From Pelagihabitans pacificus (lineage in GTDB: Bacteria > Bacteroidota > Bacteroidia > Flavobacteriales > Flavobacteriaceae): a stretch of 64,000 nt of DNA. Location: positions 62,001-126,000 of the forward strand of contig NZ_VIKU02000005.1 of the NCBI RefSeq assembly GCF_009371985.2. The letters are read 5' to 3'. Below the pieces are notes generated by a model, which saw only the letters and a program-made list of their open reading frames with translations, was not told where the DNA came from and did no database searches. The position numbers and the translations under genes are program-made. Positions 1 to 64,000 of this stretch are shown here, in pieces; position 1 is the stretch's first letter; each line of letters opens with the position of its first letter.

Positions 1-1
1 A

Positions 2-406
2 AACAATTATGAGTTCAAGGGATTGCACCTTTTAATTGTCGAGGATAACAAAATCAATCAGGTCATCACGAAAAAAATGCTTTCCAAGAAAGAGATAACC
101 AGCGATATCGCTAATAATGGTACCGAAGCCGTAGAAATGGCAAAAGCCAATATATACGATGCCATCCTAATGGATATTCACATGCCCGGTATTAGTGGTG
201 AGGAAGCGACCATCGAAATTAGAAAATTTGACAAAGAAACCCCCATTATCGCGCTCACCGCAATCTCCTTGGACGATAGCTTGGAAAGTTTCTACGCGGC
301 GGGATGCGATGATGTGGTTACCAAACCCTTCAAACCGGAAGTATTCTATCAAAAGATCGGTGAGAATATCTTTGACAAAAAAAGGGTTAAGAACCCTGCT
401 TCATAA
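2..406 (+). CDS. Receiver domain, C-terminal end of a hybrid histidine kinase (partial)
   Basis: The reading frame is open to the left edge, so this is the 3' end of a larger gene; the first in-window start-like codon (TTG at 23) lies inside the conserved sequence. The visible part is one response-regulator receiver domain. It begins with HLLIVEDNKINQ, which supplies the acidic pair. The phosphoacceptor Asp is in AILMDIHMPG, the switch Thr/Ser in IIALTA and the conserved Lys in VTKPFKP. The phrase just before the domain (YEFKGLHLLIVEDN) is typical of the linker joining an HATPase domain to a C-terminal receiver, so a hybrid sensor kinase is inferred; the kinase is outside the window. The 3' end overlaps convergent lpxK by 20 bases. 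Confidence 0.85.
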   Translation, partial: NNYEFKGLHLLIVEDNKINQVITKKMLSKKEITSDIANNGTEAVEMAKANIYDAILMDIHMPGISGEEATIEIRKFDKETPIIALTAISLDDSLESFYAAGCDDVVTKPFKPEVFYQKIGENIFDKKRVKNPAS

Positions 407-1391
407 AATCCAGGATATCATTTTCAAATTCTTGGACATCTCCGGCAAAAAATCGGTGCTTAATGGGGATGTAGTACAAATTCTTTACCCGGTCTTTCAA
501 GCGTACATAGTCTTTTTCCGTGGTTAGCAGTTTATTCTTGGAATTAAAAAGTTGCAGCTCGTTATCGGTAAAGAAGTGATGGTCCTTGAAACGTAAATGT
601 TCACAGCGAATTCCCTGCTGTTGCAGGTAGTCGAGAAGTGGCCCTGGATCGGCTATTCCTGTCACTAGAGTTGCGCCATCTTTAAAGAAATCAAGCGGCC
701 TCTTTGTACCATCACCAATGATCGCCTCCCCATAATCAAGATAGCTGAAGAGCACCTTTTGATGTTCTTTGGGTTGCAAATTGGTTATTATCTGTTTTCT
801 TTCCGATTCCGAAAGCCCTGTCGGACATTTTGTAACTACGATGATATTGGCCCTTTGCGCCTGACTTTTGCTGTCGCGGAGATTCCCCGTAGGTAGGTAC
901 CAGTCGTCGTTATAGAGCTTTCCGTAAGCTGTCAATAAGATGTACAGACCAGCCTGTACCTTTCGGTGCTGAAAGGCATCGTCCAATAGAATAACCTCCG
1001 GATTGACCGTTGCCTCGAGGGTTTCGATACCTCGTTGCCGGTTAGCATCGACAGCCACCGTGATTTTTGGAAACTTTTGATACATTTGAAAGGGTTCATC
1101 GCCCAAATCGGTAACCTTACTCCCGGAATCGCCCAAAACAAAGCCGACAGATTTACGCTTATAACCACGACTTAACACCGCAATACGGTATGGGTCTTTC
1201 AATATCCGGATCAGATACTCTGTCATAGGGGTCTTACCGGTGCCCCCAACACTGAGATTACCGATACAGATGATGGGGGTTTTAAAAGACGTGGATTGAA
1301 ACAAGCCTTTGTCATATCCATAATTTCGAAGGCGTACGACAAGCGCATAAATCAGTGAAATCGGGAACGCTATTTTTCTAAGCAGCTGCAC
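387..1391 (-). CDS. lpxK: Tetraacyldisaccharide 4'-kinase LpxK
   Basis: LpxK is the inner-membrane kinase that phosphorylates the 4' position of the lipid A disaccharide precursor, a late step of lipid A synthesis. The 334-residue length is normal. An N-terminal hydrophobic helix (about residues 7-20) precedes the P-loop-type motif GNLSVGGTGKTP (about 44-55). Other family signatures are SRGYKRKS, LGDEPFQM and LLDDAFQHRKV. The start is GTG at 1391; no ATG lies close to the conserved N-terminus. The gene stands alone on the minus strand, divergent from the NIF3-like gene and convergent with the kinase tail, overlapping it by 20 bases. Confidence 0.95.
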   Translation of the reverse strand: MQLLRKIAFPISLIYALVVRLRNYGYDKGLFQSTSFKTPIICIGNLSVGGTGKTPMTEYLIRILKDPYRIAVLSRGYKRKSVGFVLGDSGSKVTDLGDEPFQMYQKFPKITVAVDANRQRGIETLEATVNPEVILLDDAFQHRKVQAGLYILLTAYGKLYNDDWYLPTGNLRDSKSQAQRANIIVVTKCPTGLSESERKQIITNLQPKEHQKVLFSYLDYGEAIIGDGTKRPLDFFKDGATLVTGIADPGPLLDYLQQQGIRCEHLRFKDHHFFTDNELQLFNSKNKLLTTEKDYVRLKDRVKNLYYIPIKHRFFAGDVQEFENDILDFMKQGS

Positions 1392-1412
1392 GGCAACGAA
1401 AATATAATATTT

Positions 1413-1420
1413 TATCTTTG
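1413..1420 (+). promoter_or_regulatory. Bacteroidota -7 box (TATCTTTG) before the NIF3-like gene
   Basis: Exact match to TAnnTTTG, ending 19 bases before the ATG at 1440. No good TTTG -33 element is visible at the usual spacing. Confidence 0.5.
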
Positions 1421-1439
1421 AATACCTTATCCAAATGAT

Positions 1440-2534
1440 ATGACCGTTAAAGAAGTGACCCTTCTAGTGGAAGAATTGGCTCCATTGGGCCATGCCGAGG
1501 ATTTTGACAATGTCGGACTTTTAGTAGGCGACTACGATACCGTAGTTTCTGGTATTTTGGTAACCTTGGATACTTTGGAAAATGTGGTCGACGAGGCAAT
1601 CGCCAACGACTGTAACCTCATCATTAGCTTTCATCCAATCATCTTCGGGGGTTTAGAAAGGCTCAATGGCAACACCTACGTGGAACGGGTGGTCATCAAA
1701 GCGATTCAGCATAATATCTGTATCTACAGTATGCACACGGCATTGGATAATGCACCGCGGGGTGTGAATGCCAGAATCTGTGAGGTTCTGGGAATTCAAA
1801 ACCCTCAAATACTGATTCCCAAAAAGCGAACCCTAAAAAAACTGACCACTTACGTACCCAATACGGAAGCGGAAAAGCTAAGAGGGGCGCTCTTTGAAGC
1901 TGGTGCCGGCCATATCGGAAATTACAGCCATTGTAGTTTCAGCATGGAGGGTATTGGAAGTTACCGTGCAGGTGCCGGTGCCCAACCGACGAAGGGGGAA
2001 ATAGGTAAAACCCATTTTGAACAGGAGCAATGTGTGAATGTCATCTTCCCGGTCACGCGAGAGGCACGTGTATTAAATGCACTTTTTCAGAATCATCCCT
2101 ACGAGGAAGTGGCCTATGAAGTGTTGACCTTGGAAAACACTGATCAAACCGTCGGCATGGGGATGATCGGTAGGCTCGAAAAGCCAATAGATCCCAGGAA
2201 GTTTTTAGAATCGGTACGAGATAGAATGAACGCCCAAGGTATTCGCCACTCACGATTACTGGACAAAAAAATACAAAAAGTTGCTGTTTTAGGGGGAAGC
2301 GGGGCCTTTGCCATCGGGGCCGCCAAGAAAGCGGGAGCGGATATGCTGATTACCTCGGACCTCAAATACCACCAGTACTACGAAGCGGAAGATAAGATAG
2401 TCATCGCCGATATCGGACACTATGAAACTGAGCAGTTTACAAAAAATCTTTTAGTTGATTATCTTACGAAAAAAATGCCTAATTTTGCAATCCGTTTATC
2501 GGAAAGTAAAACCAATCCAATCAATTATTTATAA
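1440..2534 (+). CDS. NIF3-like dinuclear metal center protein (YqfO family)
   Basis: A 364-residue member of the NIF3/YbgI/YqfO family, which forms hexameric toroids with two metal ions per subunit; the cellular role is unsettled (GTP cyclohydrolase I type 2-like names are only homology labels). Visible signatures are GHAEDFDNVGLLVGD near the start, the metal-site His in LIISFHPIIFGG, SMHTALDN, and a C-terminal ITSDLKYHQYYEA...IADIGHYETE block with the remaining ligands. The middle (about residues 130-240) is the YqfO-type insert seen in the long Firmicutes and Bacteroidota versions. The next gene starts 3 bases after the stop, so the two are almost certainly co-transcribed, an arrangement common in Bacteroidota. 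Confidence 0.93.
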   Translation: MTVKEVTLLVEELAPLGHAEDFDNVGLLVGDYDTVVSGILVTLDTLENVVDEAIANDCNLIISFHPIIFGGLERLNGNTYVERVVIKAIQHNICIYSMHTALDNAPRGVNARICEVLGIQNPQILIPKKRTLKKLTTYVPNTEAEKLRGALFEAGAGHIGNYSHCSFSMEGIGSYRAGAGAQPTKGEIGKTHFEQEQCVNVIFPVTREARVLNALFQNHPYEEVAYEVLTLENTDQTVGMGMIGRLEKPIDPRKFLESVRDRMNAQGIRHSRLLDKKIQKVAVLGGSGAFAIGAAKKAGADMLITSDLKYHQYYEAEDKIVIADIGHYETEQFTKNLLVDYLTKKMPNFAIRLSESKTNPINYL

Positions 2535-2536
2535 GT

Positions 2537-3316
2537 ATGGCGAAAAAAACAGAAGCAACGGTAGAAGAAAAATTAAGGGCATTGTACGATTTGCAATTAA
2601 TCGATTCTAGGGTTGATGAAATCCGCAATGTACGCGGGGAGCTTCCATTGGAAGTAGAGGATCTTGAAGATGAAGTTTTGGGCCTGAAAACTAGAATGGA
2701 CAAATTAAAGACCGATGTGGAAACCATCAATTACGAGATTGGGGCAAAAAAGAATTTGATCGAGGAGGCCAAGGCCTTGATTAAAAAATATAGCGAACAA
2801 CAGAAAAATGTTCGCAACAGCCGGGAATTTAATTCGATCAGCAAAGAATTGGAATTTCAGGAGTTGGAAATTCAATTGGCCGAAAAAAACATCAAGGAAT
2901 TCAAGGCGCAGATAGAACAGAAGAAAGAGGTCATCGCGGAGACCAAGGAAAAGTTGGCCGAACGGGAAACCCATTTAAAACATAAAAAAAACGAGTTGGA
3001 CGCTATTCTGGCAGAAACCGAAAAAGAGGAAAAAGCACTTTTATCACAGTCTGAAAAGTTCCAAAAAGAAATCGATGAGCGTTTGGTAAAGGCCTATGCG
3101 CGAATACGACGCAACGTAAAGAACGGTCTTGCCGTGGTTCCCATCGAAAGAGGGGCCTCGGGAGGTTCTTTCTTTACCATTCCACCGCAGGTACAGGTAG
3201 AGATTGCTTCCCGCAAGAAAATCATCACCGACGAGCACAGTGGTCGAATCCTGGTAGACCCCGTACTTGCTGAGGAAGAGCAGGAAAAAATGCACCAGAT
3301 GTTCGAGAATCTATAA
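2537..3316 (+). CDS. Coiled-coil protein of the C4-type zinc ribbon family, cysteines lost
   Basis: A 259-residue protein. Residues about 10-190 form a long charged coiled-coil hairpin rich in E, K and L. The C-terminal module matches the zinc-ribbon (CT398/zf-RING_7-like) architecture: a GASGGSFFTIPPQ segment followed by KKIITDEHSGRILVDP. In the canonical ribbon these positions are CxxC and CxxC; here they read SGGS and DEHS, so no metal-binding cysteine remains, although the surrounding sequence is well kept. The function is unknown. It forms an operon with the NIF3-like gene (3-base gap). A hairpin terminator follows at 3339-3368. Confidence 0.88.
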   Translation: MAKKTEATVEEKLRALYDLQLIDSRVDEIRNVRGELPLEVEDLEDEVLGLKTRMDKLKTDVETINYEIGAKKNLIEEAKALIKKYSEQQKNVRNSREFNSISKELEFQELEIQLAEKNIKEFKAQIEQKKEVIAETKEKLAERETHLKHKKNELDAILAETEKEEKALLSQSEKFQKEIDERLVKAYARIRRNVKNGLAVVPIERGASGGSFFTIPPQVQVEIASRKKIITDEHSGRILVDPVLAEEEQEKMHQMFENL

Positions 3317-3338
3317 CGAGAACGGTCGTATAAATGAA

Positions 3339-3368
3339 AGCCATCCCGAATTACGGATGGCTTTTTTT
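3339..3368 (+). terminator. Rho-independent terminator after the NIF3-like operon
   Basis: Perfect 8-bp stem AGCCATCC / GGATGGCT with an 8-base loop, followed by a T run (3362-3368). It separates the NIF3-like pair from the DUF4174 gene and rules out the longer start at 3334 for that gene. Confidence 0.85.
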
Positions 3369-3381
3369 GTACCTTATGGGT

Positions 3382-3843
3382 ATGAAAACACCGCTGCCAC
3401 ATTTGATCTTTGCAAAATCCGGCTACTTTTGTCTGTTAGTTGTCTTGATTCATTTTTCGCAGGATACCCATGCCCAAGAACTGGCAGATTATCAATGGTC
3501 GAACAGGATACTAGTGTTGGTCGATACTGACCATAGGTCAAAAGCGTTACAAAGTCAACTACGGCTTTTACAAGAGAGCTCCGACGATTTGGTCGATAGG
3601 GACCTGATTATCTTTTTGGTCGATAACACCCAAATAAGAAACGCAAAAGGGGAACCGATCCCTATGGATCGTGAAAAGGTTCTAAAAACGATACAGGTGA
3701 AAAACGATTTTAGCGGAGTGGTGCTGATCGGGAAGGACGGAGGGGTAAAGTTTAAGGAGACTTTTCAGGTAGCGCCCCAACAGGTTTTCGACTTGATCGA
3801 TAGCATGCCCATGCGGAGAAGCGAATTAAGAAACAAGGGATGA
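3382..3843 (+). CDS. Exported DUF4174 family protein
   Basis: The 153-residue product starts at ATG 3382 (ATG 3376 is also possible); an in-frame ATG at 3334 lies inside the upstream terminator and is rejected. An N-terminal hydrophobic signal peptide ends around DTHAQE. The mature part begins LADYQWSNRILVLVD and contains DRDLIIFLVDN and a late GVVLIGKDGGVKFK. This matches the DUF4174 thioredoxin-like family, whose biochemical role is unknown. No CxxC is present, so it is not a classical thioredoxin. Its stop overlaps the start of the next gene (ATGA), so translational coupling is likely. Confidence 0.75.
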   Translation: MKTPLPHLIFAKSGYFCLLVVLIHFSQDTHAQELADYQWSNRILVLVDTDHRSKALQSQLRLLQESSDDLVDRDLIIFLVDNTQIRNAKGEPIPMDREKVLKTIQVKNDFSGVVLIGKDGGVKFKETFQVAPQQVFDLIDSMPMRRSELRNKG

Positions 3844-4199
3844 AACCAAAATTAACATGGATAGAAGTGCTGTTCCTGGTATTGGCCGTTATAGGGTTAG
3901 CCGCAACCTGGTATTATAATGCACTCTTTTATTTGGAAGTCGATGACACCTCTATTGGGAACTTCATCGCCCTGACAAAAACCACGCTACCTGCCAAGTC
4001 GATCAATGCCGATATTTCGGTGGTAGCCATTACTTTTTTAATTTGGATGGTCTATGAGGCACGGAGGTTACAAATGAAGCACTGGTGGCTTTTTATACCC
4101 TTGACTTTTTTGGTCGCCCTGGCTTTCAGTTTTCCACTCTTTTTGTTCTTTAGGGAGCGAAAGATTCGGGGGAACGCCCATCTGTCAAAGCAAACTTAA
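3840..4199 (+). CDS. DUF2834-like membrane protein
   Basis: A 119-residue integral membrane protein with about three hydrophobic segments (residues 8-30, 55-72, 82-103) and a basic RERK C-terminus. Layout and motifs (WYYNALFYLE, the Asn/Asp-rich loop before SVVAITFLIWMVYEARR, and FPLFLFFRER) match DUF2834. Function unknown. It overlaps the DUF4174 gene by 4 bases, so the two probably form a unit, and it overlaps convergent kmo by 15 bases. Confidence 0.7.
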   Translation: MKPKLTWIEVLFLVLAVIGLAATWYYNALFYLEVDDTSIGNFIALTKTTLPAKSINADISVVAITFLIWMVYEARRLQMKHWWLFIPLTFLVALAFSFPLFLFFRERKIRGNAHLSKQT

Positions 4200-5525
4200 A
4201 ATTTTCTGTTCGACTTCCGGACTATCCCATTTCGCTTCTAAATTGGGCATTTGCATGACTTCCTGCATAATCTTCTCCTGTGCATCACCGATAGCCAATG
4301 CCTCTGCGTAGGGCCGCTCCGAGAAAGTAACCCTGGAATACGCCGGAATCCATTTTTCGGGATGTTTTGAGGCGAAATGTTTCTCGATCTTCTTTTGTAA
4401 CAAAAACTTGGGGTCGGCTGTTTTACTGCTCATTTCCATGAAATTTCGATAACTGAGCTCGGCAATGGCATCGGCGTTCGGTTTGCGTTCTTTTTGGTAG
4501 GTCTGGAAGATGGTCTCCCAGTCGTCCCCGTACCGTTTCATAATCCTATTCAAGGCGTATATATCTTCAAAACCTGCATTCATTCCCTGTCCGTAAAAAG
4601 GTACTATGGCGTGGGCCGAATCACCTACCAAGGCAACTTTGTCCCAATACGTCCATGGGTAACACTTCATGGTCACCATGGCACTGGTCGGATTTTTGAA
4701 GAAGTCTTCAAGTAGGTCGTCCATCACCTGCATCACATTGGGGAAATACTTGGAAAAGAATTCCCTGGCCTGTTTTTCGGTAGTAATATTTTCAAAAGAA
4801 ACCTCCCCTTCGAAAGGCATGAACAAAGTACATGTAAAGCTGCCATCCAAATTGGGCATCGCGATCAGCATAAACGCTCCCCTAGGCCAGATATGAAATG
4901 AGTGTTTGTCCAGTTGATGGCTCCCGTCCTCATTTGGGGGAATTCGAAGTTCCTTGTAACCCACATCGATGAAATCCTGTGAATAGTCAAAGCGACTGCG
5001 TCTTTGCATCTTATGACGCACACGTGAAAAAGCACCATCGCAACCAAAGACCATGTCATACCGGTACTCCTTCCACTCCCCCTTTTCGGTTTCCCCAGTG
5101 TAGATTTTAGCCTCTGGCAAATTGATGTCCCATACCTTTTCCTCGAAACGGAACGCTGCCCCGGCCCCTTCGGCCAAATCGATCATTTTTCTATTGAGAA
5201 CCCCTCGGGAGATCGACCAAATAGCCTCGCCTTCTTTCCCATAGTTTTGAAAATATTCGGCCTGTCCGATAACGTGCATTGCCCGCTTGTACAACGGAAT
5301 GGCGATTTTTTTGACTTCCTTTTCGATACCCACCTCCCTTAATGCCTTCCAACCTCTGTTACTCATCGCAAGATTAATGGAACGACCTGAAAACTCGACG
5401 TTTCGGATGTCGGGCCTTCTATCAAAAACGGTGACGGCATGGCCCCATCTTCTCAGATAAATGGCAAGTAGTGAACCCACCAGGCCCGATCCAATGATGG
5501 CGATGTTTTTCGGAGTTTGTGTCAT
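4185..5525 (-). CDS. kmo: Kynurenine 3-monooxygenase
   Basis: FAD-dependent hydroxylase converting L-kynurenine to 3-hydroxykynurenine with NADPH and O2. The 446 residues include the N-terminal Rossmann GSGLVGSLLAIYLRRWG (about 12-28), an FDRRPDIR acidic cap, the FGCDGAFSRVRHKMQ region (DG motif), and the flavin-ribityl GDSAHAIVPFYGQGMNAGFED motif (about 300-320). This is the KMO subgroup of group A flavin monooxygenases. It stands alone on the minus strand; kynureninase, the next enzyme, is encoded on the same strand 3.3 kb away. No nearby gene for the formamidase or the 3-hydroxyanthranilate dioxygenase was seen. Confidence 0.95.
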   Translation of the reverse strand: MTQTPKNIAIIGSGLVGSLLAIYLRRWGHAVTVFDRRPDIRNVEFSGRSINLAMSNRGWKALREVGIEKEVKKIAIPLYKRAMHVIGQAEYFQNYGKEGEAIWSISRGVLNRKMIDLAEGAGAAFRFEEKVWDINLPEAKIYTGETEKGEWKEYRYDMVFGCDGAFSRVRHKMQRRSRFDYSQDFIDVGYKELRIPPNEDGSHQLDKHSFHIWPRGAFMLIAMPNLDGSFTCTLFMPFEGEVSFENITTEKQAREFFSKYFPNVMQVMDDLLEDFFKNPTSAMVTMKCYPWTYWDKVALVGDSAHAIVPFYGQGMNAGFEDIYALNRIMKRYGDDWETIFQTYQKERKPNADAIAELSYRNFMEMSSKTADPKFLLQKKIEKHFASKHPEKWIPAYSRVTFSERPYAEALAIGDAQEKIMQEVMQMPNLEAKWDSPEVEQKILSLL

Positions 5526-5720
5526 AAGCTTTCCGATTATGGAGATGTTGAAATAAACCTTAAAGATAACAAAATAGCACTCCTTCCCCGACGCCGATTA
5601 TTTTCCGTTTTACATTGCAAAGCAATACCTTATCTTTTTTTTAACATGTAGGAAAAGTCTATCGCATGTTTCGCTCACGTATATATACTAAATATTCCGC
5701 TACGGCGCCTATATATATCC

Positions 5721-5757
5721 AAAAAGTCCTTCACAATAAGCTTGCGAAGGACTTTTT
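5721..5757 (-). terminator. Hairpin terminator downstream of clpP
   Basis: Perfect 12-bp arms AAAAAGTCCTTC / GAAGGACTTTTT with a 13-base loop. T runs on both strands make it potentially bidirectional. It lies 23 bases after the clpP stop; the rest of 5526-5720 holds only the AT-rich upstream region of kmo. Confidence 0.85.
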
Positions 5758-5779
5758 CATTATTACGAAAGTACAAAGA

Positions 5780-6328
5780 CTATTCTAGGATTCCGTCAAC
5801 AATACCGTATTCTACAGACTCCTCGGCATTCATCCAGTAGTCCCTATCGAAATCCTTTAACACCCTTTCATAATCCTGGCCACAATTTTCGGCCAGTAAA
5901 CGGGCACTCAATTCCTTGGTTTTGATTATTTCCTTGGCTTGAATCTCGATATTCGATGCCTGCCCCCTGGCGCCACCACTAGGCTGGTGAATCATCACCT
6001 GTGCATGCGGCTGGATAAAGCGTCTACCTTTTTTACCAACAGAGAGCAAGATAGATCCCATCGACGCGGCCAGACCCGTACAAATAGTTGATACAGGACT
6101 CTTCAACGATTTTATGGTATCGTACATAGCAAAGCCCGAGGTGACATATCCTCCAGGACTATTGATATATAATTGAATTTCCTTGTTGTTTTGTAAATCC
6201 AAATACAGAAGACGATCAATGACATGCTTGGCAGATTCATCATCGACCATGCCCCAAAGAAACACTTTGCGTTCCTCCAACATCTTTTGGTCGATAGCCT
6301 CTTGTATTTTCCCTTTTTTTGAACTCAT
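5780..6328 (-). CDS. clpP: ATP-dependent Clp protease proteolytic subunit (ClpP family, short form)
   Basis: Serine protease subunit of 182 residues. The catalytic triad is visible: Ser89 in TGLAASMGS, His114 in VMIHQP and Asp163 in DRDYWM. The IYINSPGG-type motif is YINSPGGYVTSG. The protein starts directly with MSSKKGKIQEAIDQKMLEER and lacks the longer N-terminal segment usual for the main Bacteroidota ClpP next to tig/clpX. Neither clpX nor tig is adjacent here, so this may be a second ClpP paralogue. The gene is monocistronic, with a -7 box 20 bases upstream and a strong terminator downstream. Confidence 0.9.
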   Translation of the reverse strand: MSSKKGKIQEAIDQKMLEERKVFLWGMVDDESAKHVIDRLLYLDLQNNKEIQLYINSPGGYVTSGFAMYDTIKSLKSPVSTICTGLAASMGSILLSVGKKGRRFIQPHAQVMIHQPSGGARGQASNIEIQAKEIIKTKELSARLLAENCGQDYERVLKDFDRDYWMNAEESVEYGIVDGILE

Positions 6329-6348
6329 TTGTTAATTTTTAGCAGTTT

Positions 6349-6356
6349 CAAAAATA
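6349..6356 (-). promoter_or_regulatory. -7 box (TATTTTTG, minus strand) for clpP
   Basis: Exact TAnnTTTG match on the minus strand, 20 bases before the clpP ATG. Confidence 0.5.
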
Positions 6357-6423
6357 CTCATTTTATCCTTAAAAACTAGGGTACTAAATTGCTGGATTTT
6401 CTAATAATAAAGTCAAAAGCGTT

Positions 6424-6431
6424 TATCTTTG
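6424..6431 (+). promoter_or_regulatory. -7 box (TATCTTTG) before the exported protein at 6447
   Basis: Exact TAnnTTTG match 15 bases before the ATG at 6447. It also argues against the upstream TTG (6429) as a start, since that codon lies inside the box. Confidence 0.5.
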
Positions 6432-6446
6432 AGCAAAACACTGAAA

Positions 6447-7115
6447 ATGAAGAAGTATCTACTCGCCCTATCACTGATTACCGGAATTCTGACAGGTTTT
6501 ACCACCATCGATGAGGGCAATGCCCAGGAACCGCCCATTCCCGAAAAAATTGCCAATGCCAACGGATTTGAAAACTGGCCAAAGGTAAAAGAGATCAAGT
6601 TTACGTTCAATGTAGATCGGGATACGACCCACTTCGAACGTAGCTGGATTTGGAACCCCAGGACCAATGACATTACAGCCACCACCGCGGAAAGCACCTT
6701 GGAATACAACTGGGCCGATATGGACAGTACAGCCTATAGGACCAATGCCGGTTTTATCAATGATAAATACTGGCTTTTGGCGCCTTATCAATTGGTTTGG
6801 GACGGTGATAATATTACCTATGAACATCAGGCAGCCGTTGAAGCGCCCATCAGCAAGAACAAAATGCAGAAGCTCACAATTGTGTATGGTAACGAAGGGG
6901 GATATACCCCCGGCGATGCCTATGATTTTTATTTTGGAGACGACCTCATCGTTCAGGAATGGGTATTTCGAAAGGCCAATCAGTCAGAGCCTTCCATGAT
7001 TACTACTTGGGAAGACTACCAAGAAATAAACGGTTTAAAACTCGCGACGATGCACAAAATGCCGAACAGCAAGTTTAAATTGTATTTCACCGGGGTGGAA
7101 GTAACAACCGATTAA
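6447..7115 (+). CDS. Exported protein of unknown function
   Basis: The 222-residue protein has a clear signal peptide (MKKYLLALSLITGILTGF, cleavage near NAQE). The mature part is rich in aromatic residues and beta-strand-like, with motifs FENWPKVKEIKFTFNVDRD, RSWIWNPRTND, LLAPYQLVWD and NGLKLATMHKMP. The pattern of a single beta-rich domain ending in a lipocalin/LolA-like strand series suggests an outer-membrane-associated or periplasmic beta protein, but this is a guess from pattern only. It overlaps the convergent MFS gene by 4 bases. Confidence 0.7.
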   Translation: MKKYLLALSLITGILTGFTTIDEGNAQEPPIPEKIANANGFENWPKVKEIKFTFNVDRDTTHFERSWIWNPRTNDITATTAESTLEYNWADMDSTAYRTNAGFINDKYWLLAPYQLVWDGDNITYEHQAAVEAPISKNKMQKLTIVYGNEGGYTPGDAYDFYFGDDLIVQEWVFRKANQSEPSMITTWEDYQEINGLKLATMHKMPNSKFKLYFTGVEVTTD

Positions 7116-8260
7116 CCTCTCGACCTGTTCATCACGAAGGTAGCTCCAAGCACTAGGAATGCACAACAAAGGAGAATTATAAAACAAATGATCAGGGAAG
7201 TACTTTTGGCGACAAAACCCAATACGGGGGGCGCCACCAAAAATCCCATATAACCCATACCCGCTATAAAGGAAACTCCTTGGGAAGATTCCACACCTTT
7301 CACATTACCCCCTATTCTGAAAAGTTCGGGTACCATCACCGAGAACCCGAGTCCGCTAAGCGCAAAACCCATAATCGCCAAATTGGTCTGTGTGGTCAAT
7401 ACCAATAGGTGCCCGGCAATTGCAATCGAGGCGCCAAGTGCCACCATCTTTACCGAACCCAACTTTTCACTGATACCATCACCCAAAAATCGCCCGAGTG
7501 TCATGGTGACCTGAAACCCTAAAAAGCCGGCACCCCATAACGCTTCCGGCGCGATGCTTATTTCCTTCAGATAGAGTCCGCTCCAATCGACAATGGCCCC
7601 TTCGCTGCCCATCGACATAAAGGAGACCAAACCAAGCAGTAAAAGTGGTTTGAACAGCTTTAAACTAAAAGGCTCCTTTTCGACCGGGGCCGCCTTCACG
7701 GCATAATATCTTTTCATGAAAAACAGATTAACCCCCAACACCAACAACACGGCAATCAACATATGCAAGGGCGGATTGTCCAAAGGCCCTATCAAAAAAC
7801 TTCCGAGACCTGCCAATACACCCCCAAGGCTAAAAAACCCGTGTGCCGCCGACATGAATTTTTTCCTATCCTCTTTTTCCAATTCCGTGACCAGGGTATT
7901 CATGGAAATATCTGTGAAACCATGGGTCGCTCCCATTAGAAACAACGCTCCCATCAGCGTGTATAGATTAGGGGCCATCAGTGGCAAGAGCCCGGCAAGA
8001 CAAATCAAAAAAACACCAAAAGTCGTGGCCCTGCCCACACCGACCCTATTAATAATCCTGGCTGCAATAGGAAAGACCGTGAAGACGCCAAGGGAAAGAA
8101 AAAAAATCGCCAGTCCCAATTGGGATTTATCGATGTCCAAATTTTCCTTTACCGTCGGAATGTAAATCGCCCAGGTGCCGAATAGGATATTGAGGCTGGC
8201 AAACACCCATGCCGGGCCAAAATACCTAGGGTTCGAAAGAATGAGCAGAAGGGATTTCAT
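7112..8260 (-). CDS. MFS transporter
   Basis: A 382-residue major facilitator with about twelve hydrophobic segments, a cytoplasmic loop near residues 190-205 (KRYYAVKAAPVEKEP), and intact helices to the C-terminal MNRSRG. Motifs such as NRVGVGRATTFG (motif A-like) and GATHGFTDISMNTL resemble the FucP/YbjJ-like branch, but the substrate cannot be told. It is last in a possible same-strand group with the VOC gene and kynureninase (gaps of 51 and 81 bases), so transport of a related aromatic or amino-acid compound is possible but unproven. Confidence 0.85.
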   Translation of the reverse strand: MKSLLLILSNPRYFGPAWVFASLNILFGTWAIYIPTVKENLDIDKSQLGLAIFFLSLGVFTVFPIAARIINRVGVGRATTFGVFLICLAGLLPLMAPNLYTLMGALFLMGATHGFTDISMNTLVTELEKEDRKKFMSAAHGFFSLGGVLAGLGSFLIGPLDNPPLHMLIAVLLVLGVNLFFMKRYYAVKAAPVEKEPFSLKLFKPLLLLGLVSFMSMGSEGAIVDWSGLYLKEISIAPEALWGAGFLGFQVTMTLGRFLGDGISEKLGSVKMVALGASIAIAGHLLVLTTQTNLAIMGFALSGLGFSVMVPELFRIGGNVKGVESSQGVSFIAGMGYMGFLVAPPVLGFVAKSTSLIICFIILLCCAFLVLGATFVMNRSRG

Positions 8261-8311
8261 TCAAAATGGCTTAGAAAGCGGCTAAAGTAGCTTATTTTTT
8301 CAAAATCCCTC

Positions 8312-8722
8312 TTAAGGTGTTCCAGTAAATAGGGTGGTCACTTCCAAACGGTTGTTATCGGGGTCCAATGTTTCAAATTCGTAGTAACCATCACCAGTTT
8401 TTCTTGGTCCGTTTAATATAGGAAATCCGGCCGCTTGTAATTCAAAGGCCTTTTGGTCTACCTCGACCATGCTATCTACCCCAAACGCCAAGTGAATGAT
8501 ACCCTGATACTGTTTCCGTATCGTATCATTAGTATTTTCCGGAATGCCGGCCATCGACATCAGCTCCAAACGGGCACCGGATTTAAAACTCAAAAAATAA
8601 CTTTGAAACCCCTTGGTTGCGTTCTGGTATTTTTGATTTGGTATGCCCTCGAAATAGGTGGCGTAAAAGGTTTTCAACTCCTCCAATCGATTCGTCCATA
8701 TGGCGACATGTTCCAATATCAT
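8312..8722 (-). CDS. VOC (glyoxalase/dioxygenase superfamily) protein
   Basis: A 136-residue protein with two beta-alpha-beta-beta-beta halves. It starts MILEHVAIWTNRLEEL, with an early His, and ends GYYEFETLDPDNNRLEV, with the late acidic ligand. Candidate metal ligands are His5, the His in GIIHLAFGV and the Glu in NRLEV. The family includes glyoxalase I, bleomycin-resistance proteins and ring-cleaving dioxygenases; the specific reaction cannot be assigned. It lies between kynureninase and the MFS gene on the same strand. Confidence 0.85.
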   Translation of the reverse strand: MILEHVAIWTNRLEELKTFYATYFEGIPNQKYQNATKGFQSYFLSFKSGARLELMSMAGIPENTNDTIRKQYQGIIHLAFGVDSMVEVDQKAFELQAAGFPILNGPRKTGDGYYEFETLDPDNNRLEVTTLFTGTP

Positions 8723-8803
8723 TCGGTATGATTATTTCTTTTATCGAGTGTCAACGAAAAACCATTCTTTGAAAAGCATCTGCCAAATATTCGACCAGTA
8801 TGG

Positions 8804-10075
8804 TCAAACTTTTTCCAAAATACCCTTTTTCAACAGCTGGCCGAAACGATACATATCTTCAAACGAGCAGTAGAAAGGGGCGGGAGCCAAACGGATCACA
8901 TTGGGTTCGCGCCAGTCGGTAATGACTCCATTACTCATTAAGAAGTCAAACAAGGACCTTCCCTCCCCGTGCAGGAATACCGACAATTGACAGCCACGAT
9001 CCTTTGGTGTGATTATTTCAAAAGTGCTTTCGACCTCCTTGTCGATTTCGTGCAGGACAAACTCCAGATAGGCAACGATTTGGTTCCTTTTCGCGATCAA
9101 CGGAGGCATACCTACCTCTTCGAACAATTCCAATGACGCGAGATAAGGTGCCAATGATAATACCGGTGCATTGCTTATTTGCCATGCATCGGCATTCGGC
9201 ATGGGTTCAAATTCGGGCTTCATCAAAAAACGGGTCTCCTTTTTGGTACCCCACCAACCTTCAAAGCGCGGGATATCTTTTCGGTCCAGATATTTTTCAT
9301 GGATATACACCCCGGAGGCATTTCCAGGACCGCTGTTCATGTATTTATAACTGCACCAGGCTGCAAAATCGGCCCCCCAATCATGAAGCTTTAGTTCGAT
9401 ATTTCCCACTGCATGGGCAAGGTCCCAACCCACATAAGCCCCGACAGACTTCCCAGCCTCTGTAATTCGTTCGATATCAAATACCTGTCCGTTATAATAG
9501 TTTACCCCGCCGATCAACACCAAGGCCAACTCCTCGCCTATTTCATTGATTTTTTCAATCACATCCTCGGTACGCCAATGGTGTTCCCCTTTTCTTTTTT
9601 TGACTTCCACAATGGTTATTTCAGGATCAAGACCATGAAATTTCACCTGACTCTGAAACATATATTGGTCCGACGGAAACGCTTTTTCCTCACAAAGGAT
9701 CTTAAAGCGCTTTTTAGTGGGTCGATAAAAGGAAACCATCAATAAATGAAGGTTGACGGTAAGGGTATTCATTACCGTCACCTCGGCTGTCTTGGCTCCT
9801 ACTACTTTTGCCAAAGGTGCTGCCAACCGCTCGTGATAGTCCCACCAGGGTTTATCGGCATGAAAATGCCCCTCCACGGCCAATTCCTTCCAATCGGTCA
9901 TGACCTCATCTACAAACCTTTGGGTGCGTTTGGGTTGCAGGCCTAGCGAGTTGCCCGTAAAGTAAATCACCTCTTTACCACCGACTCTAGGAAAATAAAA
10001 CTCCTCTCGATACTTCCTTAAGGGATCGGCCAAATCCAGCGCTTGGGCAAATTCTAAGGTATTCTGAAACGACAT
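8804..10075 (-). CDS. kynU: Kynureninase
   Basis: PLP-dependent hydrolase (fold type I) cleaving kynurenine or 3-hydroxykynurenine to anthranilate or 3-hydroxyanthranilate plus alanine. Of 423 residues, the PLP lysine is Lys244 in WCSYKYMNSGPG and the pyridine-binding Asp is Asp218 in GWDLAHAVGN. FTGNSLGLQPK near residue 40 is the family N-terminal signature, and the C-terminal DWREPNVIRLAPAPFY is also typical. Together with kmo it gives two consecutive kynurenine-pathway steps. The GNAT gene starts upstream with a 30-base gap that holds a -7 box, so kynU may have its own promoter. Confidence 0.96.
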   Translation of the reverse strand: MSFQNTLEFAQALDLADPLRKYREEFYFPRVGGKEVIYFTGNSLGLQPKRTQRFVDEVMTDWKELAVEGHFHADKPWWDYHERLAAPLAKVVGAKTAEVTVMNTLTVNLHLLMVSFYRPTKKRFKILCEEKAFPSDQYMFQSQVKFHGLDPEITIVEVKKRKGEHHWRTEDVIEKINEIGEELALVLIGGVNYYNGQVFDIERITEAGKSVGAYVGWDLAHAVGNIELKLHDWGADFAAWCSYKYMNSGPGNASGVYIHEKYLDRKDIPRFEGWWGTKKETRFLMKPEFEPMPNADAWQISNAPVLSLAPYLASLELFEEVGMPPLIAKRNQIVAYLEFVLHEIDKEVESTFEIITPKDRGCQLSVFLHGEGRSLFDFLMSNGVITDWREPNVIRLAPAPFYCSFEDMYRFGQLLKKGILEKV

Positions 10076-10089
10076 AGCACAATTTTATT

Positions 10090-10097
10090 CAAAAATA
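10090..10097 (-). promoter_or_regulatory. -7 box (TATTTTTG, minus strand) for kynU
   Basis: Exact TAnnTTTG match in the 30-base gap between the GNAT gene and kynU, 14 bases before the kynU ATG. Confidence 0.45.
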
Positions 10098-10105
10098 CAA
10101 CTTCG

Positions 10106-10591
10106 TTAGGGAACATCGTTTGTTTGTCCGGGCAGGCGCATTTCGATAATGTGCTTCTTAAATCCGTATTTTTCATAGGCCTTTAGCGCAACAACGTTTT
10201 CGTCGTAAACAGTGAGCCGTATCTCCTTGAGCCCTTTCTTTAAGGCCCAAGCCCTCAACCGATCGATTACGGCAGCATTGATTCCCTGGCCCCGATAGTC
10301 GGGATGGGTATACATGAACCCCAAGTAGGCATAATCTTCATGATCTAGATAGGATCGCGCCTTTTTGATCCTGACGTATCCGGAAGCCACCAATTGGCTC
10401 CCTGTCTCGGCCACCACCACCAATGACTCCTCTGACGAGAGTAACACTTCCAAATCGTAATAGTTGACGGGATCGGGGCGTATGGTCGGGTCGAAGGGTC
10501 GCTCTGCCTGGATGATGCCTTGCTCAAATTGTAATAGGGTAGGAAGGTCTTTTAAGGTAGCTTCACGGATCTGGATCGATTTCCCCATCAT
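10106..10591 (-). CDS. GNAT family N-acetyltransferase
   Basis: A 161-residue single-domain acetyltransferase. The acetyl-CoA pyrophosphate-binding motif A is THPDYRGQGINAAVIDRL (R/QxxGxG/A type), preceded by the YAYLGFMYTHP strand and followed by LTVYDENVVALKAYEKYGF, the C-terminal signature with the conserved Asn and Tyr. Two consecutive Met codons (10591 and 10588) can start it. The substrate is unknown. It is 30 bases upstream of kynU on the same strand. Confidence 0.88.
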   Translation of the reverse strand: MMGKSIQIREATLKDLPTLLQFEQGIIQAERPFDPTIRPDPVNYYDLEVLLSSEESLVVVAETGSQLVASGYVRIKKARSYLDHEDYAYLGFMYTHPDYRGQGINAAVIDRLRAWALKKGLKEIRLTVYDENVVALKAYEKYGFKKHIIEMRLPGQTNDVP

Positions 10592-10629
10592 AGGCGATTA
10601 TTTTGGTTCAAGGTAGCAAATTTAATAGC

Positions 10630-10637
10630 TATTTTTG
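10630..10637 (+). promoter_or_regulatory. -7 box (TATTTTTG) for the O-methyltransferase gene
   Basis: Exact TAnnTTTG match 13 bases before ATG 10651. A TTTG lies at 10602-10605, spaced 24 bases away, somewhat wider than usual. Confidence 0.45.
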
Positions 10638-10650
10638 CCAAAACCATCCC

Positions 10651-11292
10651 ATGCATTTTCTTTCGCCCATACTGGAGGAGTATATTCGGAACAACTCAGG
10701 GGAGGAGCCTAAATTGCTTCAAGAGCTTACCCGGGAAACCCATTTGAAGGTATTACGCCCACGTATGCTTACGGGTCATTTTCAGGGAAGGGTCTTGAGC
10801 ATGTTTTCCAAAATCATCCGTCCGAAAAATATCCTGGAAATTGGCACCTATACAGGTTACTCGGCCCTTTGTTTGGCCGAAGGGATGCAAAGGGATGGAC
10901 AATTGCACACCATCGATGTGAATGCGGAACTGGTAGAAATGCAAAGAAGGTATTTTGACAAAAGTGGTTATGGGGAACAAATCGTGCAACATTTGGGGGA
11001 TGCCCTCGATATTGTTCCGACATTGGACCTTGTATTCGATTTGGTGTTTATCGATGCCGAAAAAATCGAATATCCCAATTATTTTGAGGCGGTGCTGTCA
11101 AAAACCGCATCGGGAAGCATTATTTTGTCGGACAATGTACTATGGACGGGAAAGGTAGTTGAACCATTGGACCCAAAGGACATCGTCACAAAAGTCTTGA
11201 TCGACTATAACAAAATGCTAAAGGAAGATAGCAGGGTCGAGACCGTTTTGTTACCCATCCGGGACGGGCTTACGTTGAGTAGGGTACTTTGA
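10651..11292 (+). CDS. Class I SAM-dependent O-methyltransferase (CCoAOMT family)
   Basis: The 213-residue product matches the caffeoyl-CoA/catechol O-methyltransferase-like family. Motif I is ILEIGTYTGYSALCLAEG (about residues 62-79); the metal-binding and substrate region is LVFIDAEKIEYPNYFE, followed by IILSDNVLWTGKV. The Asp residues in FIDAEK and SDN are the expected divalent-cation ligands. The start at ATG 10651 is chosen over the upstream TTG because a -7 box lies between them. It overlaps convergent PAP2 by 23 bases. Substrate unknown. Confidence 0.9.
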   Translation: MHFLSPILEEYIRNNSGEEPKLLQELTRETHLKVLRPRMLTGHFQGRVLSMFSKIIRPKNILEIGTYTGYSALCLAEGMQRDGQLHTIDVNAELVEMQRRYFDKSGYGEQIVQHLGDALDIVPTLDLVFDLVFIDAEKIEYPNYFEAVLSKTASGSIILSDNVLWTGKVVEPLDPKDIVTKVLIDYNKMLKEDSRVETVLLPIRDGLTLSRVL

Positions 11293-11830
11293 TACGTTGC
11301 CGAAGCCCGTTGAAGAGAAAAGCAAAACCGACGCCTACAAGGGCCCCGACCAAAATATCCAAGGGATAGTGCACCCCTAAATAAATGCGGCTGAAAGAGA
11401 ACAACAGCGGCCATAGAAATATGAAGTAAATCCATTTATATCGATCTCTAAGTAACAAGACTGCCATGGTCGCAATGCTGAAAGAAGATGCGGCGTGCCC
11501 TGAAAAAAAACTAAAATCGGTGGGAGTGTGCAAAATTCGAATCAACTGATTGATCTCCGTATCGTTGTTGGGCCGTAATCTACCGATGTATTCCTTGGTA
11601 GCATCGATGGCGAAAGCCACTGAAAGCACCATTAAAACAAGGAATAGAAGATTCCACCCTGCCCTTTTCAAATTATTTCTCCAGAAAATCAAGAATATAA
11701 TCAGTAGAAAAAGAGGTGTCCAAGTTCCAAATTTCGTGACCACTGACCAGAAAGCATCATACTCCTCTATCCCTAGTCCGTTAAGGTATATAAACGTTTC
11801 CCGATCCCATTGCTGCAACTGGTCTAGCAT
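11270..11830 (-). CDS. PAP2 family membrane phosphatase
   Basis: A 186-residue integral membrane phosphatase. The three-part phosphatase signature is visible: KEYIGRLRP (KxxxxxxRP), FFSGHAASS (PSGH-like) and SRIYLGVHYPLDILVG (SRxxxxxHxxxD). Around five hydrophobic helices are present. Such proteins dephosphorylate undecaprenyl pyrophosphate, phosphatidylglycerol phosphate or lipid A; which one applies here is unknown. It starts 7 bases after tatA on the same strand, so the pair is probably one transcript. Confidence 0.9.
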   Translation of the reverse strand: MLDQLQQWDRETFIYLNGLGIEEYDAFWSVVTKFGTWTPLFLLIIFLIFWRNNLKRAGWNLLFLVLMVLSVAFAIDATKEYIGRLRPNNDTEINQLIRILHTPTDFSFFSGHAASSFSIATMAVLLLRDRYKWIYFIFLWPLLFSFSRIYLGVHYPLDILVGALVGVGFAFLFNGLRQRIKVPYST

Positions 11831-11837
11831 AGAGGAA

Positions 11838-12176
11838 TCAGCTTCGTTTGATAGTCCCGCCTACATCGTCAAGCCCCTTCTTGATAGGGTCGATTTCCTT
11901 CTTGATATCATCGGCGATTCCGGAGCCGATGTTTTTCTTTACATCGTCGATATCCTTTTTGATGTCCGACACAAAACTCGTGTCGATACCTTGCTTATCG
12001 GCACTTCGTTGAATCTCTTGTTTGATATCCTCGGTCGCGTCCTTCAACTGTCGCATGCCTTTTCCAAGCCCCCTTGCGATATCGGGTATTTTATCGGCCC
12101 CGAATACCATCACCACGATGAACATGATGAAAAAGATTTCGGCTCCACTGATAAATAAAAAATGCGTTGATAACAT
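11838..12176 (-). CDS. tatA: Sec-independent translocase component TatA/TatE
   Basis: A 112-residue protein with a short periplasmic N-terminus, one transmembrane helix (about residues 13-27), then the TatA/B hinge and amphipathic helix FGADKIPDIARGLGKGMRQL with the conserved FG. The C-terminal tail is long, acidic and repetitive (SDIKKDIDDVKKNIGSG and similar units of period about 11). Length and tail fit TatA in Bacteroidota; no tatB or tatC lies next to it. A perfect -7 box ends 4 bases before the ATG, so the mRNA may be leaderless. The Tat-type signal of the M15 peptidase at 26732 is a plausible client. Confidence 0.9.
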   Translation of the reverse strand: MLSTHFLFISGAEIFFIMFIVVMVFGADKIPDIARGLGKGMRQLKDATEDIKQEIQRSADKQGIDTSFVSDIKKDIDDVKKNIGSGIADDIKKEIDPIKKGLDDVGGTIKRS

Positions 12177-12180
12177 GATG

Positions 12181-12188
12181 CAAATATA
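12181..12188 (-). promoter_or_regulatory. -7 box (TATATTTG, minus strand) immediately before tatA
   Basis: Exact TAnnTTTG match ending only 4 bases before the tatA ATG, which implies a near-leaderless transcript. Confidence 0.5.
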
Positions 12189-12210
12189 ATCAAGATAAGC
12201 GACACCACTA

Positions 12211-12238
12211 AAAAAGCCCCGTATATTACAGGGCTTTA
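12211..12238 (-). terminator. Terminator downstream of the M1 peptidase gene
   Basis: On the minus strand an AAAGCCC / GGGGCTTT stem with a 10-base loop is followed by a T run. It sits 21 bases past the M1 stop and before the tatA promoter. Confidence 0.75.
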
Positions 12239-12258
12239 TATCTTAAAAGATTTTAATC

Positions 12259-14577
12259 TTATTTACCCTTAATAGTTTCCTTTATCTTATCGAATTCCGA
12301 CGGCGCTTCTTTTTTGGGCCACGAATTGTTGGTCGTATCGATATCGGCAGTTTCCGCCTTGGGGTCTACCACGATACCGGTGAGCTCTTTCTGGGACGAA
12401 ATTACCACACTTACTTCCTTGTCATTCTTTCTCCATATTTCCGGCGGATAGGTGATATTTTCCGTAGTCCCGTCGGCATAGGTATATTCCACGATCAACG
12501 GCATCGGAATTCCTCCCGGTTTGTCGTAGGTTACCTCATAGAAATACTTGGGCTCCTTCACCTGGGCGCGTTCGGCCTCGGTCATATTGTCCATCATAAA
12601 TTCTTTCAACGTCTTGGAACTTTCCGATGGGGCCTTCCCTTTCAAGGCAGGGTCAAAATCCTCGCTGCCTTCCTCGGCCAAATATACCAAGGGGGGTAAA
12701 TCGGCTTCCGTGATATTTCGGGCTGCCATATATTCCTGCATCTTTTTCGTCGGTTTGTCCGAAACATAATATTTTTTGATACCCTTTACCCCAATATCTA
12801 CGTAGTCGGTGGTATAGAACCACGATCTCCAGTACCAATCCAAATCTACTGCAGAGGCGTCTTCCATGGTGCGAAAAAAATCCTCGGGCGTAGGATGTTT
12901 GAACATCCACCTTTTCGAATAAGTCTTAAAGGCATGATCGAACAACTCTCTGCCCATGACCGTCTCCCGAAGAATGTTCAAAGCGGTGGCAGGTTTTCCG
13001 TAGGCATTCGGACCTAATTGGTAGACATTCTCCGGATTCGACATAATCGGGGAAAGCGTGCTTTGGTCTCCGGACATGTAAGGGACGATTTTCGCCGGAT
13101 CCCCCCTTCTCGATGGGTATTTTTCATTGGGTGCAATGGCGTCCGGAAACTTCTCACCAAACTCCTGCTCGGCCATATATTGCATAAAGGTATCCAGGCC
13201 TTCATCCATCCATCCCCACTGACGTTCATCGGAATTTACGATCATGGGGAAGAAATTATGGCCCACCTCGTGGATGATCACACTGATCATACCATACTTG
13301 ACCCGGTCTGAATAGGTACCGTCTTCATTGGGTCGGCCATAGTTCCAACAAATCATTGGATATTCCATTCCCTGATTTTTGGCATGTACCGAAATGGCTT
13401 TGGGATAAGGATAATCGAAGGTATGTGCAGAATACGATAACAGGGTATGAGCCACGGCTTTCGTGGAGTACTCTTCCCAAAGCGGGTTGCCTTCCGGAGG
13501 GTAGAGCGATACCGCCATCACGTCTTTGCTACCGACCTTCACTGCCTGCATATCCCAAATGAATCGACGAGAAGTCGCAAACGCATAATCCCGTACGTTT
13601 TTAGCCTTAAACCTCCATGTTTTTTTGGCATCCGAAAAACCTTTGGAAGCTTCCTCGGCTTCTTCCTGCGTGACGATTATGACCGGTTTGTCATATGACT
13701 TTTTAGCCTTCTCATAACGCTTCATCATGTCTTTTGAAAAAACTTCCTTTCTATTCTGAAGGGTCCCCGTGGCGTCCAATACATGGTCGGCAGGGACAGT
13801 AATGTTTACCTCATAGTCCCCGAATACGAGAGCAAACTCGCCATTGCCCCAAAACTGGTGGTTTTGCCATCCCTCCACGTCGTTATAGACGGCCATCCTG
13901 GGAAAGAACTGGGCGATTACATAGGCCCTATGACCATCGGCGAATTCTTCGTATCCCGAACGTGCCCGGTCAACCGTATGGTCTGGAATATTGAAGTTCC
14001 ATTTGATGGAAAAGGATACCTGCTCCTTACTTTTTAAGGGTTGGGGCAAATCGATTCGCATCATGGTAAAATTGACAGTGTAAGGAAGCGGTTTCCCCGC
14101 ACCATCCTTAACATGCTCAATTACGAAACCACCATCAAAAGGCTCTCCCATATACTTTCCTGCAAAGGAGCCGGCCATTTCCGCCATGGGAACACCTCCC
14201 CCATTTTTTAATCTGGCCTTGGAATCTTTCGTTCGGATGTTCTGATCCAGCTGAACCCAAAGAAACTCCAAATCATCCGGTGAATTGTTGATATAAGTAA
14301 TTGTCTCCTCCCCATAAATTCGATGGTTTTTATCGTCGAGCTCTATATCCATCACATAATTCGCTTGCTGCTGATAGTAATCGGGGCCTGGGGCCCCTGA
14401 GGCTGAACGATAGGTATTTGGGGTAGAGAACAAATCGTATAGCTGTTGAAATTTGCTCTGATTGGTGTGCCCTGGCTCCTTCTCTTTCGGAGCCTCCTCC
14501 TGGGCCGTAGCCACCGCTGCAAGAAGGAGCAACGCCGACATGAGGCAATACTTGATTTTAGTCATCTTTATTGTCAT
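12259..14577 (-). CDS. Exported M1 family metallopeptidase
   Basis: A 772-residue gluzincin aminopeptidase-type protein with a signal peptide (hydrophobic residues about 9-24, cleavage near VATAQE). Start ATG 14577 or 14565. The zinc site is HEVGH at 436-440 with the third ligand Glu459 in WMDEGLDTF, matching HExxH-x18-E. The GxMEN exopeptidase motif appears as GMEYP, so Asn is replaced and strict aminopeptidase activity is uncertain. A long C-terminal region (about 590-772) is typical for Bacteroidota members. It is the last gene of a minus-strand group with DUF6702, 49 bases away, a pairing often seen in this class, and it ends at a hairpin terminator. Confidence 0.93.
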   Translation of the reverse strand: MTIKMTKIKYCLMSALLLLAAVATAQEEAPKEKEPGHTNQSKFQQLYDLFSTPNTYRSASGAPGPDYYQQQANYVMDIELDDKNHRIYGEETITYINNSPDDLEFLWVQLDQNIRTKDSKARLKNGGGVPMAEMAGSFAGKYMGEPFDGGFVIEHVKDGAGKPLPYTVNFTMMRIDLPQPLKSKEQVSFSIKWNFNIPDHTVDRARSGYEEFADGHRAYVIAQFFPRMAVYNDVEGWQNHQFWGNGEFALVFGDYEVNITVPADHVLDATGTLQNRKEVFSKDMMKRYEKAKKSYDKPVIIVTQEEAEEASKGFSDAKKTWRFKAKNVRDYAFATSRRFIWDMQAVKVGSKDVMAVSLYPPEGNPLWEEYSTKAVAHTLLSYSAHTFDYPYPKAISVHAKNQGMEYPMICWNYGRPNEDGTYSDRVKYGMISVIIHEVGHNFFPMIVNSDERQWGWMDEGLDTFMQYMAEQEFGEKFPDAIAPNEKYPSRRGDPAKIVPYMSGDQSTLSPIMSNPENVYQLGPNAYGKPATALNILRETVMGRELFDHAFKTYSKRWMFKHPTPEDFFRTMEDASAVDLDWYWRSWFYTTDYVDIGVKGIKKYYVSDKPTKKMQEYMAARNITEADLPPLVYLAEEGSEDFDPALKGKAPSESSKTLKEFMMDNMTEAERAQVKEPKYFYEVTYDKPGGIPMPLIVEYTYADGTTENITYPPEIWRKNDKEVSVVISSQKELTGIVVDPKAETADIDTTNNSWPKKEAPSEFDKIKETIKGK

Positions 14578-14626
14578 TTTTTTAGCGGCGTAAAATAAAA
14601 TTTTTTATAGGATTTGGTTATGAATG

Positions 14627-15136
14627 TTACAAGTTTAACATTCCTTTATTATTCTCTTTGATGAGGACAAAGCTTTTTTTGTTTCCGTTAATCTTAAAAT
14701 GTACGACATTTTGTTGCTCATCGAACAGGTCGGTCAGAATTTCATTTTGTACCTGTATTGATTTCGTTTGTGACAATTCGACATCCGGAACTTCCAAGTA
14801 ACAGACCATCACGTCATTATCGTACTTTTTCGCCAAAAAGGTAAAATCCCTGACCTCCCCATTCACTTCTACGACGAATTTGGCCCTCAAATATTTTTCA
14901 AGATAGTCACGGGCCAATTCCGACTCCTCCTCGGTGGCCAAGTTACCTTTGATATCGTACCGCTCCTGCAATACCTGTTCCATATCATCGATAAAAAGCC
15001 TACTGGTAATTTGAAGCGCGTTATCCTTTTCGGAATACCCGATATTCGTCACGCTCACATAAAATTTGTGGACCGTTGTGAACGCCAGTAGGGGCAGTAA
15101 CAGAAACAAAAGACCTTTCTTGCGCATTGGTAGCAA
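14627..15136 (-). CDS. Exported DUF6702 family protein
   Basis: A 169-residue protein with a signal peptide (MRKKGLLFLLLPLLAF, start ATG 15136 or 15127). The mature sequence opens HKFYVSVTNIGYSEK, followed by alternating beta strands and short helices. This matches the DUF6702 family of flavobacterial envelope proteins found next to M1 peptidases. No catalytic motif is seen. A -7 box lies 10 bases upstream, and it is probably co-transcribed with the M1 gene. Confidence 0.78.
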   Translation of the reverse strand: MLPMRKKGLLFLLLPLLAFTTVHKFYVSVTNIGYSEKDNALQITSRLFIDDMEQVLQERYDIKGNLATEEESELARDYLEKYLRAKFVVEVNGEVRDFTFLAKKYDNDVMVCYLEVPDVELSQTKSIQVQNEILTDLFDEQQNVVHFKINGNKKSFVLIKENNKGMLNL

Positions 15137-15146
15137 TTATTTAAAG

Positions 15147-15154
15147 CAAAAATA
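15147..15154 (-). promoter_or_regulatory. -7 box (TATTTTTG, minus strand) for the DUF6702-M1 unit
   Basis: Exact TAnnTTTG match 10 bases before the first Met codon of the DUF6702 gene, within the 45-base gap to the preceding gene. Confidence 0.45.
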
Positions 15155-15181
15155 AACAAATCATGTGCCAAAAATCAGTTC

Positions 15182-15955
15182 TTAATCCAACCCATTGTTT
15201 TTGCGATAGAGCAGACTTCTTTTTCGCATCATTTCCCATATTTTTAGTTGGTCTTTGGAGTCCACTGCCTCTTGAAAACCGGTATCTACCTCGCAGAAAT
15301 ACATAAAATCGTCGATTTTGTCTCGAGGAATCCTCAAATCGCTCACAATCAAGGAATCGGCATAAAATGCGCGTACCCGTTCTGTACGTGCGTATTTTTT
15401 TTCGACACCGACCAACCGTTTTAAACGCTTTGTTCGCCCGGATATCGCATTGAAAACGAAATCAACGCTTCTGGCATCGGTAGCGGTCATCAATTGGCGT
15501 TCTGTCTGATTGGGAAGTTCAACATAGGCATTGGGCAGATTTAAGGTAGATGCGGTAACAACGGGACCGGTCTGAATCCGATCTGCATCGCGTCGCATGT
15601 CGCCGGTAAGGTTGTAGGGCATTACGATAACCTCGTCCAACTCATTGATTGCTTCTTCCAGGGGAATGGAGAGAAACCTGCTCTCTAGCATTTCAAGGGT
15701 CACTACCAACTCCTTTCTTTGGAATTGTACTGCCGAAAAAACGATGGTATCGTTTAATTTGGCGGTAATCGAAAAATACCCGTCGATATCGGTAATTGCA
15801 GCCCGTTGTGAGCTGATGTTCAATACATGTGTTGCTGCCACGTCCCCATCCTTGCTATAGACCCTTCCTTCCAATTTTTTGGAAAGTACGGTCTGTGCAC
15901 CCATGGTACACCCTATCAATAAGAAAGCAAGTAGGAGAAACTTATTTTTCGGCAT
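15182..15955 (-). CDS. Exported carboxypeptidase-regulatory-like domain protein (paralogue 1)
   Basis: A 257-residue protein with a signal peptide ending near CTMGAQ; the Cys may instead be a lipidation site. An N-terminal CarboxypepD_reg-like beta-sandwich (about residues 28-110; LEGRVYSKDGDVAATHVLNIS, YFSITAKLNDTIVFSA) is followed by a basic linker. A C-terminal helical module contains LIVSDLRIPRDKIDDFMYF. The upstream neighbour has the same architecture and the same C-terminal motif, so the two arose by tandem duplication; their frames overlap by 14 bases. This domain is common at the N-terminus of TonB-dependent receptors, but no barrel is present here. Confidence 0.8.
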   Translation of the reverse strand: MPKNKFLLLAFLLIGCTMGAQTVLSKKLEGRVYSKDGDVAATHVLNISSQRAAITDIDGYFSITAKLNDTIVFSAVQFQRKELVVTLEMLESRFLSIPLEEAINELDEVIVMPYNLTGDMRRDADRIQTGPVVTASTLNLPNAYVELPNQTERQLMTATDARSVDFVFNAISGRTKRLKRLVGVEKKYARTERVRAFYADSLIVSDLRIPRDKIDDFMYFCEVDTGFQEAVDSKDQLKIWEMMRKRSLLYRKNNGLD

Positions 15956-16703
15956 TCAACTCTTCCAAGTATGTTTTACTATGGGTGACCAGAAAGTCGA
16001 TCAGCTGAAACTCGTTGTCCTTTTTCAACAGGGACTGTGCCGGTGTCTTCGTATCTACGTACAATAAAAAACTATCTATCTTATCCTGTGGAATTCTTAG
16101 ATCGACCACGAAAAACTCATCATCGTAGACTTGTCGTAACACATCACTTAATTTCAGCGGAGTTCTCTCGGTTTCCTTCTCTTTGGACCCGGCCTTCAAA
16201 AGCGCCTTAAAAATATTTACAAAATTGACACCATCGGTCATGCCCCTTTCAATCTGTGATCGTGCGATGTTTTGAACCTCCGTAGAGCGGTCGGTTTCGT
16301 ATTCGTACTTTTTAAACTCGTTGCTCTTTACCTGCAAAAATCGCTCCTGCTCTTCCGGGGTCACAATGACCTCATCCAACTCGGTCACCTTTTCATTCAC
16401 CTCGACCACCAATCGGTTATTCTCCAATATTTCATCGGTAATCTTCACCACCATTAGTTGGTAATTCACCGCTGTGAAAGCCAGTTCGTCCCCTTCTTTG
16501 ACCCTAATTGCAAACCTTCCGTTATCATCTGTAATGGTAGCGCTTTCCGTAGTTATATTGATGACGTTCTCGTTCGGTACGTTTACATTGCGATAAATGA
16601 CCTGCCCTCGCAATAGCACACGGTCTTCTTGCCCGATTACGGTAAGCGTTGCTAAAAAAGTAAGGAGGAAGAATAGGGTATATCGAATTGTAGTTGTTTT
16701 CAT
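15942..16703 (-). CDS. Exported carboxypeptidase-regulatory-like domain protein (paralogue 2)
   Basis: The 253-residue product begins at ATG 16703, which gives a clean signal peptide (MKTTTIRYTLFFLLTFLATL, cleavage near VIGQED); the longer upstream frame would bury it. The CarboxypepD_reg-like sandwich spans about 28-115 (LLRGQVIYRNVNVPNENVI, ELDEVIVTPEEQ), followed by a charged linker and the shared C-terminal module FFVVDLRIPQDKIDSFLLY. It is paralogous to the next gene and translationally coupled to it by a 14-base overlap. Function unknown; periplasmic or surface location is inferred. Confidence 0.8.
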   Translation of the reverse strand: MKTTTIRYTLFFLLTFLATLTVIGQEDRVLLRGQVIYRNVNVPNENVINITTESATITDDNGRFAIRVKEGDELAFTAVNYQLMVVKITDEILENNRLVVEVNEKVTELDEVIVTPEEQERFLQVKSNEFKKYEYETDRSTEVQNIARSQIERGMTDGVNFVNIFKALLKAGSKEKETERTPLKLSDVLRQVYDDEFFVVDLRIPQDKIDSFLLYVDTKTPAQSLLKKDNEFQLIDFLVTHSKTYLEELNAEK

Positions 16704-16924
16704 TCGTAATTGTTTATCTGTTCCAAAACGGACAGCTTGGAAGCACATCGGATTCAATCGGGACTATCGAAGTATCGGGATGGCATTTTTCGCAAGGATA
16801 AAGAAAATATAAGTTAGGGGGATAAAAAAGCCCTCACCTCTAAACTTTTGTTAATTTGTTCCGAAGTCCCGGTCCAATCGGCCATAGTTATTAGGCACCG
16901 TAAAAAATGATTCGAAGCCCACAC

Positions 16925-16974
16925 CGGTAAACAGAGAGGGCCGTTTAACGATTATAACCCTCTGTTCAACCGGA
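16925..16974. repeat. Imperfect inverted repeat upstream of the fibre gene
   Basis: Left arm CCGGTAAACAGAGAGGG (16925-16941) pairs with right arm CCCTCTGTTCAACCGG (16959-16974), with a 17-base AT-rich loop and only one substitution and one bulge. It lies about 50 bases before the -7 box. It could be an operator for a dimeric regulator or a transcript hairpin; there is no T tract, so it is not a terminator. Confidence 0.7.
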
Positions 16975-17022
16975 ACCGTGTCCAATTTAACTAATAAAAC
17001 TAGGTAACTGGTAAGATAATTA

Positions 17023-17030
17023 TATTTTTG
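17023..17030 (+). promoter_or_regulatory. -7 box (TATTTTTG) for fibre cassette 1
   Basis: Exact TAnnTTTG match 40 bases before ATG 17071, downstream of the inverted repeat at 16925-16974. Confidence 0.5.
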
Positions 17031-17070
17031 TTAGCCCCGCCGTATCGAAAATAATCTAATAGCGTTGTTT

Positions 17071-20000
17071 ATGAGAGCACAGGGATTGTCTGTTTTAATT
17101 GGTTTGGTTTTTTGTATTATGAGCCATGGTCAAGTGAAGATCGGTGACAACCCCCAGACCATCGACCCCGCTTCCCTATTGGAACTTGAAAGCAATACAA
17201 TGGCACTGGTCATCACCCGGGTCACTACGCCACAGATGGAAGCTATTCTTCCCTCACCGGGTGCCATGGTGTACAATACGGATACCCAATGTGTATACTA
17301 CTACGATGGCACGCAATGGGTGAATCTATGTGAAGGTGCCAGTATCAACGTGACCACCGACCCGATTGTCAATTCCGTTAGTACCATTGTGTTGACCCAG
17401 ACAGACGATGGCAACAACATTGAGGTAGCACCGAACAGCATTCGCTCGGAGCAGATAGTGGATGGGGGCATCTTCGGGGTCGACATTAATGACAATTCCA
17501 TCGGAGCTAACAAGTTGGCCAGGAACTCCGTAGGTAAAGTTGCGATGAGCGAAAACGCCGTCGGCCCCTTTGCCATTGATCGCGATAGCCTCCCCTTGAG
17601 TTTCTTTATCAACGATGTGCCATTTATTACCGCCGCCGATATTCCCGGTGCAGTGAGCGAGGACCCCGATAATGCCATTTTACCCGACAACGATGGCCGG
17701 GCTTTCTATGACGACCAGCCTTTGATAGATGCCATTGCCACCAATACGACGGCGATTGCCAACGATTTGGATGGGAATCCTGAAAACGAGCTCCAGAATC
17801 TATCACTGACAGATAATGTATTGACGCTGTCCAATCCCGTAGGACCCCCGGATGAAATCGACCTGGAAAGTTTTACCATCGGGGATGCTGATGCCACAGA
17901 CGACATCATCACACAGTTTGAAGTGGTGGGGGCAAATTTGATATTGACCGAAGGCGGAATACAGCGTCAAGTACTTTTATCAGATTTAGGAGCAGGCAGT
18001 GGGACTACGGAGGTGGTAGACGGTACTACCCTCACCGGCGATGGAACAGCGGCCGATCCCTTTACAATAGAACCTTCCCCTATCGCGGGTCAAATTTTGA
18101 CTACCAATGCGGCTGGTGACGTAGTTTGGGACGACCTGCCACCTGGCAGCGGAGGTACCGTAACCACAGATGGCACTACCATTGTTGGGGATGGGGATAC
18201 TACACCATTATCCGTCGTTGATGGAGGTATAAGTCCGATTAAGATTGAACCCTCTCCCACGCCCAATCAATTCCTCGTTACCAATACCGTCGGAGATGTG
18301 GAATGGGTTAGCGTAGCCCCGGGAGGAGGTACAACGGAGTTGGCCGACCAAGTTACCATTGTGGGTGACGGGCAAGCCGGGAACGAGTTTCAGGTAGCCG
18401 ACGGAGCCATAGGCCCGATCAAAATCGAACCTTCCGCGACCCCTGACCAATTCCTGACCACCAATGCTGCCGGAGACGTTGAATGGGTGACCGTGACCCC
18501 GGGAGGAAACCCCGCTGCGGCTGACGTTACTTTCGCACCAACAGGAGGAACTACCAGTGATAATGTACAGGCTGCCATCGAAGAGCTCCAGATCGAAATT
18601 GACGGCATATCCTCGGGAGGTGCGGCCAATCCGAATGATGAGTTGATAACGAGTTTCAACCTTACCGGTACCGAACTGAACATCGCCGAAGGTGCGAATA
18701 TCGTACCACCAGTTGACCTGGATCTGGCCTTCGCCACGGATGCGGAACTCACAGCAGCGATTACCGCTTCCAATCAAGTAATCGTTAGCACCGATGCCCC
18801 GAACTCTATTACTGCCGGGGTTGATGGTGGGGCGCTTTACAACGACCCGGACGACGATGCGACCAATGAAATTCAGACCGATGCCGAGGTGAATCTTGCA
18901 ATACCCGTTGATATCGACGGCGACCTAGCCCCTGAAACAACCGTGCAAGAGGCAATCAACGCTCTTATAGCAACTAGCAGCGATGACCAGACTGATGCGG
19001 AAGTGAATCTTGCGACACCCGTTGATATCGACGGCGACCTTGCCGACGAGACCACGGTGCAGGAGGCCATCAATGCGCTTGTTGGAATAGCATCAATTAA
19101 TGTAAGCACAGATACACCCAACTCGATTACTACTGGAACTGATGGGGGGGCACTTTACGATGATCCCGATGATGATGCTACCAATGAAATCCAGACCATC
19201 GCTTCCGCCGACGGTTCGGTGACCGTCACGGCGTCCGGGAACGACTACGACCTGTCCGTCCCAGGCGGCAGTACCGACGACCAGAACATCGAGGGCTCCA
19301 TCCTGACGGGAGAGACCCTGACCATTGGAATTGAGGGCGGTAACAACCAGGACGTCGACCTGGGCGACTTCGCAACTGAGACGGAACTGGCAGCCGCCAT
19401 CACGGCCTCGGAAGGCCTGGACGACGATACCGACGATACAAACGAAATCCAGACCATAACTTCCACCGACGGTTCGGTGACCGTCACGGCGTCCGGGAAC
19501 GACTACGACCTGTCCGTCCCAGGCGGCAGTACCGACGACCAGAACATCGAGGGCTCCATCCTGACGGGAGAGACCCTGACCATTGGAATTGAGGGCGGTA
19601 ACAACCAGGACGTCGACCTGGGCGACTTCGCAACTGAGACGGAACTGGCGGCCGCCATCACGGCCTCCGAGGGACTGGACGATGATACCGACGATACAAA
19701 CGAAATCCAGACCATAACTTCCACCGACGGTTCGGTGACCGTCACGGCGTCCGGGAACGACTACGACCTCTCCGTCCCAGGCGGCAGTACCGACGACCAG
19801 AACATCGAGGGCTCCATCCTGACGGGAGAGACCCTGACCATCGGAATTGAGGGTGGGAACAGCCAGGACGTGGACCTTGGCGATTTCGCTACGGAGACGG
19901 AACTGGCGGCCGCCATCGCGGCCTCCGAGGGACTGGACGATGATACCGACGATACAAACGAAATCCAGACCATAACTTCCACCGACGGTTCGGTGACCGT

Positions 20001-21051
20001 CACGGCGTCCGGGAACGACTACGACCTCTCCGTCCCAGGCGGCAGTACCGACGACCAGAACATCGAGGGCTCCATCCTGACGGGAGAGACCCTGACCATC
20101 GGAATTGAGGGTGGGAACAACCAGGACGTGGACCTTGGCGATTTCGCTACGGAGACGGAACTGGCGGCCGCCATCGCGGCCTCCGAGGGACTGGACGATG
20201 ATACCGATGACACTAATGAAATTCAAACGATTACGTCAACCGACGGTTCGGTGACGGTAACAGCTACCGGGAACGACTTTGATTTGTCTGTTTCAAGTTC
20301 CATAACCGGAACTACCGGGTCCTTATTTTTTGCCGACGGTTCTGGTGTACCGACGGACAACAATACAGAACTGTTCTGGAATGCCTCCAACAACAGACTT
20401 GGAATAGGCACTAATAATCCACAGAGGAAATTGGACGTCTCCGGTGAGGTAAGATCCCAAGGTTATGCAAACTCGAACGGTACAGTAGATGAACCTTCCT
20501 ATGCCTTCACCAATGATTCGGATACAGGGATGTGGCGAGGCGGTAATACTGATTTTCTGAGATTTTCCACTGGAAGCGTTGAGGCCCTAACAATTAATCC
20601 AAGTCAAAACGTAGGAATCGGTATTAACACACCTTCCGAAAGATTAGACGTGTTGGGCAATATAAGAGCTTCCGGTGATTTCATTTCGGGAGCCATAACC
20701 TTAGATGTACCCGATTACGTATTTGAAAAATATTTTGATGGCTACTCCGATATTGACAACTCATATCAGTTTAAAACATTGGAGGAAATCGAGGCATTTG
20801 TAAGAACAAATAAACACCTTCCCGGTATACGGTCGGCGGCAGAGGCTAAGAAGACTGGTATTTGGAATCTGAGCGAGTCCAATCTTAAAAACCTCGAAAA
20901 AATTGAAGAACTCTTTTTACACACCATCGAGCAGCAAAAACAAATCGAAGGCCTCCAATCGCAGAACGTAGAACTGAAAAACGAAGTCAATATGCTACAA
21001 AAGCGCCTCGCGAGCATAGAGGCATTATTGAGTTCAAAAGAAAATGAATAA
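17071..21051 (+). CDS. Long repetitive exported fibre/adhesin-like protein (cassette 1)
   Basis: A 1326-residue protein starting at ATG 17071 with a signal peptide (about 1-21, ending MSHGQ). Residues 22-90 form a module shared with the collagen-like gene at 22737 (KIGDNPQTIDPASLLELES, then AMVYNTDTQCVYYYDGTQW). Next come low-complexity beta repeats, including three IEPS-x-TTNAAGDVEW-type units, two 38-residue units, and four 86-residue units (about 711-1054) rich in Asp, Gly and Thr. Residues 1055-1230 hold tail-fibre-like motifs (LGIGTNNPQRKLDVSGEVR, VGIGINTPSERLDVLGNIR). The C-terminus is the KHLPGI-type segment common on Bacteroidota fibre proteins plus a coiled coil (about 1265-1326). 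No T9SS C-terminal domain is present; one is in the next gene, 9 bases away. A surface fibre or adhesin role is inferred. Confidence 0.85.
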   Translation: MRAQGLSVLIGLVFCIMSHGQVKIGDNPQTIDPASLLELESNTMALVITRVTTPQMEAILPSPGAMVYNTDTQCVYYYDGTQWVNLCEGASINVTTDPIVNSVSTIVLTQTDDGNNIEVAPNSIRSEQIVDGGIFGVDINDNSIGANKLARNSVGKVAMSENAVGPFAIDRDSLPLSFFINDVPFITAADIPGAVSEDPDNAILPDNDGRAFYDDQPLIDAIATNTTAIANDLDGNPENELQNLSLTDNVLTLSNPVGPPDEIDLESFTIGDADATDDIITQFEVVGANLILTEGGIQRQVLLSDLGAGSGTTEVVDGTTLTGDGTAADPFTIEPSPIAGQILTTNAAGDVVWDDLPPGSGGTVTTDGTTIVGDGDTTPLSVVDGGISPIKIEPSPTPNQFLVTNTVGDVEWVSVAPGGGTTELADQVTIVGDGQAGNEFQVADGAIGPIKIEPSATPDQFLTTNAAGDVEWVTVTPGGNPAAADVTFAPTGGTTSDNVQAAIEELQIEIDGISSGGAANPNDELITSFNLTGTELNIAEGANIVPPVDLDLAFATDAELTAAITASNQVIVSTDAPNSITAGVDGGALYNDPDDDATNEIQTDAEVNLAIPVDIDGDLAPETTVQEAINALIATSSDDQTDAEVNLATPVDIDGDLADETTVQEAINALVGIASINVSTDTPNSITTGTDGGALYDDPDDDATNEIQTIASADGSVTVTASGNDYDLSVPGGSTDDQNIEGSILTGETLTIGIEGGNNQDVDLGDFATETELAAAITASEGLDDDTDDTNEIQTITSTDGSVTVTASGNDYDLSVPGGSTDDQNIEGSILTGETLTIGIEGGNNQDVDLGDFATETELAAAITASEGLDDDTDDTNEIQTITSTDGSVTVTASGNDYDLSVPGGSTDDQNIEGSILTGETLTIGIEGGNSQDVDLGDFATETELAAAIAASEGLDDDTDDTNEIQTITSTDGSVTVTASGNDYDLSVPGGSTDDQNIEGSILTGETLTIGIEGGNNQDVDLGDFATETELAAAIAASEGLDDDTDDTNEIQTITSTDGSVTVTATGNDFDLSVSSSITGTTGSLFFADGSGVPTDNNTELFWNASNNRLGIGTNNPQRKLDVSGEVRSQGYANSNGTVDEPSYAFTNDSDTGMWRGGNTDFLRFSTGSVEALTINPSQNVGIGINTPSERLDVLGNIRASGDFISGAITLDVPDYVFEKYFDGYSDIDNSYQFKTLEEIEAFVRTNKHLPGIRSAAEAKKTGIWNLSESNLKNLEKIEELFLHTIEQQKQIEGLQSQNVELKNEVNMLQKRLASIEALLSSKENE
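18877..19104 (+). repeat. Two tandem 114-bp repeats inside the fibre gene
   Basis: Units 18877-18990 and 18991-19104 encode 38 residues each, with core TDAEVNLA-x-PVDIDGDLA-x-ETTVQEAINAL. They differ mostly at third codon positions, so they are older than the 258-bp array. Confidence 0.85.
19201..20232 (+). repeat. Four tandem 258-bp repeats inside the fibre gene
   Basis: Unit starts at 19201, 19459, 19717 and 19975, with a degenerate partial fifth unit from 20233. Each encodes 86 residues containing STDGSVTVTASGNDYDLSV, STDDQNIEGSILTGETL and LDDDTDDTNEIQ. Units are nearly identical at the DNA level. Units 1 and 2 share GACGTCGACCTGGGCGAC, units 3 and 4 share GACGTGGACCTTGGCGAT, and unit 2 ends like units 3 and 4, so the array has recombined. 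Confidence 0.95.
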
Positions 21052-21060
21052 ACGGAGATT

Positions 21061-22233
21061 ATGAAAATGGAAACTATCCACAGACGCTGTTTTTTTGGGC
21101 TGGTCGTACTGCTAGCAGGTACCTCCCACGCCCAAACGGCCCTTCAGAATGCTGGGAATCTCCGTATCCATGAAAACGGACAACTGGGGTTCCATACCGA
21201 CTTGATCAACAACGGAATCCTTGATGAGAACCAGGGACTGGTCGGTTTTTACGGCGATAATACCATCGATGTGTCCGGTGCGGTACCGGCCACCTTTAAC
21301 GATGTGGAATTTGCCACATCGATCGCAACCGTACTTCGAACCAGCCTCAATGTTTCCAACAACGCCAATTTCATCACTGGCAATGTCCTTACTCCAAGGG
21401 AAGAATCTACGGTGACCCTGAATTTTTTGGAAAACGCCTTCTATAACGGTGAGGGCGATATCAATAAGGTCGATGGATATGCCAGCATTACCCAACAACA
21501 GAATTTCACGTTTCCCGTGGGCGATTTTCAACAGTTGCGACCCCTGATTTTGGAATCACAAGGGGTCAATGCGTTCGCAAATTGTGCCTACTTTTCGGAA
21601 GACCCTAACAATCCGACCACCTTCGCCACCTCTTTTGACACCCAGAATAAACCAGCCAGCCTGGGCGAAATCAGCACCCGGGAATTTTGGCGGTTGGAAG
21701 GCAGCGTACCCTCGACCATCCAAATAAGTTGGAATGCCCAAAGCGATATGGCGGCCCTGACCGATGATGTAACGACCATTGTTCCCGTAGGATGGAGCAA
21801 ATCAGCGAATCAATGGGTAAGCCTCGGGAATTCCGGAGGGGTTGGAGACCTTACCGAAGGATTTACCACTTCTATTTCCTTTGTGCCCGACGACTATGAG
21901 ATCATTACTTTTGGTGGGGCCGGCGAACCTTTGGAGGCCCTGGATTTGGGAAATTATTTGGTTACCCCCAACGGAGATGGCCGTAACGATGTGCTGGAAA
22001 TCCCGGAATTGGAACAATCACCGAATAATACCGTACGAATTTTTGACCGCTTCGGGTTAAAGGTATTTGAAAAGGACAATTACACTGACGAATTCGATGG
22101 GTTTGCCACCACGGGAACCGTGGTCATCAACAAGGAGAAAGGACTCCCCTCGGGCGTCTATTTTTACGTTGCCACCCTGCATGACCTGGGTTTGGAGTTT
22201 CAGGGGTTTCTCTACCTCTCCGCCAGAAGGTAA
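21061..22233 (+). CDS. Exported protein with T9SS type B (gliding motility-type) C-terminal domain (cassette 1)
   Basis: A 390-residue protein with a signal peptide (about 1-24, ending SHAQ; ATG 21061 or 21067). The N-terminal part (25-290) is beta-rich, with landmarks LRIHENGQLGFHTDLINNG, QGLVGFYGDN, FTFPVGDFQQLRPL, REFWRLEG and DYEIITFGG. The last roughly 90 residues are the type B sorting domain (TIGR04131-like): LVTPNGDGRNDVLEIPELE, SPNNTVRIFDRFGLKVFEK, YTDEFDGFA and LPSGVYFYVATL...FQGFLYLS. Known members are exported and anchored by the type IX secretion system. It starts 9 bases after the fibre gene, so the two are one operon, and it is paralogous to the gene at 25342. Confidence 0.9.
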   Translation: MKMETIHRRCFFGLVVLLAGTSHAQTALQNAGNLRIHENGQLGFHTDLINNGILDENQGLVGFYGDNTIDVSGAVPATFNDVEFATSIATVLRTSLNVSNNANFITGNVLTPREESTVTLNFLENAFYNGEGDINKVDGYASITQQQNFTFPVGDFQQLRPLILESQGVNAFANCAYFSEDPNNPTTFATSFDTQNKPASLGEISTREFWRLEGSVPSTIQISWNAQSDMAALTDDVTTIVPVGWSKSANQWVSLGNSGGVGDLTEGFTTSISFVPDDYEIITFGGAGEPLEALDLGNYLVTPNGDGRNDVLEIPELEQSPNNTVRIFDRFGLKVFEKDNYTDEFDGFATTGTVVINKEKGLPSGVYFYVATLHDLGLEFQGFLYLSARR

Positions 22234-22360
22234 AACGATACCTGACAACAGAATCCTTTGTCCGGGAAGAAACGTTTTGGTTACGCAAGTGTACTACTTC
22301 GACCAACAGTCAAAAAAATAGGTAAAATACCTTTCTTATCGTTCAAAATATAACGTCTAC

Positions 22361-22368
22361 TATATTTG
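22361..22368 (+). promoter_or_regulatory. -7 box (TATATTTG) upstream of the relict gene and cassette 2
   Basis: Exact TAnnTTTG match in an AT-rich stretch. If active, it would give cassette 2 a leader of about 365 bases running through the relict; it may instead be the old promoter of the decayed gene. Confidence 0.35.
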
Positions 22369-22462
22369 TAATCTCTTCTTTTATATATTTTACATACTTT
22401 TCTTACGTTTTCACAACAAAAATTAAATTGCTGGCCGGTTTATTACTAGTTTTCCAAATTAG

Positions 22463-25322
<2,860 letters not shown>

Positions 25323-25341
25323 GCACTCAAAACATCAAATA

Positions 25342-26499
25342 ATGGATAAAAGAAAAAATCAGCTACTTACCCTTGCACTTTCCCTTAGTGCTGTTTTGTG
25401 CATGGCACAGGAAGCGGCCATCCACAATTATGGGGGTTTACAACTGCACAAAAAAGGCCAGATCGGTTTTCATGCCCCCTTTATCAATGACCATTCTTTT
25501 GACCAAAACAAAGGTTTGGTGGGTTTCTACCAAGACGAGGGTGGGTTATCTATTTCCGGGGGCTTCAGTCCAACTTTTTATGACTTTGAACTAGCCGTTG
25601 AAAGCCACCTGAACATAAATCTTCCCATTATTATCAGTAACTCCCTGAATTTCATATACGGTGATATCAAGGCCGATAGAAACAACCAGAATGTCTATGT
25701 CAAACTCATGGACGAGGCCATTTATGACGGGGAAATGAACCGCACTAAAATAGATGGTCATGTGGCCGTGGAGGGACAAAAAGAGTTCCGTTTCCCCGTA
25801 GGATACGATGAAATCATTAGGCCGCTGAAAGTTAGATTTATCGATGGCGCATTTTTGGCGAAATGCGAGTTTTTTCGTGAAAATCCCAATGCCCCTGAGA
25901 GCTTTTACGAAAGTTTCGATATCAGGAAAAGGGATAGTAGTCTGGGAAGTATTTATGATGAGGAATTCTGGAGGTTGAATACTTCGGGGATGGTACAAAT
26001 TTCACTTACCTGGAATGCGAAATGCAATCTCTCTTCACAGGTGAAAAATATAGAGCATGTAACAGTTTCGGGTTGGAATAAAAAAGACAAGCGATGGGTT
26101 AATTTGGGAAATACCTCCTGCGATGGGGATACGGCCGAAGGGTTGGTAACCTCGAACACCTTTAACGCCAACGACTATGAAATCTTTACCTTGGGATTCC
26201 TTTTTGATCTCAAGGCTAATTTACCGGGCAATTATGTGCTCACACCCAACGGAGACGGAATCAACGATTTCTTTGACCTAAAAATCATAGAACAATCGCC
26301 CAATAACGAGTTCAGGATCTTTAATCGATCGGGAATGTTGGTTTATGAAAAAACGAATTATAGAAATGAATTTAGTGGTATAGCCAACAGGGGCCTTGGC
26401 CATAAAAACAAAGCTTTGCCAAAGGGGGTTTACTTTTATATTCTTGACGTCAAAGACCTCAACCAGCAATATCAAGGATACTTTTATCTTGCTTTGTAG
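25342..26499 (+). CDS. Exported protein with T9SS type B C-terminal domain (cassette 2)
   Basis: The 385-residue product starts at ATG 25342, giving a signal peptide (MDKRKNQLLTLALSLSAVL, ending CMAQE); the upstream in-frame ATG at 25288 lies inside the collagen gene. It is paralogous end to end with the protein at 21061: LQLHKKGQIGFHAPFINDH, KGLVGFYQDE, FRFPVGYDEIIRPL, EEFWRLN, DYEIFTLGF, then the type B domain YVLTPNGDGINDFFDLKI, SPNNEFRIFNRSG and KGVYFYILDV...YQGYFYLAL. T9SS export and surface anchoring are expected from the domain. It follows the collagen-like gene by 19 bases, so the pair mirrors cassette 1. Confidence 0.9.
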   Translation: MDKRKNQLLTLALSLSAVLCMAQEAAIHNYGGLQLHKKGQIGFHAPFINDHSFDQNKGLVGFYQDEGGLSISGGFSPTFYDFELAVESHLNINLPIIISNSLNFIYGDIKADRNNQNVYVKLMDEAIYDGEMNRTKIDGHVAVEGQKEFRFPVGYDEIIRPLKVRFIDGAFLAKCEFFRENPNAPESFYESFDIRKRDSSLGSIYDEEFWRLNTSGMVQISLTWNAKCNLSSQVKNIEHVTVSGWNKKDKRWVNLGNTSCDGDTAEGLVTSNTFNANDYEIFTLGFLFDLKANLPGNYVLTPNGDGINDFFDLKIIEQSPNNEFRIFNRSGMLVYEKTNYRNEFSGIANRGLGHKNKALPKGVYFYILDVKDLNQQYQGYFYLAL

Positions 26500-26608
26500 A
26501 CGTCCCCATTCAACAAAATATGACGGTAGCCAACTGTAGGCCCGATAGAATGTACTTCCTTTCGCCACCGCAAGGGCGACATTGATGACTTTTTGATAAA
26601 ATACTTCT

Positions 26609-26616
26609 TATATTTG
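26609..26616 (+). promoter_or_regulatory. -7 box (TATATTTG) upstream of the M15 peptidase gene
   Basis: Exact TAnnTTTG match, 115 bases before the ATG. The rest of the gap 26500-26731 shows nothing else recognisable. Confidence 0.4.
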
Positions 26617-26731
26617 GGACAGGCCTCATCTTGGTAAACGTCGTATGGAAAAGGAGTCGAATGCCTTTGGCAACATTTTTGCGATATTCGGGTTATATAG
26701 ATAACTAAAATTTTTAAACTAAACTAACGAT

Positions 26732-27466
26732 ATGCAACGAAGATCGTTCTTGAAAAAAACCGGTATGGCAGGTCTGGGTCTGACTGCATTGCCCCATCTA
26801 TCGTTTACACAGGAAATCGAATACTCCATTCTTGAATTGATGGGAAAAAGCGATCTGGAATTGGTCGGGGAAGGCATCAACCTTAGGCCAGCGGCCCATG
26901 ATGCCTTTGTAGAAATGAAGAAAGCGGCCTATGGGGATGGTATCGACATTAAAATCGTTTCGAGCTATCGGAGTTTTGCCCGTCAGGCCAATATCTGGGA
27001 GCGAAAATACATCCGATACACCGATGACGACAATATGAAACCCATAGACGCCATCGACAAAATCATTGAATATTCTACCATCCCCGGTACGAGCAGGCAT
27101 CACTGGGGAACCGATATCGATATCGTCGATGGAAACAAAAAGGTGAACGGCGATGTGTTGGTGCCTGAAAAGTTCGGGCAGGGAGGTCCTTTTGAGGAGT
27201 TCAAAAAATGGATGGACGAGCATTCCAAAAAATTCGATTTTTATCTGGTCTATACCGATGATCCAAAAAGAAAAGGGTTCAAATACGAACCTTGGCACTA
27301 TAGCTATGCCCCTATTTCGATCCCGATGTTGACCCAGTTTCGCCGAAAGAACATTCTACAACTCCTGGAGAAAGAAGATTTTCTGGGAAGCGAACACTTT
27401 ACCAATGGGTTTTTGACCAACTACATTCAGGATAATATTTTGGACATCAACACAGAACTTTTGTAA
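26732..27466 (+). CDS. M15 family D-alanyl-D-alanine carboxypeptidase with Tat-type signal
   Basis: A 244-residue VanY-like (M15B) peptidoglycan peptidase. The N-terminus MQRRSFLKKTGMAGLGLTAL is a Tat-type signal (RRSFLKK), cleavage near FTQE. The zinc site is complete: SRHHWGTDID supplies His123 and Asp130 (SxHxxGxxxD), and EPWHY supplies catalytic Glu186 and ligand His189. IVSSYRSFARQ is the substrate-region signature. It probably trims pentapeptide stems in the periplasm. The tatA gene in this window would serve such a substrate. The M48 gene follows by 39 bases on the same strand. Confidence 0.92.
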   Translation: MQRRSFLKKTGMAGLGLTALPHLSFTQEIEYSILELMGKSDLELVGEGINLRPAAHDAFVEMKKAAYGDGIDIKIVSSYRSFARQANIWERKYIRYTDDDNMKPIDAIDKIIEYSTIPGTSRHHWGTDIDIVDGNKKVNGDVLVPEKFGQGGPFEEFKKWMDEHSKKFDFYLVYTDDPKRKGFKYEPWHYSYAPISIPMLTQFRRKNILQLLEKEDFLGSEHFTNGFLTNYIQDNILDINTELL

Positions 27467-27505
27467 GTCTTTCGTATATTGACCAGTACTTGAACACCGT
27501 AGGAC

Positions 27506-28270
27506 ATGAGAAGAAGTAGCTGGAAAATTCGCATTTTCATAGGTTTGGCCATTGTTGCATTCGCCTTCGTCAAAAAATGCAGCAGCAAAGAGGAAAATCC
27601 GTACACGGGAAGGGTTCAGACCATTAATATGACCCCGGAACAAGAAATTGCCATTGGCCTACAAAGTGCCCCGGAAATGGCCCAGCAACACGGTGGGCTC
27701 TATCCCGATGAAAGGTTACAGGCCTTTGTAGACGCGGTCGGCAATAAATTGGTACGTAACAGTATGGCTAGGGAAACGCCGTACCAATTTGATTTCCACC
27801 TCTTGGCCGATGACCGAACCATCAATGCCTTTGCCTTACCCGGTGGGCAGTGCTTCATCACCTATGCCCTTTTTTCACAACTGAACGAATCCCAACTAGC
27901 AGGTGTCCTAGGACATGAGATCGGGCACGTCATCGGAAGACACTCCGCGGAACGGATTGCGGAGAGTGATTTCTGGAGAACGGTCACCATGGGCGCCTCC
28001 GTCGGTGGGGACATGGGCGGACTAGTCGGCGGAATAGGGCAGAATACCTTGCTGAAAAATGGCCGCGGAGATGAACTTGAAAGTGACGAACTGGGCGTCT
28101 TGTTCATGATACAGGCTGGATATAATCCCGAGGAAATGATCAAGGTGATGCAAATCCTAAAAGCAGCGGCCGGACCCAATCGGGTTCCCGAATTTCAAAG
28201 TACCCATCCCGATCCCGAAAACCGAATCGAAAAAATCAAGGAAGCAATAGAACGGTATCGCACACAATAG
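27506..28270 (+). CDS. M48 family metalloprotease (membrane-anchored or lipoprotein)
   Basis: A 254-residue Ste24/OMA1-type peptidase of the periplasmic BepA/LoiP-like kind. The N-terminal hydrophobic segment (9-23) is followed by KKCSSKEE, a possible lipidation Cys at 25. The zinc motif is HEIGH at 137-141, with the third ligand Glu in DELESDELGVLFM. NAFALPGGQCFITYAL and STHPDPENRIEKI are family signatures. It likely degrades misfolded envelope proteins. It follows the M15 gene by 39 bases. Confidence 0.92.
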   Translation: MRRSSWKIRIFIGLAIVAFAFVKKCSSKEENPYTGRVQTINMTPEQEIAIGLQSAPEMAQQHGGLYPDERLQAFVDAVGNKLVRNSMARETPYQFDFHLLADDRTINAFALPGGQCFITYALFSQLNESQLAGVLGHEIGHVIGRHSAERIAESDFWRTVTMGASVGGDMGGLVGGIGQNTLLKNGRGDELESDELGVLFMIQAGYNPEEMIKVMQILKAAAGPNRVPEFQSTHPDPENRIEKIKEAIERYRTQ

Positions 28271-28435
28271 TTCTGCGAACACTATCCATGTAAGACAGGT
28301 GTGTTATCCGCTGCACATACATGCTTTGCACGATTGCAAGAAATCGGTCGTCATCTTATACGACGAAGCGCTTCCTATTTTCGATAAACGGTCGTTAGTG
28401 AACTGAAAATCAAACCATTTTTGGCTTTTTTTTGT

Positions 28436-28443
28436 TATATTTG
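28436..28443 (+). promoter_or_regulatory. -7 box (TATATTTG) upstream of the 55-codon gene
   Basis: Exact TAnnTTTG match 73 bases before the ATG at 28517, within the otherwise featureless gap 28271-28516. Confidence 0.45.
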
Positions 28444-28516
28444 ATTATCCCAAATGTTGTTATTGCCTCAGATTTAATCCTTATAGCTTTATTTTAATCA
28501 TTTAAATTAAACTATA

Positions 28517-28684
28517 ATGGGAACACTATTGCATTTTAGAAATTTGTACGAACAGGCTTTTGAGGATTGTAAGCCACAAGTGGCGGTCATTCTCCTGAAA
28601 ATTTATTCGGTTTTTGCAGCCTTTATGCTCTTCATGGCGGTGTATGCCTTGATGGATAGGGCTTTGAACGGATTCGAATTTTAA
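28517..28684 (+). CDS. Small single-pass membrane protein (55 residues)
   Basis: ATG 28517 to TAA 28682-28684 encodes a 55-residue protein. It has a polar N-terminal third (MGTLLHFRNLYEQAFEDCK), one hydrophobic helix (about residues 22-45; VAVILLKIYSVFAAFMLFMA) and a short tail ending NGFEF. It resembles the roughly 55-residue flavobacterial small membrane proteins annotated as DUF6747, an assignment I could not verify. A -7 box upstream and a hairpin terminator downstream frame it as its own transcription unit. Function unknown. Confidence 0.65.
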   Translation: MGTLLHFRNLYEQAFEDCKPQVAVILLKIYSVFAAFMLFMAVYALMDRALNGFEF

Positions 28685-28743
28685 CTCCTGAACGATTTGC
28701 TCTTTTACGTGAACACTATTTGAAGCAAATACATCAAAAAAAC

Positions 28744-28776
28744 AAACCCCGTAGGTGTTTCCTATGGGGTTTTTTG
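28744..28776 (+). terminator. Hairpin terminator after the small membrane protein gene
   Basis: The AACCCC-x-TAGG / CCTA-x-GGGGTT stem has one internal mismatch and a 5-base loop, followed by a T run. A runs on the left side let it also serve the ankyrin gene arriving from the other strand. Confidence 0.8.
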
Positions 28777-28799
28777 ATTGATGAATAAACTTTTAGCTA

Positions 28800-29186
28800 T
28801 CAAATGTTTTCCCGGAGCACTTCCAATGCATCTTGGGCATTGGAAAGTTCGGCATGTTTTTGTGCGGTCCAACCCTTATCGCATTTGCGATTAAGGTCGG
28901 CACCATTTTCAATCAAAATTTTTAGAATTTCCGCTTTGTTATAGCGGGCGGCAAAAATAGCGGGGGTCATCCCCAAGGATTTTTTGTTCACATCTTCGCC
29001 TAACTCGATCATACGTTTTACCGTTTCAATATCCCCTTCCATGATGGCCTTACAGAAAGAGTTAATACCGACAACATAGCAGTCGTTGGTTTCAATAGCG
29101 GTTGCTGTCTCACTGCCGCTGGCAGCAGACATACTGGTGACCATTGCCAACAGGGCAAGAGTCAGGGTTAACACTGTTTTTCTCAT
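28800..29186 (-). CDS. Exported ankyrin-repeat protein
   Basis: A 128-residue protein with a signal peptide (MRKTVLTLTLALLAMVTSM, cleavage near SAASGS). About two and a half ankyrin repeats follow: SFCKAIMEGDIETVKRMIE, then GMTPAIFAARYNKAEILKI plus LIENGADLN, then GWTAQKHAELSNAQDALEV. Two Cys (in NDCYVV and SFCKA) could form a disulfide outside the cytoplasm. A binding or scaffold role in the envelope is inferred only from the fold. Confidence 0.85.
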   Translation of the reverse strand: MRKTVLTLTLALLAMVTSMSAASGSETATAIETNDCYVVGINSFCKAIMEGDIETVKRMIELGEDVNKKSLGMTPAIFAARYNKAEILKILIENGADLNRKCDKGWTAQKHAELSNAQDALEVLRENI

Positions 29187-29370
29187 GATGAATGATTTTG
29201 ATTGATGAATAAGTATTACTTATACATATATAGACGGACTCTATTTCTTTTTGTTTCATCCCGAAACGTTAATTCACTTAATTTTAACATATAGAACAAA
29301 GGATTCACCTCATTCGCCTCTGTAAACCAAAAAGGAGGGACTATTTATTGAAAAACTTGTTAAAGAGGGC

Positions 29371-29378
29371 TACTTTTG
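29371..29378 (+). promoter_or_regulatory. -7 box (TACTTTTG) for gpmI
   Basis: Exact TAnnTTTG match 23 bases before ATG 29402. ATTG at 29347-29350 gives a three-of-four match to the -33 TTTG with a 20-base spacer. Confidence 0.55.
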
Positions 29379-29401
29379 CAGCGCCTTTAAAGTACATCGC
29401 C

Positions 29402-30919
29402 ATGAACAAGAAAGTAATCCTGATGATCCTAGACGGTTGGGGAAAGTCTCCCGATCCGAAGGTCTCCGCCATAGCCAACGCACATACCCCGTTCATCGAC
29501 TCGCTCTACGAGCGATATCCGAACGCAAATCTTCTTACAGATGGTATGAACGTGGGGCTTCCGGAAGGACAAATGGGCAACAGCGAAGTGGGGCACATGA
29601 ACCTGGGAGCCGGCCGTATCGTTTACCAAGATCTGGCCAAAATAAATCGGGCGGTAACAGAGCGTACGTTAAAGGACGAAAAAGTACTGCAGGCAGCTTT
29701 TTCCTATGCCAAGGAAAACCATAAGCCCGTACACTTCCTGGGCCTCCTAAGCGACGGCGGGGTGCACAGTCACATCTCTCACCTAAAAGGCCTTTTGGAA
29801 GCTGGCGAGGAATATGGTGTCGAAAAAATGTTCGTACATGCCTTTACCGATGGTAGGGACGTAGATCCTCAAAGTGGCAAAGGCTTTCTAGGGGACTTGG
29901 TTAGTTTTTGCTCTGGGAAACATGCCCAACTAGCTTCTGTTATCGGAAGGTACTATGCTATGGATAGGGACAAGCGTTGGGAGCGGGTAAAATTGGCCTA
30001 CGACCTGCTGGTAAATGGTACGGGGGAAAAGTCAACGGACATTGCTGAATCAGTGCAACAAAGTTATGATAACAACATCACGGATGAATTTATCAAGCCT
30101 ATTGTAATGACCGATGTTGACGGAAACCCCCTGGCGACCATCAAAGACGGGGATGTGGTACTATTCTTTAACTTTCGGACCGACCGGGGAAGAGAACTTA
30201 CACAAATGCTGAGCCAAGCAGACTTCCACGAACAGAATGCCCATAAGTTAGACTTGTTCTACGTAACCTTGACCAACTATGATGACACTTTCGAAGGTGT
30301 ACATGTGATCTATGACAAGGATAATATCGAAGAAACCCTAGGGGAGGTGTTGGCGAAGGCAGGAAAAAAACAGATACGAATCGCCGAAACGGAAAAGTAC
30401 CCCCACGTCACCTTTTTCTTTAATGGAGGAAGGGAGGAACCCTTCGAGGGGGAAAAACGTATTTTATGTCCTTCGCCTAAAGTGGCCACCTACGATTTAA
30501 AACCGGAGATGAGCGCCTATGAGATTCGGGATGCAATCGTACCCGAGTTGGAAAAAGGAGATGCGGATTTTGTTTGCCTAAATTTTGCGAACCCCGATAT
30601 GGTGGGGCACACGGGTGACATGCAGGCTGCCATCATGGCCTGCGAAGTGGTCGATAGCTGTGCCAAGACCGTGGTCATGGCCGGATTGGAAAACGGATAT
30701 AGCTCCATTGTCATTGCAGACCACGGAAATTGCGATACAATGATCAATCCTGATGGGAGTCCGAATACGGCGCATACCACCAATCCCGTACCACTGATTT
30801 TAGTGGATGACGAACTTAAGGATATTGAAGACGGTGTGTTAGGCGACATTGCCCCTACCATTCTCAAACTGATGGGTATTCCACAACCTGAATTGATGAC
30901 CCAAAAACCCCTGGTATAA
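29402..30919 (+). CDS. gpmI: 2,3-bisphosphoglycerate-independent phosphoglycerate mutase
   Basis: Glycolytic enzyme interconverting 3- and 2-phosphoglycerate with two Mn ions. The 505-residue length from ATG 29402 is normal; the upstream in-frame ATG 29348 lies before the promoter and adds non-conserved residues. Signatures: LMILDGWGKSP (metal Asp), the Ser nucleophile in GNSEVGHMNLGAGR, FTDGRDVDP, NFRTDRGREL, FANPDMVGHTGD and IADHGNCD with late metal ligands. It precedes map by 33 bases, but map has its own promoter box in that gap. Confidence 0.97.
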   Translation: MNKKVILMILDGWGKSPDPKVSAIANAHTPFIDSLYERYPNANLLTDGMNVGLPEGQMGNSEVGHMNLGAGRIVYQDLAKINRAVTERTLKDEKVLQAAFSYAKENHKPVHFLGLLSDGGVHSHISHLKGLLEAGEEYGVEKMFVHAFTDGRDVDPQSGKGFLGDLVSFCSGKHAQLASVIGRYYAMDRDKRWERVKLAYDLLVNGTGEKSTDIAESVQQSYDNNITDEFIKPIVMTDVDGNPLATIKDGDVVLFFNFRTDRGRELTQMLSQADFHEQNAHKLDLFYVTLTNYDDTFEGVHVIYDKDNIEETLGEVLAKAGKKQIRIAETEKYPHVTFFFNGGREEPFEGEKRILCPSPKVATYDLKPEMSAYEIRDAIVPELEKGDADFVCLNFANPDMVGHTGDMQAAIMACEVVDSCAKTVVMAGLENGYSSIVIADHGNCDTMINPDGSPNTAHTTNPVPLILVDDELKDIEDGVLGDIAPTILKLMGIPQPELMTQKPLV

Positions 30920-30938
30920 GTCTCCGCTTCAAATATTT

Positions 30939-30946
30939 TACCTTTG
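30939..30946 (+). promoter_or_regulatory. -7 box (TACCTTTG) immediately before map
   Basis: Exact TAnnTTTG match ending 6 bases before the ATG at 30953. It makes an almost leaderless map transcript likely and excludes the TTG at 30944 as a start. Confidence 0.5.
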
Positions 30947-30952
30947 CCGACT

Positions 30953-31768
30953 ATGATCAAGATTAAAACACCGGAACAAATTGAACTGATGCGCGAAAGC
31001 GCGTTGGTCGTGTCGAAAACCCTAGGCATGCTCGCCTCGGAAATCAGACCCGGGGTCACGGCTTTATATTTGGACAAACTGGCAGAGGAATTTATTCGGG
31101 AACAAGGTGCCGAACCTGGTTTTTTGGGAATGTACGATTTCCCAAATACCCTCAACATGAGCCCCAATGCCCAGGTGGTGCATGGTATCCCCAACAACGA
31201 ACCCCTGAAGGATGGGGATATCATTTCAGTGGATTGTGGTTCCCTTAAAAATGGATATTATGGTGATCACGCTTACACTTTTGAGGTGGGCGAAGTGGCC
31301 GAAGAAACCAAAAAACTATTGCGGGTTACCAAAGAATCCCTGTATCTAGGTATCCGGGAGTTTCGGGTGGGCAACCGTGTCGGCGATGTCGCCTATGCCA
31401 TTCAAAACCACTGTGAAAGTCATGGGTACGGCGTCGTGCGTGAATTGGTGGGCCACGGTTTGGGGACCAAATTGCATGAGGGTCCCGAGATGCCGAACTA
31501 TGGCAAACGTGGAAGAGGCAAGAAATTCGTAGAGGGCATGGTCGTAGCCATTGAACCTATGATCAACATGGGTACACGACGGATAAAACAACTGAAGGAT
31601 GGCTGGACCATCTTAACGGCAGATGGGCAACCCAGCGCCCATTTCGAGCACAACGTGGCCATCGTTAACGGCCGACCAGAGCTTTTGTCCACTTTCAAGT
31701 ACATCTATGATGCCCTGGGAATCTCAAGCGATGAAGAGGAAGAATTCAGGCGACAAACGAATGCCTGA
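30953..31768 (+). CDS. map: Type I methionine aminopeptidase
   Basis: Removes the initiator Met from nascent proteins in the cytoplasm. The 271 residues carry all five metal ligands: Asp in SVDCGSLK, Asp in YYGDHAYTF, His in VGHGLGTKLHEGPEMPNY, Glu in AIEPMINMG and Glu in FEHNVAI; HGIPN holds the conserved substrate His. The C-terminal tail (DEEEEFRRQTNA) is slightly longer than in E. coli. Start ATG 30953. Confidence 0.97.
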   Translation: MIKIKTPEQIELMRESALVVSKTLGMLASEIRPGVTALYLDKLAEEFIREQGAEPGFLGMYDFPNTLNMSPNAQVVHGIPNNEPLKDGDIISVDCGSLKNGYYGDHAYTFEVGEVAEETKKLLRVTKESLYLGIREFRVGNRVGDVAYAIQNHCESHGYGVVRELVGHGLGTKLHEGPEMPNYGKRGRGKKFVEGMVVAIEPMINMGTRRIKQLKDGWTILTADGQPSAHFEHNVAIVNGRPELLSTFKYIYDALGISSDEEEEFRRQTNA

Positions 31769-31846
31769 TAGCAAGGGGTTATCCAATAGAGGTAACTATC
31801 GTTCTTAAAGCGTTGCAGTACTACAGTCTAATAGAAGCAAGAATTC

Positions 31847-32611
31847 GTGTCCAAGCTGTTCAAATTCATACTGAACCTCATTCCCCGACCGCTCCTTATT
31901 AAGTTGAGTTATTACGCCCGTCCTTTATTTGCGTGGTATTTCAAAGGGGATAAGTATACCGATCCCATCGATGGAAAGCACTTTCGAAGTTTTCTCCCCT
32001 ATGGCTATGAGAACCCGCGTGAGAACGTATTGTCACCCTCTACCCTATCGTTGGAGCGCCATCGACTGCTCTGGTTGTACTTGAAGAACGAAACCAATTT
32101 TTTTGAAGACCCGCTCAAAGTACTTCATTTTGCTCCGGAACAGGCATTTTATAAGCGATTCGGAAAACTCAAAAATCTCGATTACCTCACGACGGATCTG
32201 TTATCGCCTTTGGCGGATGTAAAAGCGGATATCTGCAATCTCCCTTTTGAGGACAACTCCTTCGATGTGATTTTATGTAACCATGTGTTGGAACATATTC
32301 CTGATGATACAAGGGCAATGCAGGAACTTTTCAGAATACTAAGACCCGGCGGCTGGGGCATCTTCCAAATTCCACAAGACCTACACCGCGAAACCACTTT
32401 TGAGGATAACAGTATCACCGACAAAAAGGAGCGGGCCAAAATTTTTGGACAGTACGATCACGTTCGCATTTATGGAAGGGATTATTTTGACAAATTACGA
32501 TCGGTAGGCTTTCAAGTGAACGAGGTGGACTATACGAAACAACTGGGCCCGGAAGAGGTCGAAAAATATCGGTTGGCAAAAGGGGAGATTATCCCTTTGG
32601 TTCGAAAATAA
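31847..32611 (+). CDS. Class I SAM-dependent methyltransferase
   Basis: A 254-residue protein with GTG start at 31847. The N-terminal segment (1-60) is basic and hydrophobic, with ending FKGDKYTDPIDGKHFRSFLP that resembles a short membrane-associated lead-in. The methyltransferase fold begins VLHFAPEQAFYKRF (a variant motif I lacking the GxG), followed by DICNLPFEDNSFDVILCNHV (motif II, Methyltransf_11 type) and LEHIPDD...ILRPGGWGIFQIP. Substrate unknown. The stop abuts the stop of convergent apbE with no gap. Confidence 0.85.
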   Translation: MSKLFKFILNLIPRPLLIKLSYYARPLFAWYFKGDKYTDPIDGKHFRSFLPYGYENPRENVLSPSTLSLERHRLLWLYLKNETNFFEDPLKVLHFAPEQAFYKRFGKLKNLDYLTTDLLSPLADVKADICNLPFEDNSFDVILCNHVLEHIPDDTRAMQELFRILRPGGWGIFQIPQDLHRETTFEDNSITDKKERAKIFGQYDHVRIYGRDYFDKLRSVGFQVNEVDYTKQLGPEEVEKYRLAKGEIIPLVRK

Positions 32612-33700
32612 TCAATTTACGACCACCAACTCTTTGAACCCATCGGTCATGAACTCTTTGGTCTCGCCGTTCTCTAGATAGATGATGTAGGCATCCAATC
32701 CCTTATGCTTCATTAAGAAAGCAAGTGCATCCTCTAGGTTCATCGCCATAAAAGCAGTGGCATAGGCATCGGCCTCTGCGCAATTAGTTGCCAAAACCGT
32801 TGCCGCTAGCGTATTTGCATTTTTGGTATACCCGGTTTTGGGGTCTACGGTATGCACGTATTTCTCACCAGAGATAGAGTCTACCCGAAATTTTCGATAA
32901 TTACCCGAAGAGGCCAAGGCCCGGTTTTTTAAATGCAACATCAGTTTGAGTCTCCTACCCACTTCTACCTGTGGGTCATCGATACCTACTACCCAAGGTT
33001 GCTTCTTCATGCGGTTCTCCCCTTTAGCGACCAACTCCCCCCCAACTTCAAGCAGGTAATTTTGGATACCCATCCCATCCATCATTCGAGCCAATCGATC
33101 GATGGCATAGCCTTTGGCTATGGCGTTGAAATCGAAATAAATGGTCGGATTCTCTTTTTTGACCCGTCCATTTTCCGATAGACTTACCTTATCAAAACCC
33201 ACATAGGCAAGAAGGCTATCCACACGGGTGCTATCCATCGTCATTTTCCGCTCCGGACCAAACCCCCACGCATTGACCAGAACACCCACCGTGGGGTCGA
33301 AATAGCCATCGGTCTTGTGGTGCACCTCTTTGGAAAGCTCAAAAACCTCCCGGAACATATCATCGACCACAATGGTAGTGTCTCCCTGGTTGATTTTGGA
33401 AATATCCGAGTCGCCGATGTAGGTAGATAGCGATTGGTTCACGGCCCTGAAGACCGAATCGATCTCGTCTTGAAAATCCAGTTCCCTGTCCGATTGATAG
33501 ATGATACTATAAGAGGTTCCCAAGGCACCGCCCGTATTTTCATTTTGTACAATTTGGGAGTTTTGGTCCCCACAGGAAAACAAAAAGGCGGCAAAAGCAG
33601 TTGCCACCACCGCCAAAACAAAGTGCTTTATCGCTTTTCCGAACCACTGCCTTTGGTCAACAGTGCCAAGCACTTTGTCAAATTTGTATAAGTCCATCAT
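32612..33700 (-). CDS. apbE: FAD:protein FMN transferase ApbE
   Basis: Transfers FMN from FAD to Thr of NqrB and NqrC, so it fits directly beside the nqr operon. The 362 residues start at ATG 33700 (33697 also possible); the preceding TTG is unlikely. The N-terminus has an unusual roughly 27-residue leader before the hydrophobic segment VLAVVATAFAAFLFSCGDQ, which ends in a lipobox-like Cys. Family motifs: GTSYSIIY, DGYFDPTVGVLVNAWGFGP, DFNAIAKGYAIDRLA, LLEVGGELVAKG and VHTVDPKTGYT with the Mg site. It overlaps the small upstream gene by 23 bases. Confidence 0.95.
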   Translation of the reverse strand: MMDLYKFDKVLGTVDQRQWFGKAIKHFVLAVVATAFAAFLFSCGDQNSQIVQNENTGGALGTSYSIIYQSDRELDFQDEIDSVFRAVNQSLSTYIGDSDISKINQGDTTIVVDDMFREVFELSKEVHHKTDGYFDPTVGVLVNAWGFGPERKMTMDSTRVDSLLAYVGFDKVSLSENGRVKKENPTIYFDFNAIAKGYAIDRLARMMDGMGIQNYLLEVGGELVAKGENRMKKQPWVVGIDDPQVEVGRRLKLMLHLKNRALASSGNYRKFRVDSISGEKYVHTVDPKTGYTKNANTLAATVLATNCAEADAYATAFMAMNLEDALAFLMKHKGLDAYIIYLENGETKEFMTDGFKELVVVN

Positions 33701-34040
33701 AATCGACAATATATTCTTCGTTCAAATAAACGGGCAAGTTGTAATCTGCGGCGTTCACCAATCCCACGGGCGCATAAAACGTATCTGCTTCGAATTTCAA
33801 GGCATGCTCTTTCATCTTGTTCAAATCGCCCCTGTAGAACTCGATGTCCTTGGGGTCGCCCGGGTATGAAATACTCTTCACTACCACAAAATGCAGCTTT
33901 TTATTTTTCAGGCAAACAAACTGGGGGTTCTTTTTAAGTTCACTATTGACAGCCATGAATTCAAAGCCATCGGCTTCTAGCTGCCTGCCTACGATGTTCA
34001 TTGCCAAATTATGCAACTCTTGCTCTGTCAGTTCTTTCAT
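33678..34040 (-). CDS. Small conserved protein between nqrF and apbE
   Basis: A 120-residue soluble protein starting at ATG 34040 (a TTG 15 bases upstream is less likely). Landmarks are LTEQELHNLAMNIVGRQLE, the near-invariant GFEFMAVNSELKKNPQFVC, LHFVVVKSISYPG and YLNEEYIVDYDGLIQI. In flavobacterial genomes this family is, as I recall, often labelled as NqrF, but it has neither the ferredoxin Cys motif nor FAD/NADH domains. It is translationally coupled to apbE by a 23-base overlap, with a terminator separating it from nqrF. A role in Nqr assembly is an inference from context only. Confidence 0.8.
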   Translation of the reverse strand: MKELTEQELHNLAMNIVGRQLEADGFEFMAVNSELKKNPQFVCLKNKKLHFVVVKSISYPGDPKDIEFYRGDLNKMKEHALKFEADTFYAPVGLVNAADYNLPVYLNEEYIVDYDGLIQI

Positions 34041-34057
34041 ATCAATGCGTCTCAATT

Positions 34058-34085
34058 AAAAAAACCGATAGTGGACTATCGGTTT
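34058..34085 (-). terminator. Terminator at the end of the nqr operon
   Basis: Perfect 10-bp stem AAACCGATAG / CTATCGGTTT with a 4-base loop; on the minus strand it is followed by a T run. It lies about 107 bases past the nqrF stop and before the small gene at 34040. Confidence 0.85.
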
Positions 34086-34191
34086 CCTATGTCGCAATGC
34101 CCATACCTTACACTGCACATCGACATTTATCGATGGTATCATCAACTTCCTTTCTATGCGGTCTGGAAATAAGGCAAAGGAAGTTTACGGT

Positions 34192-35499
34192 CTAACCGCC
34201 GAAATCGTCAAAACGGATATGCTCATCCGGGATACCGAAATCCTCCCCCATTTTTTGCACTGCCTTGTTCATCAATGGCGGACCGCAGAAATAAAGTTCT
34301 ATGTCCTCCGGCGCTTCGTGTTTGCTCAAATAATGGTCGATTACACAATTGTGAATAAACCCTACAAAACCATCCCCCGGGGCATCAATATCTTCCTTGA
34401 TCTTCCAGTTGTCTTCTTCCAAAGGCTCCGATAAAGCCATGTAGAATTTGAAATTGGGAAAATCTTTTTCCAACTGTTTGAAATGGTCTATATAGAACAG
34501 CTCGCGTTTGGATCTACCGCCGTACCAGTAAGTAACCTTTCTATCGGTCTTAAGGGTCTTGAATAAGTGATAGAGGTGCGAACGCATCGGGGCCATCCCG
34601 GCTCCACCACCGACATATAACATTTCCGAATCGGATTCATTGATGAAAAATTCCCCATACGGACCGGATATGGTGACATCGTCACCTTGTTTCAACGAGA
34701 AGATATACGAGGAAGCAACGCCGGGATTTACATCCATCCAACCGTTCTTGGCACGATCCCATGGTGGGGTCGCAATACGAACATTGAGCATGATTTCCCT
34801 TCCTTCGGCAGGATAGGAAGCCATGGAGTACGCACGTTCCACTGTTTCAGGGTTCTTCATTACCAACGGCCAGAGATTAAATTTGTCCCATTCAGCCTGA
34901 AACTTATCGGGTGTCTCGTGTTCATCGGGATGGGCGGTAATATCGATATCCGAATATTTGATTTCACATGGTGGAATCTCGATCTGGATGTAACCTCCTG
35001 CCTTGTAACCCATGTCTTCCGGTATCTCGACCACGAACTCCTTGATAAAGGAGGCTACATTGTAATTACGGACCACCTTGGCCGGCCATTTTTTAATTCC
35101 GAAAACTTCCTCCGGAATGGTGATTTCCATGTCTTGCTTCACTTTGACCTGACAGGCCAAACGCGCACCTTGATTCAATTCTTTTTTGGAAAAGTGCGGT
35201 GTTTCGGTCGGTAATGCCTCCCCACCCCCGGAAAGAACGTGGCACTCGCATTGAATACAAGTACCCCCACCCCCGCATGCGGACGGAAGAAATACTTTTT
35301 GATTTCCCAGTGTAGATAACAGGGTACCACCGGAAGCAACCTCGATTTTCTTTTCACCATTGATGGTCAAGGTCACCGGTCCCGATGGTGAAAGCTTTTC
35401 TTTGGTAAATAGCAATAGGGCCACCAATAATAACGTCAAAATCAAAAATGCAACTACGGTTATTAGAATGGTACCACCAACACTTGTAGCTAATATCAT
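34192..35499 (-). CDS. nqrF: Na+-translocating NADH:quinone reductase subunit F
   Basis: Electron entry subunit of Nqr. The 435 residues contain an N-terminal membrane helix (about 6-31), a 2Fe-2S ferredoxin domain with Cys75, Cys81, Cys84 and Cys116, an FAD-binding domain with RAYSMASYPAE (RxYS), and an NADH-binding domain with GGGAGMAPMRSHLYHLF and YWYGGRSKRELFY. The C-terminal LYFCGPPLMNKAV and FDDFGG are complete. It is the last gene of nqrABCDEF, 2 bases after nqrE. Confidence 0.98.
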   Translation of the reverse strand: MILATSVGGTILITVVAFLILTLLLVALLLFTKEKLSPSGPVTLTINGEKKIEVASGGTLLSTLGNQKVFLPSACGGGGTCIQCECHVLSGGGEALPTETPHFSKKELNQGARLACQVKVKQDMEITIPEEVFGIKKWPAKVVRNYNVASFIKEFVVEIPEDMGYKAGGYIQIEIPPCEIKYSDIDITAHPDEHETPDKFQAEWDKFNLWPLVMKNPETVERAYSMASYPAEGREIMLNVRIATPPWDRAKNGWMDVNPGVASSYIFSLKQGDDVTISGPYGEFFINESDSEMLYVGGGAGMAPMRSHLYHLFKTLKTDRKVTYWYGGRSKRELFYIDHFKQLEKDFPNFKFYMALSEPLEEDNWKIKEDIDAPGDGFVGFIHNCVIDHYLSKHEAPEDIELYFCGPPLMNKAVQKMGEDFGIPDEHIRFDDFGG

Positions 35500-35501
35500 C
35501 G

Positions 35502-36245
35502 TTATTCTTTTATTATGTCGTTATAGGAGACCGATTTTCCATCTTCCTCCATCTCTTTTTCAATCAGTTCTTTTTCTTCGGTTTTCTCGGCCGTTGTGGT
35601 CTCTGTTCCTTCGGGCGGGTCGTTATCACCGGTCAACATTCCACCAAAACTTTGGAAACCGATACCCATCAATCCTGTAATGATGAATGTAATTCCCAGC
35701 CCCCGCAATGGCGCGGGTACGTTGGAATATCTGATCTTCTCCCGAATCGCGGCGATTGCCAAAATTGCCAAGAACCAACCGATACCGGAACTTATTCCAT
35801 AGTTCAGCGCCAGTCCCAGTGTTGGAATATCGCGGGCCTGCATGAAAAGGGAACCACCTAGGATGGCACAGTTCACGGCAATCAGCGGCAAGAAAATACC
35901 CAAGGAATTATACAGGGCCGGAGAAAACTTTTCAACTACTATCTCTACCAGCTGTACCATGGTCGCTATCGTTGCGATAAATAGGATGAAGGATAAAAAA
36001 CTCAAATTGTAATCCGCGTATTCCGGTCCTAGCCAAGCCAGCGCCCCATCGCGAAGTAAATACTGATCCAACAGCCAGTTCAGGGGTACGGTTACCGCCA
36101 AAACGAATATGACGGCGGCACCTAGCCCGACGGCGGTTGCCACTTTCTTGGAAACCGCCAAATAGGAACACATTCCCAAAAACACGGCAAAGACCATGTT
36201 ATCGATGAAAATGGATTTGAAAAATAATTCTATATGTTCTAACAT
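35502..36245 (-). CDS. nqrE: Na+-translocating NADH:quinone reductase subunit E
   Basis: Integral membrane subunit with about six helices and the half-channel Cys-bearing segments (FLGMCSYLAVSKK and IAVNCAILGGSLFM). Of the 247 residues, roughly the first 200 match the family. The last about 45 (after SFGGMLTGDNDPPEG) form a charged, Glu/Lys-rich soluble tail not found in the roughly 198-residue Vibrio type. It sits 11 bases after nqrD and 2 before nqrF. Confidence 0.97.
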   Translation of the reverse strand: MLEHIELFFKSIFIDNMVFAVFLGMCSYLAVSKKVATAVGLGAAVIFVLAVTVPLNWLLDQYLLRDGALAWLGPEYADYNLSFLSFILFIATIATMVQLVEIVVEKFSPALYNSLGIFLPLIAVNCAILGGSLFMQARDIPTLGLALNYGISSGIGWFLAILAIAAIREKIRYSNVPAPLRGLGITFIITGLMGIGFQSFGGMLTGDNDPPEGTETTTAEKTEEKELIEKEMEEDGKSVSYNDIIKE

Positions 36246-36256
36246 AATTTTTTGAT

Positions 36257-36904
36257 TTAAGCTTCCTCGATCAATGCTTTGTTACGTGAACGTTGTACCC
36301 AGATGATAATTCCGACCACGATCAGGGCCGCAGGGGGAATGATCATAAACCCATTATTCTCATATCCGGTGGCATATAACCCCGTTTTTGCAATCGGGTC
36401 TCCCAACACCTGAAACCCAAACAGTGTTCCGGATCCCAATAACTCCCTAAAGAAACCTACTATAATTAAAATGATGCCATATCCCAAGGCATTGCCAATA
36501 CCATCCAAAAAAGACCGCCAAACCCCGTTACCTAGGGCAAATGCCTCAAAACGACCCATGATAATACAGTTGGTGATAATCAAACCAACGAAGACGGAAA
36601 GCGTTTTACTCAACTCGTATTGAAACGCTTTGAGCATTTGATCTACCACGATTACCAAGGTCGCGACCACGATTAGCTGGGCGATGATTCGGATTTTGGA
36701 GGGAATCACATTTCGCAATAATGAAATAACGACGTTGCCCACCCCCATTACAAAAAGGACGGATATCGCCATTACTACCGAGGCTTTCAATTCCGCGGTA
36801 ATCGCCAGTGCTGAACAGATACCCAACACCTGAATGGTAATCGGGTTGTTATCCGCGAGCGGATCCAGAATTAAATTTGCATCTTTTTTTGAAAGTAGTG
36901 CCAT
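36257..36904 (-). CDS. nqrD: Na+-translocating NADH:quinone reductase subunit D
   Basis: A 215-residue membrane subunit paralogous to NqrE, with six hydrophobic helices. The conserved Cys are in VLGICSALAITAELK and IITNCIIMGRFEAFA. NNPITIQVLGICSAL is the N-terminal signature. Together with NqrE it forms the inverted-topology pair holding a 2Fe-2S centre in known structures. It starts 3 bases after nqrC. Confidence 0.97.
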   Translation of the reverse strand: MALLSKKDANLILDPLADNNPITIQVLGICSALAITAELKASVVMAISVLFVMGVGNVVISLLRNVIPSKIRIIAQLIVVATLVIVVDQMLKAFQYELSKTLSVFVGLIITNCIIMGRFEAFALGNGVWRSFLDGIGNALGYGIILIIVGFFRELLGSGTLFGFQVLGDPIAKTGLYATGYENNGFMIIPPAALIVVGIIIWVQRSRNKALIEEA

Positions 36905-36907
36905 TGG

Positions 36908-37657
36908 TTATTTGTTTCTAATCGTTTCTAAATAGGGTTTATAAGCATTCAGGGTTTCCTTGATCATTGCCGAGACCCCATTACCGGTAATCGTGGCACC
37001 TGCAATCGCATCCACCTGATTATCCTCCTTGTCTTCATTTAACGGGTCATTATTGGTCTTCGATACCTCTACGCCCGCATAGCTATTCCCGTCAAGCAGT
37101 GTCTCACCCAGAAAATCGTCCATGAAAAAGCGTAGTTTGATGTTCGCTCCCAAACCTGCCGTCTCGCCTTTGTGATCAAAATAAACACCTTGAATGACCA
37201 GGTCTTTGTTCACGGACATGAAGCCCCATATGGCATCCCATAATCCTTTACCATACATCGGCAGGACGTATATTTCCTCACCGTCTTTCTCGCCCACAAA
37301 GATGGGAAGTCGGGCTTCGTTACCCGCTTTGAATGCGGCCAGTTGTTTTTTAACATCGATTAAAAATGCTTGGTCGTCTTTTTGAACATTGCCGTCCACC
37401 AGTACATACTGCTCTTTGATACGCTCATTAAAGCGCGCTTCAACAACATCCGTCGGCACGAAATTTACGCCACTGTCCGGTGTATTCTCATTTACGCCCA
37501 TGGCATAGAGAATGTTTTGTTGCTTCTCAAAACGTTCGTTCTCCTTGATTCTTTCGCTAAGGCCCGATGCCAAAAATGCAAGCAATGAACCAACAACGAC
37601 TACCATGACTACCGCAAAAAGTACGGTATAGGAATTTTTATCTGTATTGATCGCCAT
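36908..37657 (-). CDS. nqrC: Na+-translocating NADH:quinone reductase subunit C
   Basis: A periplasmic FMN-carrying subunit with one N-terminal helix (about 10-30). The flavinylation site is Thr224 in DAIAGATITG, matching the SGATxT consensus recognised by ApbE except that the first Ser is Ala. Length 249 is normal. It starts 2 bases after nqrB. ApbE is encoded downstream. Confidence 0.97.
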   Translation of the reverse strand: MAINTDKNSYTVLFAVVMVVVVGSLLAFLASGLSERIKENERFEKQQNILYAMGVNENTPDSGVNFVPTDVVEARFNERIKEQYVLVDGNVQKDDQAFLIDVKKQLAAFKAGNEARLPIFVGEKDGEEIYVLPMYGKGLWDAIWGFMSVNKDLVIQGVYFDHKGETAGLGANIKLRFFMDDFLGETLLDGNSYAGVEVSKTNNDPLNEDKEDNQVDAIAGATITGNGVSAMIKETLNAYKPYLETIRNK

Positions 37658-37659
37658 AA

Positions 37660-38937
37660 TTAAACAGTTTCTACTTTAAGTTCTTCTGCCTTACTATCCG
37701 AGTCCTTGGGAAGGATAACCGCATTTTTTAATCGTTTCATTCTTCGTTTCACATTTCCCCTCACTACATAATGGTCGATCGTAGGAGCAAAAACGTTCAT
37801 CAACAAAATGGCCAGGAAAACACCTTCCGGATAACCTGGGTTGAATACCCGGATCATTACCGATATGAAACCGATAAAGAAACCATATATCCATTTTCCC
37901 CGGGTCGTCTGAGAACCTGTAACGGGGTCGGTAGCCATATAAACAATACCAAAGGCCAAGCCCCCAACAATTAAATGTTTCCAAAAATCAAATTGCATCA
38001 AGCCATAGAATTTACTGTAATCCGGTATCCATCCGGCATCGACCACACCGTTGAATATGAGGCCCATGACCAACGCACCAATGACGGCACTTACCATGAT
38101 ACGCCAGCTAGCGATTTTGCTAAATATCAAGAAAAGTCCACCGATCAGTATCAAGAAAGTGGAAGTCTCCCCTACCGAACCTGGTATAAAACCAAAAAAC
38201 ATATCGGAGATACTAAACTTGGAAGCTACCGCAGCCTCGTTATTTTGGGCCAAATATCCCAGGATGGTCTCTCCTGAGATGGCATCTGCCGATCCCGCCT
38301 GCGTTACCCCTTCCTTGGCACCATGCACCCAGACCTTGTCACCACTCATCCATGTTGGATAGGCAAAGAATAGAAAAGCCCGGATAGTCAAAGCGGGGTT
38401 CAGAATGTTCATTCCCGTTCCGCCGAATACTTCCTTTCCAATTACTACTCCAAAAACCACGGCAACGGCCAACATCCAGAGCGGTGTATCCACAGGAACG
38501 ATAAGGGGAACCAACATACCTGTTACCAAATATCCTTCCTCTACCTCATGCCCCTTGATCACGGCAAAAATAAATTCCACCAAAAGTCCGACCCCATAGG
38601 AGACCACTACCAGAGGAATTACTGTGATGAATCCCAACCAAAAGTTATCCCACGTAATGAAATGTTCCATTACAGAGAAATTCTCCGGAAAACCATTAAT
38701 AGCGGAATAATGCTGGTATCCCGCGTTGTAGAAGGAGAACAACAATATTGGGATCAAGGCGGTAATGACCGTATTCATCGTCCGCTTTAGATCGTCTGCT
38801 CCCTTAACATGCGTACCACCTGGATGTGTGGTTTCATTTGGGGTATACAAAAAGGTGTGAAAAGCATTGAAGGCAGGGGCCATTTTCTTACCCTGATACT
38901 TCAACTTTAACTCATGCATCTTAGATTTTAAGCTCAT
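37660..38937 (-). CDS. nqrB: Na+-translocating NADH:quinone reductase subunit B
   Basis: The main membrane subunit, 425 residues with about ten helices. Signatures: FNAFHTFLYTPNETTHPGGTHV at the N-terminus, EVEEGYLVTGMLVPLIVPVD, and GKEVFGGTGMNILNPALT near the riboflavin/FMN region. The covalent FMN site is expected at Thr224 in ADAISGETILG; the motif is SGET rather than the usual SGAT. It starts 3 bases after nqrA. Confidence 0.97.
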   Translation of the reverse strand: MSLKSKMHELKLKYQGKKMAPAFNAFHTFLYTPNETTHPGGTHVKGADDLKRTMNTVITALIPILLFSFYNAGYQHYSAINGFPENFSVMEHFITWDNFWLGFITVIPLVVVSYGVGLLVEFIFAVIKGHEVEEGYLVTGMLVPLIVPVDTPLWMLAVAVVFGVVIGKEVFGGTGMNILNPALTIRAFLFFAYPTWMSGDKVWVHGAKEGVTQAGSADAISGETILGYLAQNNEAAVASKFSISDMFFGFIPGSVGETSTFLILIGGLFLIFSKIASWRIMVSAVIGALVMGLIFNGVVDAGWIPDYSKFYGLMQFDFWKHLIVGGLAFGIVYMATDPVTGSQTTRGKWIYGFFIGFISVMIRVFNPGYPEGVFLAILLMNVFAPTIDHYVVRGNVKRRMKRLKNAVILPKDSDSKAEELKVETV

Positions 38938-38940
38938 CTC

Positions 38941-40293
38941 TTATCCTATTTCTTTATATAATAAATCCAACCCTTCCCTAATAATCTGTTGGTGGGGCTG
39001 TTTCGATATGCAAATAAATTCCGTAAGTGAAAAATCCTCGGGGGCCACTTCATAAAGACCCAACTGCTCCATCTCATCCAAATCCTTTACCATACACGCC
39101 TTCAGCAGTTGCATCGGATAGATGTCCAGAGGAAACACCTCCTCATACTGTCCCGTTACTACGAAAGCTCTATGCTCCCCGTTGGTATTGGTCGTTAAAT
39201 CATATTTCTTTTTGGGCTGCAACCATGAGAAGGTCAATGCCCTGGTGGTCGATATTTTATTGAAGATTGGTTTGTTCCAGCCGAAGAACTCGTAGTCATC
39301 ACCCTCCGGAATGGCCGTAACGGTGTTGTTATAGAATCCCAAGTAACCATCGGGACTACTCTTGGATCCCGTGAGGACATCCCCATTGATGACCCGGAAG
39401 TTTTCCGTGTTGACCCCACTGGCATATAAAAATGTGGAAATCTCGGTTCCAATCTTGGTTTTGTAGTATTTGGGAGCTTTTACCGAGGATCCTGCCAACG
39501 CTACGATACGCTCGGCGTTGAACTTTCCGGTCAATAATAATTCCCCGATGACGACCAAGTCCTGTGGGGAAACCGTCCAAACCGTTTCTCCTTTATTGAT
39601 AGGGTCTATTTTGTTGATTTGCGTACCCACCAGACCTGCCGGGTGCGGACCGGATACTTTGTGCACGGTAATTCCAGATAGCCCTGCCATTGGCGACTTC
39701 CCTGATTGACCTATGGAAACATGCACCTTACCAGGGGTTAATTTACCCAAGGCGCTGACGGCCGCTTGTAGTTCCTTTTCCTTTCCCTGAAGCGTAAAAT
39801 CCAAATCGGCCGCTAGGGGCGCCGTTACATACGCGGAAATAAAAATCGCCTTGGGAGTGGCATCAGGATTGGCGACTATGTCGTAGGGTCTTTGCTTTAT
39901 GAAGGGCCAACAGCCTGTCTTTAAAAGAAAAGCCTTGATTTCGTCTTTAGAGGCCTTATCTACGTTGAGTGTTCCATTATCCAGAAATTGCTGTTCCTTA
40001 TCGGCAAGGATTCTCAATTTAAGTATTCGTCTTCGGGCACCTCTTTCAATCTCGACCAGTTCTCCGCTCACCGGGGAAACAAATAACATTTCCTCGATAT
40101 TCTTATTATAAAAGAGCGCTTCCCCCGCTTTGACTTCGCCACCCTCCTTCAGTAACATTTTTGGGGTAATTCCGTGAAAATCGTTGAGATTGATAGCGTA
40201 AACATTGCTTAAAACCGCTTTGGAAATAGTCTGTTCAGCGGCACCTACAAGGTTGATGTTCAAACCTTTTTTAATTCGGATGTCTTTGGACAT
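38941..40293 (-). CDS. nqrA: Na+-translocating NADH:quinone reductase subunit A
   Basis: A 450-residue soluble cytoplasmic-face subunit, implicated in quinone binding in the Vibrio enzyme. Family signatures include IRIKKGLNINLVGAAE at the N-terminus, TPKMLLKEGGEVKAGE, FISAYVTAPLAADLDF, SGPHPAGLVGTQINKID and TALTFSWLQPKKKYDL-like C-terminal text. First gene of the operon; a -7 box lies 33 bases upstream. Confidence 0.97.
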   Translation of the reverse strand: MSKDIRIKKGLNINLVGAAEQTISKAVLSNVYAINLNDFHGITPKMLLKEGGEVKAGEALFYNKNIEEMLFVSPVSGELVEIERGARRRILKLRILADKEQQFLDNGTLNVDKASKDEIKAFLLKTGCWPFIKQRPYDIVANPDATPKAIFISAYVTAPLAADLDFTLQGKEKELQAAVSALGKLTPGKVHVSIGQSGKSPMAGLSGITVHKVSGPHPAGLVGTQINKIDPINKGETVWTVSPQDLVVIGELLLTGKFNAERIVALAGSSVKAPKYYKTKIGTEISTFLYASGVNTENFRVINGDVLTGSKSSPDGYLGFYNNTVTAIPEGDDYEFFGWNKPIFNKISTTRALTFSWLQPKKKYDLTTNTNGEHRAFVVTGQYEEVFPLDIYPMQLLKACMVKDLDEMEQLGLYEVAPEDFSLTEFICISKQPHQQIIREGLDLLYKEIG

Positions 40294-40326
40294 ATAGGAT
40301 ACACCTTTAGGTTATAAAAAGTTGCG

Positions 40327-40334
40327 CAAATTTA
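40327..40334 (-). promoter_or_regulatory. -7 box (TAAATTTG, minus strand) for the nqr operon
   Basis: Exact TAnnTTTG match 33 bases before the nqrA ATG, in the 151-base divergent region shared with the plug protein gene. Confidence 0.5.
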
Positions 40335-40417
40335 GTACTTAAACGATTGTTTTCATAATTATTGCATATAAAATTAGGCATTACAACGATCTAAATTTTT
40401 TAGGTACGCTTTTTGTT

Positions 40418-40425
40418 TACCTTTG
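40418..40425 (+). promoter_or_regulatory. -7 box (TACCTTTG) for the T9SS plug gene
   Basis: Exact TAnnTTTG match 19 bases before ATG 40445; a T-rich tract lies about 19 bases further upstream in place of the -33 TTTG. Confidence 0.5.
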
Positions 40426-40444
40426 CCCAAAAATTAGCTTCGAA

Positions 40445-41689
40445 ATGCGCATAAACCTTAAACAGATCCTGTTTTTACTGTTTGTTCCGTCGCTCTTTGC
40501 ACAGGTGCAGGAAGAAGTAAATCCACCGTCGAACATTAAATCCGTTATCTTCAACGGACCTACCGGAGACCAGTTTCCGGTCGTTCAAATAGGGGAGCCC
40601 ATTTATCTGGAATTTGATGATATTTCGGCTAATGAGCAGGACTATTATTACAAGATCATACACTGTGATTACGACTGGACGCCTTCCGACCTTTTAAAAT
40701 CGCAATACCTGAACGGGGTCGATAACCAACGAATTATCGACTATGGTAACAGCTACACCACCTTACAGCCTTTTTCCAATTACCGGCTAACTATACCCAA
40801 TGACAATGTAAGCCTTAAGGTAAGCGGTAATTATGTTCTGGAGATTTACAACAACAGCTATGAGCTTCAGTTTTCCAGACGTTTTGTGCTGTATAAGGAT
40901 TTGGTCAAGGTGGCAGCGACCGTAAAGCGCTCAAGGGATTTTAATTTTTTGAACGAGAAGCAGGTAGTGCAATTTAACATCAACGCCGGCAACTTTCAGT
41001 TGGTGAATCCAAAGAAGGAAGTAAAGGTGGCGATTATACAGAATTACTATTGGCCCACAGCTATTTACAACATACCCCCACAGTTTACCTTGGGCACGGA
41101 ACTTGTATACAAATATGACCAGGAAACCAGTTTTTTTGGGGGTAACGAGTTCCTGAATTTTGACACGAAGGATTTGCGCGCTCCCAGCTCTGTAATCTCT
41201 AGGATAGAGCTAAACAACCTTTATAACCATTATCTTTTTAGTGATCGATATCGCATATTCGAGCCCTACACTTATTTCCCGGATATCAACGGGGATTTTG
41301 TGATTCGAACACTTCAAGGAAATGATGATGCCCGGGAAGCCGAATACACAAGGGTACATTTTAGCCTGCCCTACGATGAATTATTGAATCTCGACGAAGT
41401 ATATGTTTTTGGCAAATACAACAACTACGCCCTAACAGAGGAGAACATGCTCAGGTACAACGACGAAAACGGAATGATGGAAGGAGACATCATGCTCAAA
41501 CAGGGCTTTTATAATTATAAGTACGTTATCAAACGTGAAGATAGTATTATCGACCTCAACGCCGTTTGTGGCAACTTCCATTTTACTGAAAACACCTATC
41601 TTGTTTTGGTGTATTACCGAAATTTTGGTGACCTTTATGACAGTATTATCGGGGTCGGTTCTGCAAATTCCAGGAATATCAGCAACTAG
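40445..41689 (+). CDS. Type IX secretion system plug protein (DUF5103)
   Basis: A 414-residue exported protein with signal peptide (MRINLKQILFLLFVPSLFAQ). The sequence follows DUF5103: PPSNIKSVIFNGPTGDQFPV, YYYKIIHCDYDWTPSDL, SNYRLTIPN, and the C-terminal half beginning SVISRIELNN and ending LVLVYYRNFGDLYDSIIG. The Flavobacterium johnsoniae homologue was found as the plug that closes the SprA translocation pore on the periplasmic side. SprA itself is not in this window. Two likely T9SS substrates lie 14-19 kb upstream. Confidence 0.9.
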   Translation: MRINLKQILFLLFVPSLFAQVQEEVNPPSNIKSVIFNGPTGDQFPVVQIGEPIYLEFDDISANEQDYYYKIIHCDYDWTPSDLLKSQYLNGVDNQRIIDYGNSYTTLQPFSNYRLTIPNDNVSLKVSGNYVLEIYNNSYELQFSRRFVLYKDLVKVAATVKRSRDFNFLNEKQVVQFNINAGNFQLVNPKKEVKVAIIQNYYWPTAIYNIPPQFTLGTELVYKYDQETSFFGGNEFLNFDTKDLRAPSSVISRIELNNLYNHYLFSDRYRIFEPYTYFPDINGDFVIRTLQGNDDAREAEYTRVHFSLPYDELLNLDEVYVFGKYNNYALTEENMLRYNDENGMMEGDIMLKQGFYNYKYVIKREDSIIDLNAVCGNFHFTENTYLVLVYYRNFGDLYDSIIGVGSANSRNISN

Positions 41690-41799
41690 GTTAATAGGAA
41701 TTTGGATGCAGTTGTTTCTGTGAGTCACCCTTTCCCGACCAATGCCGAAGACACCCTTCCTTTGGAAATAGCACAATAAGCCGACAAGGCACTATCTAA

Positions 41800-42915
41800 A
41801 TGACCGACAAACCGACCATACCACAAAAGGGCAGGTATCAGCTGCAATACCGGGGAACGGAATGTCTCAACTGCGGGCATCCGTTGGATATGAGTGATAA
41901 GTACTGCCCGAATTGCTCCCAGGCCAATAGTACCAAAAAATTAACGCTCAAGGATTTCTTTGACGAATTTTTCTCGAGCCTTATTTCCTATGATTCCAAA
42001 TTGTTGAAGACCTTGTCGGCCCTGATATTAAGACCTGGGACGATTACTAGGGACTACATTGATGGTAAAAGGGCTTCATACACCAACCCTTTTCGTTTTT
42101 TGTTGAGCTTGGCAATTGTCTATTTTTTGATGCTAAGCTTTCGTACTAGCGATGATTTCACGAAATTGGATAAATACGGAGCCGATTCGAACGGTAGTTT
42201 TTTTAAGGAGGGCCGGTCGCTTTCCTTCGGGCTAGACGAACAGGAGGCAGCAGCGGAAATAAATAAAACCTTAGATTCCTTAAACGTTATCGAAACCCTT
42301 GAAAGGGAAGACTCCCTAGTGCTAAGTAACCCCAGGAAATACTTGGATAGCGTAAATTCCCTATCATTGATAAACCGATTTTCCGGCAAAAGAAAATTTT
42401 TCAACATTGTCATGAGCAGAGAGGGTCTCGATGAATTTATTCCGATTATAGATAAATATGGAATGGACGATTCTTATGGGAACCGGGCCGCTTTTAACGC
42501 TGCCAATAGTTTTGTAAGATTTAAACAACGTCCCGGATCTTTTTTGAGTAGCCTATTTTCCAAATTACCGTTTCTTATTTTTTTCTTTCTTCCGGTCTTT
42601 GCGTTGTTCATTTGGTTGGTATATATCAGAAAAAAATACAATTATACCGATCATTTGATCTTTAGCTTTCACATTCAGTCGCTCTTGTTTATCTTGCTGA
42701 TTATTGGTTTTTTGGTCGATAGCGTATTCAACATTTTTGTAAGTTGGATTTTCATTTTGATTTTCGCGGTCTATCTGTATAAATCGCTTCGAAAATTCTA
42801 TGGACAGGGAAGATTTAAAACTATTGTTAAATATATTTTCCTTAACACTATTTTCTTTATTTTAGCTACGTTGTCTATAGCCATACTTTTGACCGGAAGC
42901 TTATATACTTATTAG
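41800..42915 (+). CDS. DUF3667 membrane protein with N-terminal zinc ribbon
   Basis: A 371-residue protein. An intact C4 ribbon (Cys22, Cys25, Cys36, Cys39; CLNCGHPL and YCPNCSQ) is followed by the conserved LTLKDFFDEFFSSLISYDSK...LRPGTITRDYIDGKRASYTNPFRF block, which defines DUF3667. Transmembrane helices lie near residues 90-106, 260-280 and 285-370, with a variable soluble loop between. Function unknown. apaG starts 10 bases later, so co-transcription is likely. Confidence 0.88.
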   Translation: MTDKPTIPQKGRYQLQYRGTECLNCGHPLDMSDKYCPNCSQANSTKKLTLKDFFDEFFSSLISYDSKLLKTLSALILRPGTITRDYIDGKRASYTNPFRFLLSLAIVYFLMLSFRTSDDFTKLDKYGADSNGSFFKEGRSLSFGLDEQEAAAEINKTLDSLNVIETLEREDSLVLSNPRKYLDSVNSLSLINRFSGKRKFFNIVMSREGLDEFIPIIDKYGMDDSYGNRAAFNAANSFVRFKQRPGSFLSSLFSKLPFLIFFFLPVFALFIWLVYIRKKYNYTDHLIFSFHIQSLLFILLIIGFLVDSVFNIFVSWIFILIFAVYLYKSLRKFYGQGRFKTIVKYIFLNTIFFILATLSIAILLTGSLYTY

Positions 42916-42925
42916 CAGCAACGAT

Positions 42926-43312
42926 ATGATTACACAGGTTACCAAAGGCATCAAAGTTTCAGTTAATACCAGTTTTGAAGGTACCTTCTTCAAGAACTAC
43001 AAGATGCATTTTGCATTTGGCTATACGATAACCATCGAGAACCAAAGTAAGGATTCGGTACAACTCACTTCCCGCCACTGGGAAATTTTCGATTCCCTGA
43101 ACGAACTGGAAATCCTGGACGGCGAAGGCGTTATTGGCAAGAAACCCGTGATAAAGCCCGGGGAGTCGCACACCTACAATTCAGGGTGTCTTTTGGCATC
43201 TCCCATTGGTGCTATGAGAGGACATTACAATATGGTCAACTTCAGTAGTACCGAAAAATTCAGGGTCTACATTCCTACCTTTAAATTCAGTGCGCCATTC
43301 GCGCTTAATTAG
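42926..43312 (+). CDS. apaG: ApaG domain protein
   Basis: A 128-residue ApaG (DUF525) protein of FN3-like fold. Signatures: KVSVNTSFEGTFF, FAFGYTITIENQSKDSVQL, SRHWEIFDS, GEGVIGKKPVIKPGESHTYNSGC and MRGHYNMV. Proteins of this family affect Co/Mg resistance in Salmonella, but the molecular role is unclear. It follows DUF3667 by 10 bases. Confidence 0.95.
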   Translation: MITQVTKGIKVSVNTSFEGTFFKNYKMHFAFGYTITIENQSKDSVQLTSRHWEIFDSLNELEILDGEGVIGKKPVIKPGESHTYNSGCLLASPIGAMRGHYNMVNFSSTEKFRVYIPTFKFSAPFALN

Positions 43313-43569
43313 AAAGGTTTCAAGTGCATCCGAAATTATTTCCGATTATCTTGTACCGATTAGTGACCCCCGGATTTACCTTGAACCCGTCTTGAACCAT
43401 CATTTCTCCTGCCAACAAACCATAAGAGACATATTTTGCAGGTTTAATTTTACCTTTTCCCCTTGCCCTGATAAAGACCTATTGAATAGAAAATCTCTTG
43501 AATTTGATACCAGCTCTTAAACTTGTACCTTCACCGGCTTCCACTCTTTTAATTCTCGATTACTAAAGC

Positions 43570-43577
43570 TACCTTTG
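43570..43577 (+). promoter_or_regulatory. -7 box (TACCTTTG) with TTTT -33 element for pruA
   Basis: Exact TAnnTTTG match 31 bases before ATG 43609, with TTTT at 43547-43550 and a 19-base spacer. The rest of the 296-base gap 43313-43608 shows no other element. Confidence 0.55.
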
Positions 43578-43608
43578 CACCACATTTTTAATCCAAAAAC
43601 ATACCATT

Positions 43609-45237
43609 ATGGGCAAAGGTTTTTTCCAAGTACCGACTGCATACAACGAACCGATAAAAGGGTATGCTCCCGGCTCTCCCGAACGGGAAGAGGTGCTGAA
43701 ACAGTACAAAACGTATTTTGAGGGAAATGTTGAAGTACCCTTGTTTGTTGGCAGCGAGGAAATTAAGACGGGAAATACGAGACCCATGTCGCCGCCCCAT
43801 GACCATCGGCATGTAGTGGGCAGCTATCATTTGGCAGAAAAGAAACACGTTTCCCAAGCCATTCAAAACTGTCTGGAGTCCAGAACGGCATGGGCTGATT
43901 TGACCTGGGAACAACGAGCAGCCATTTTCTTGAAAGCGGCGGAACTGATTGCCGGACCCTATCGTGCCAAAATCAACGCGGCAACGATGATCGCCCAATC
44001 GAAAACCATCCATCAGGCAGAAATAGATGCTGCTTGCGAATTGATCGACTTTTTACGATTCAATGTGGAATACATGTCCCAAATCTATGAGGAGCAACCA
44101 GACTCAGCCGAGGGTATCTGGAATCGTGTCGAATACAGGCCGTTAGAAGGTTTTGTTTATGCCATTACCCCTTTCAACTTCACGGCTATCGCAGGCAACC
44201 TACCTGCCAGCGCCGCTATGATGGGCAACGTAGTAGTTTGGAAACCCAGTGATAGCCAAATTTTCTCGGCCAAGGTGATCGTAGATGTTTTCAAAGAGGC
44301 CGGACTTCCAGACGGAGTCATCAACGTGGTCTATGGGGATCCGGTCATGATTACTGAAACCGTATTGGCGAGTCCCGATTTTGCGGGCATCCATTTTACC
44401 GGCTCTACCCATGTCTTCAAATCGCTATGGAAACAAATAGGACACAACATTGACATCTATAAGACCTACCCACGGATAGTGGGAGAGACCGGAGGAAAGG
44501 ATTTTATCATTGCACACCCTACCGCCAAACCGCAACAAGTAGCAACTGCCATTACCCGGGGGGCTTTTGAATTTCAAGGACAAAAATGTAGTGCCGCTTC
44601 AAGGGTATACCTGCCCAAATCTTCTTCTAAAGAAATACTCGACTTGGTCAAAACCGATATAGACTCGTTTAATAAACCGGGATCCCCTGAAGATATGTCC
44701 AACTTTATCACGGCAGTGATTCATGAGGGTTCCTTTGACAAGTTGGCCAGCTATATCGACCAGGCCAAAAAAGATGCCGACGCCCAAATAGTGGCCGGAG
44801 GTCATTATGACAAATCCAAGGGCTATTTTATAGAACCTACGGTCATTGTTACCACCGACCCAAAATATGCCACCATGGAAACCGAACTGTTTGGACCGGT
44901 AGTGACGGTATATGTCTACGATGATAATGACTGGAACAAAACCTTGAAACTGGTCGACTCGACTTCCGAGTATGCGCTGACAGGAGCCGTATTGGCTACC
45001 GACCGCTATGCTATTGAGGAAGCTACCAAAGCGCTACAAAACTGTGCGGGCAACTTTTATATCAACGACAAACCCACCGGTGCCGTTGTCGGGCAACAAC
45101 CCTTTGGGGGGGCCAGGGCTTCAGGCACCAATGATAAAGCCGGTTCTGCCCAGAACCTGTTACGTTGGGTATCGCCACGATTAATCAAGGAAACATTTGT
45201 TAGTCCCGAGGACTATCGCTATCCGTTTTTGGGATAG
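43609..45237 (+). CDS. pruA: L-glutamate gamma-semialdehyde dehydrogenase (P5C dehydrogenase)
   Basis: Oxidises glutamate semialdehyde/P5C to glutamate with NAD+, the second step of proline catabolism. At 542 residues it is the stand-alone enzyme, not the PutA fusion. The catalytic Cys is in FEFQGQKCSAASRVYLP, the general-base Glu in VGETGGKDFIIAHP, and the NAD loop is FTGSTHVFKSLWKQIG. The C-terminal YINDKPTGAVVGQQPFGGAR is the family signature. Its own promoter box and a strong terminator make it monocistronic; proline dehydrogenase is not in the window. Confidence 0.97.
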   Translation: MGKGFFQVPTAYNEPIKGYAPGSPEREEVLKQYKTYFEGNVEVPLFVGSEEIKTGNTRPMSPPHDHRHVVGSYHLAEKKHVSQAIQNCLESRTAWADLTWEQRAAIFLKAAELIAGPYRAKINAATMIAQSKTIHQAEIDAACELIDFLRFNVEYMSQIYEEQPDSAEGIWNRVEYRPLEGFVYAITPFNFTAIAGNLPASAAMMGNVVVWKPSDSQIFSAKVIVDVFKEAGLPDGVINVVYGDPVMITETVLASPDFAGIHFTGSTHVFKSLWKQIGHNIDIYKTYPRIVGETGGKDFIIAHPTAKPQQVATAITRGAFEFQGQKCSAASRVYLPKSSSKEILDLVKTDIDSFNKPGSPEDMSNFITAVIHEGSFDKLASYIDQAKKDADAQIVAGGHYDKSKGYFIEPTVIVTTDPKYATMETELFGPVVTVYVYDDNDWNKTLKLVDSTSEYALTGAVLATDRYAIEEATKALQNCAGNFYINDKPTGAVVGQQPFGGARASGTNDKAGSAQNLLRWVSPRLIKETFVSPEDYRYPFLG

Positions 45238-45258
45238 TCAAAAAAAGTGCCAAATCAC

Positions 45259-45299
45259 AGCCGTTATTTCTCAAAGTTGTAGAAATAACGGCTACTTTT
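45259..45299 (+). terminator. Hairpin terminator after pruA
   Basis: Perfect 12-bp stem AGCCGTTATTTC / GAAATAACGGCT with an 11-base loop, followed by ACTTTTA. The 3' arm ends about 28 bases before the next coding region. Confidence 0.85.
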
Positions 45300-45321
45300 A
45301 TGTCTAATTTTCACCGGACTA

Positions 45322-46290
45322 TTGCTAGGCAAAACAACACATAAGGCTTTTTTTCTTGTTCCGCCCGAGGTGCAGCTATTGGACCTCACGGGTCCTGCGC
45401 ATTTGTTTTATGAGGCGAAGGAATACGGTGCACCCATAGATATCCATTACTTAAGCCTAGGCGACGAAAAAGAGTGTGTTTCGAGTGCAGGTATTTCTTT
45501 AGGGCAGCTCAAAGCTTTTGACCAATTTGAATTGACCGAAAATGACCTGCTTTTTTTACCAGGCCTGGAATCACATCTTTTCTTCGACGAAGCCTTTGTG
45601 ACAAAACTACGACCGTTCTTTGATTGGCTGGAAAAACAAGCCGAAAGGGGAGCTAAGGTGTGCTCCGTTTGCACAGGAGCGTATTTTTTGGGTCTTGCAG
45701 GACTTCTAGACCATAAATTCTGTACGACCCATTGGAAGTATCTCAAAGATTTTCAAGAGCGTTTTCCAAAAGCAAAATTACTTTCGGACAGACTTCTGGT
45801 CAAAGATGGCAACTTATATTCCAGTGCCGGAGTTTCGTCGGGAATCGATCTGACACTCTATCTTTTAGAAGAGCTCTTCGGATCTATATTCGCCGCCAAA
45901 ATCGCCAAAGAGGTGGTCATCTACTTCCGCAGAACGGAAAACGATCCCCAACTCAGTGTATTTCTTCAATATCGAAATCACGTCGAAAATAGAATTCATC
46001 AAGTTCAGGATGAATTGGCTCAAAACCTTGCACAAAAACAAAAGATCGAAGAATTGGCCGAAATTGTTCATATGAGCCCTAGGAACCTTACACGACTTTT
46101 TAGGAAAACGACAGGCATCACCATTGGGGACTATTTGGAAAAGCTTCGGGTTGAGCATGCTGTTCAATTACTTTCAGCTGGCTCAAAAGTAAATACTGCC
46201 GCAATGGCATGCGGACTTCAAAGCAGCAATCAACTACGATCATTGCTGCGGAAACACAAATCAGTACTACCTTCACAATTGCGGTCATAA
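45322..46290 (+). CDS. GlxA-type transcriptional regulator (DJ-1/PfpI + AraC)
   Basis: A 322-residue protein. The N-terminal DJ-1/PfpI-like domain (about 1-180) has the nucleophile-elbow-like KVCSVCTGAYFLGLAGLL and AGVSSGIDLTLYLLE. The C-terminal AraC HTH pair (about 225-320) has EELAEIVHMSPRNLTRLFRK and AAMACGLQSSNQLRSLLRK. No ATG lies near the conserved N-terminus; TTG 45322 is the best start. As in other GlxA-family regulators, the PfpI part probably senses a small molecule. The next gene encodes an exported protein with the same domain, so the regulator may control genes 46370 and 47465. Confidence 0.88.
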   Translation: MLGKTTHKAFFLVPPEVQLLDLTGPAHLFYEAKEYGAPIDIHYLSLGDEKECVSSAGISLGQLKAFDQFELTENDLLFLPGLESHLFFDEAFVTKLRPFFDWLEKQAERGAKVCSVCTGAYFLGLAGLLDHKFCTTHWKYLKDFQERFPKAKLLSDRLLVKDGNLYSSAGVSSGIDLTLYLLEELFGSIFAAKIAKEVVIYFRRTENDPQLSVFLQYRNHVENRIHQVQDELAQNLAQKQKIEELAEIVHMSPRNLTRLFRKTTGITIGDYLEKLRVEHAVQLLSAGSKVNTAAMACGLQSSNQLRSLLRKHKSVLPSQLRS

Positions 46291-46340
46291 ATGGCCCGAT
46301 ACTGCGCATTATTGTCCTTGTAGCGTGGTTTTCCCGGAAT

Positions 46341-46348
46341 TAACTTTG
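46341..46348 (+). promoter_or_regulatory. -7 box (TAACTTTG) with CTTG -33 for the exported PfpI gene
   Basis: Exact TAnnTTTG match 21 bases before ATG 46370; CTTG at 46317-46320 gives a three-of-four -33 match with a 20-base spacer. Likely target of the adjacent GlxA-type regulator (inference). Confidence 0.55.
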
Positions 46349-46369
46349 AACGCATCAAAAAACGGGTTA

Positions 46370-47407
46370 ATGAGAAAATTAATTAGTATTCTTATTTTGT
46401 CATTGCTAGTCAACTTTGCAATGGGACAAAACTCCATAAAAACTTCGGCAAAATATATATGTCCGCCTTGTAACGCATCCTGTGATGGTATTGAACACGA
46501 TTCCCCCGGTGTATGCCCCCATTGCAATATGGTCTATGTTCGCAAAGATTTCTCAAAAACCATCGCCTTTTACCTTCAAGACGGGGTTGAAGTCTTGGAT
46601 TTTGCCGGCCCGATGGAGGTGTTTGCCTATGCAGGCTATGAGGTATTTACGGTTTCAGCCACCCAGAAACCGATAAGGTCCCAAGGGATTTTGACCGTTA
46701 CGCCTGATTATAGTATTGAAAATGCCCCAAAGGCAGACATCCTCGCATTTTTTGGAGGTAATTCAGCGGCAGCTTATAAAAATAAAAAGGTTATTGACTG
46801 GATCAAAAGCCAGGAGGATGTTCAGTATTACTTCTCCGTATGTACCGGCGCCTTTGTTTTGGCCGAATCGGGAATTTTGGATGGGAAAACAGCAACCACT
46901 TTTCATAACTCCCTTGATGATCTAGAATCCCAATATCCTGAAGTCGATGTTCGAAAAAATGTTCGCTTTGTAGATAATGGAAAGGTTATCACAACTGCAG
47001 GGATTTCAGCCGGGATTGATGGGGCGCTACATTTGGTCGCCAAACTTCAAGGACTTAATGCGGCCAAAAGGACCGCTTATTATATGGAGTACGATAACTG
47101 GAACATTGGCGATGGACTCATACTGGCAACCGATAATCCGTACAACGTCCCCTCTAAGCCGGACCTATCTATATTTGAGGGAACCTATGAGTATAAAGAC
47201 AATACCCACCTCGTATTGGCCTATGATGAGGCCAATGGAAACCTGAATGCCAAAATCCAGGGTACGAACTACCCTATCTATCACGAAAAAGAGGATCTTT
47301 TCTCGGATACGAACAGCCAGCCGGTTTTTTTTAAGAGAAACGAAAAAAATGAAATCGTGGGTTATGAATTAATTGAAAACACTCGGCTCTTTAAAAAATT
47401 GAATTAA
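46370..47407 (+). CDS. Exported DJ-1/PfpI protein with five-Cys N-terminal motif
   Basis: The 345-residue product begins at ATG 46370 with signal peptide MRKLISILILSLLVNFAMGQ. Next is a small Cys motif (Cys31, 34, 38, 49, 52; YICPPCNASCD, then GVCPHCNMVYV), reminiscent of the heavy-metal-binding YTCPMHP...CPKCGM domain but with CPPC. Residues about 62-240 are DJ-1/PfpI (TIAFYLQDGVEVLDFAGPME, SVCTGAFVLAESGILDGKT, ITTAGISAGIDGALHL) with a Cys at the nucleophile position. About 100 further residues (FEGTYEYKDNTHLVLAYDE) look like a small beta domain. The same Cys spacing occurs in the next gene. Substrate unknown. Confidence 0.8.
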   Translation: MRKLISILILSLLVNFAMGQNSIKTSAKYICPPCNASCDGIEHDSPGVCPHCNMVYVRKDFSKTIAFYLQDGVEVLDFAGPMEVFAYAGYEVFTVSATQKPIRSQGILTVTPDYSIENAPKADILAFFGGNSAAAYKNKKVIDWIKSQEDVQYYFSVCTGAFVLAESGILDGKTATTFHNSLDDLESQYPEVDVRKNVRFVDNGKVITTAGISAGIDGALHLVAKLQGLNAAKRTAYYMEYDNWNIGDGLILATDNPYNVPSKPDLSIFEGTYEYKDNTHLVLAYDEANGNLNAKIQGTNYPIYHEKEDLFSDTNSQPVFFKRNEKNEIVGYELIENTRLFKKLN

Positions 47408-47464
47408 GAATACACATCTTTGACAGATTCACTTAGTTGGTTAAAGATACCAGAGCTTTTAGCA

Positions 47465-48562
47465 ATGAGAACTTCCATTTTCTTCCTAATTATCTTTTTA
47501 TCATTCGCTTGTAAGCATCAAGATGAGACTTTCAAGTGCCCCCCGTGCAATTTATCCTGCGATGACCGGATTTTTAGTGCCAAAGGAAATTGCCCCAACT
47601 GTGGCATGCGTCTCCAGAAGCAAGTAGACCCGGGCGAGGAGAAAAAACTGGTATTGAACGACATAAATATTAAGGAAGGCGCTGGTGTTTTCTTAGTGGA
47701 GGGCGGAAACGGAAAAAAAGACAAACCGATAAAAGTGTTCTACTATCGGCCTAAAACATTTACATCCAATTCAAAAATTATGCTCGTTCTGCCAGGGGCA
47801 GGCAGAAATGGGGATAGTTATCGAGACGCCTGGATACCCGAATCCGACAAATATGGTTATCTGATACTGGCATTAGCGTATTCCGAGGAGGACTATCCCT
47901 TTGAAGATTATCATCTCTGCGGAGTCGTTACCGATTTTCGTCTAGGGGAAGGCATCGAATTTGTCGAAAACTCCAACATCGTAAAATTGGATGAAAACAA
48001 GGTAGACTATGGAACCATAACAAAGCAGGAAGATTGGATTTTTATGGACTTTGATAGAATTTTTGACCTCGCCGTAGAGGCAACAAAATCGAATCAAGAG
48101 CAGTATGACATTTTTGGTCATTCAGCAGGAGGGCAAATTTTGCACCGATTTGCCTTACTTGGAAAAAACTCAAAGGCAAAAGACATTTTTGCATCCAACT
48201 CGGGGTTTTATACACTTCCTGATTTTAATACGGAGTTTCCTTTTGGATTGAAAAATACGCCCTTACGTGCCGAGGATTTGAAAGAGGCATTTAAGAAGAG
48301 ACTCGTTCTCGTTGTTGGGGAACAGGATAATCAGAATGAAACAAGGGGAACCCTTCTGCGTTCAACTACAGCAGATATGCAGGGGCTACATAGGTTAGAA
48401 AGGGCTACGTTCTTTTTTGACAATGCAAGGTCAACCGCCTTAAAGATGAAAACAGATTTCAATTGGGAGCTCAAAATAGTTCCGAAAGTTGGCCATGACC
48501 ATGTAAAAATCGGCGATTATGTGACAACCCTACTTATCCAAAAAGAAAAAAACCCTAGCTGA
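47465..48562 (+). CDS. Lipoprotein alpha/beta-hydrolase with five-Cys N-terminal motif
   Basis: The 365-residue protein begins at ATG 47465. The signal ends in a lipobox (LSFAC, Cys16), then comes the motif Cys25, 28, 32, 43, 46 (FKCPPCNLSCD, GNCPNCGMRL), identical in spacing to the upstream gene. The hydrolase part has LVLPGAGRNGDSYRDAW as the oxyanion region, nucleophile Ser in FGHSAGGQIL and catalytic His in PKVGHDHVKIG; the acid is probably the Asp in VVGEQDNQNET. It resembles PHB-depolymerase/esterase-like exported hydrolases, substrate unknown. It is 57 bases after the PfpI gene with no terminator between. Confidence 0.8.
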   Translation: MRTSIFFLIIFLSFACKHQDETFKCPPCNLSCDDRIFSAKGNCPNCGMRLQKQVDPGEEKKLVLNDINIKEGAGVFLVEGGNGKKDKPIKVFYYRPKTFTSNSKIMLVLPGAGRNGDSYRDAWIPESDKYGYLILALAYSEEDYPFEDYHLCGVVTDFRLGEGIEFVENSNIVKLDENKVDYGTITKQEDWIFMDFDRIFDLAVEATKSNQEQYDIFGHSAGGQILHRFALLGKNSKAKDIFASNSGFYTLPDFNTEFPFGLKNTPLRAEDLKEAFKKRLVLVVGEQDNQNETRGTLLRSTTADMQGLHRLERATFFFDNARSTALKMKTDFNWELKIVPKVGHDHVKIGDYVTTLLIQKEKNPS

Positions 48563-48690
48563 CCTTCTATATCGAACGACTACAATGTAAACTGAAAGGA
48601 GAAAGCTGATTAACTGCAAGTTTTTCAGTATTTTTAAAATTCCTTTTGGGAACGTCTCAAAAGGCGTTGAACAACTATAACCTTATCAAA

Positions 48691-49209
48691 ATGAAAAAAT
48701 TAGCAGTAGTATTCATGGTAACCTTCGTGGGTTATTCCTATGCACAGGAAAATTTACCGCAATCGGCTGTACAGGGCCTTTTGGAAAGTGCCCAAGGGCA
48801 AGTAGTACAATTGGCAGAAGCTTTCTCCGAAGAACAGTATGACTGGCGACCGATGGAAGGGGTCAATTCGGTACGGGAAGCGCTTTTGCACATCGCTGGA
48901 GGCAATTATTTCTTGGCGTCAAAAATGGGATTCCCTCCTCCAGAGGGTGTTGATATGATGGGATTATCTTCCATCACCGGAAAGGATAATGTAATTGCCG
49001 CCCTTAAAAAATCCAACGAGTTCGTTTTGGCAAAAATCATGGAAGTCGAAACTGCCAAGCTTGCAGAGGAAGTCGATTTTGGTTTTGCCAAGATGACTAT
49101 GATGGGTGGCATGTTGGTAATCATGGAACACAACGGGGAACACAAAGGCCAATTGATTGCCTATGCCCGTTCCAATGGCGTGGTTCCACCTTGGAGCCAG
49201 CAGCAATAG
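48691..49209 (+). CDS. Exported DinB family protein
   Basis: A 172-residue protein starting at ATG 48691 with a signal peptide (MKKLAVVFMVTFVGYSYAQ). The mature part is a DinB four-helix bundle: FSEEQYDWRPMEGVNSVRE, ALLHIAGGNYFLASKMG and MEHNGEHKGQLIAYARSNG. The His in ALLHIA and the two in EHNGEH are the usual metal ligands. DinB/YfiT relatives are metal-dependent thiol transferases or of unknown function. A terminator follows at 49232. Confidence 0.88.
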   Translation: MKKLAVVFMVTFVGYSYAQENLPQSAVQGLLESAQGQVVQLAEAFSEEQYDWRPMEGVNSVREALLHIAGGNYFLASKMGFPPPEGVDMMGLSSITGKDNVIAALKKSNEFVLAKIMEVETAKLAEEVDFGFAKMTMMGGMLVIMEHNGEHKGQLIAYARSNGVVPPWSQQQ

Positions 49210-49231
49210 CTGTCCGGATGTATCAAAATTG

Positions 49232-49268
49232 AAGTCCTTCCTAGCGTTTATGGGAAGGGCTTTTTTTA
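49232..49268 (+). terminator. Terminator after the DinB gene
   Basis: The AAGTCCTTCC / GGAAGGGCTT stem includes one G-T pair and has a loop of about 11 bases, then a run of seven T. The rest of the gap to 49397 shows nothing clear. Confidence 0.8.
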
Positions 49269-49397
49269 TAATCGGCCATTTGTTATCGACGGCTTAACGC
49301 CAAGTCTTCAGCCACTACACAATCTATCTTTCCGAATTCCGTTTACCAAGAACAAGCTCTTCAGGACATCTGGAAAACCAAAAGCTTCAGACCGATC

Positions 49398-50381
49398 ATG
49401 AAATTGTTATTTAGGACACTATTCGCTCCGATTATTTGGCTGCTACAGGCTTGCAACCCGTTGGGACAGCCGGTGAATGAGTCGATTTCGGGGAATCACT
49501 ATTTCGACCATTCCAAATCGGACATCCGATATAGCCCGATGGGAAACTGGTTCGAATTGGGCAACAGTGCCATGAATGCCGATGTGGAAAGCTTCGAAGT
49601 ATTCAACAACACCATAGCCAAAGATAAAAATCGGGCGTATTTTGAATCAAATGCCATCATCCATCCCCATCTTCACCTGGAAAGTTTTCACGGAAAACCA
49701 GAAGTATACATGTCGAACATTGGATTGGACAAAAACAGGGTATACACCTTCAACACAATATATATTGATGGAAAGGCCAAAGTAAACACGACCGAAATAT
49801 CCGGTGCCGACCCTTCGACCTTTGAGCAGTTGGATTTCAACTGGAGCAAAGACTCGAGGCATTATTTCTACAGATACAGGTTGGTCGATGTAGACTACCA
49901 AAGTTTCCATAGTCTAAATGATTACTTCAGTACCGATAAAAACAGGATATATGTTCATTATTATCAACATTTCGAACCCCTAGCGGTTGGTGACCCCAAA
50001 ACATTCCAAGTCCTCGATAAAAGTCTGTATGCCAGAGATAGAAATCAGGTCTACTATCTATCGTTCCCCAAACAAACAACAGACCATGTTGCGCTTTTAA
50101 GAATACCCTGTCCGGGAGAAGGAGGGGTCGTATTGCTCAATCCAAACTATTTGAAATGCAGGAATAAAATCTATTACAATGCCATCGAAGTTGTAGAGGC
50201 CCAAGCGAGCGATTTTGAAATCATCAGTGAAAGATACGCTAAGGACAAGAATAATGTCTACTTTGAAAATACAGTAATCCCCAATGCCGATGTAGCTTCC
50301 TTTTCGTACGATGAAGAGCGCCTCGCGGTAATTGACAAAAACGGAATCTACCGAAACGGTAAACTGTCACAGGAAAACTAA
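49398..50381 (+). CDS. DKNYY-repeat lipoprotein
   Basis: A 327-residue predicted lipoprotein (signal ending WLLQAC, Cys19). The mature region consists of at least six DKNYY-type repeats: KDKNRAYFESN, LDKNRVYTFN, KDSRHYFYRY, TDKNRIYVHYY, RDRNQVYYLS and KDKNNVYFEN, each spaced 40-50 residues apart with an aliphatic-Phe pair (SFEVFNN, TFEQLDF) between. The DKNYY family is of unknown function and probably has a repeated beta structure at the cell envelope. It is a single gene on the plus strand. Confidence 0.85.
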   Translation: MKLLFRTLFAPIIWLLQACNPLGQPVNESISGNHYFDHSKSDIRYSPMGNWFELGNSAMNADVESFEVFNNTIAKDKNRAYFESNAIIHPHLHLESFHGKPEVYMSNIGLDKNRVYTFNTIYIDGKAKVNTTEISGADPSTFEQLDFNWSKDSRHYFYRYRLVDVDYQSFHSLNDYFSTDKNRIYVHYYQHFEPLAVGDPKTFQVLDKSLYARDRNQVYYLSFPKQTTDHVALLRIPCPGEGGVVLLNPNYLKCRNKIYYNAIEVVEAQASDFEIISERYAKDKNNVYFENTVIPNADVASFSYDEERLAVIDKNGIYRNGKLSQEN

Positions 50382-50707
50382 AACTTTGAGTAAGCCAAGA
50401 ATATCAAAATCCAGGGTATTATTGATTTTTCAACACTAGGATCATCGCTATCAATGCCTTTTTCAATCATATCTGCTTGACTTTCAAAAATTCAGGAAAG
50501 TAGGAAAACAATTCAATATTAATTTAACGTTACATAATTGTAACTTCATCTTGTTTGGAGAGTCAAACTAGAATGCGATGAGAGAAAACAATCCCCGAAA
50601 TCCCAAGAGCGATCAACCTGAAAACTCATTTAAGAAAACGGAAAATTACCGCAAAAAGTACGCTTAAAAGTGTCGGTATTTCTATTCAAGAGTGTTCAGT
50701 GTTTGAT
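50382..50707. other. Intergenic region with palindrome and short open frame
   Basis: 326 bases between the DKNYY gene and convergent rsmG. It holds GTTACATAATTGTAAC (50529-50544; 6-bp arms) and a 29-codon open frame (50578-50667; MRENNPRNPKSDQPENSFKK...) with no clear ribosome-binding site. Nothing else is recognised. Confidence 0.55.
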
Positions 50708-51343
50708 TCAACCCTTATACTTTAAAGGTAGATACACCACTTTCTTGGTGTCGAAAAAGTCTTCGGTAAAATAATTGGATAGGTTGAAGATCTGAACGTT
50801 TCGATAGTCTTTTAACTCCTCCGACAAATCGCCTCCCTTGAGATAGAGTATGCCATTTCTTCTTTCGTGTATCGAGTCTTTTTTTATACGACCCTTCACC
50901 CAATGAACAAAAGTAGGCATGGCTGCCACGGCCCGGCTTACGATAAAATCGAACCGAGGTTTGAGTTCCTCCACTCGTTTGTTGACAGCGGTGACGTTTT
51001 TTAACTGTAAGCCTTCGACCACTTCTTCGACCACCTTTATTTTTTTTCCAATCGAATCGACCAAGGTAAAATGCGTCTCGGGAAAAAGAATCGCTAGGGG
51101 AATTCCGGGGAAACCTCCACCCGTTCCTACATCCAAGACCGAGGTTCCCGACTTGAACCGCTGTACTTTGGCAATACCCAGGGAATGAAGCACGTGACGT
51201 AAATATAATTCATCGATATCCTTCCGGGAGACCACGTTGATTTTCTGATTCCAATCCCGATAAAGATCCGATAATTGTATAAACTGCTGTTTCTGGTGAT
51301 CGGATAAATCCGGGAAATAGTTAAAAATCAATTGGGCATTCAT
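50708..51343 (-). CDS. rsmG: 16S rRNA (guanine(527)-N(7))-methyltransferase RsmG
   Basis: A 211-residue class I methyltransferase that methylates G527 of 16S rRNA. Signatures: WNQKINVVSRKDIDELYLRH, the SAM motif VLDVGTGGGFPGIPLAI, LVDSIGKKIKVVEEV and FIVSRAVAAMPTFVHW. C-terminal end KKVVYLPLKYKG is complete. Single gene on the minus strand. Confidence 0.96.
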   Translation of the reverse strand: MNAQLIFNYFPDLSDHQKQQFIQLSDLYRDWNQKINVVSRKDIDELYLRHVLHSLGIAKVQRFKSGTSVLDVGTGGGFPGIPLAILFPETHFTLVDSIGKKIKVVEEVVEGLQLKNVTAVNKRVEELKPRFDFIVSRAVAAMPTFVHWVKGRIKKDSIHERRNGILYLKGGDLSEELKDYRNVQIFNLSNYFTEDFFDTKKVVYLPLKYKG

Positions 51344-51466
51344 ACTTCATGTTATATATTGCGTAAAAATAGTATTTTCAATCTCTTAAAAATTCATCTT
51401 TTTTTGTGAAAGTATTAAACGTTTAAAAGCCTATTTCGGCTATCTTTACCAAAAGTATTGCTTTAT

Positions 51467-52570
51467 ATGGAACAGAAGACCATCCGTTTTTCCAGGAAAG
51501 ACTCCGCTCAATTTTTTAGGACCCTCAACAAACGTGTCAACGATTACTTCAAGGAAAACAAAATCAAGAAAACCGGTAATTGGCAACTGCATTTAAAGGC
51601 AGTGGTTATGTTTGCCATTTTCTTGACCCCTTATTTTTTAATCCTCACCTTAAACCTTCCGAACTGGGCCAACCTCTTGTTGACCATTGTTATGGGCGTA
51701 GGTATGGCGGGTGTGGGTATGAACGTAATGCACGATGGGAACCACGGTTCCTATTCCAATAAAAAGTGGGTAAACAAGCTGATGGGAAGCAGTATCTACA
51801 TTCTGGCCGGTAATGTTTATAATTGGCAGGTACAGCACAATGTGTTGCACCACACATATACCAACATACACGAGCATGACGAAGATTTGGAAGCGGGAAG
51901 GATTTTGCGATTTTCAAAACATGCCAAGTGGCATCGATTTCACCGATTTCAGCATTTTTATTCCGTGTTCTTGTATGGACTGTTGACATTCAACTGGGCC
52001 ATTACCACTGATTTTCAACAGATGTACCGATACATGAAACGAAAGCTGGCCTATGGTAAGCTGCCCAACCCTGTGATGAATTGGAGTACCTTGGTAATCA
52101 CCAAAGTACTTTATGTTACTATTTGGATTGTTCTTCCACTAATTTTTGTTGATGTTGCCTGGTGGAAGGTATTGATAGGTTTCTTTATCATGCATTATGT
52201 GGCCGGGGTAATTCTGAGTGTGGTATTTCAATTGGCCCATGTTGTCGACGAAGCCGACACTCCCTTACCCGACAACAGTGGTACCATGAAAAATACCTGG
52301 GCGATTCATCAATTGTTCACCACCGTCAATTTTGGCACCAAAAATCGAATCGTTAACTGGTTCACCGGTGGATTGAATCACCAAGTAGAGCATCATATTT
52401 TCCCAAATATCAGTCATGTTCATTACACAAAAATCTCCAAAATTGTGAAAGAAACGGCGAAGGAATTTAATTTGCCCTACAACGAATACAAGACTACCAG
52501 AAAAGCTATAATTTCGCATTTCAAACATCTTAAGGAATTGGGGAAGCGTCCCACTCTTCAATACCAATAA
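51467..52570 (+). CDS. Fatty acid desaturase (acyl-CoA/lipid desaturase)
   Basis: A 367-residue di-iron membrane desaturase. Three His boxes are complete: HDGNH (89-93), HNVLHH (124-129) and HQVEHH (about 307-312; HHIFP follows). Four hydrophobic helices occur in pairs. The HQ(V)EHH third box is typical of front-end-type desaturases, but these enzymes in Bacteroidota lack a cytochrome b5 domain, as here. Probably adjusts membrane unsaturation. ATG 51467 is used rather than the TTG at 51458. A near-consensus -7 box (TATCTTTA) lies 18 bases upstream. Confidence 0.92.
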   Translation: MEQKTIRFSRKDSAQFFRTLNKRVNDYFKENKIKKTGNWQLHLKAVVMFAIFLTPYFLILTLNLPNWANLLLTIVMGVGMAGVGMNVMHDGNHGSYSNKKWVNKLMGSSIYILAGNVYNWQVQHNVLHHTYTNIHEHDEDLEAGRILRFSKHAKWHRFHRFQHFYSVFLYGLLTFNWAITTDFQQMYRYMKRKLAYGKLPNPVMNWSTLVITKVLYVTIWIVLPLIFVDVAWWKVLIGFFIMHYVAGVILSVVFQLAHVVDEADTPLPDNSGTMKNTWAIHQLFTTVNFGTKNRIVNWFTGGLNHQVEHHIFPNISHVHYTKISKIVKETAKEFNLPYNEYKTTRKAIISHFKHLKELGKRPTLQYQ

Positions 52571-52666
52571 GATTCGAAAAAGGAAAATTCAGGTTCACAA
52601 AACAAATGGATTCTCGGTAAAGGAGAATTCTTCAATACTTTGTAGTTATACGTATAGCTTTAAATC

Positions 52667-53872
52667 ATGACACCATCCATCACCACGCAGCAACTCTCTG
52701 AAAGAATCAACAGTGTTACCCCTTCGGCTACACTTGAAATGGCCGCAAAAGCCCGCGAATTACGAGCCGCTGGAAAGGACATTATCGGACTCAGTTTGGG
52801 GGAACCCGATTTTAATACACCGGATTATATCAAGGAAGCAGCCGTACAGGCCATTAATGACGACTACAACTCCTACACCCCGGTCGATGGCTATGTAGCG
52901 CTTAAGGATGCCATCATCACAAAGTTTGAAAGAGATAACCACTTGCAGTATGAACGTGCCCAAATAGTCGTTTCTACCGGGGCCAAACAGTCATTGTACA
53001 ATGTAGCACAGGTAATCCTCAACAAAGGGGATGAAGTAATCTTGCCTTGTCCGTATTGGGTGAGTTATAGCGATATCGTAAAATTGGCCGGTGGGGTGCC
53101 GATTGAAGTACCCACTTCGATTGAAAACGATTTCAAGATGACGCCTGAACAGCTAGAGGCGGCCATCACGCCTCAAACAAGAATGCTTTGGTACAGCTCG
53201 CCCTGTAACCCCAGTGGTTCCATCTATAGTCAACAGGAATTAAGGGCATTGGCGGATGTATTGCAGAGATACCCGCAAATTATTGTGGTGAGCGATGAAA
53301 TATATGAGCATATCAATTATGGTGTAACGGCCCATGCCTCCATGGCGGCTTTTGAAGATATGTATGAACGCACCGTAACAGTCAACGGCGTGGCAAAAGC
53401 CTTTGCTATGACGGGTTGGCGTATCGGCTATATCGGTGCCCCGGCCTATATCGCACGTGCATGCAACAAGTTACAGGGGCAGGTTACGAGCGGTGCCAAC
53501 TGCATCGCCCAACGAGCGGTAATCACTGCCCTGACCGAATCACCCGACCGGATCCAATATATGGTCGATGAGTTCAAGGGGAGACGAAAGCTCATCTTGG
53601 GCTTACTGGACGAAATTGATGGGTTCAAGTGCAATGAGCCCGAAGGTGCCTTTTACGTATACCCCGATGTAACGGCCTATTTTGGAAAAACCATGAATGG
53701 TGTCACCGTTAACAACGCATCGGATTTTGCGATGTACTTGTTGGAACACGCCAACGTAGCTACGGTAACCGGAGATGCCTTTGGCAATGGTAATTGTATC
53801 CGTATTTCCTATGCCGCTTCGGAAGCGGAAATTAAGGAAGCGGTATCCCGTATAAAAGCAGCATTGAATTGA
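52667..53872 (+). CDS. PLP-dependent aspartate-type aminotransferase
   Basis: A 401-residue fold type I, class I aminotransferase of the Igamma (thermophilic AspC-like) kind. The PLP lysine is Lys244 in NGVAKAFAMTGWRIGY, Asn181 is in SSPCNPSGS, Asp210 and Tyr213 are in VSDEIYEHI, and the carboxylate Arg is in IRISYA near the C-terminus. GLSLGEPDFNTP is the N-terminal signature. Substrate preference (aspartate, or a broader range including prephenate) cannot be fixed from sequence. A terminator follows at 53895. Confidence 0.94.
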   Translation: MTPSITTQQLSERINSVTPSATLEMAAKARELRAAGKDIIGLSLGEPDFNTPDYIKEAAVQAINDDYNSYTPVDGYVALKDAIITKFERDNHLQYERAQIVVSTGAKQSLYNVAQVILNKGDEVILPCPYWVSYSDIVKLAGGVPIEVPTSIENDFKMTPEQLEAAITPQTRMLWYSSPCNPSGSIYSQQELRALADVLQRYPQIIVVSDEIYEHINYGVTAHASMAAFEDMYERTVTVNGVAKAFAMTGWRIGYIGAPAYIARACNKLQGQVTSGANCIAQRAVITALTESPDRIQYMVDEFKGRRKLILGLLDEIDGFKCNEPEGAFYVYPDVTAYFGKTMNGVTVNNASDFAMYLLEHANVATVTGDAFGNGNCIRISYAASEAEIKEAVSRIKAALN

Positions 53873-53894
53873 TAGTACATACAATACCTTGATT

Positions 53895-53926
53895 AAGCCC
53901 ACTATGTAAAAATTAGGTGGGTTTTT
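53895..53926 (+). terminator. Terminator after the aminotransferase gene
   Basis: AAGCCCAC / GTGGGTTT stem with one G-T pair and an AT-rich loop, then TTTTGTG. The gap to 54101 shows no other feature. Confidence 0.7.
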
Positions 53927-54101
53927 GTGTTTTGGGCAACCCGGGTATTCCAAGAGACCTCTTAAAACATGCAAGAAATCGCCAAAATGAAGTCTAAAAA
54001 AACGGTTATCTTTATGGAGAACCGATACAGGGGAATCATTTGAATTACCACCAAACGATTGAGCCTATATTAGGTAGGCGAACATCCTAATACATACTAC
54101 T

Positions 54102-54341
54102 ATGAAAACAATGACCTGTAACCAATTGGGAGGTGCATGTGACCAAGCGTTCCATGCAGAGACTTTCGAAGAAATAGCCGAGCTCAGTAAAAAGCACGGT
54201 ATGGAGATGTTTCAAAAAGGCGATGAAGCCCATCTAGCGGCCATGGGGAAAATGCAGGAACTGATGAAAACCCCCGAGGCAATGCAGACTTGGTTTGACA
54301 ACAAAAGGAAGGAATTCGAGGCGTTGCCGGAAAACCAATAG
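54102..54341 (+). CDS. Small DUF1059-like cytoplasmic protein
   Basis: A 79-residue soluble protein: MKTMTCNQLGGACDQAFHA, then TFEEIAELSKKHGMEMF, then a charged helical C-terminal half (LMKTPEAMQTWFDNKRKEF). The N-terminal CxxLGGxCD...H pattern followed by an amphipathic helix matches DUF1059-type proteins, whose function is unknown; Cys6, Cys13 and His18 might bind a metal. It is convergent with trkH, 44 bases apart. Confidence 0.75.
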   Translation: MKTMTCNQLGGACDQAFHAETFEEIAELSKKHGMEMFQKGDEAHLAAMGKMQELMKTPEAMQTWFDNKRKEFEALPENQ

Positions 54342-54385
54342 GTCCAGGATACTATGAACGTCAGGAAAATAAAAACGGATCGAAC

Positions 54386-55876
54386 TCAAGTTCGTTTCCA
54401 AAAGTAGGGTGTGAGAAGAATCAAAACGGTAAAGAGTTCCAGCCTCCCTGCCAACATCAAAAAGCAACACCACCATTTTCCCAGGTCGGGTAGTCCGTTA
54501 AAATTACTCAGAGGGTTGAGACTCCCAAAAGCAGGACCCACATTGCCCAATGAAGAAGCGGCACCCCCGATGGCCGAGACAAAGTCGAGCCCAAGGGCAC
54601 CCAAAACCAATGCGCCAATAATGAACAATAGCATATACAGTACGAAAAAACCAATGATATTATAAACGATATGCTCTTTCACGGTCTTATTATTGTAACG
54701 CACTGGAATTACCGCATTGATATGTAGCGTGCGTTTAAACTCCAACAATCCGTTTTTAATGATCAACAAATGCCGCATCACCTTGATTCCTCCTGCGGTG
54801 GATCCCGCCGAACCGCCCATAAACATTAAACCAAAAAAGAAAACGGTTAAAAAAGGAGTCCATCCGGTAAAATCCGCCGTTACAAATCCCGTAGTGGTAA
54901 TTACGGCAATCACCTGAAAGAGGGAATGCCTGAAGGAGCTCTCCCCTGCTCCCAGAGGCATGGGATGGTATTCGGTCACCGGCACGTTCGCCTGAAAGTA
55001 AACGACCAAGGCGGCAAGTATTGTAAACCCAACGATAAATGCCGAATAGAACTTGAACTCCTCGTCTTTGATAATTTTTTGCACTTTCCCTTTGAACGCA
55101 AAATAGCTCAACACAAAATTGCTGCCCGCCAGAAACATGAATAAGATAACAATATATTGAATCAAGGGCTGGTCGTTCCAGTAGGCTAGACTCAGGTTTT
55201 TGGTGGAAAACCCCCCGGTTGATAAAGTCGCCAACGAATGGTTAATAGCATCGAAAAAGGTCATCCCTGCCAGTTTAAGCAACAGGGTTTCGGCTGCGGT
55301 GTATCCCAAATAGATGAACCATAGTCGTTTGGCGGTATCGGTAATCCTAGGGTGTAATTTGTCCGTATTGGGGCCCGGGGCCTCCGCAGCAAACAATTGC
55401 ATACCCCCGATACCCAATAATGGGAGAATGGCAATCGCTAACACGATGATTCCCATACCCCCGATCCAGTGTGTGAGGCTACGCCAGAGCAAAATACCTT
55501 CCGGAAGGCTTTCAATGTCATCGAGGATAGAGGCCCCCGTAGTGGTATAGCCAGACATGGTCTCAAAGAAGGCGTTGGTAATATCGGGAATGGCATTCGA
55601 AAAGATATAGGGCAACATTCCTGAAAGGGACATGACAATCCATCCGAAAGTAACAATAAGGTACCCCTCTTTGCGCTTTACTTCTTTTTTATGGCCCCGC
55701 GTAAAATACATGGCCGATATACCTATAAAAAGAGTGGTTATAGATGCGATGGCAATTCCGAGGGTAGCTCCGTCCGCGTAAATGCCGCTGACCAAGGCCG
55801 CTATTAACATGAACCCCCCGTTACAGAGCAACAAAAGGCCCATGATATGCAGTATGATCTTGGAATTCAGTGCCAT
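54386..55876 (-). CDS. trkH: TrkH family potassium uptake protein
   Basis: A 496-residue membrane subunit of the Trk/Ktr K+ uptake system with four repeated M1-P-M2 units. Selectivity-filter segments appear as SGYTTTGASIL, SLATLSTGGFSTKNL, ITTTGFVTADF and AASSLGNVGPAFG, the usual T-x-G-like series with the last unit degenerate. It starts next to trkA (stop and start adjacent), so the pair is one operon. K+ uptake supports osmotic balance in a marine cell. Confidence 0.95.
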   Translation of the reverse strand: MALNSKIILHIMGLLLLCNGGFMLIAALVSGIYADGATLGIAIASITTLFIGISAMYFTRGHKKEVKRKEGYLIVTFGWIVMSLSGMLPYIFSNAIPDITNAFFETMSGYTTTGASILDDIESLPEGILLWRSLTHWIGGMGIIVLAIAILPLLGIGGMQLFAAEAPGPNTDKLHPRITDTAKRLWFIYLGYTAAETLLLKLAGMTFFDAINHSLATLSTGGFSTKNLSLAYWNDQPLIQYIVILFMFLAGSNFVLSYFAFKGKVQKIIKDEEFKFYSAFIVGFTILAALVVYFQANVPVTEYHPMPLGAGESSFRHSLFQVIAVITTTGFVTADFTGWTPFLTVFFFGLMFMGGSAGSTAGGIKVMRHLLIIKNGLLEFKRTLHINAVIPVRYNNKTVKEHIVYNIIGFFVLYMLLFIIGALVLGALGLDFVSAIGGAASSLGNVGPAFGSLNPLSNFNGLPDLGKWWCCFLMLAGRLELFTVLILLTPYFWKRT

Positions 55877-57226
55877 TTACAAAAACAATCGTTCTATGGT
55901 CGGGATGACCTCCGGCAAGCAGCAGACAACCACGCGGTCACCTTCCATTATTTCAAAGCCTCCTAAGGGTATGTACCCTTTTCCATCCCTTACAACCCCC
56001 CCGATGGTAGCCGTTTTCGGAAAATCGAGCTCTCTTATAATAGTACCGGTAACCCTGGAATCGGCCTTCACTACAAACTCAAGGATTTCCGCATTTAGGT
56101 TGTTTAGACGCATCAAGGCCACGACCTCTCCCCTTCTAATGTGTCTAAAGATATTATTGGCCGCCAGCAGCTTTTTATTGATCAGCGTATCGATTCCGAT
56201 AGATTGTGATAGCTGAAAATAATCCATGTTCTCAACGAGCGCAATGGCCTTTTTTATGTTTTTTGACTTTGCCACAAGACAAGACATGATGTTGGTCTCC
56301 GAATTCCCGGTGACAGCGATAAAGGCGTCCATCGACTCCAGGCTCTCCTCCTCTAACAGCTCTACGTTCCTACCATCACCGTTGATAATCAATGCATTGG
56401 GAAGATCATCGGCCAGATCAAAGGCCTTTTCTTTGTTCAGTTCGATCAATTTTACATTGAACCGATTGGCGCACAGGTCCCGTGCTGCCTTAAAACCAAC
56501 TTGGCTTCCCCCTAAGATCATCACATTTTTAATATCCTGTTTCTTCTTCCCGGTCAGTTTATAAAGCTCGTCGACCCCTTCCTTCACCGTGATAAAGTAG
56601 ACTTGGTCCCCTTCCTTAAAAACTGTGTCACCCCTGGGAATGACCGTAAATTGCGTACCGGTGCGCTGTAAGGCGATGGGCATAAAATGAAGTTCCGGAA
56701 ATATCGTAGCGGCCTCCTTGACCATTTTTCCTACGAACGGGGCCGTTTTGGGAAGTGACACCCCGACCATTATCAATGTCCCATCCTCAAATTCGTAGGT
56801 CTCGTTAAAGGCGGACTTATTTAGTAACATCTGAATTTCCGCAGCTGCCAATTCTTCCGGGGAAATTAATTCATCAATACCCAATTCGGGAAACTTTACT
56901 ACATCCTTGTTGTCGATGAACTCCGTATTGGATATACGCGCAATGGTACGGTTGCTACCCAACTGCTTGGCCAACATACATAAGGTGATGTTGGTCGTTT
57001 CGGAGGAGGTAACCCCGATAACAAGATCAGATCCTTCCACCCGGGCCTCCCGCAAAACTTCAATGGAAGTAGCGTCTCCCCTCAGTACACGAATGTCCAA
57101 ATGACTATCTGCATAGGCCAGACTAGCTTTGTCAGTATCGATCAAAGTAATGTCTTGCGATTCGTAAGAGAGCAGTTTTGCCAAATGAAAACCCACTTCA
57201 CCTGCCCCGGCAATTATAATCTTCAT
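55877..57226 (-). CDS. trkA: Trk system potassium transporter regulatory subunit TrkA
   Basis: A 449-residue cytoplasmic regulator with two RCK modules, each with a Rossmann NAD(H) site (IIIAGAGEVGFHLAKLL at the N-terminus; VMILGGSQVGFKAARDL about residue 233) and a TrkA_C domain. It gates TrkH in response to nucleotide. It is upstream of trkH and ends immediately before it. The divergent region 57227-57454 has no clear minus-strand promoter box. Confidence 0.96.
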   Translation of the reverse strand: MKIIIAGAGEVGFHLAKLLSYESQDITLIDTDKASLAYADSHLDIRVLRGDATSIEVLREARVEGSDLVIGVTSSETTNITLCMLAKQLGSNRTIARISNTEFIDNKDVVKFPELGIDELISPEELAAAEIQMLLNKSAFNETYEFEDGTLIMVGVSLPKTAPFVGKMVKEAATIFPELHFMPIALQRTGTQFTVIPRGDTVFKEGDQVYFITVKEGVDELYKLTGKKKQDIKNVMILGGSQVGFKAARDLCANRFNVKLIELNKEKAFDLADDLPNALIINGDGRNVELLEEESLESMDAFIAVTGNSETNIMSCLVAKSKNIKKAIALVENMDYFQLSQSIGIDTLINKKLLAANNIFRHIRRGEVVALMRLNNLNAEILEFVVKADSRVTGTIIRELDFPKTATIGGVVRDGKGYIPLGGFEIMEGDRVVVCCLPEVIPTIERLFL

Positions 57227-57454
57227 CTATTGAATAAATGGTGTATAAACAAGTGTTGTCCCCAATCGTCGATAAGAAAGAAATGCTTGGTTGGCCAGAA
57301 GGCTCTTATTGCAGTTCATCTGATGTAAGATTTGCATTGAATGCGGTACAAAATTACACAATTTATTGGGTCGACATTAAAATACATGTATTAAAAACAT
57401 ACTAAGGACATCTTTATTGTTCAAACAATGATATATATCCCAAATGTGAAATCG

Positions 57455-57462
57455 TATCTTTG
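57455..57462 (+). promoter_or_regulatory. -7 box (TATCTTTG) for ubiE/menG
   Basis: Exact TAnnTTTG match 15 bases before ATG 57478, excluding the TTG 57460 as a start. Confidence 0.5.
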
Positions 57463-57477
57463 CCGAAACTAGCGAAA

Positions 57478-58206
57478 ATGCCCAAAAAAGTAACCCCATA
57501 CGGCGATTCCAAACTTGGAAAAAAAGCCCAAGTAACAAAAATGTTCGATACCATCAGCACCGACTATGATGGTCTCAACCGAGTTATTTCCTTTGGTATC
57601 GATATTAAATGGCGAAAAAGGGTGGTCAATATCCTGAAACAAAGAAAACCAAAAAGTATCCTAGATATCGCCACCGGAACCGGGGATCTTGCCATCAACT
57701 TGATAGAGACCGGGGCGGACCGAATCGTCGGGCTAGACATTTCCCCTGGGATGCTCGAAGTAGGCAAAAGGAAAGTCAGACAAAAGAAAATGGACGATAC
57801 CATCGAAATGGTGGTAGGGGATAGCGAGAACCTCCCCTACAAAGACAATAGTTTCGATGCGGTCACAGTTGCCTTTGGAGTACGAAACTTTGAAACCTTG
57901 GAAAAAGGGTTGGCAGAGATTTACCGCGTGCTCGATGAAAAAGGTACGTTCGTGGTCTTGGAAACGTCTGTACCGACAAAAGAACCTTACAAACAAGGGT
58001 ATCGTTTCTACACAAAATACATACTTCCTGCAATAGGTCGATTATTTTCGAAAGACCGATCGGCCTATGCCTACCTGAGCGAATCGGCCTCCGTTTTTCC
58101 CCATGGTGAGGCCTTCAACAATATTTTACGCAAAATCGGGTTTATAGAGGTAGAAAACAAGCCCCAGACCTTTGGGGTCGCATCTATTTATGTTGCTACA
58201 AAGTAA
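57478..58206 (+). CDS. ubiE: Demethylmenaquinone methyltransferase UbiE/MenG
   Basis: C-methyltransferase for the last step of menaquinone synthesis; menaquinone is the usual quinone in this phylum and would be the acceptor for Nqr. The 242 residues carry motif I SILDIATGTGDLAINL, the acidic end of strand 2 IVGLDISPGMLEVG, and signatures MVVGDSENLPYKDNSFDAV, AFGVRNFETLEKGLAEI and YRVLDEKG. ATG 57478 is chosen because a promoter box covers the earlier TTG. porT starts 4 bases after the stop. Confidence 0.96.
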   Translation: MPKKVTPYGDSKLGKKAQVTKMFDTISTDYDGLNRVISFGIDIKWRKRVVNILKQRKPKSILDIATGTGDLAINLIETGADRIVGLDISPGMLEVGKRKVRQKKMDDTIEMVVGDSENLPYKDNSFDAVTVAFGVRNFETLEKGLAEIYRVLDEKGTFVVLETSVPTKEPYKQGYRFYTKYILPAIGRLFSKDRSAYAYLSESASVFPHGEAFNNILRKIGFIEVENKPQTFGVASIYVATK

Positions 58207-58210
58207 ACTT

Positions 58211-58927
58211 ATGAGGAAAGCATTTTTTCTATTGCTTACAATACTCTTTTCCATATCTACAACCTTGGCACAGTTCAAGGAAAACCCCGTTTTGAACATA
58301 GAGAATAAAGATAAGAGATTTCTTAACTATGGCTACTTTCTGGGTTTCAACCAATACGATTTCAAGTTCGATTATAAAAATGACCTGGGCGAGGAAGACG
58401 AGGTATTGGTCGATAAGTCGATCGGTTTTAATGTAGGGCTTATCGGAGAAATGCGATTGAACGAATTTTTGGACCTTCGTTTTGAACCGGGACTTCACTA
58501 CAATGCAAGGAATTTAGTATATACCAAATTTCCCGAACAGGAAAGCACGCCCGTTAATATCCTAAGGGAAGTTAAATCTACCTATATCAACTTTCCGCTA
58601 TTGCTCAAGGTGAGTACCAAACGGTTCGGAAACTGGAAACCTTTTTTAATCGGAGGGCCGTCTGCTTCCTTGAACCTGGGCAGTAACGAAACCAATCTCG
58701 ATGACAATAGCAGCGGCACCTTTCGAATGAAAAAATGGAACTACAATTACGAGCTTGGGTTTGGAATCGATTTTTATTTGGAATATTTTAAGTTTACCCC
58801 TTCGATTCGTGGGGTTTTCACGATAACGGACGAATTGGTACCGGATGTCGACCCAAACAGCCCGTGGACCGGAAACATCGATGCCATGCGCACCCGGGGA
58901 CTGTTCATCAACTTCACATTTGAGTAG
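58211..58927 (+). CDS. porT: Type IX secretion outer-membrane protein PorT
   Basis: A 238-residue PorT-family beta-barrel-like protein with a signal peptide (MRKAFFLLLTILFSIST, ending TLAQ). ATG 58211 is used; the earlier in-frame start lies inside ubiE. Landmarks are RFLNYGYFLGFNQYDFKFDY, VGLIGEMRLNEFLDLRFEPG, TYINFPLLLKVSTKR, GGPSASLNLGS and the C-terminal RGLFINFTFE with aromatic end. PorT/SprT is required for T9SS secretion. Its position directly behind ubiE is the usual flavobacterial order and supports the call. Confidence 0.92.
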   Translation: MRKAFFLLLTILFSISTTLAQFKENPVLNIENKDKRFLNYGYFLGFNQYDFKFDYKNDLGEEDEVLVDKSIGFNVGLIGEMRLNEFLDLRFEPGLHYNARNLVYTKFPEQESTPVNILREVKSTYINFPLLLKVSTKRFGNWKPFLIGGPSASLNLGSNETNLDDNSSGTFRMKKWNYNYELGFGIDFYLEYFKFTPSIRGVFTITDELVPDVDPNSPWTGNIDAMRTRGLFINFTFE

Positions 58928-58933
58928 TCTTCA

Positions 58934-59659
58934 TCACTCTTCCCTTCTAATTTCATTCAACAAAATGGAAGTGGCCATAGCTACATTGAGGCTTTCGGCA
59001 GCGCTGCCGCCAAACCTTGGGATACTCACTTTCTTCGAAACTATCGCCGACAGTTCCTCCGAAATGCCCTTGCCCTCATTGCCCATGAGCAGTATTCCGA
59101 CTTTGGGAAATGCCTCTTGGTAAATCGATGACCCCTCCATAAAAGCTCCGTAGATGGGTACCTTGGCCTGTCCCAAAAACCGATGTAAATCGGTATATCC
59201 GATATTGACCCTGGTTATCGACCCCATGGTGGCTTGTAATACCTTTGGATTATAGCAATCGACCGTATGTTCCGAGCAGATAAGATGTTGAATGCCGAAC
59301 CAATCGCACAAACGGATGATGGTACCCAAATTCCCGGGATCGCGTACGTCGTCTAACGCCAAAATCCAATCGTTGTACTCAATTTTTGAGGGTTTTGGAA
59401 TGTGAAATACTCCCAGAGCAGTATTCGGATGTTGTAAACCGCTCATTTGTTTGAGTTCCCTTTCGGTAACCAGCTCAATATCCGACGGATTCCCTTCTAA
59501 AATTTCAGGGTCGGTCACATATACCTTTTCCACCATATAATCTGACCTCAACAGCTCACGGACCGATTTGATACCCTCCACTACAAACATCCCGGATTGA
59601 TTTCGGTACTTTTTTTGCTGAAGACTTTTTACAAACTTTATTTGGTTCTTGACAACCAT
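58934..59659 (-). CDS. TrmH/SpoU family RNA 2'-O-methyltransferase
   Basis: A 241-residue SPOUT methyltransferase. The N-terminal substrate-binding domain (VKSLQQKKYRNQSGMFVVEG) precedes the SPOUT core ALDDVRDPGNLGTIIRLCDW (motif 1), VGILLMGNEGKGISEEL (motif 2) and IPRFGGSAAESLNVAMATSI (motif 3). The target nucleotide (rRNA or tRNA) is not determined. It is convergent with porT (6-base gap) and divergent from tamL. Confidence 0.93.
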   Translation of the reverse strand: MVVKNQIKFVKSLQQKKYRNQSGMFVVEGIKSVRELLRSDYMVEKVYVTDPEILEGNPSDIELVTERELKQMSGLQHPNTALGVFHIPKPSKIEYNDWILALDDVRDPGNLGTIIRLCDWFGIQHLICSEHTVDCYNPKVLQATMGSITRVNIGYTDLHRFLGQAKVPIYGAFMEGSSIYQEAFPKVGILLMGNEGKGISEELSAIVSKKVSIPRFGGSAAESLNVAMATSILLNEIRREE

Positions 59660-59830
59660 ACAAATAATGAATTCATTTACATCTACTGATTACCTGCAAA
59701 TATCCTATTTTACCTCGGCATTTCCTCATTTTTGAATACTGCCGTCCGACATACCACTATAATATGGCCTCACGCAAACGTAAAAGCCGATATTTTAGGT
59801 TTCAATTTAAAACTTTAAACGAATTCAATG

Positions 59831-59838
59831 TATTTTTG
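59831..59838 (+). promoter_or_regulatory. -7 box (TATTTTTG) immediately before tamL
   Basis: Exact TAnnTTTG match ending 6 bases before ATG 59845, suggesting a near-leaderless transcript. TTTA at 59806-59809 is a three-of-four -33 match with a 21-base spacer. Confidence 0.5.
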
Positions 59839-59844
59839 ATTTCT

Positions 59845-62439
59845 ATGAGGAGAATCTTGCGAACGAAAACAATCGGCACTAAGGTCAGCTTAGTTTTGCT
59901 AACGATCGCGATTACTTCCTGTAACAGCCTTAAACGCGTGGGTGAAAATGAATTGTTGGTCAAACGGAACACTATTTTCACCGATAGTATTAAAGTGAAC
60001 GATGAGGACATCGAAAGCCTTATTCTTCAAAATCCCAACAGTACGATTTTAGGGTATCCCCTACGGCTCAATCTATACAACCTGGCAAAAAAAAATCCGG
60101 ATTCCTCCTTTCAAGCTTGGTTGTATCGGAAGGAAAAGCGGGAGGAAAGGCTGATTAAATTACTTTCCAGGAAACAAGTGGTTCGGTTGGGAGAATCGTT
60201 TCTCGTCAAGGGCCTGAGTGAAACCCTTAAAAAAATTGGGGAAGCCCCGGTGATACTCGATACCACCGAAACCAAAAGAACCCTGGAACGCTTGAGCGCC
60301 TATTATCGGGGGCAGGGCTATCTGAATAACAATACTTCCTATACAATCGATAGTTTGGCCAAACGGCAACGTGCCGAGGTCATTTATCAAATTACATTGG
60401 GAAAGCCTTTTATTATCGATTCGGTAGGCCATAATATTGCTTCCCCGGCCATCGATTCCCTTTATCAGCTTAATAAGGCCGAGGCATTTATACAAAAGGG
60501 TGACCAATTCAATATTGGGGACTTCAGCAAGGAGCGGGAGCGATTGGCAGCCGTTTTTGGAAATAATGGGGTCTATAATTTCCAGGAAAGCTCAATCAAA
60601 TTCGACATATTAAGTGACACCACCAAAATCGCCAATGACCAACAAATGGGGGTAATCCTTAACATTGACGATTTAAGGAAACGAGGGGAAGGTCTGGTCA
60701 CCACCGAACCTTATAAGGTAAGTCGTTTCGAGAATATCAACATTTACACCGATTTCCTCTTTGACGAACGGGACAGCGAGCTTCAATTCATACGCTACGA
60801 AGGGTATACCATATTTTACAGGAATAAGCTGCGATTCAAACCTAAAACACTTGCCGATGCCATCTTTTTCGAAAAAGATAGTGTCTACAGCGATATCGAT
60901 AAGGTGCGTACCTATCGACAAATTAGCAATCTGGGAGTGTTCAAATACCCGACCATCAACTTTGAGACAGATAGTACCGGTACCCGCCTTAGTTCCAATA
61001 TCTATTTAGCTGCAAGGCCCAAGTATTCCTTTGGGGCGAATTTGGATGTCACCCATTCGAACATTCAGCAAATAGGTATGGCCTTGAGTCCGTCGTTACA
61101 GGCTAGAAATCTGTTCAAAGGAGCTGAAAACCTAAGCCTATCGGCAAGATTGAGCATAGGAAACTCCAGTGATCCCAATATCCAGGATAATCGTTTTTTC
61201 AACATTCAGGAATATGGTGCCGATCTAAGCCTTGATTTCCCTCGTATCTGGTTTCCCTTTTTCAAAACCAGCAGGTTGATTCCCAGTTATACACTCCCTA
61301 GAACCCGGATATCGCTCGGAACCAGCTTCCAACAAAATATTGGTCTCGATAAGCAGACGTTTAACTCCATCCTAGGGTACAGCTGGACCCCCTCCGAAAA
61401 AATCAATCATGGTGTTGAACTCCTCAATGTACAGTTTGTAAATAATGTGAGGCCCGAACAGTTTTTTCGATTTTACAGAAGTTCCTATGCCGATTTGGAT
61501 GGTATCGCCGATAATTATCAGGATGACGCAACCTTGGTAGATTTGTTCGTAATACCGGAAGGCAGTGATGAACCGCAACTAAGCATACCCGATGGAACAG
61601 ACGGGTTCATCGAGGCCGTTGAGACCAATGCCGTAAGCGGCATCACGAACGAAGACCGCGTCGATGTCTTGCGTATTGAGGAACGTCGGGAGCGCCTAAC
61701 CGAAGACAACCTTATCTTTGCCAGTAACTACACCCTGAATTTAAACAACCGTACCGATATCACCGACAACAACTTTTTCCGATTTCGATTCAAGTTTGAA
61801 AGTGCGGGAAACCTACTTTCAGGGTTGTCGAATTTGATTCCCTTTGATGAAGAGGATGATAAATTGGAAGTATTGGATGTTCCTTTCTCCCAATACCTGA
61901 AGGGTGAGACCGAATTCGTCAAATACTGGGACCTGAGACGCTCGAACGTACTCGCTTTCCGGTCGTTCTTTGGTATTGCCGTGCCTTACGGAAATTCGAA
62001 CAGCATCCCTTTTGTTCGTAGTTATTTTGCCGGAGGTGCTAATGATAACCGTGGATGGTTCCCTTACTCCCTTGGTCCAGGGAGAACCGATGCGATTAAT
62101 GACTTTAACGAGGCCAATTTAAAGATTGCCCTTAACCTGGAATACCGTTTCCCCATAGCGGGTAATTTCAAGGGTGCGCTTTTTGCCGATGCCGGCAACA
62201 TCTGGAATGTTTTTGATAATGTCGAAGATCCGGATGCCAAGTTTGTAGGAATCAGCTCTTTGGCCGATATCGCTTTAGGTTCCGGCTTTGGACTTCGTTA
62301 TGACTTCACCTATTTCCTATTTCGGGTAGATCTTGGTTTCAAGACCTACAATCCGGCCGAAGAAATCTCCAAACGGTGGTTCAGGGACTATAATTTTGCC
62401 AATTCGGTACTGCAAATCGGTATCAACTATCCCTTTTAG
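59845..62439 (+). CDS. tamL: BamA/TamA family outer-membrane lipoprotein TamL
   Basis: An 864-residue protein from ATG 59845; the upstream frame (59764) would place non-signal sequence before the export signal. The signal ends in a lipobox (AITSC), the TamL hallmark. Residues about 30-400 contain POTRA-like domains (ETLKKIGEAPVILDTTETKR, RGQGYLNNNTSYTID). The C-terminal BamA-type barrel has FVRSYFAGGANDNRGW and PLGP-like YSLGPGRTDA, the last strand ending LQIGINYPF with terminal Phe. It assists outer-membrane protein assembly; its partner TamB is not in the window. Confidence 0.92.
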   Translation: MRRILRTKTIGTKVSLVLLTIAITSCNSLKRVGENELLVKRNTIFTDSIKVNDEDIESLILQNPNSTILGYPLRLNLYNLAKKNPDSSFQAWLYRKEKREERLIKLLSRKQVVRLGESFLVKGLSETLKKIGEAPVILDTTETKRTLERLSAYYRGQGYLNNNTSYTIDSLAKRQRAEVIYQITLGKPFIIDSVGHNIASPAIDSLYQLNKAEAFIQKGDQFNIGDFSKERERLAAVFGNNGVYNFQESSIKFDILSDTTKIANDQQMGVILNIDDLRKRGEGLVTTEPYKVSRFENINIYTDFLFDERDSELQFIRYEGYTIFYRNKLRFKPKTLADAIFFEKDSVYSDIDKVRTYRQISNLGVFKYPTINFETDSTGTRLSSNIYLAARPKYSFGANLDVTHSNIQQIGMALSPSLQARNLFKGAENLSLSARLSIGNSSDPNIQDNRFFNIQEYGADLSLDFPRIWFPFFKTSRLIPSYTLPRTRISLGTSFQQNIGLDKQTFNSILGYSWTPSEKINHGVELLNVQFVNNVRPEQFFRFYRSSYADLDGIADNYQDDATLVDLFVIPEGSDEPQLSIPDGTDGFIEAVETNAVSGITNEDRVDVLRIEERRERLTEDNLIFASNYTLNLNNRTDITDNNFFRFRFKFESAGNLLSGLSNLIPFDEEDDKLEVLDVPFSQYLKGETEFVKYWDLRRSNVLAFRSFFGIAVPYGNSNSIPFVRSYFAGGANDNRGWFPYSLGPGRTDAINDFNEANLKIALNLEYRFPIAGNFKGALFADAGNIWNVFDNVEDPDAKFVGISSLADIALGSGFGLRYDFTYFLFRVDLGFKTYNPAEEISKRWFRDYNFANSVLQIGINYPF

Positions 62440-62550
62440 ACAACTTGTAAGGCAACGCTTGTGGCCCCAACCAGGCCCCTTCCTCAAAGACCCGATCGAG
62501 ATGGAAGCGGCAATTGGAAAAAACCAAGAGTGCCCTACGACATATTTTAT

Positions 62551-62558
62551 TACTTTTG
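62551..62558 (+). promoter_or_regulatory. -7 box (TACTTTTG) for fbaA
   Basis: Exact TAnnTTTG match 36 bases before ATG 62595. Confidence 0.5.
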
Positions 62559-62594
62559 TCCCATTCAACTATAAAATTAACAGACTATAAAGCT

Positions 62595-63662
62595 ATGTCC
62601 CATACTATAAAACCAGGGGTCGCTACAGGCGATGAAGTACAGGAGATATTCAATTATGCCAAGGAGAAGGGTTTTGCCCTTCCGGCGGTCAATGTCATCG
62701 GATCGAATACGATGAACGCAGTGATGGAAACGGCCGCTGGTCTTAATGCACCGGTTATCATCCAATTTTCTAACGGTGGCGCCCAGTTCAATGCCGGAAA
62801 AGGTCTCTCGAACGAAAACCAACATGCTGCCATACAAGGTGCCATAGCAGGTGCGAAACACGTTCACCAATTGGCCGAATCGTACGGGGCCACGGTTATC
62901 TTGCATACCGATCACTGTGCCAAAAAGCTATTGCCTTGGATCGACGGGATGCTCGATGCTAGCGAACAACACTTTGCCGAAACCGGAAAATCGCTGTTCA
63001 GTTCCCATATGATCGACCTTTCGGAGGAACCGATCGAGGAAAATATCGAAATCTGCAAGGGCTACTTAGAACGCATGGCCAAGATGAATATGACCTTGGA
63101 AATTGAGTTGGGAATAACGGGAGGGGAAGAAGATGGTGTAGATAACTCGGACGTGGACGATAGTAAGCTGTATACCCAGCCCGAAGAAGTAGCTTACGCC
63201 TATGAGGAACTGTCCAAAGTAAGCCATCGATTTACGATTGCCGCCGCTTTTGGCAACGTTCATGGTGTATACAAGCCTGGCAATGTGAAGTTGACACCAA
63301 AAATCCTAAAGAATTCACAGGAATATATTAGTGAAAAATATGGAGTGGAGCACAACCACATCGATTTTGTCTTTCACGGAGGTTCAGGCTCGACCGTAGA
63401 AGAAATCCGCGAAGGCATTAGCTACGGAGTCATTAAAATGAATATCGATACCGACTTGCAATACGCCTTTCTTTCGGGAGTGCGTGATTATGTGCAGGGT
63501 AAGAAAGACTTTTTACAGTCCCAAATCGGCAACCCGAAAGGAGCGGACGAACCCAACAAGAAGTTCTATGATCCACGAGTATGGTTACGCGAAGGGGAAA
63601 AGAGTTTTGTCGAACGTTTGAAGAAGGCCTTCGAGGACCTTAACAACGTTAATACGCTTTAA
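62595..63662 (+). CDS. fbaA: Class II fructose-bisphosphate aldolase
   Basis: Zn-dependent aldolase of glycolysis/gluconeogenesis, 355 residues, class IIA (E. coli FbaA type) by length. Catalytic Asp106 and metal His107 are in LHTDHCAKK; the metal Glu is in EIELGITGGEEDG; further His ligands are in FGNVHGVYKPGN and FVFHGGSGS. GGSGST and KMNIDTDLQYAF bind phosphate. ATG 62595 is used since a promoter box lies between it and the longer open frame. Confidence 0.97.
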   Translation: MSHTIKPGVATGDEVQEIFNYAKEKGFALPAVNVIGSNTMNAVMETAAGLNAPVIIQFSNGGAQFNAGKGLSNENQHAAIQGAIAGAKHVHQLAESYGATVILHTDHCAKKLLPWIDGMLDASEQHFAETGKSLFSSHMIDLSEEPIEENIEICKGYLERMAKMNMTLEIELGITGGEEDGVDNSDVDDSKLYTQPEEVAYAYEELSKVSHRFTIAAAFGNVHGVYKPGNVKLTPKILKNSQEYISEKYGVEHNHIDFVFHGGSGSTVEEIREGISYGVIKMNIDTDLQYAFLSGVRDYVQGKKDFLQSQIGNPKGADEPNKKFYDPRVWLREGEKSFVERLKKAFEDLNNVNTL

Positions 63663-63687
63663 ATTCACCTAACTTAAAAAGGGAGAT

Positions 63688-64000
63688 ATGACGGCTTGGT
63701 TTAAGCGAAAGGAAAAAGGAATACAGACGGCAACGGAGGAAAAAAAAGACACTCCAAAAGGCCTTTGGTACAAATCGCCAACCGGTAAAATTGTTGAATC
63801 GGAAGTATTGGCCAAAAACTTCTATGTAAGCCCTGAAGACGATTACCATGTCCGAATCGGCAGCAAGGAATACTTCGAAATACTTTTCGATAATAACAAG
63901 TTTACCGAACTAGATCCAAAACTCACCTCAAAAGATCCGCTAAAGTTCGAGGACACCAAAAAGTATTCGGACCGATTGAAAGCGGCACAAAAAAAGACCG
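63688..64000 (+). CDS. accD: Acetyl-CoA carboxylase carboxyltransferase subunit beta (partial)
   Basis: The start of AccD (about 104 residues visible), cut by the window end. ATG 63688 follows GGGAG at a good distance. The N-terminus ([62 protein letters not shown]) is the AccD ribbon region and linker. The four zinc-binding Cys of the canonical N-terminal ribbon (CPxCG and CPKCGHH) are replaced: Ser and Gly at the first pair, Ser and Asp at the second. The catalytic carboxyltransferase domain lies outside the window. Confidence 0.93.

Follow-up and report, generated by a model that had tools for sequence, protein, structure and literature searches.

Substrates of the type IX secretion system (T9SS) are described as bearing their own C-terminal signal (in the accounts given in PMC12618676 and PMC9143113), and in listings of open-access papers we found no report of export, together with a type B partner, of a protein that lacks a C-terminal sorting domain (CTD). 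In the same accounts, type B CTDs bind PorP-like carriers, and the SprB-SprF, Fjoh_3952-3951-3950 and PG1035-PorP-PorE operons encode a C-terminal sorting domain like that of the partner proteins described below; SprB itself is a long adhesin that bears the CTD directly. Orphan type B substrates of F. johnsoniae, which have no neighbouring PorP, share a single orphan shuttle, Fjoh_1677 (as set out in PMC12618676), and a Cys-X-Cys motif ties SprF to the moving GldK track in this species (according to PMC12635249). Surface fibres of another kind are known from Bdellovibrio, whose MAT fibres are annotated as phage-tail-like, conserved at the N-terminal end and highly varied in their exchangeable tips at the C-terminus; in the sections of PMC10769870 that deal with these fibres their surface partner is left unidentified. 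The GhpA grappling hook of Aureispira (PDB 9flp) is a single 5898-aa protein with its own CTD.

We analysed a 64,000-nt stretch of the Pelagihabitans pacificus genome (hereafter the window) in which a long fibre lacks a CTD and a second, short protein carries it, unlike SprB as described in those accounts. The use of two genes also differs from GhpA, whose C-terminal end nevertheless matches the CTD of the short protein (E 9.5e-13). Two such cassettes lie in tandem on the + strand, each with a CTD-less fibre gene first and, second, the gene of a type B CTD protein (hereafter the partner), which is the order given in the original prediction. Fibre 1 (17071..21051, 1326 aa, with an in-frame TTG at 17065, 6 bp ahead of the 17071 start) consists of a signal peptide recognized by eye, a 78-aa N-module with two cysteines (17131..17364), acidic repeats, a phage-tail-fibre-like region and a coiled-coil-like end. 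Its acidic tandem repeat (19179-20278) comprises 4.3 copies of 258 bp, and its C-terminal region (20221..21048), assigned to tip class 0, has a PHROG tail fibre match at E 2e-9; the last 150 residues alone gave no PHROG match at 1e-4. Partner 1 (21061..22233, 390 aa) starts 9 bp after fibre 1. Fibre 2 (22737..25322, 861 aa) has a signal peptide, again by eye, a 78-aa N-module (22797..23030), a collagen-like shaft of about 590 aa (PF01391, E 4e-102; Gly-X-Y runs of 591 residues) and a class 3 tip (24870..25319), which is common to two other fibres and matched no known family, no PDB entry by sequence and no PHROG. Partner 2 (25342..26499, 385 aa) follows after 19 bp, and a longer ORF for this protein begins at 25288. 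Both partners have N-termini that resemble signal peptides by eye.

The fibres had been proposed to be homologous at their N-termini and the partners along their whole length, and the alignments agree: the fibre N-termini are 40% identical over 137 columns (E 6e-26) and 53% identical over the 78-residue N-module, with the fibres diverging beyond it, and the partners align over 364 columns at 40% identity (E 1e-99). Both partners end in a CHU_C/T9SS type B domain (PF13585, E 8e-24 and 2e-25; TIGR04131, E 7e-11 and 3e-11, above the curated cut-off), and neither fibre matches a T9SS sorting domain, as had been anticipated. One fibre had been described as collagen and the other as acidic beta repeats; the former stands, but acidic repeats are not a full account of fibre 1 because the 258-bp repeat is followed by the tail-fibre-family stretch and the coiled-coil-like end. 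The reported absence of a PorP/SprF-like gene beside the cassettes also holds and extends to the whole contig of the window, the genome's ten PorP matches all being on other contigs. Lacking a local PorP or PorE, the window cassettes differ from operons of the SprB-SprF type and resemble, by setting, the orphan type B substrates described in PMC12618676.

On balance, we favour the reading that these cassettes form a bank of exchangeable phage-tail-fibre-like surface fibres, probably trimeric, whose N-modules dock on a T9SS-exported partner. Each cassette would be a two-gene operon. The first gene would encode a secreted fibre in which a signal peptide and a conserved two-cysteine N-module of ~70 residues are followed by a shaft that varies between collagen and acidic beta repeats and by a C-terminal tip that is exchangeable and probably trimeric; the second would encode a partner in which a conserved domain of ~265 residues is joined to a T9SS type B CTD. 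Sec would take both proteins to the periplasm, where the fibre, having no T9SS signal, would dock on the partner via its N-module. The partner would then bring the docked fibre out via the T9SS translocon and keep it on the surface via a PorP/SprF-type carrier supplied in trans, and this docking pair would be kept while shafts and tips get swapped. From the operon structure, the co-variation of the two proteins and known T9SS biology we infer a role for the partner in exporting or anchoring the fibre; operon transcription, docking, co-export, the trimer state, adhesion and the choice of carrier are likewise predicted features of the system. If the reading is true, export of a signal-less phage-type fibre by a partner would extend the understanding of the type IX system, and could explain how adhesins vary without rebuilding of the export signal.

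The pairing of the two gene types was surveyed in 199 genomes of the same family from 198 genera, a sample of about one genome per genus whose members are not independent of one another. Homologues of the partner N-domain above 100 bits numbered 65, in 42 of the 199 genomes (83 matches were entered and the 18 weaker ones inspected separately), while fibre N-modules above 70 bits numbered at least 76 among the matches listed (77 entered, down to 61 bits), in 43 of the 199. Both gene types were present in 40 of the 45 genomes with either (Fisher p 6e-36, with genomes treated as independent). A fibre lies upstream of 43 of the 65 partner genes with no other partner gene between; among the other 22, one has its fibre downstream (G143), 20 are preceded by an ORF running off the upstream contig end and one (G158) has a contig that starts 265 bp ahead. 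From the side of the fibres, 45 of the 76 have a partner gene downstream on the same strand within 20 kb, a few of them past other genes or a second fibre. The remaining 31 include 19 cut by a contig end (five of them called from the frame and the contig extent, the rest from ORF maps) and three that lie a few genes from one (G170, G057 and G158). The original prediction had proposed scoring adjacency across flavobacteria, and within this family a partner gene is downstream of 45 of the 54 judgeable fibres; homologues of the two types are thus mostly adjacent rather than apart. Nine complete fibres have no partner gene downstream, so the pairing is strong but not absolute. Two of the nine come after a partner gene in the same array (G059 and G143), one (G050) is followed instead by a large frame that matches the partner domain weakly, and six are solitary, two of these being in the P. 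pacificus genome; all nine count against the favoured reading.

Direct neighbours are separated by -35 to +40 bp in 30 of 34 cases (with starts taken from the longest ORF). No protein in the mapped loci joins a fibre to a CTD, and a fused arrangement was set aside. Sorting domains were also absent from fibres across the family: 49 fibre C-termini matched three NCBIfam families at E 0.01, none of them a T9SS sorting domain, and a model of the type B CTD of the partners matched none of 54 fibre ORFs (53 genes). Beyond the family sample, 30 of 346 genomes in an order-level survey matched the partner N-domain, in its window type or a distant one, and 29 of these belong to the same family, the other having a weak match. 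Among named records, full-length partners were found in Maribacter, Allomuricauda, Muricauda and Cellulophaga, with a strong fibre N-module upstream in the Cellulophaga and Muricauda loci and the other named loci lying near contig ends.

The solitary fibres also bear on an alternative in which the partner acts as a T9SS adhesin in its own right, the fibre, as another envelope component, stays in the periplasm or takes a different route to the surface, and the operon serves joint regulation only. Weaker N-module matches point the same way and likewise count against the favoured reading, as they occur in 65 further genomes of which 64 have no strong partner match; at 20 of these loci (one of which, in G006, is actually strong) we found no partner homologue and one weak CTD match. 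Such co-regulation of unrelated neighbours would also suit those distant partner relatives that have no adjoining fibre. It is harder to reconcile with a partner gene that nearly always lies 3' of the fibre and, where visible, closes the run, and with an N-module that tracks the partner more than it does the intervening tip, and we regard it as a serious though unlikely alternative. In some arrays additional small genes separate the fibre from the partner, suggestive of a multi-part structure. They would be compatible with a partner that acts as a cap or assembly factor, itself secreted and binding the primary fibre only once both are outside; this proposal draws on the same genomic evidence as docking before export but leaves the CTD-less fibre without an outer-membrane route, and we consider it improbable.

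The cassettes occupy a recurrent chromosomal site. Its conserved left edge is a CarboxypepD_reg-like gene (L1; 15942..16757, - strand) and its conserved right edge, 3' of cassette 2, encodes a VanY-like D-Ala-D-Ala carboxypeptidase (R1; 26732..27466, + strand). Among the genomes entered, 49 had L1 and R1 on a single contig. Cassettes lie between them in 19 genomes of different genera, with gaps of 4.4-27 kb (in G143 the flanks are not divergent), while in 29 genomes the two genes face apart across 0.15-3.0 kb with no cassette, and one genome is rearranged. These distances derive from 74 of 88 L1 matches and 71 of 121 R1 matches, and on reading no close pair on the same contig was omitted. Cassettes also occur away from these flanks in some genomes (e.g. 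G075, G126, G184, G003 and G051). In a tree of partner proteins, that of cassette 1 falls with other genera in a set of seven (support 99/99) and that of cassette 2 groups with the last cassette of G032 (100/98). The two thus fall in different clades, both supported and both shared with other genera, and on this ground a recent tandem duplication was rejected. A further set of 23 partners (86/86, not starred) excludes all 11 first-position proteins and includes 10 of 11 last-position ones (Fisher p 3e-5, with positions counted by hand from the printed tree). First- and last-position proteins therefore sit largely in different parts of the tree, which indicates that the array is old.

Co-variation was examined for 43 fibre-partner pairs. 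Distances between N-modules correlated with those between partners (r 0.44 for the N-domain and 0.49 for the CTD), and shuffling partners within genomes, confined to the 12 with several cassettes, gave lower values, averaging 0.21 and 0.27 (p 0.001 and 0.0005, respectively). The 43 fibre ends form 10 classes, one of which is a sequence gap read as N; class 0, the end of fibre 1, accounts for 11 of the 43. Correlations with tip class were 0.20 for the N-module and 0.26 for the CTD, a comparison weakened by scoring tips only as same or different. As the tip is encoded between the N-module and the partner, the stronger link between these two is not easily due to linkage alone. Linkage does explain part of the sharing of tips, because 13 of 42 fibres share the tip of their nearest N-module relative, the base being 134 in 848, and this tie of tip class to the pair counts against the favoured reading. 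Tips are thus partly inherited with the pair and often replaced. In the lineage to which the fibre 2 N-module belongs, three genera carry three different tips at 77-80% N-module identity. The interchangeable fibre of the original prediction is supported in that one N-module lineage carries different shafts and tips, even with tip sharing among nearest relatives at about twice the base. With swappable ends at a recurrent site, the idea can be put to a direct test in marine flavobacteria that are in culture. Many marine flavobacteria have a small bank of such fibre genes, often at one fixed site, in which the partner bears the export signal missing from the fibre, and this suggests a plug-in system for changing what cells stick to.

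One conserved end with diversified C-terminal tips is also the pattern of the MAT fibre superfamily. The C-terminal part of fibre 1 matches the MAT structures Bd2439, Bd1334 and Bd2133 weakly (E 0.0014-0.08, the best, at E 0.0014, over 44 residues), and the likeness comes from this match and from the architecture described in PMC10769870. Some flavobacterial shafts are collagen, unlike those of the MAT fibres described there; a collagen repeat of more than 100 residues was present in 13 of 53 mapped fibres, and each of the two N-module cysteines is kept in 48 of 53. In place of the surface partner left unidentified in that description, the cassettes encode a candidate T9SS type B partner next door, a possible holder for a MAT-like fibre in a phylum other than that of Bdellovibrio.

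Phage likeness is found among both the tips and the N-modules of the fibres. PHROG tail-fibre families each match between 1 and 6 of 49 fibre tips, tail-family matches at 1e-3 or better were obtained for 4 of 8 tip regions, and ten PHROG families match N-modules, one of them a tail fibre (7 of 53); none of the ten matches the N-module of fibre 2. A single-chain model of a short fibre had seven matches to viral models at E <= 0.001, one of them named tail fiber-like, at low TM-scores of 0.16-0.23 (by query length). Its pLDDT, above 90 at residues 31-60, was 66 overall, a value that counts against the favoured reading. These tail-fibre families and viral structures could be taken to mean that the cassettes are prophage remnants. 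We find this very hard to credit given the signal peptides of the fibres (by eye), the T9SS partner genes, the recurrence of the chromosomal site in 19 genomes of different genera and flanks made up of envelope and housekeeping genes, with none of phage origin among those identified. For the partner, the model of partner 2 is confident (pLDDT 93), and a fold search with it gave no PDB match at E <= 0.001, the NucA CTD chain 8glk_D ranking 40th (E 0.27, prob 0.98); fold and sequence searches found no solved relative of the partner N-domain.

Partner relatives that are more distant, with 27-29% identity at four named loci, bear on the carrier. By family scan, two of these loci have PorP and PorE-like genes directly 3' of the partner relative and so resemble the type B/PorP/PorE operons described in PMC12618676 and PMC9143113. 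A PorP-sized gene follows the relative in 13 loci and is absent from L116 and L118. One distant locus has a 1368-aa collagen without a CTD ahead of the partner relative. Of 12 proteins upstream of distant relatives, four are fibre-like by eye (L116, L118, L123 and L203), others are not, and those at L200 and L207 look like products of housekeeping genes; these two loci and L202, where UvrA is upstream, count against the favoured reading. The five scanned upstream proteins besides UvrA had no T9SS domain. With PorP and PorE downstream of some distant relatives and neither beside the window cassettes, cassettes of this type may rely on a shuttle supplied in trans.

Candidates for such a shuttle are few in the P. 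pacificus genome. Five of its ten PorP matches are beside other type B CTD genes, one is SprF, three lie in longer frames and one, P0006, is unpaired. A second apparent orphan, C1:1566370, was rejected and taken as SprF because it has a CRC tail itself and is preceded by a large protein whose end is type B-like. P0006 is widespread: 167 of the 199 genomes contain a match to it at E 1e-40 or better. It ends in Cys-X-Cys, as do all 20 orthologues sampled (12 from genomes with cassettes and 8 from genomes without); within this genome's PorP set only P0006 and SprF have this tail, and none of the 13 PorP-sized proteins beside distant partner relatives does. By elimination, P0006 would carry the window partners, and crosstalk among shuttles is also possible. 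As the sole unpaired stand-alone PorP has the Cys-X-Cys tail of SprF, the fibres may ride the gliding track. We offer as speculation, and as rather doubtful, the fuller scheme of a two-component T9SS display in which a CTD-less fibre is exported in trans via its docking module and, through the Cys-X-Cys tail of P0006, travels along the gliding track as a moving, swappable grappling fibre.

Two short elements precede the cassettes, which we take to be Bacteroidota -7-like elements: TATTTTTG (17023..17030, + strand), 40 bp before fibre 1, is weak and common by chance, and TATATTTG (22361..22368, + strand), ahead of the relic described below and of cassette 2, is also weak. A sigma-70-type promoter pattern was found 17 times in the window against 10 expected, and the long -33/-7 promoter pattern had no site at the cassettes. 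A third type B CTD gene survives between the two cassettes as a decayed relic interrupted by two stops (22472-22675, + strand, E 3e-10), which the original prediction overlooked. Its origin as the remnant of a middle cassette was not supported, the cassette-2 type being its closest relative.

Two solitary fibre genes with a strong match to the conserved N-terminal module (N-module) are present in the P. pacificus genome, at loci L102 and L103 on contigs C21 and C1. Both are without an adjoining CTD gene, and one of them is followed by two glycosyltransferase genes. At L254 (genome G050, contig C45), a short fibre gene precedes a very long frame, inside which the N-terminal domain of the type B CTD partner is weakly matched. 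At least one additional gene is found between the fibre gene, or the contig end, and the CTD gene at loci L071, L074, L079, L082, L096, L097, L098, L099, L114, L115, L239, L244-L247 and L250; several of these genes match the N-module weakly, and they perhaps encode minor fibre subunits.

A third type B CTD gene, decayed and carrying one TGA and one TAG stop, lies between the two cassettes of the window at 22472-22675. This relic is nearest to the cassette-2 type. An open antisense frame of 601 aa (23027-24832, minus strand) spans the collagen repeats and is probably a by-product of their Gly-X-Y codons.

Distant relatives of the partner were detected at loci L191-L208, L116-L118 and L123. Some have a large CTD-less protein encoded upstream and PorP and PorE-like genes downstream; others have neither of these neighbourhoods. 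An unpaired PorP/SprF homologue of P. pacificus (L234:1447-2469, equivalent to C1:721490) is widespread, with matches in 167 of the 199 genomes of the family set, and a SprF-like C-terminal Cys-X-Cys tail was present in all sampled orthologues (20/20).
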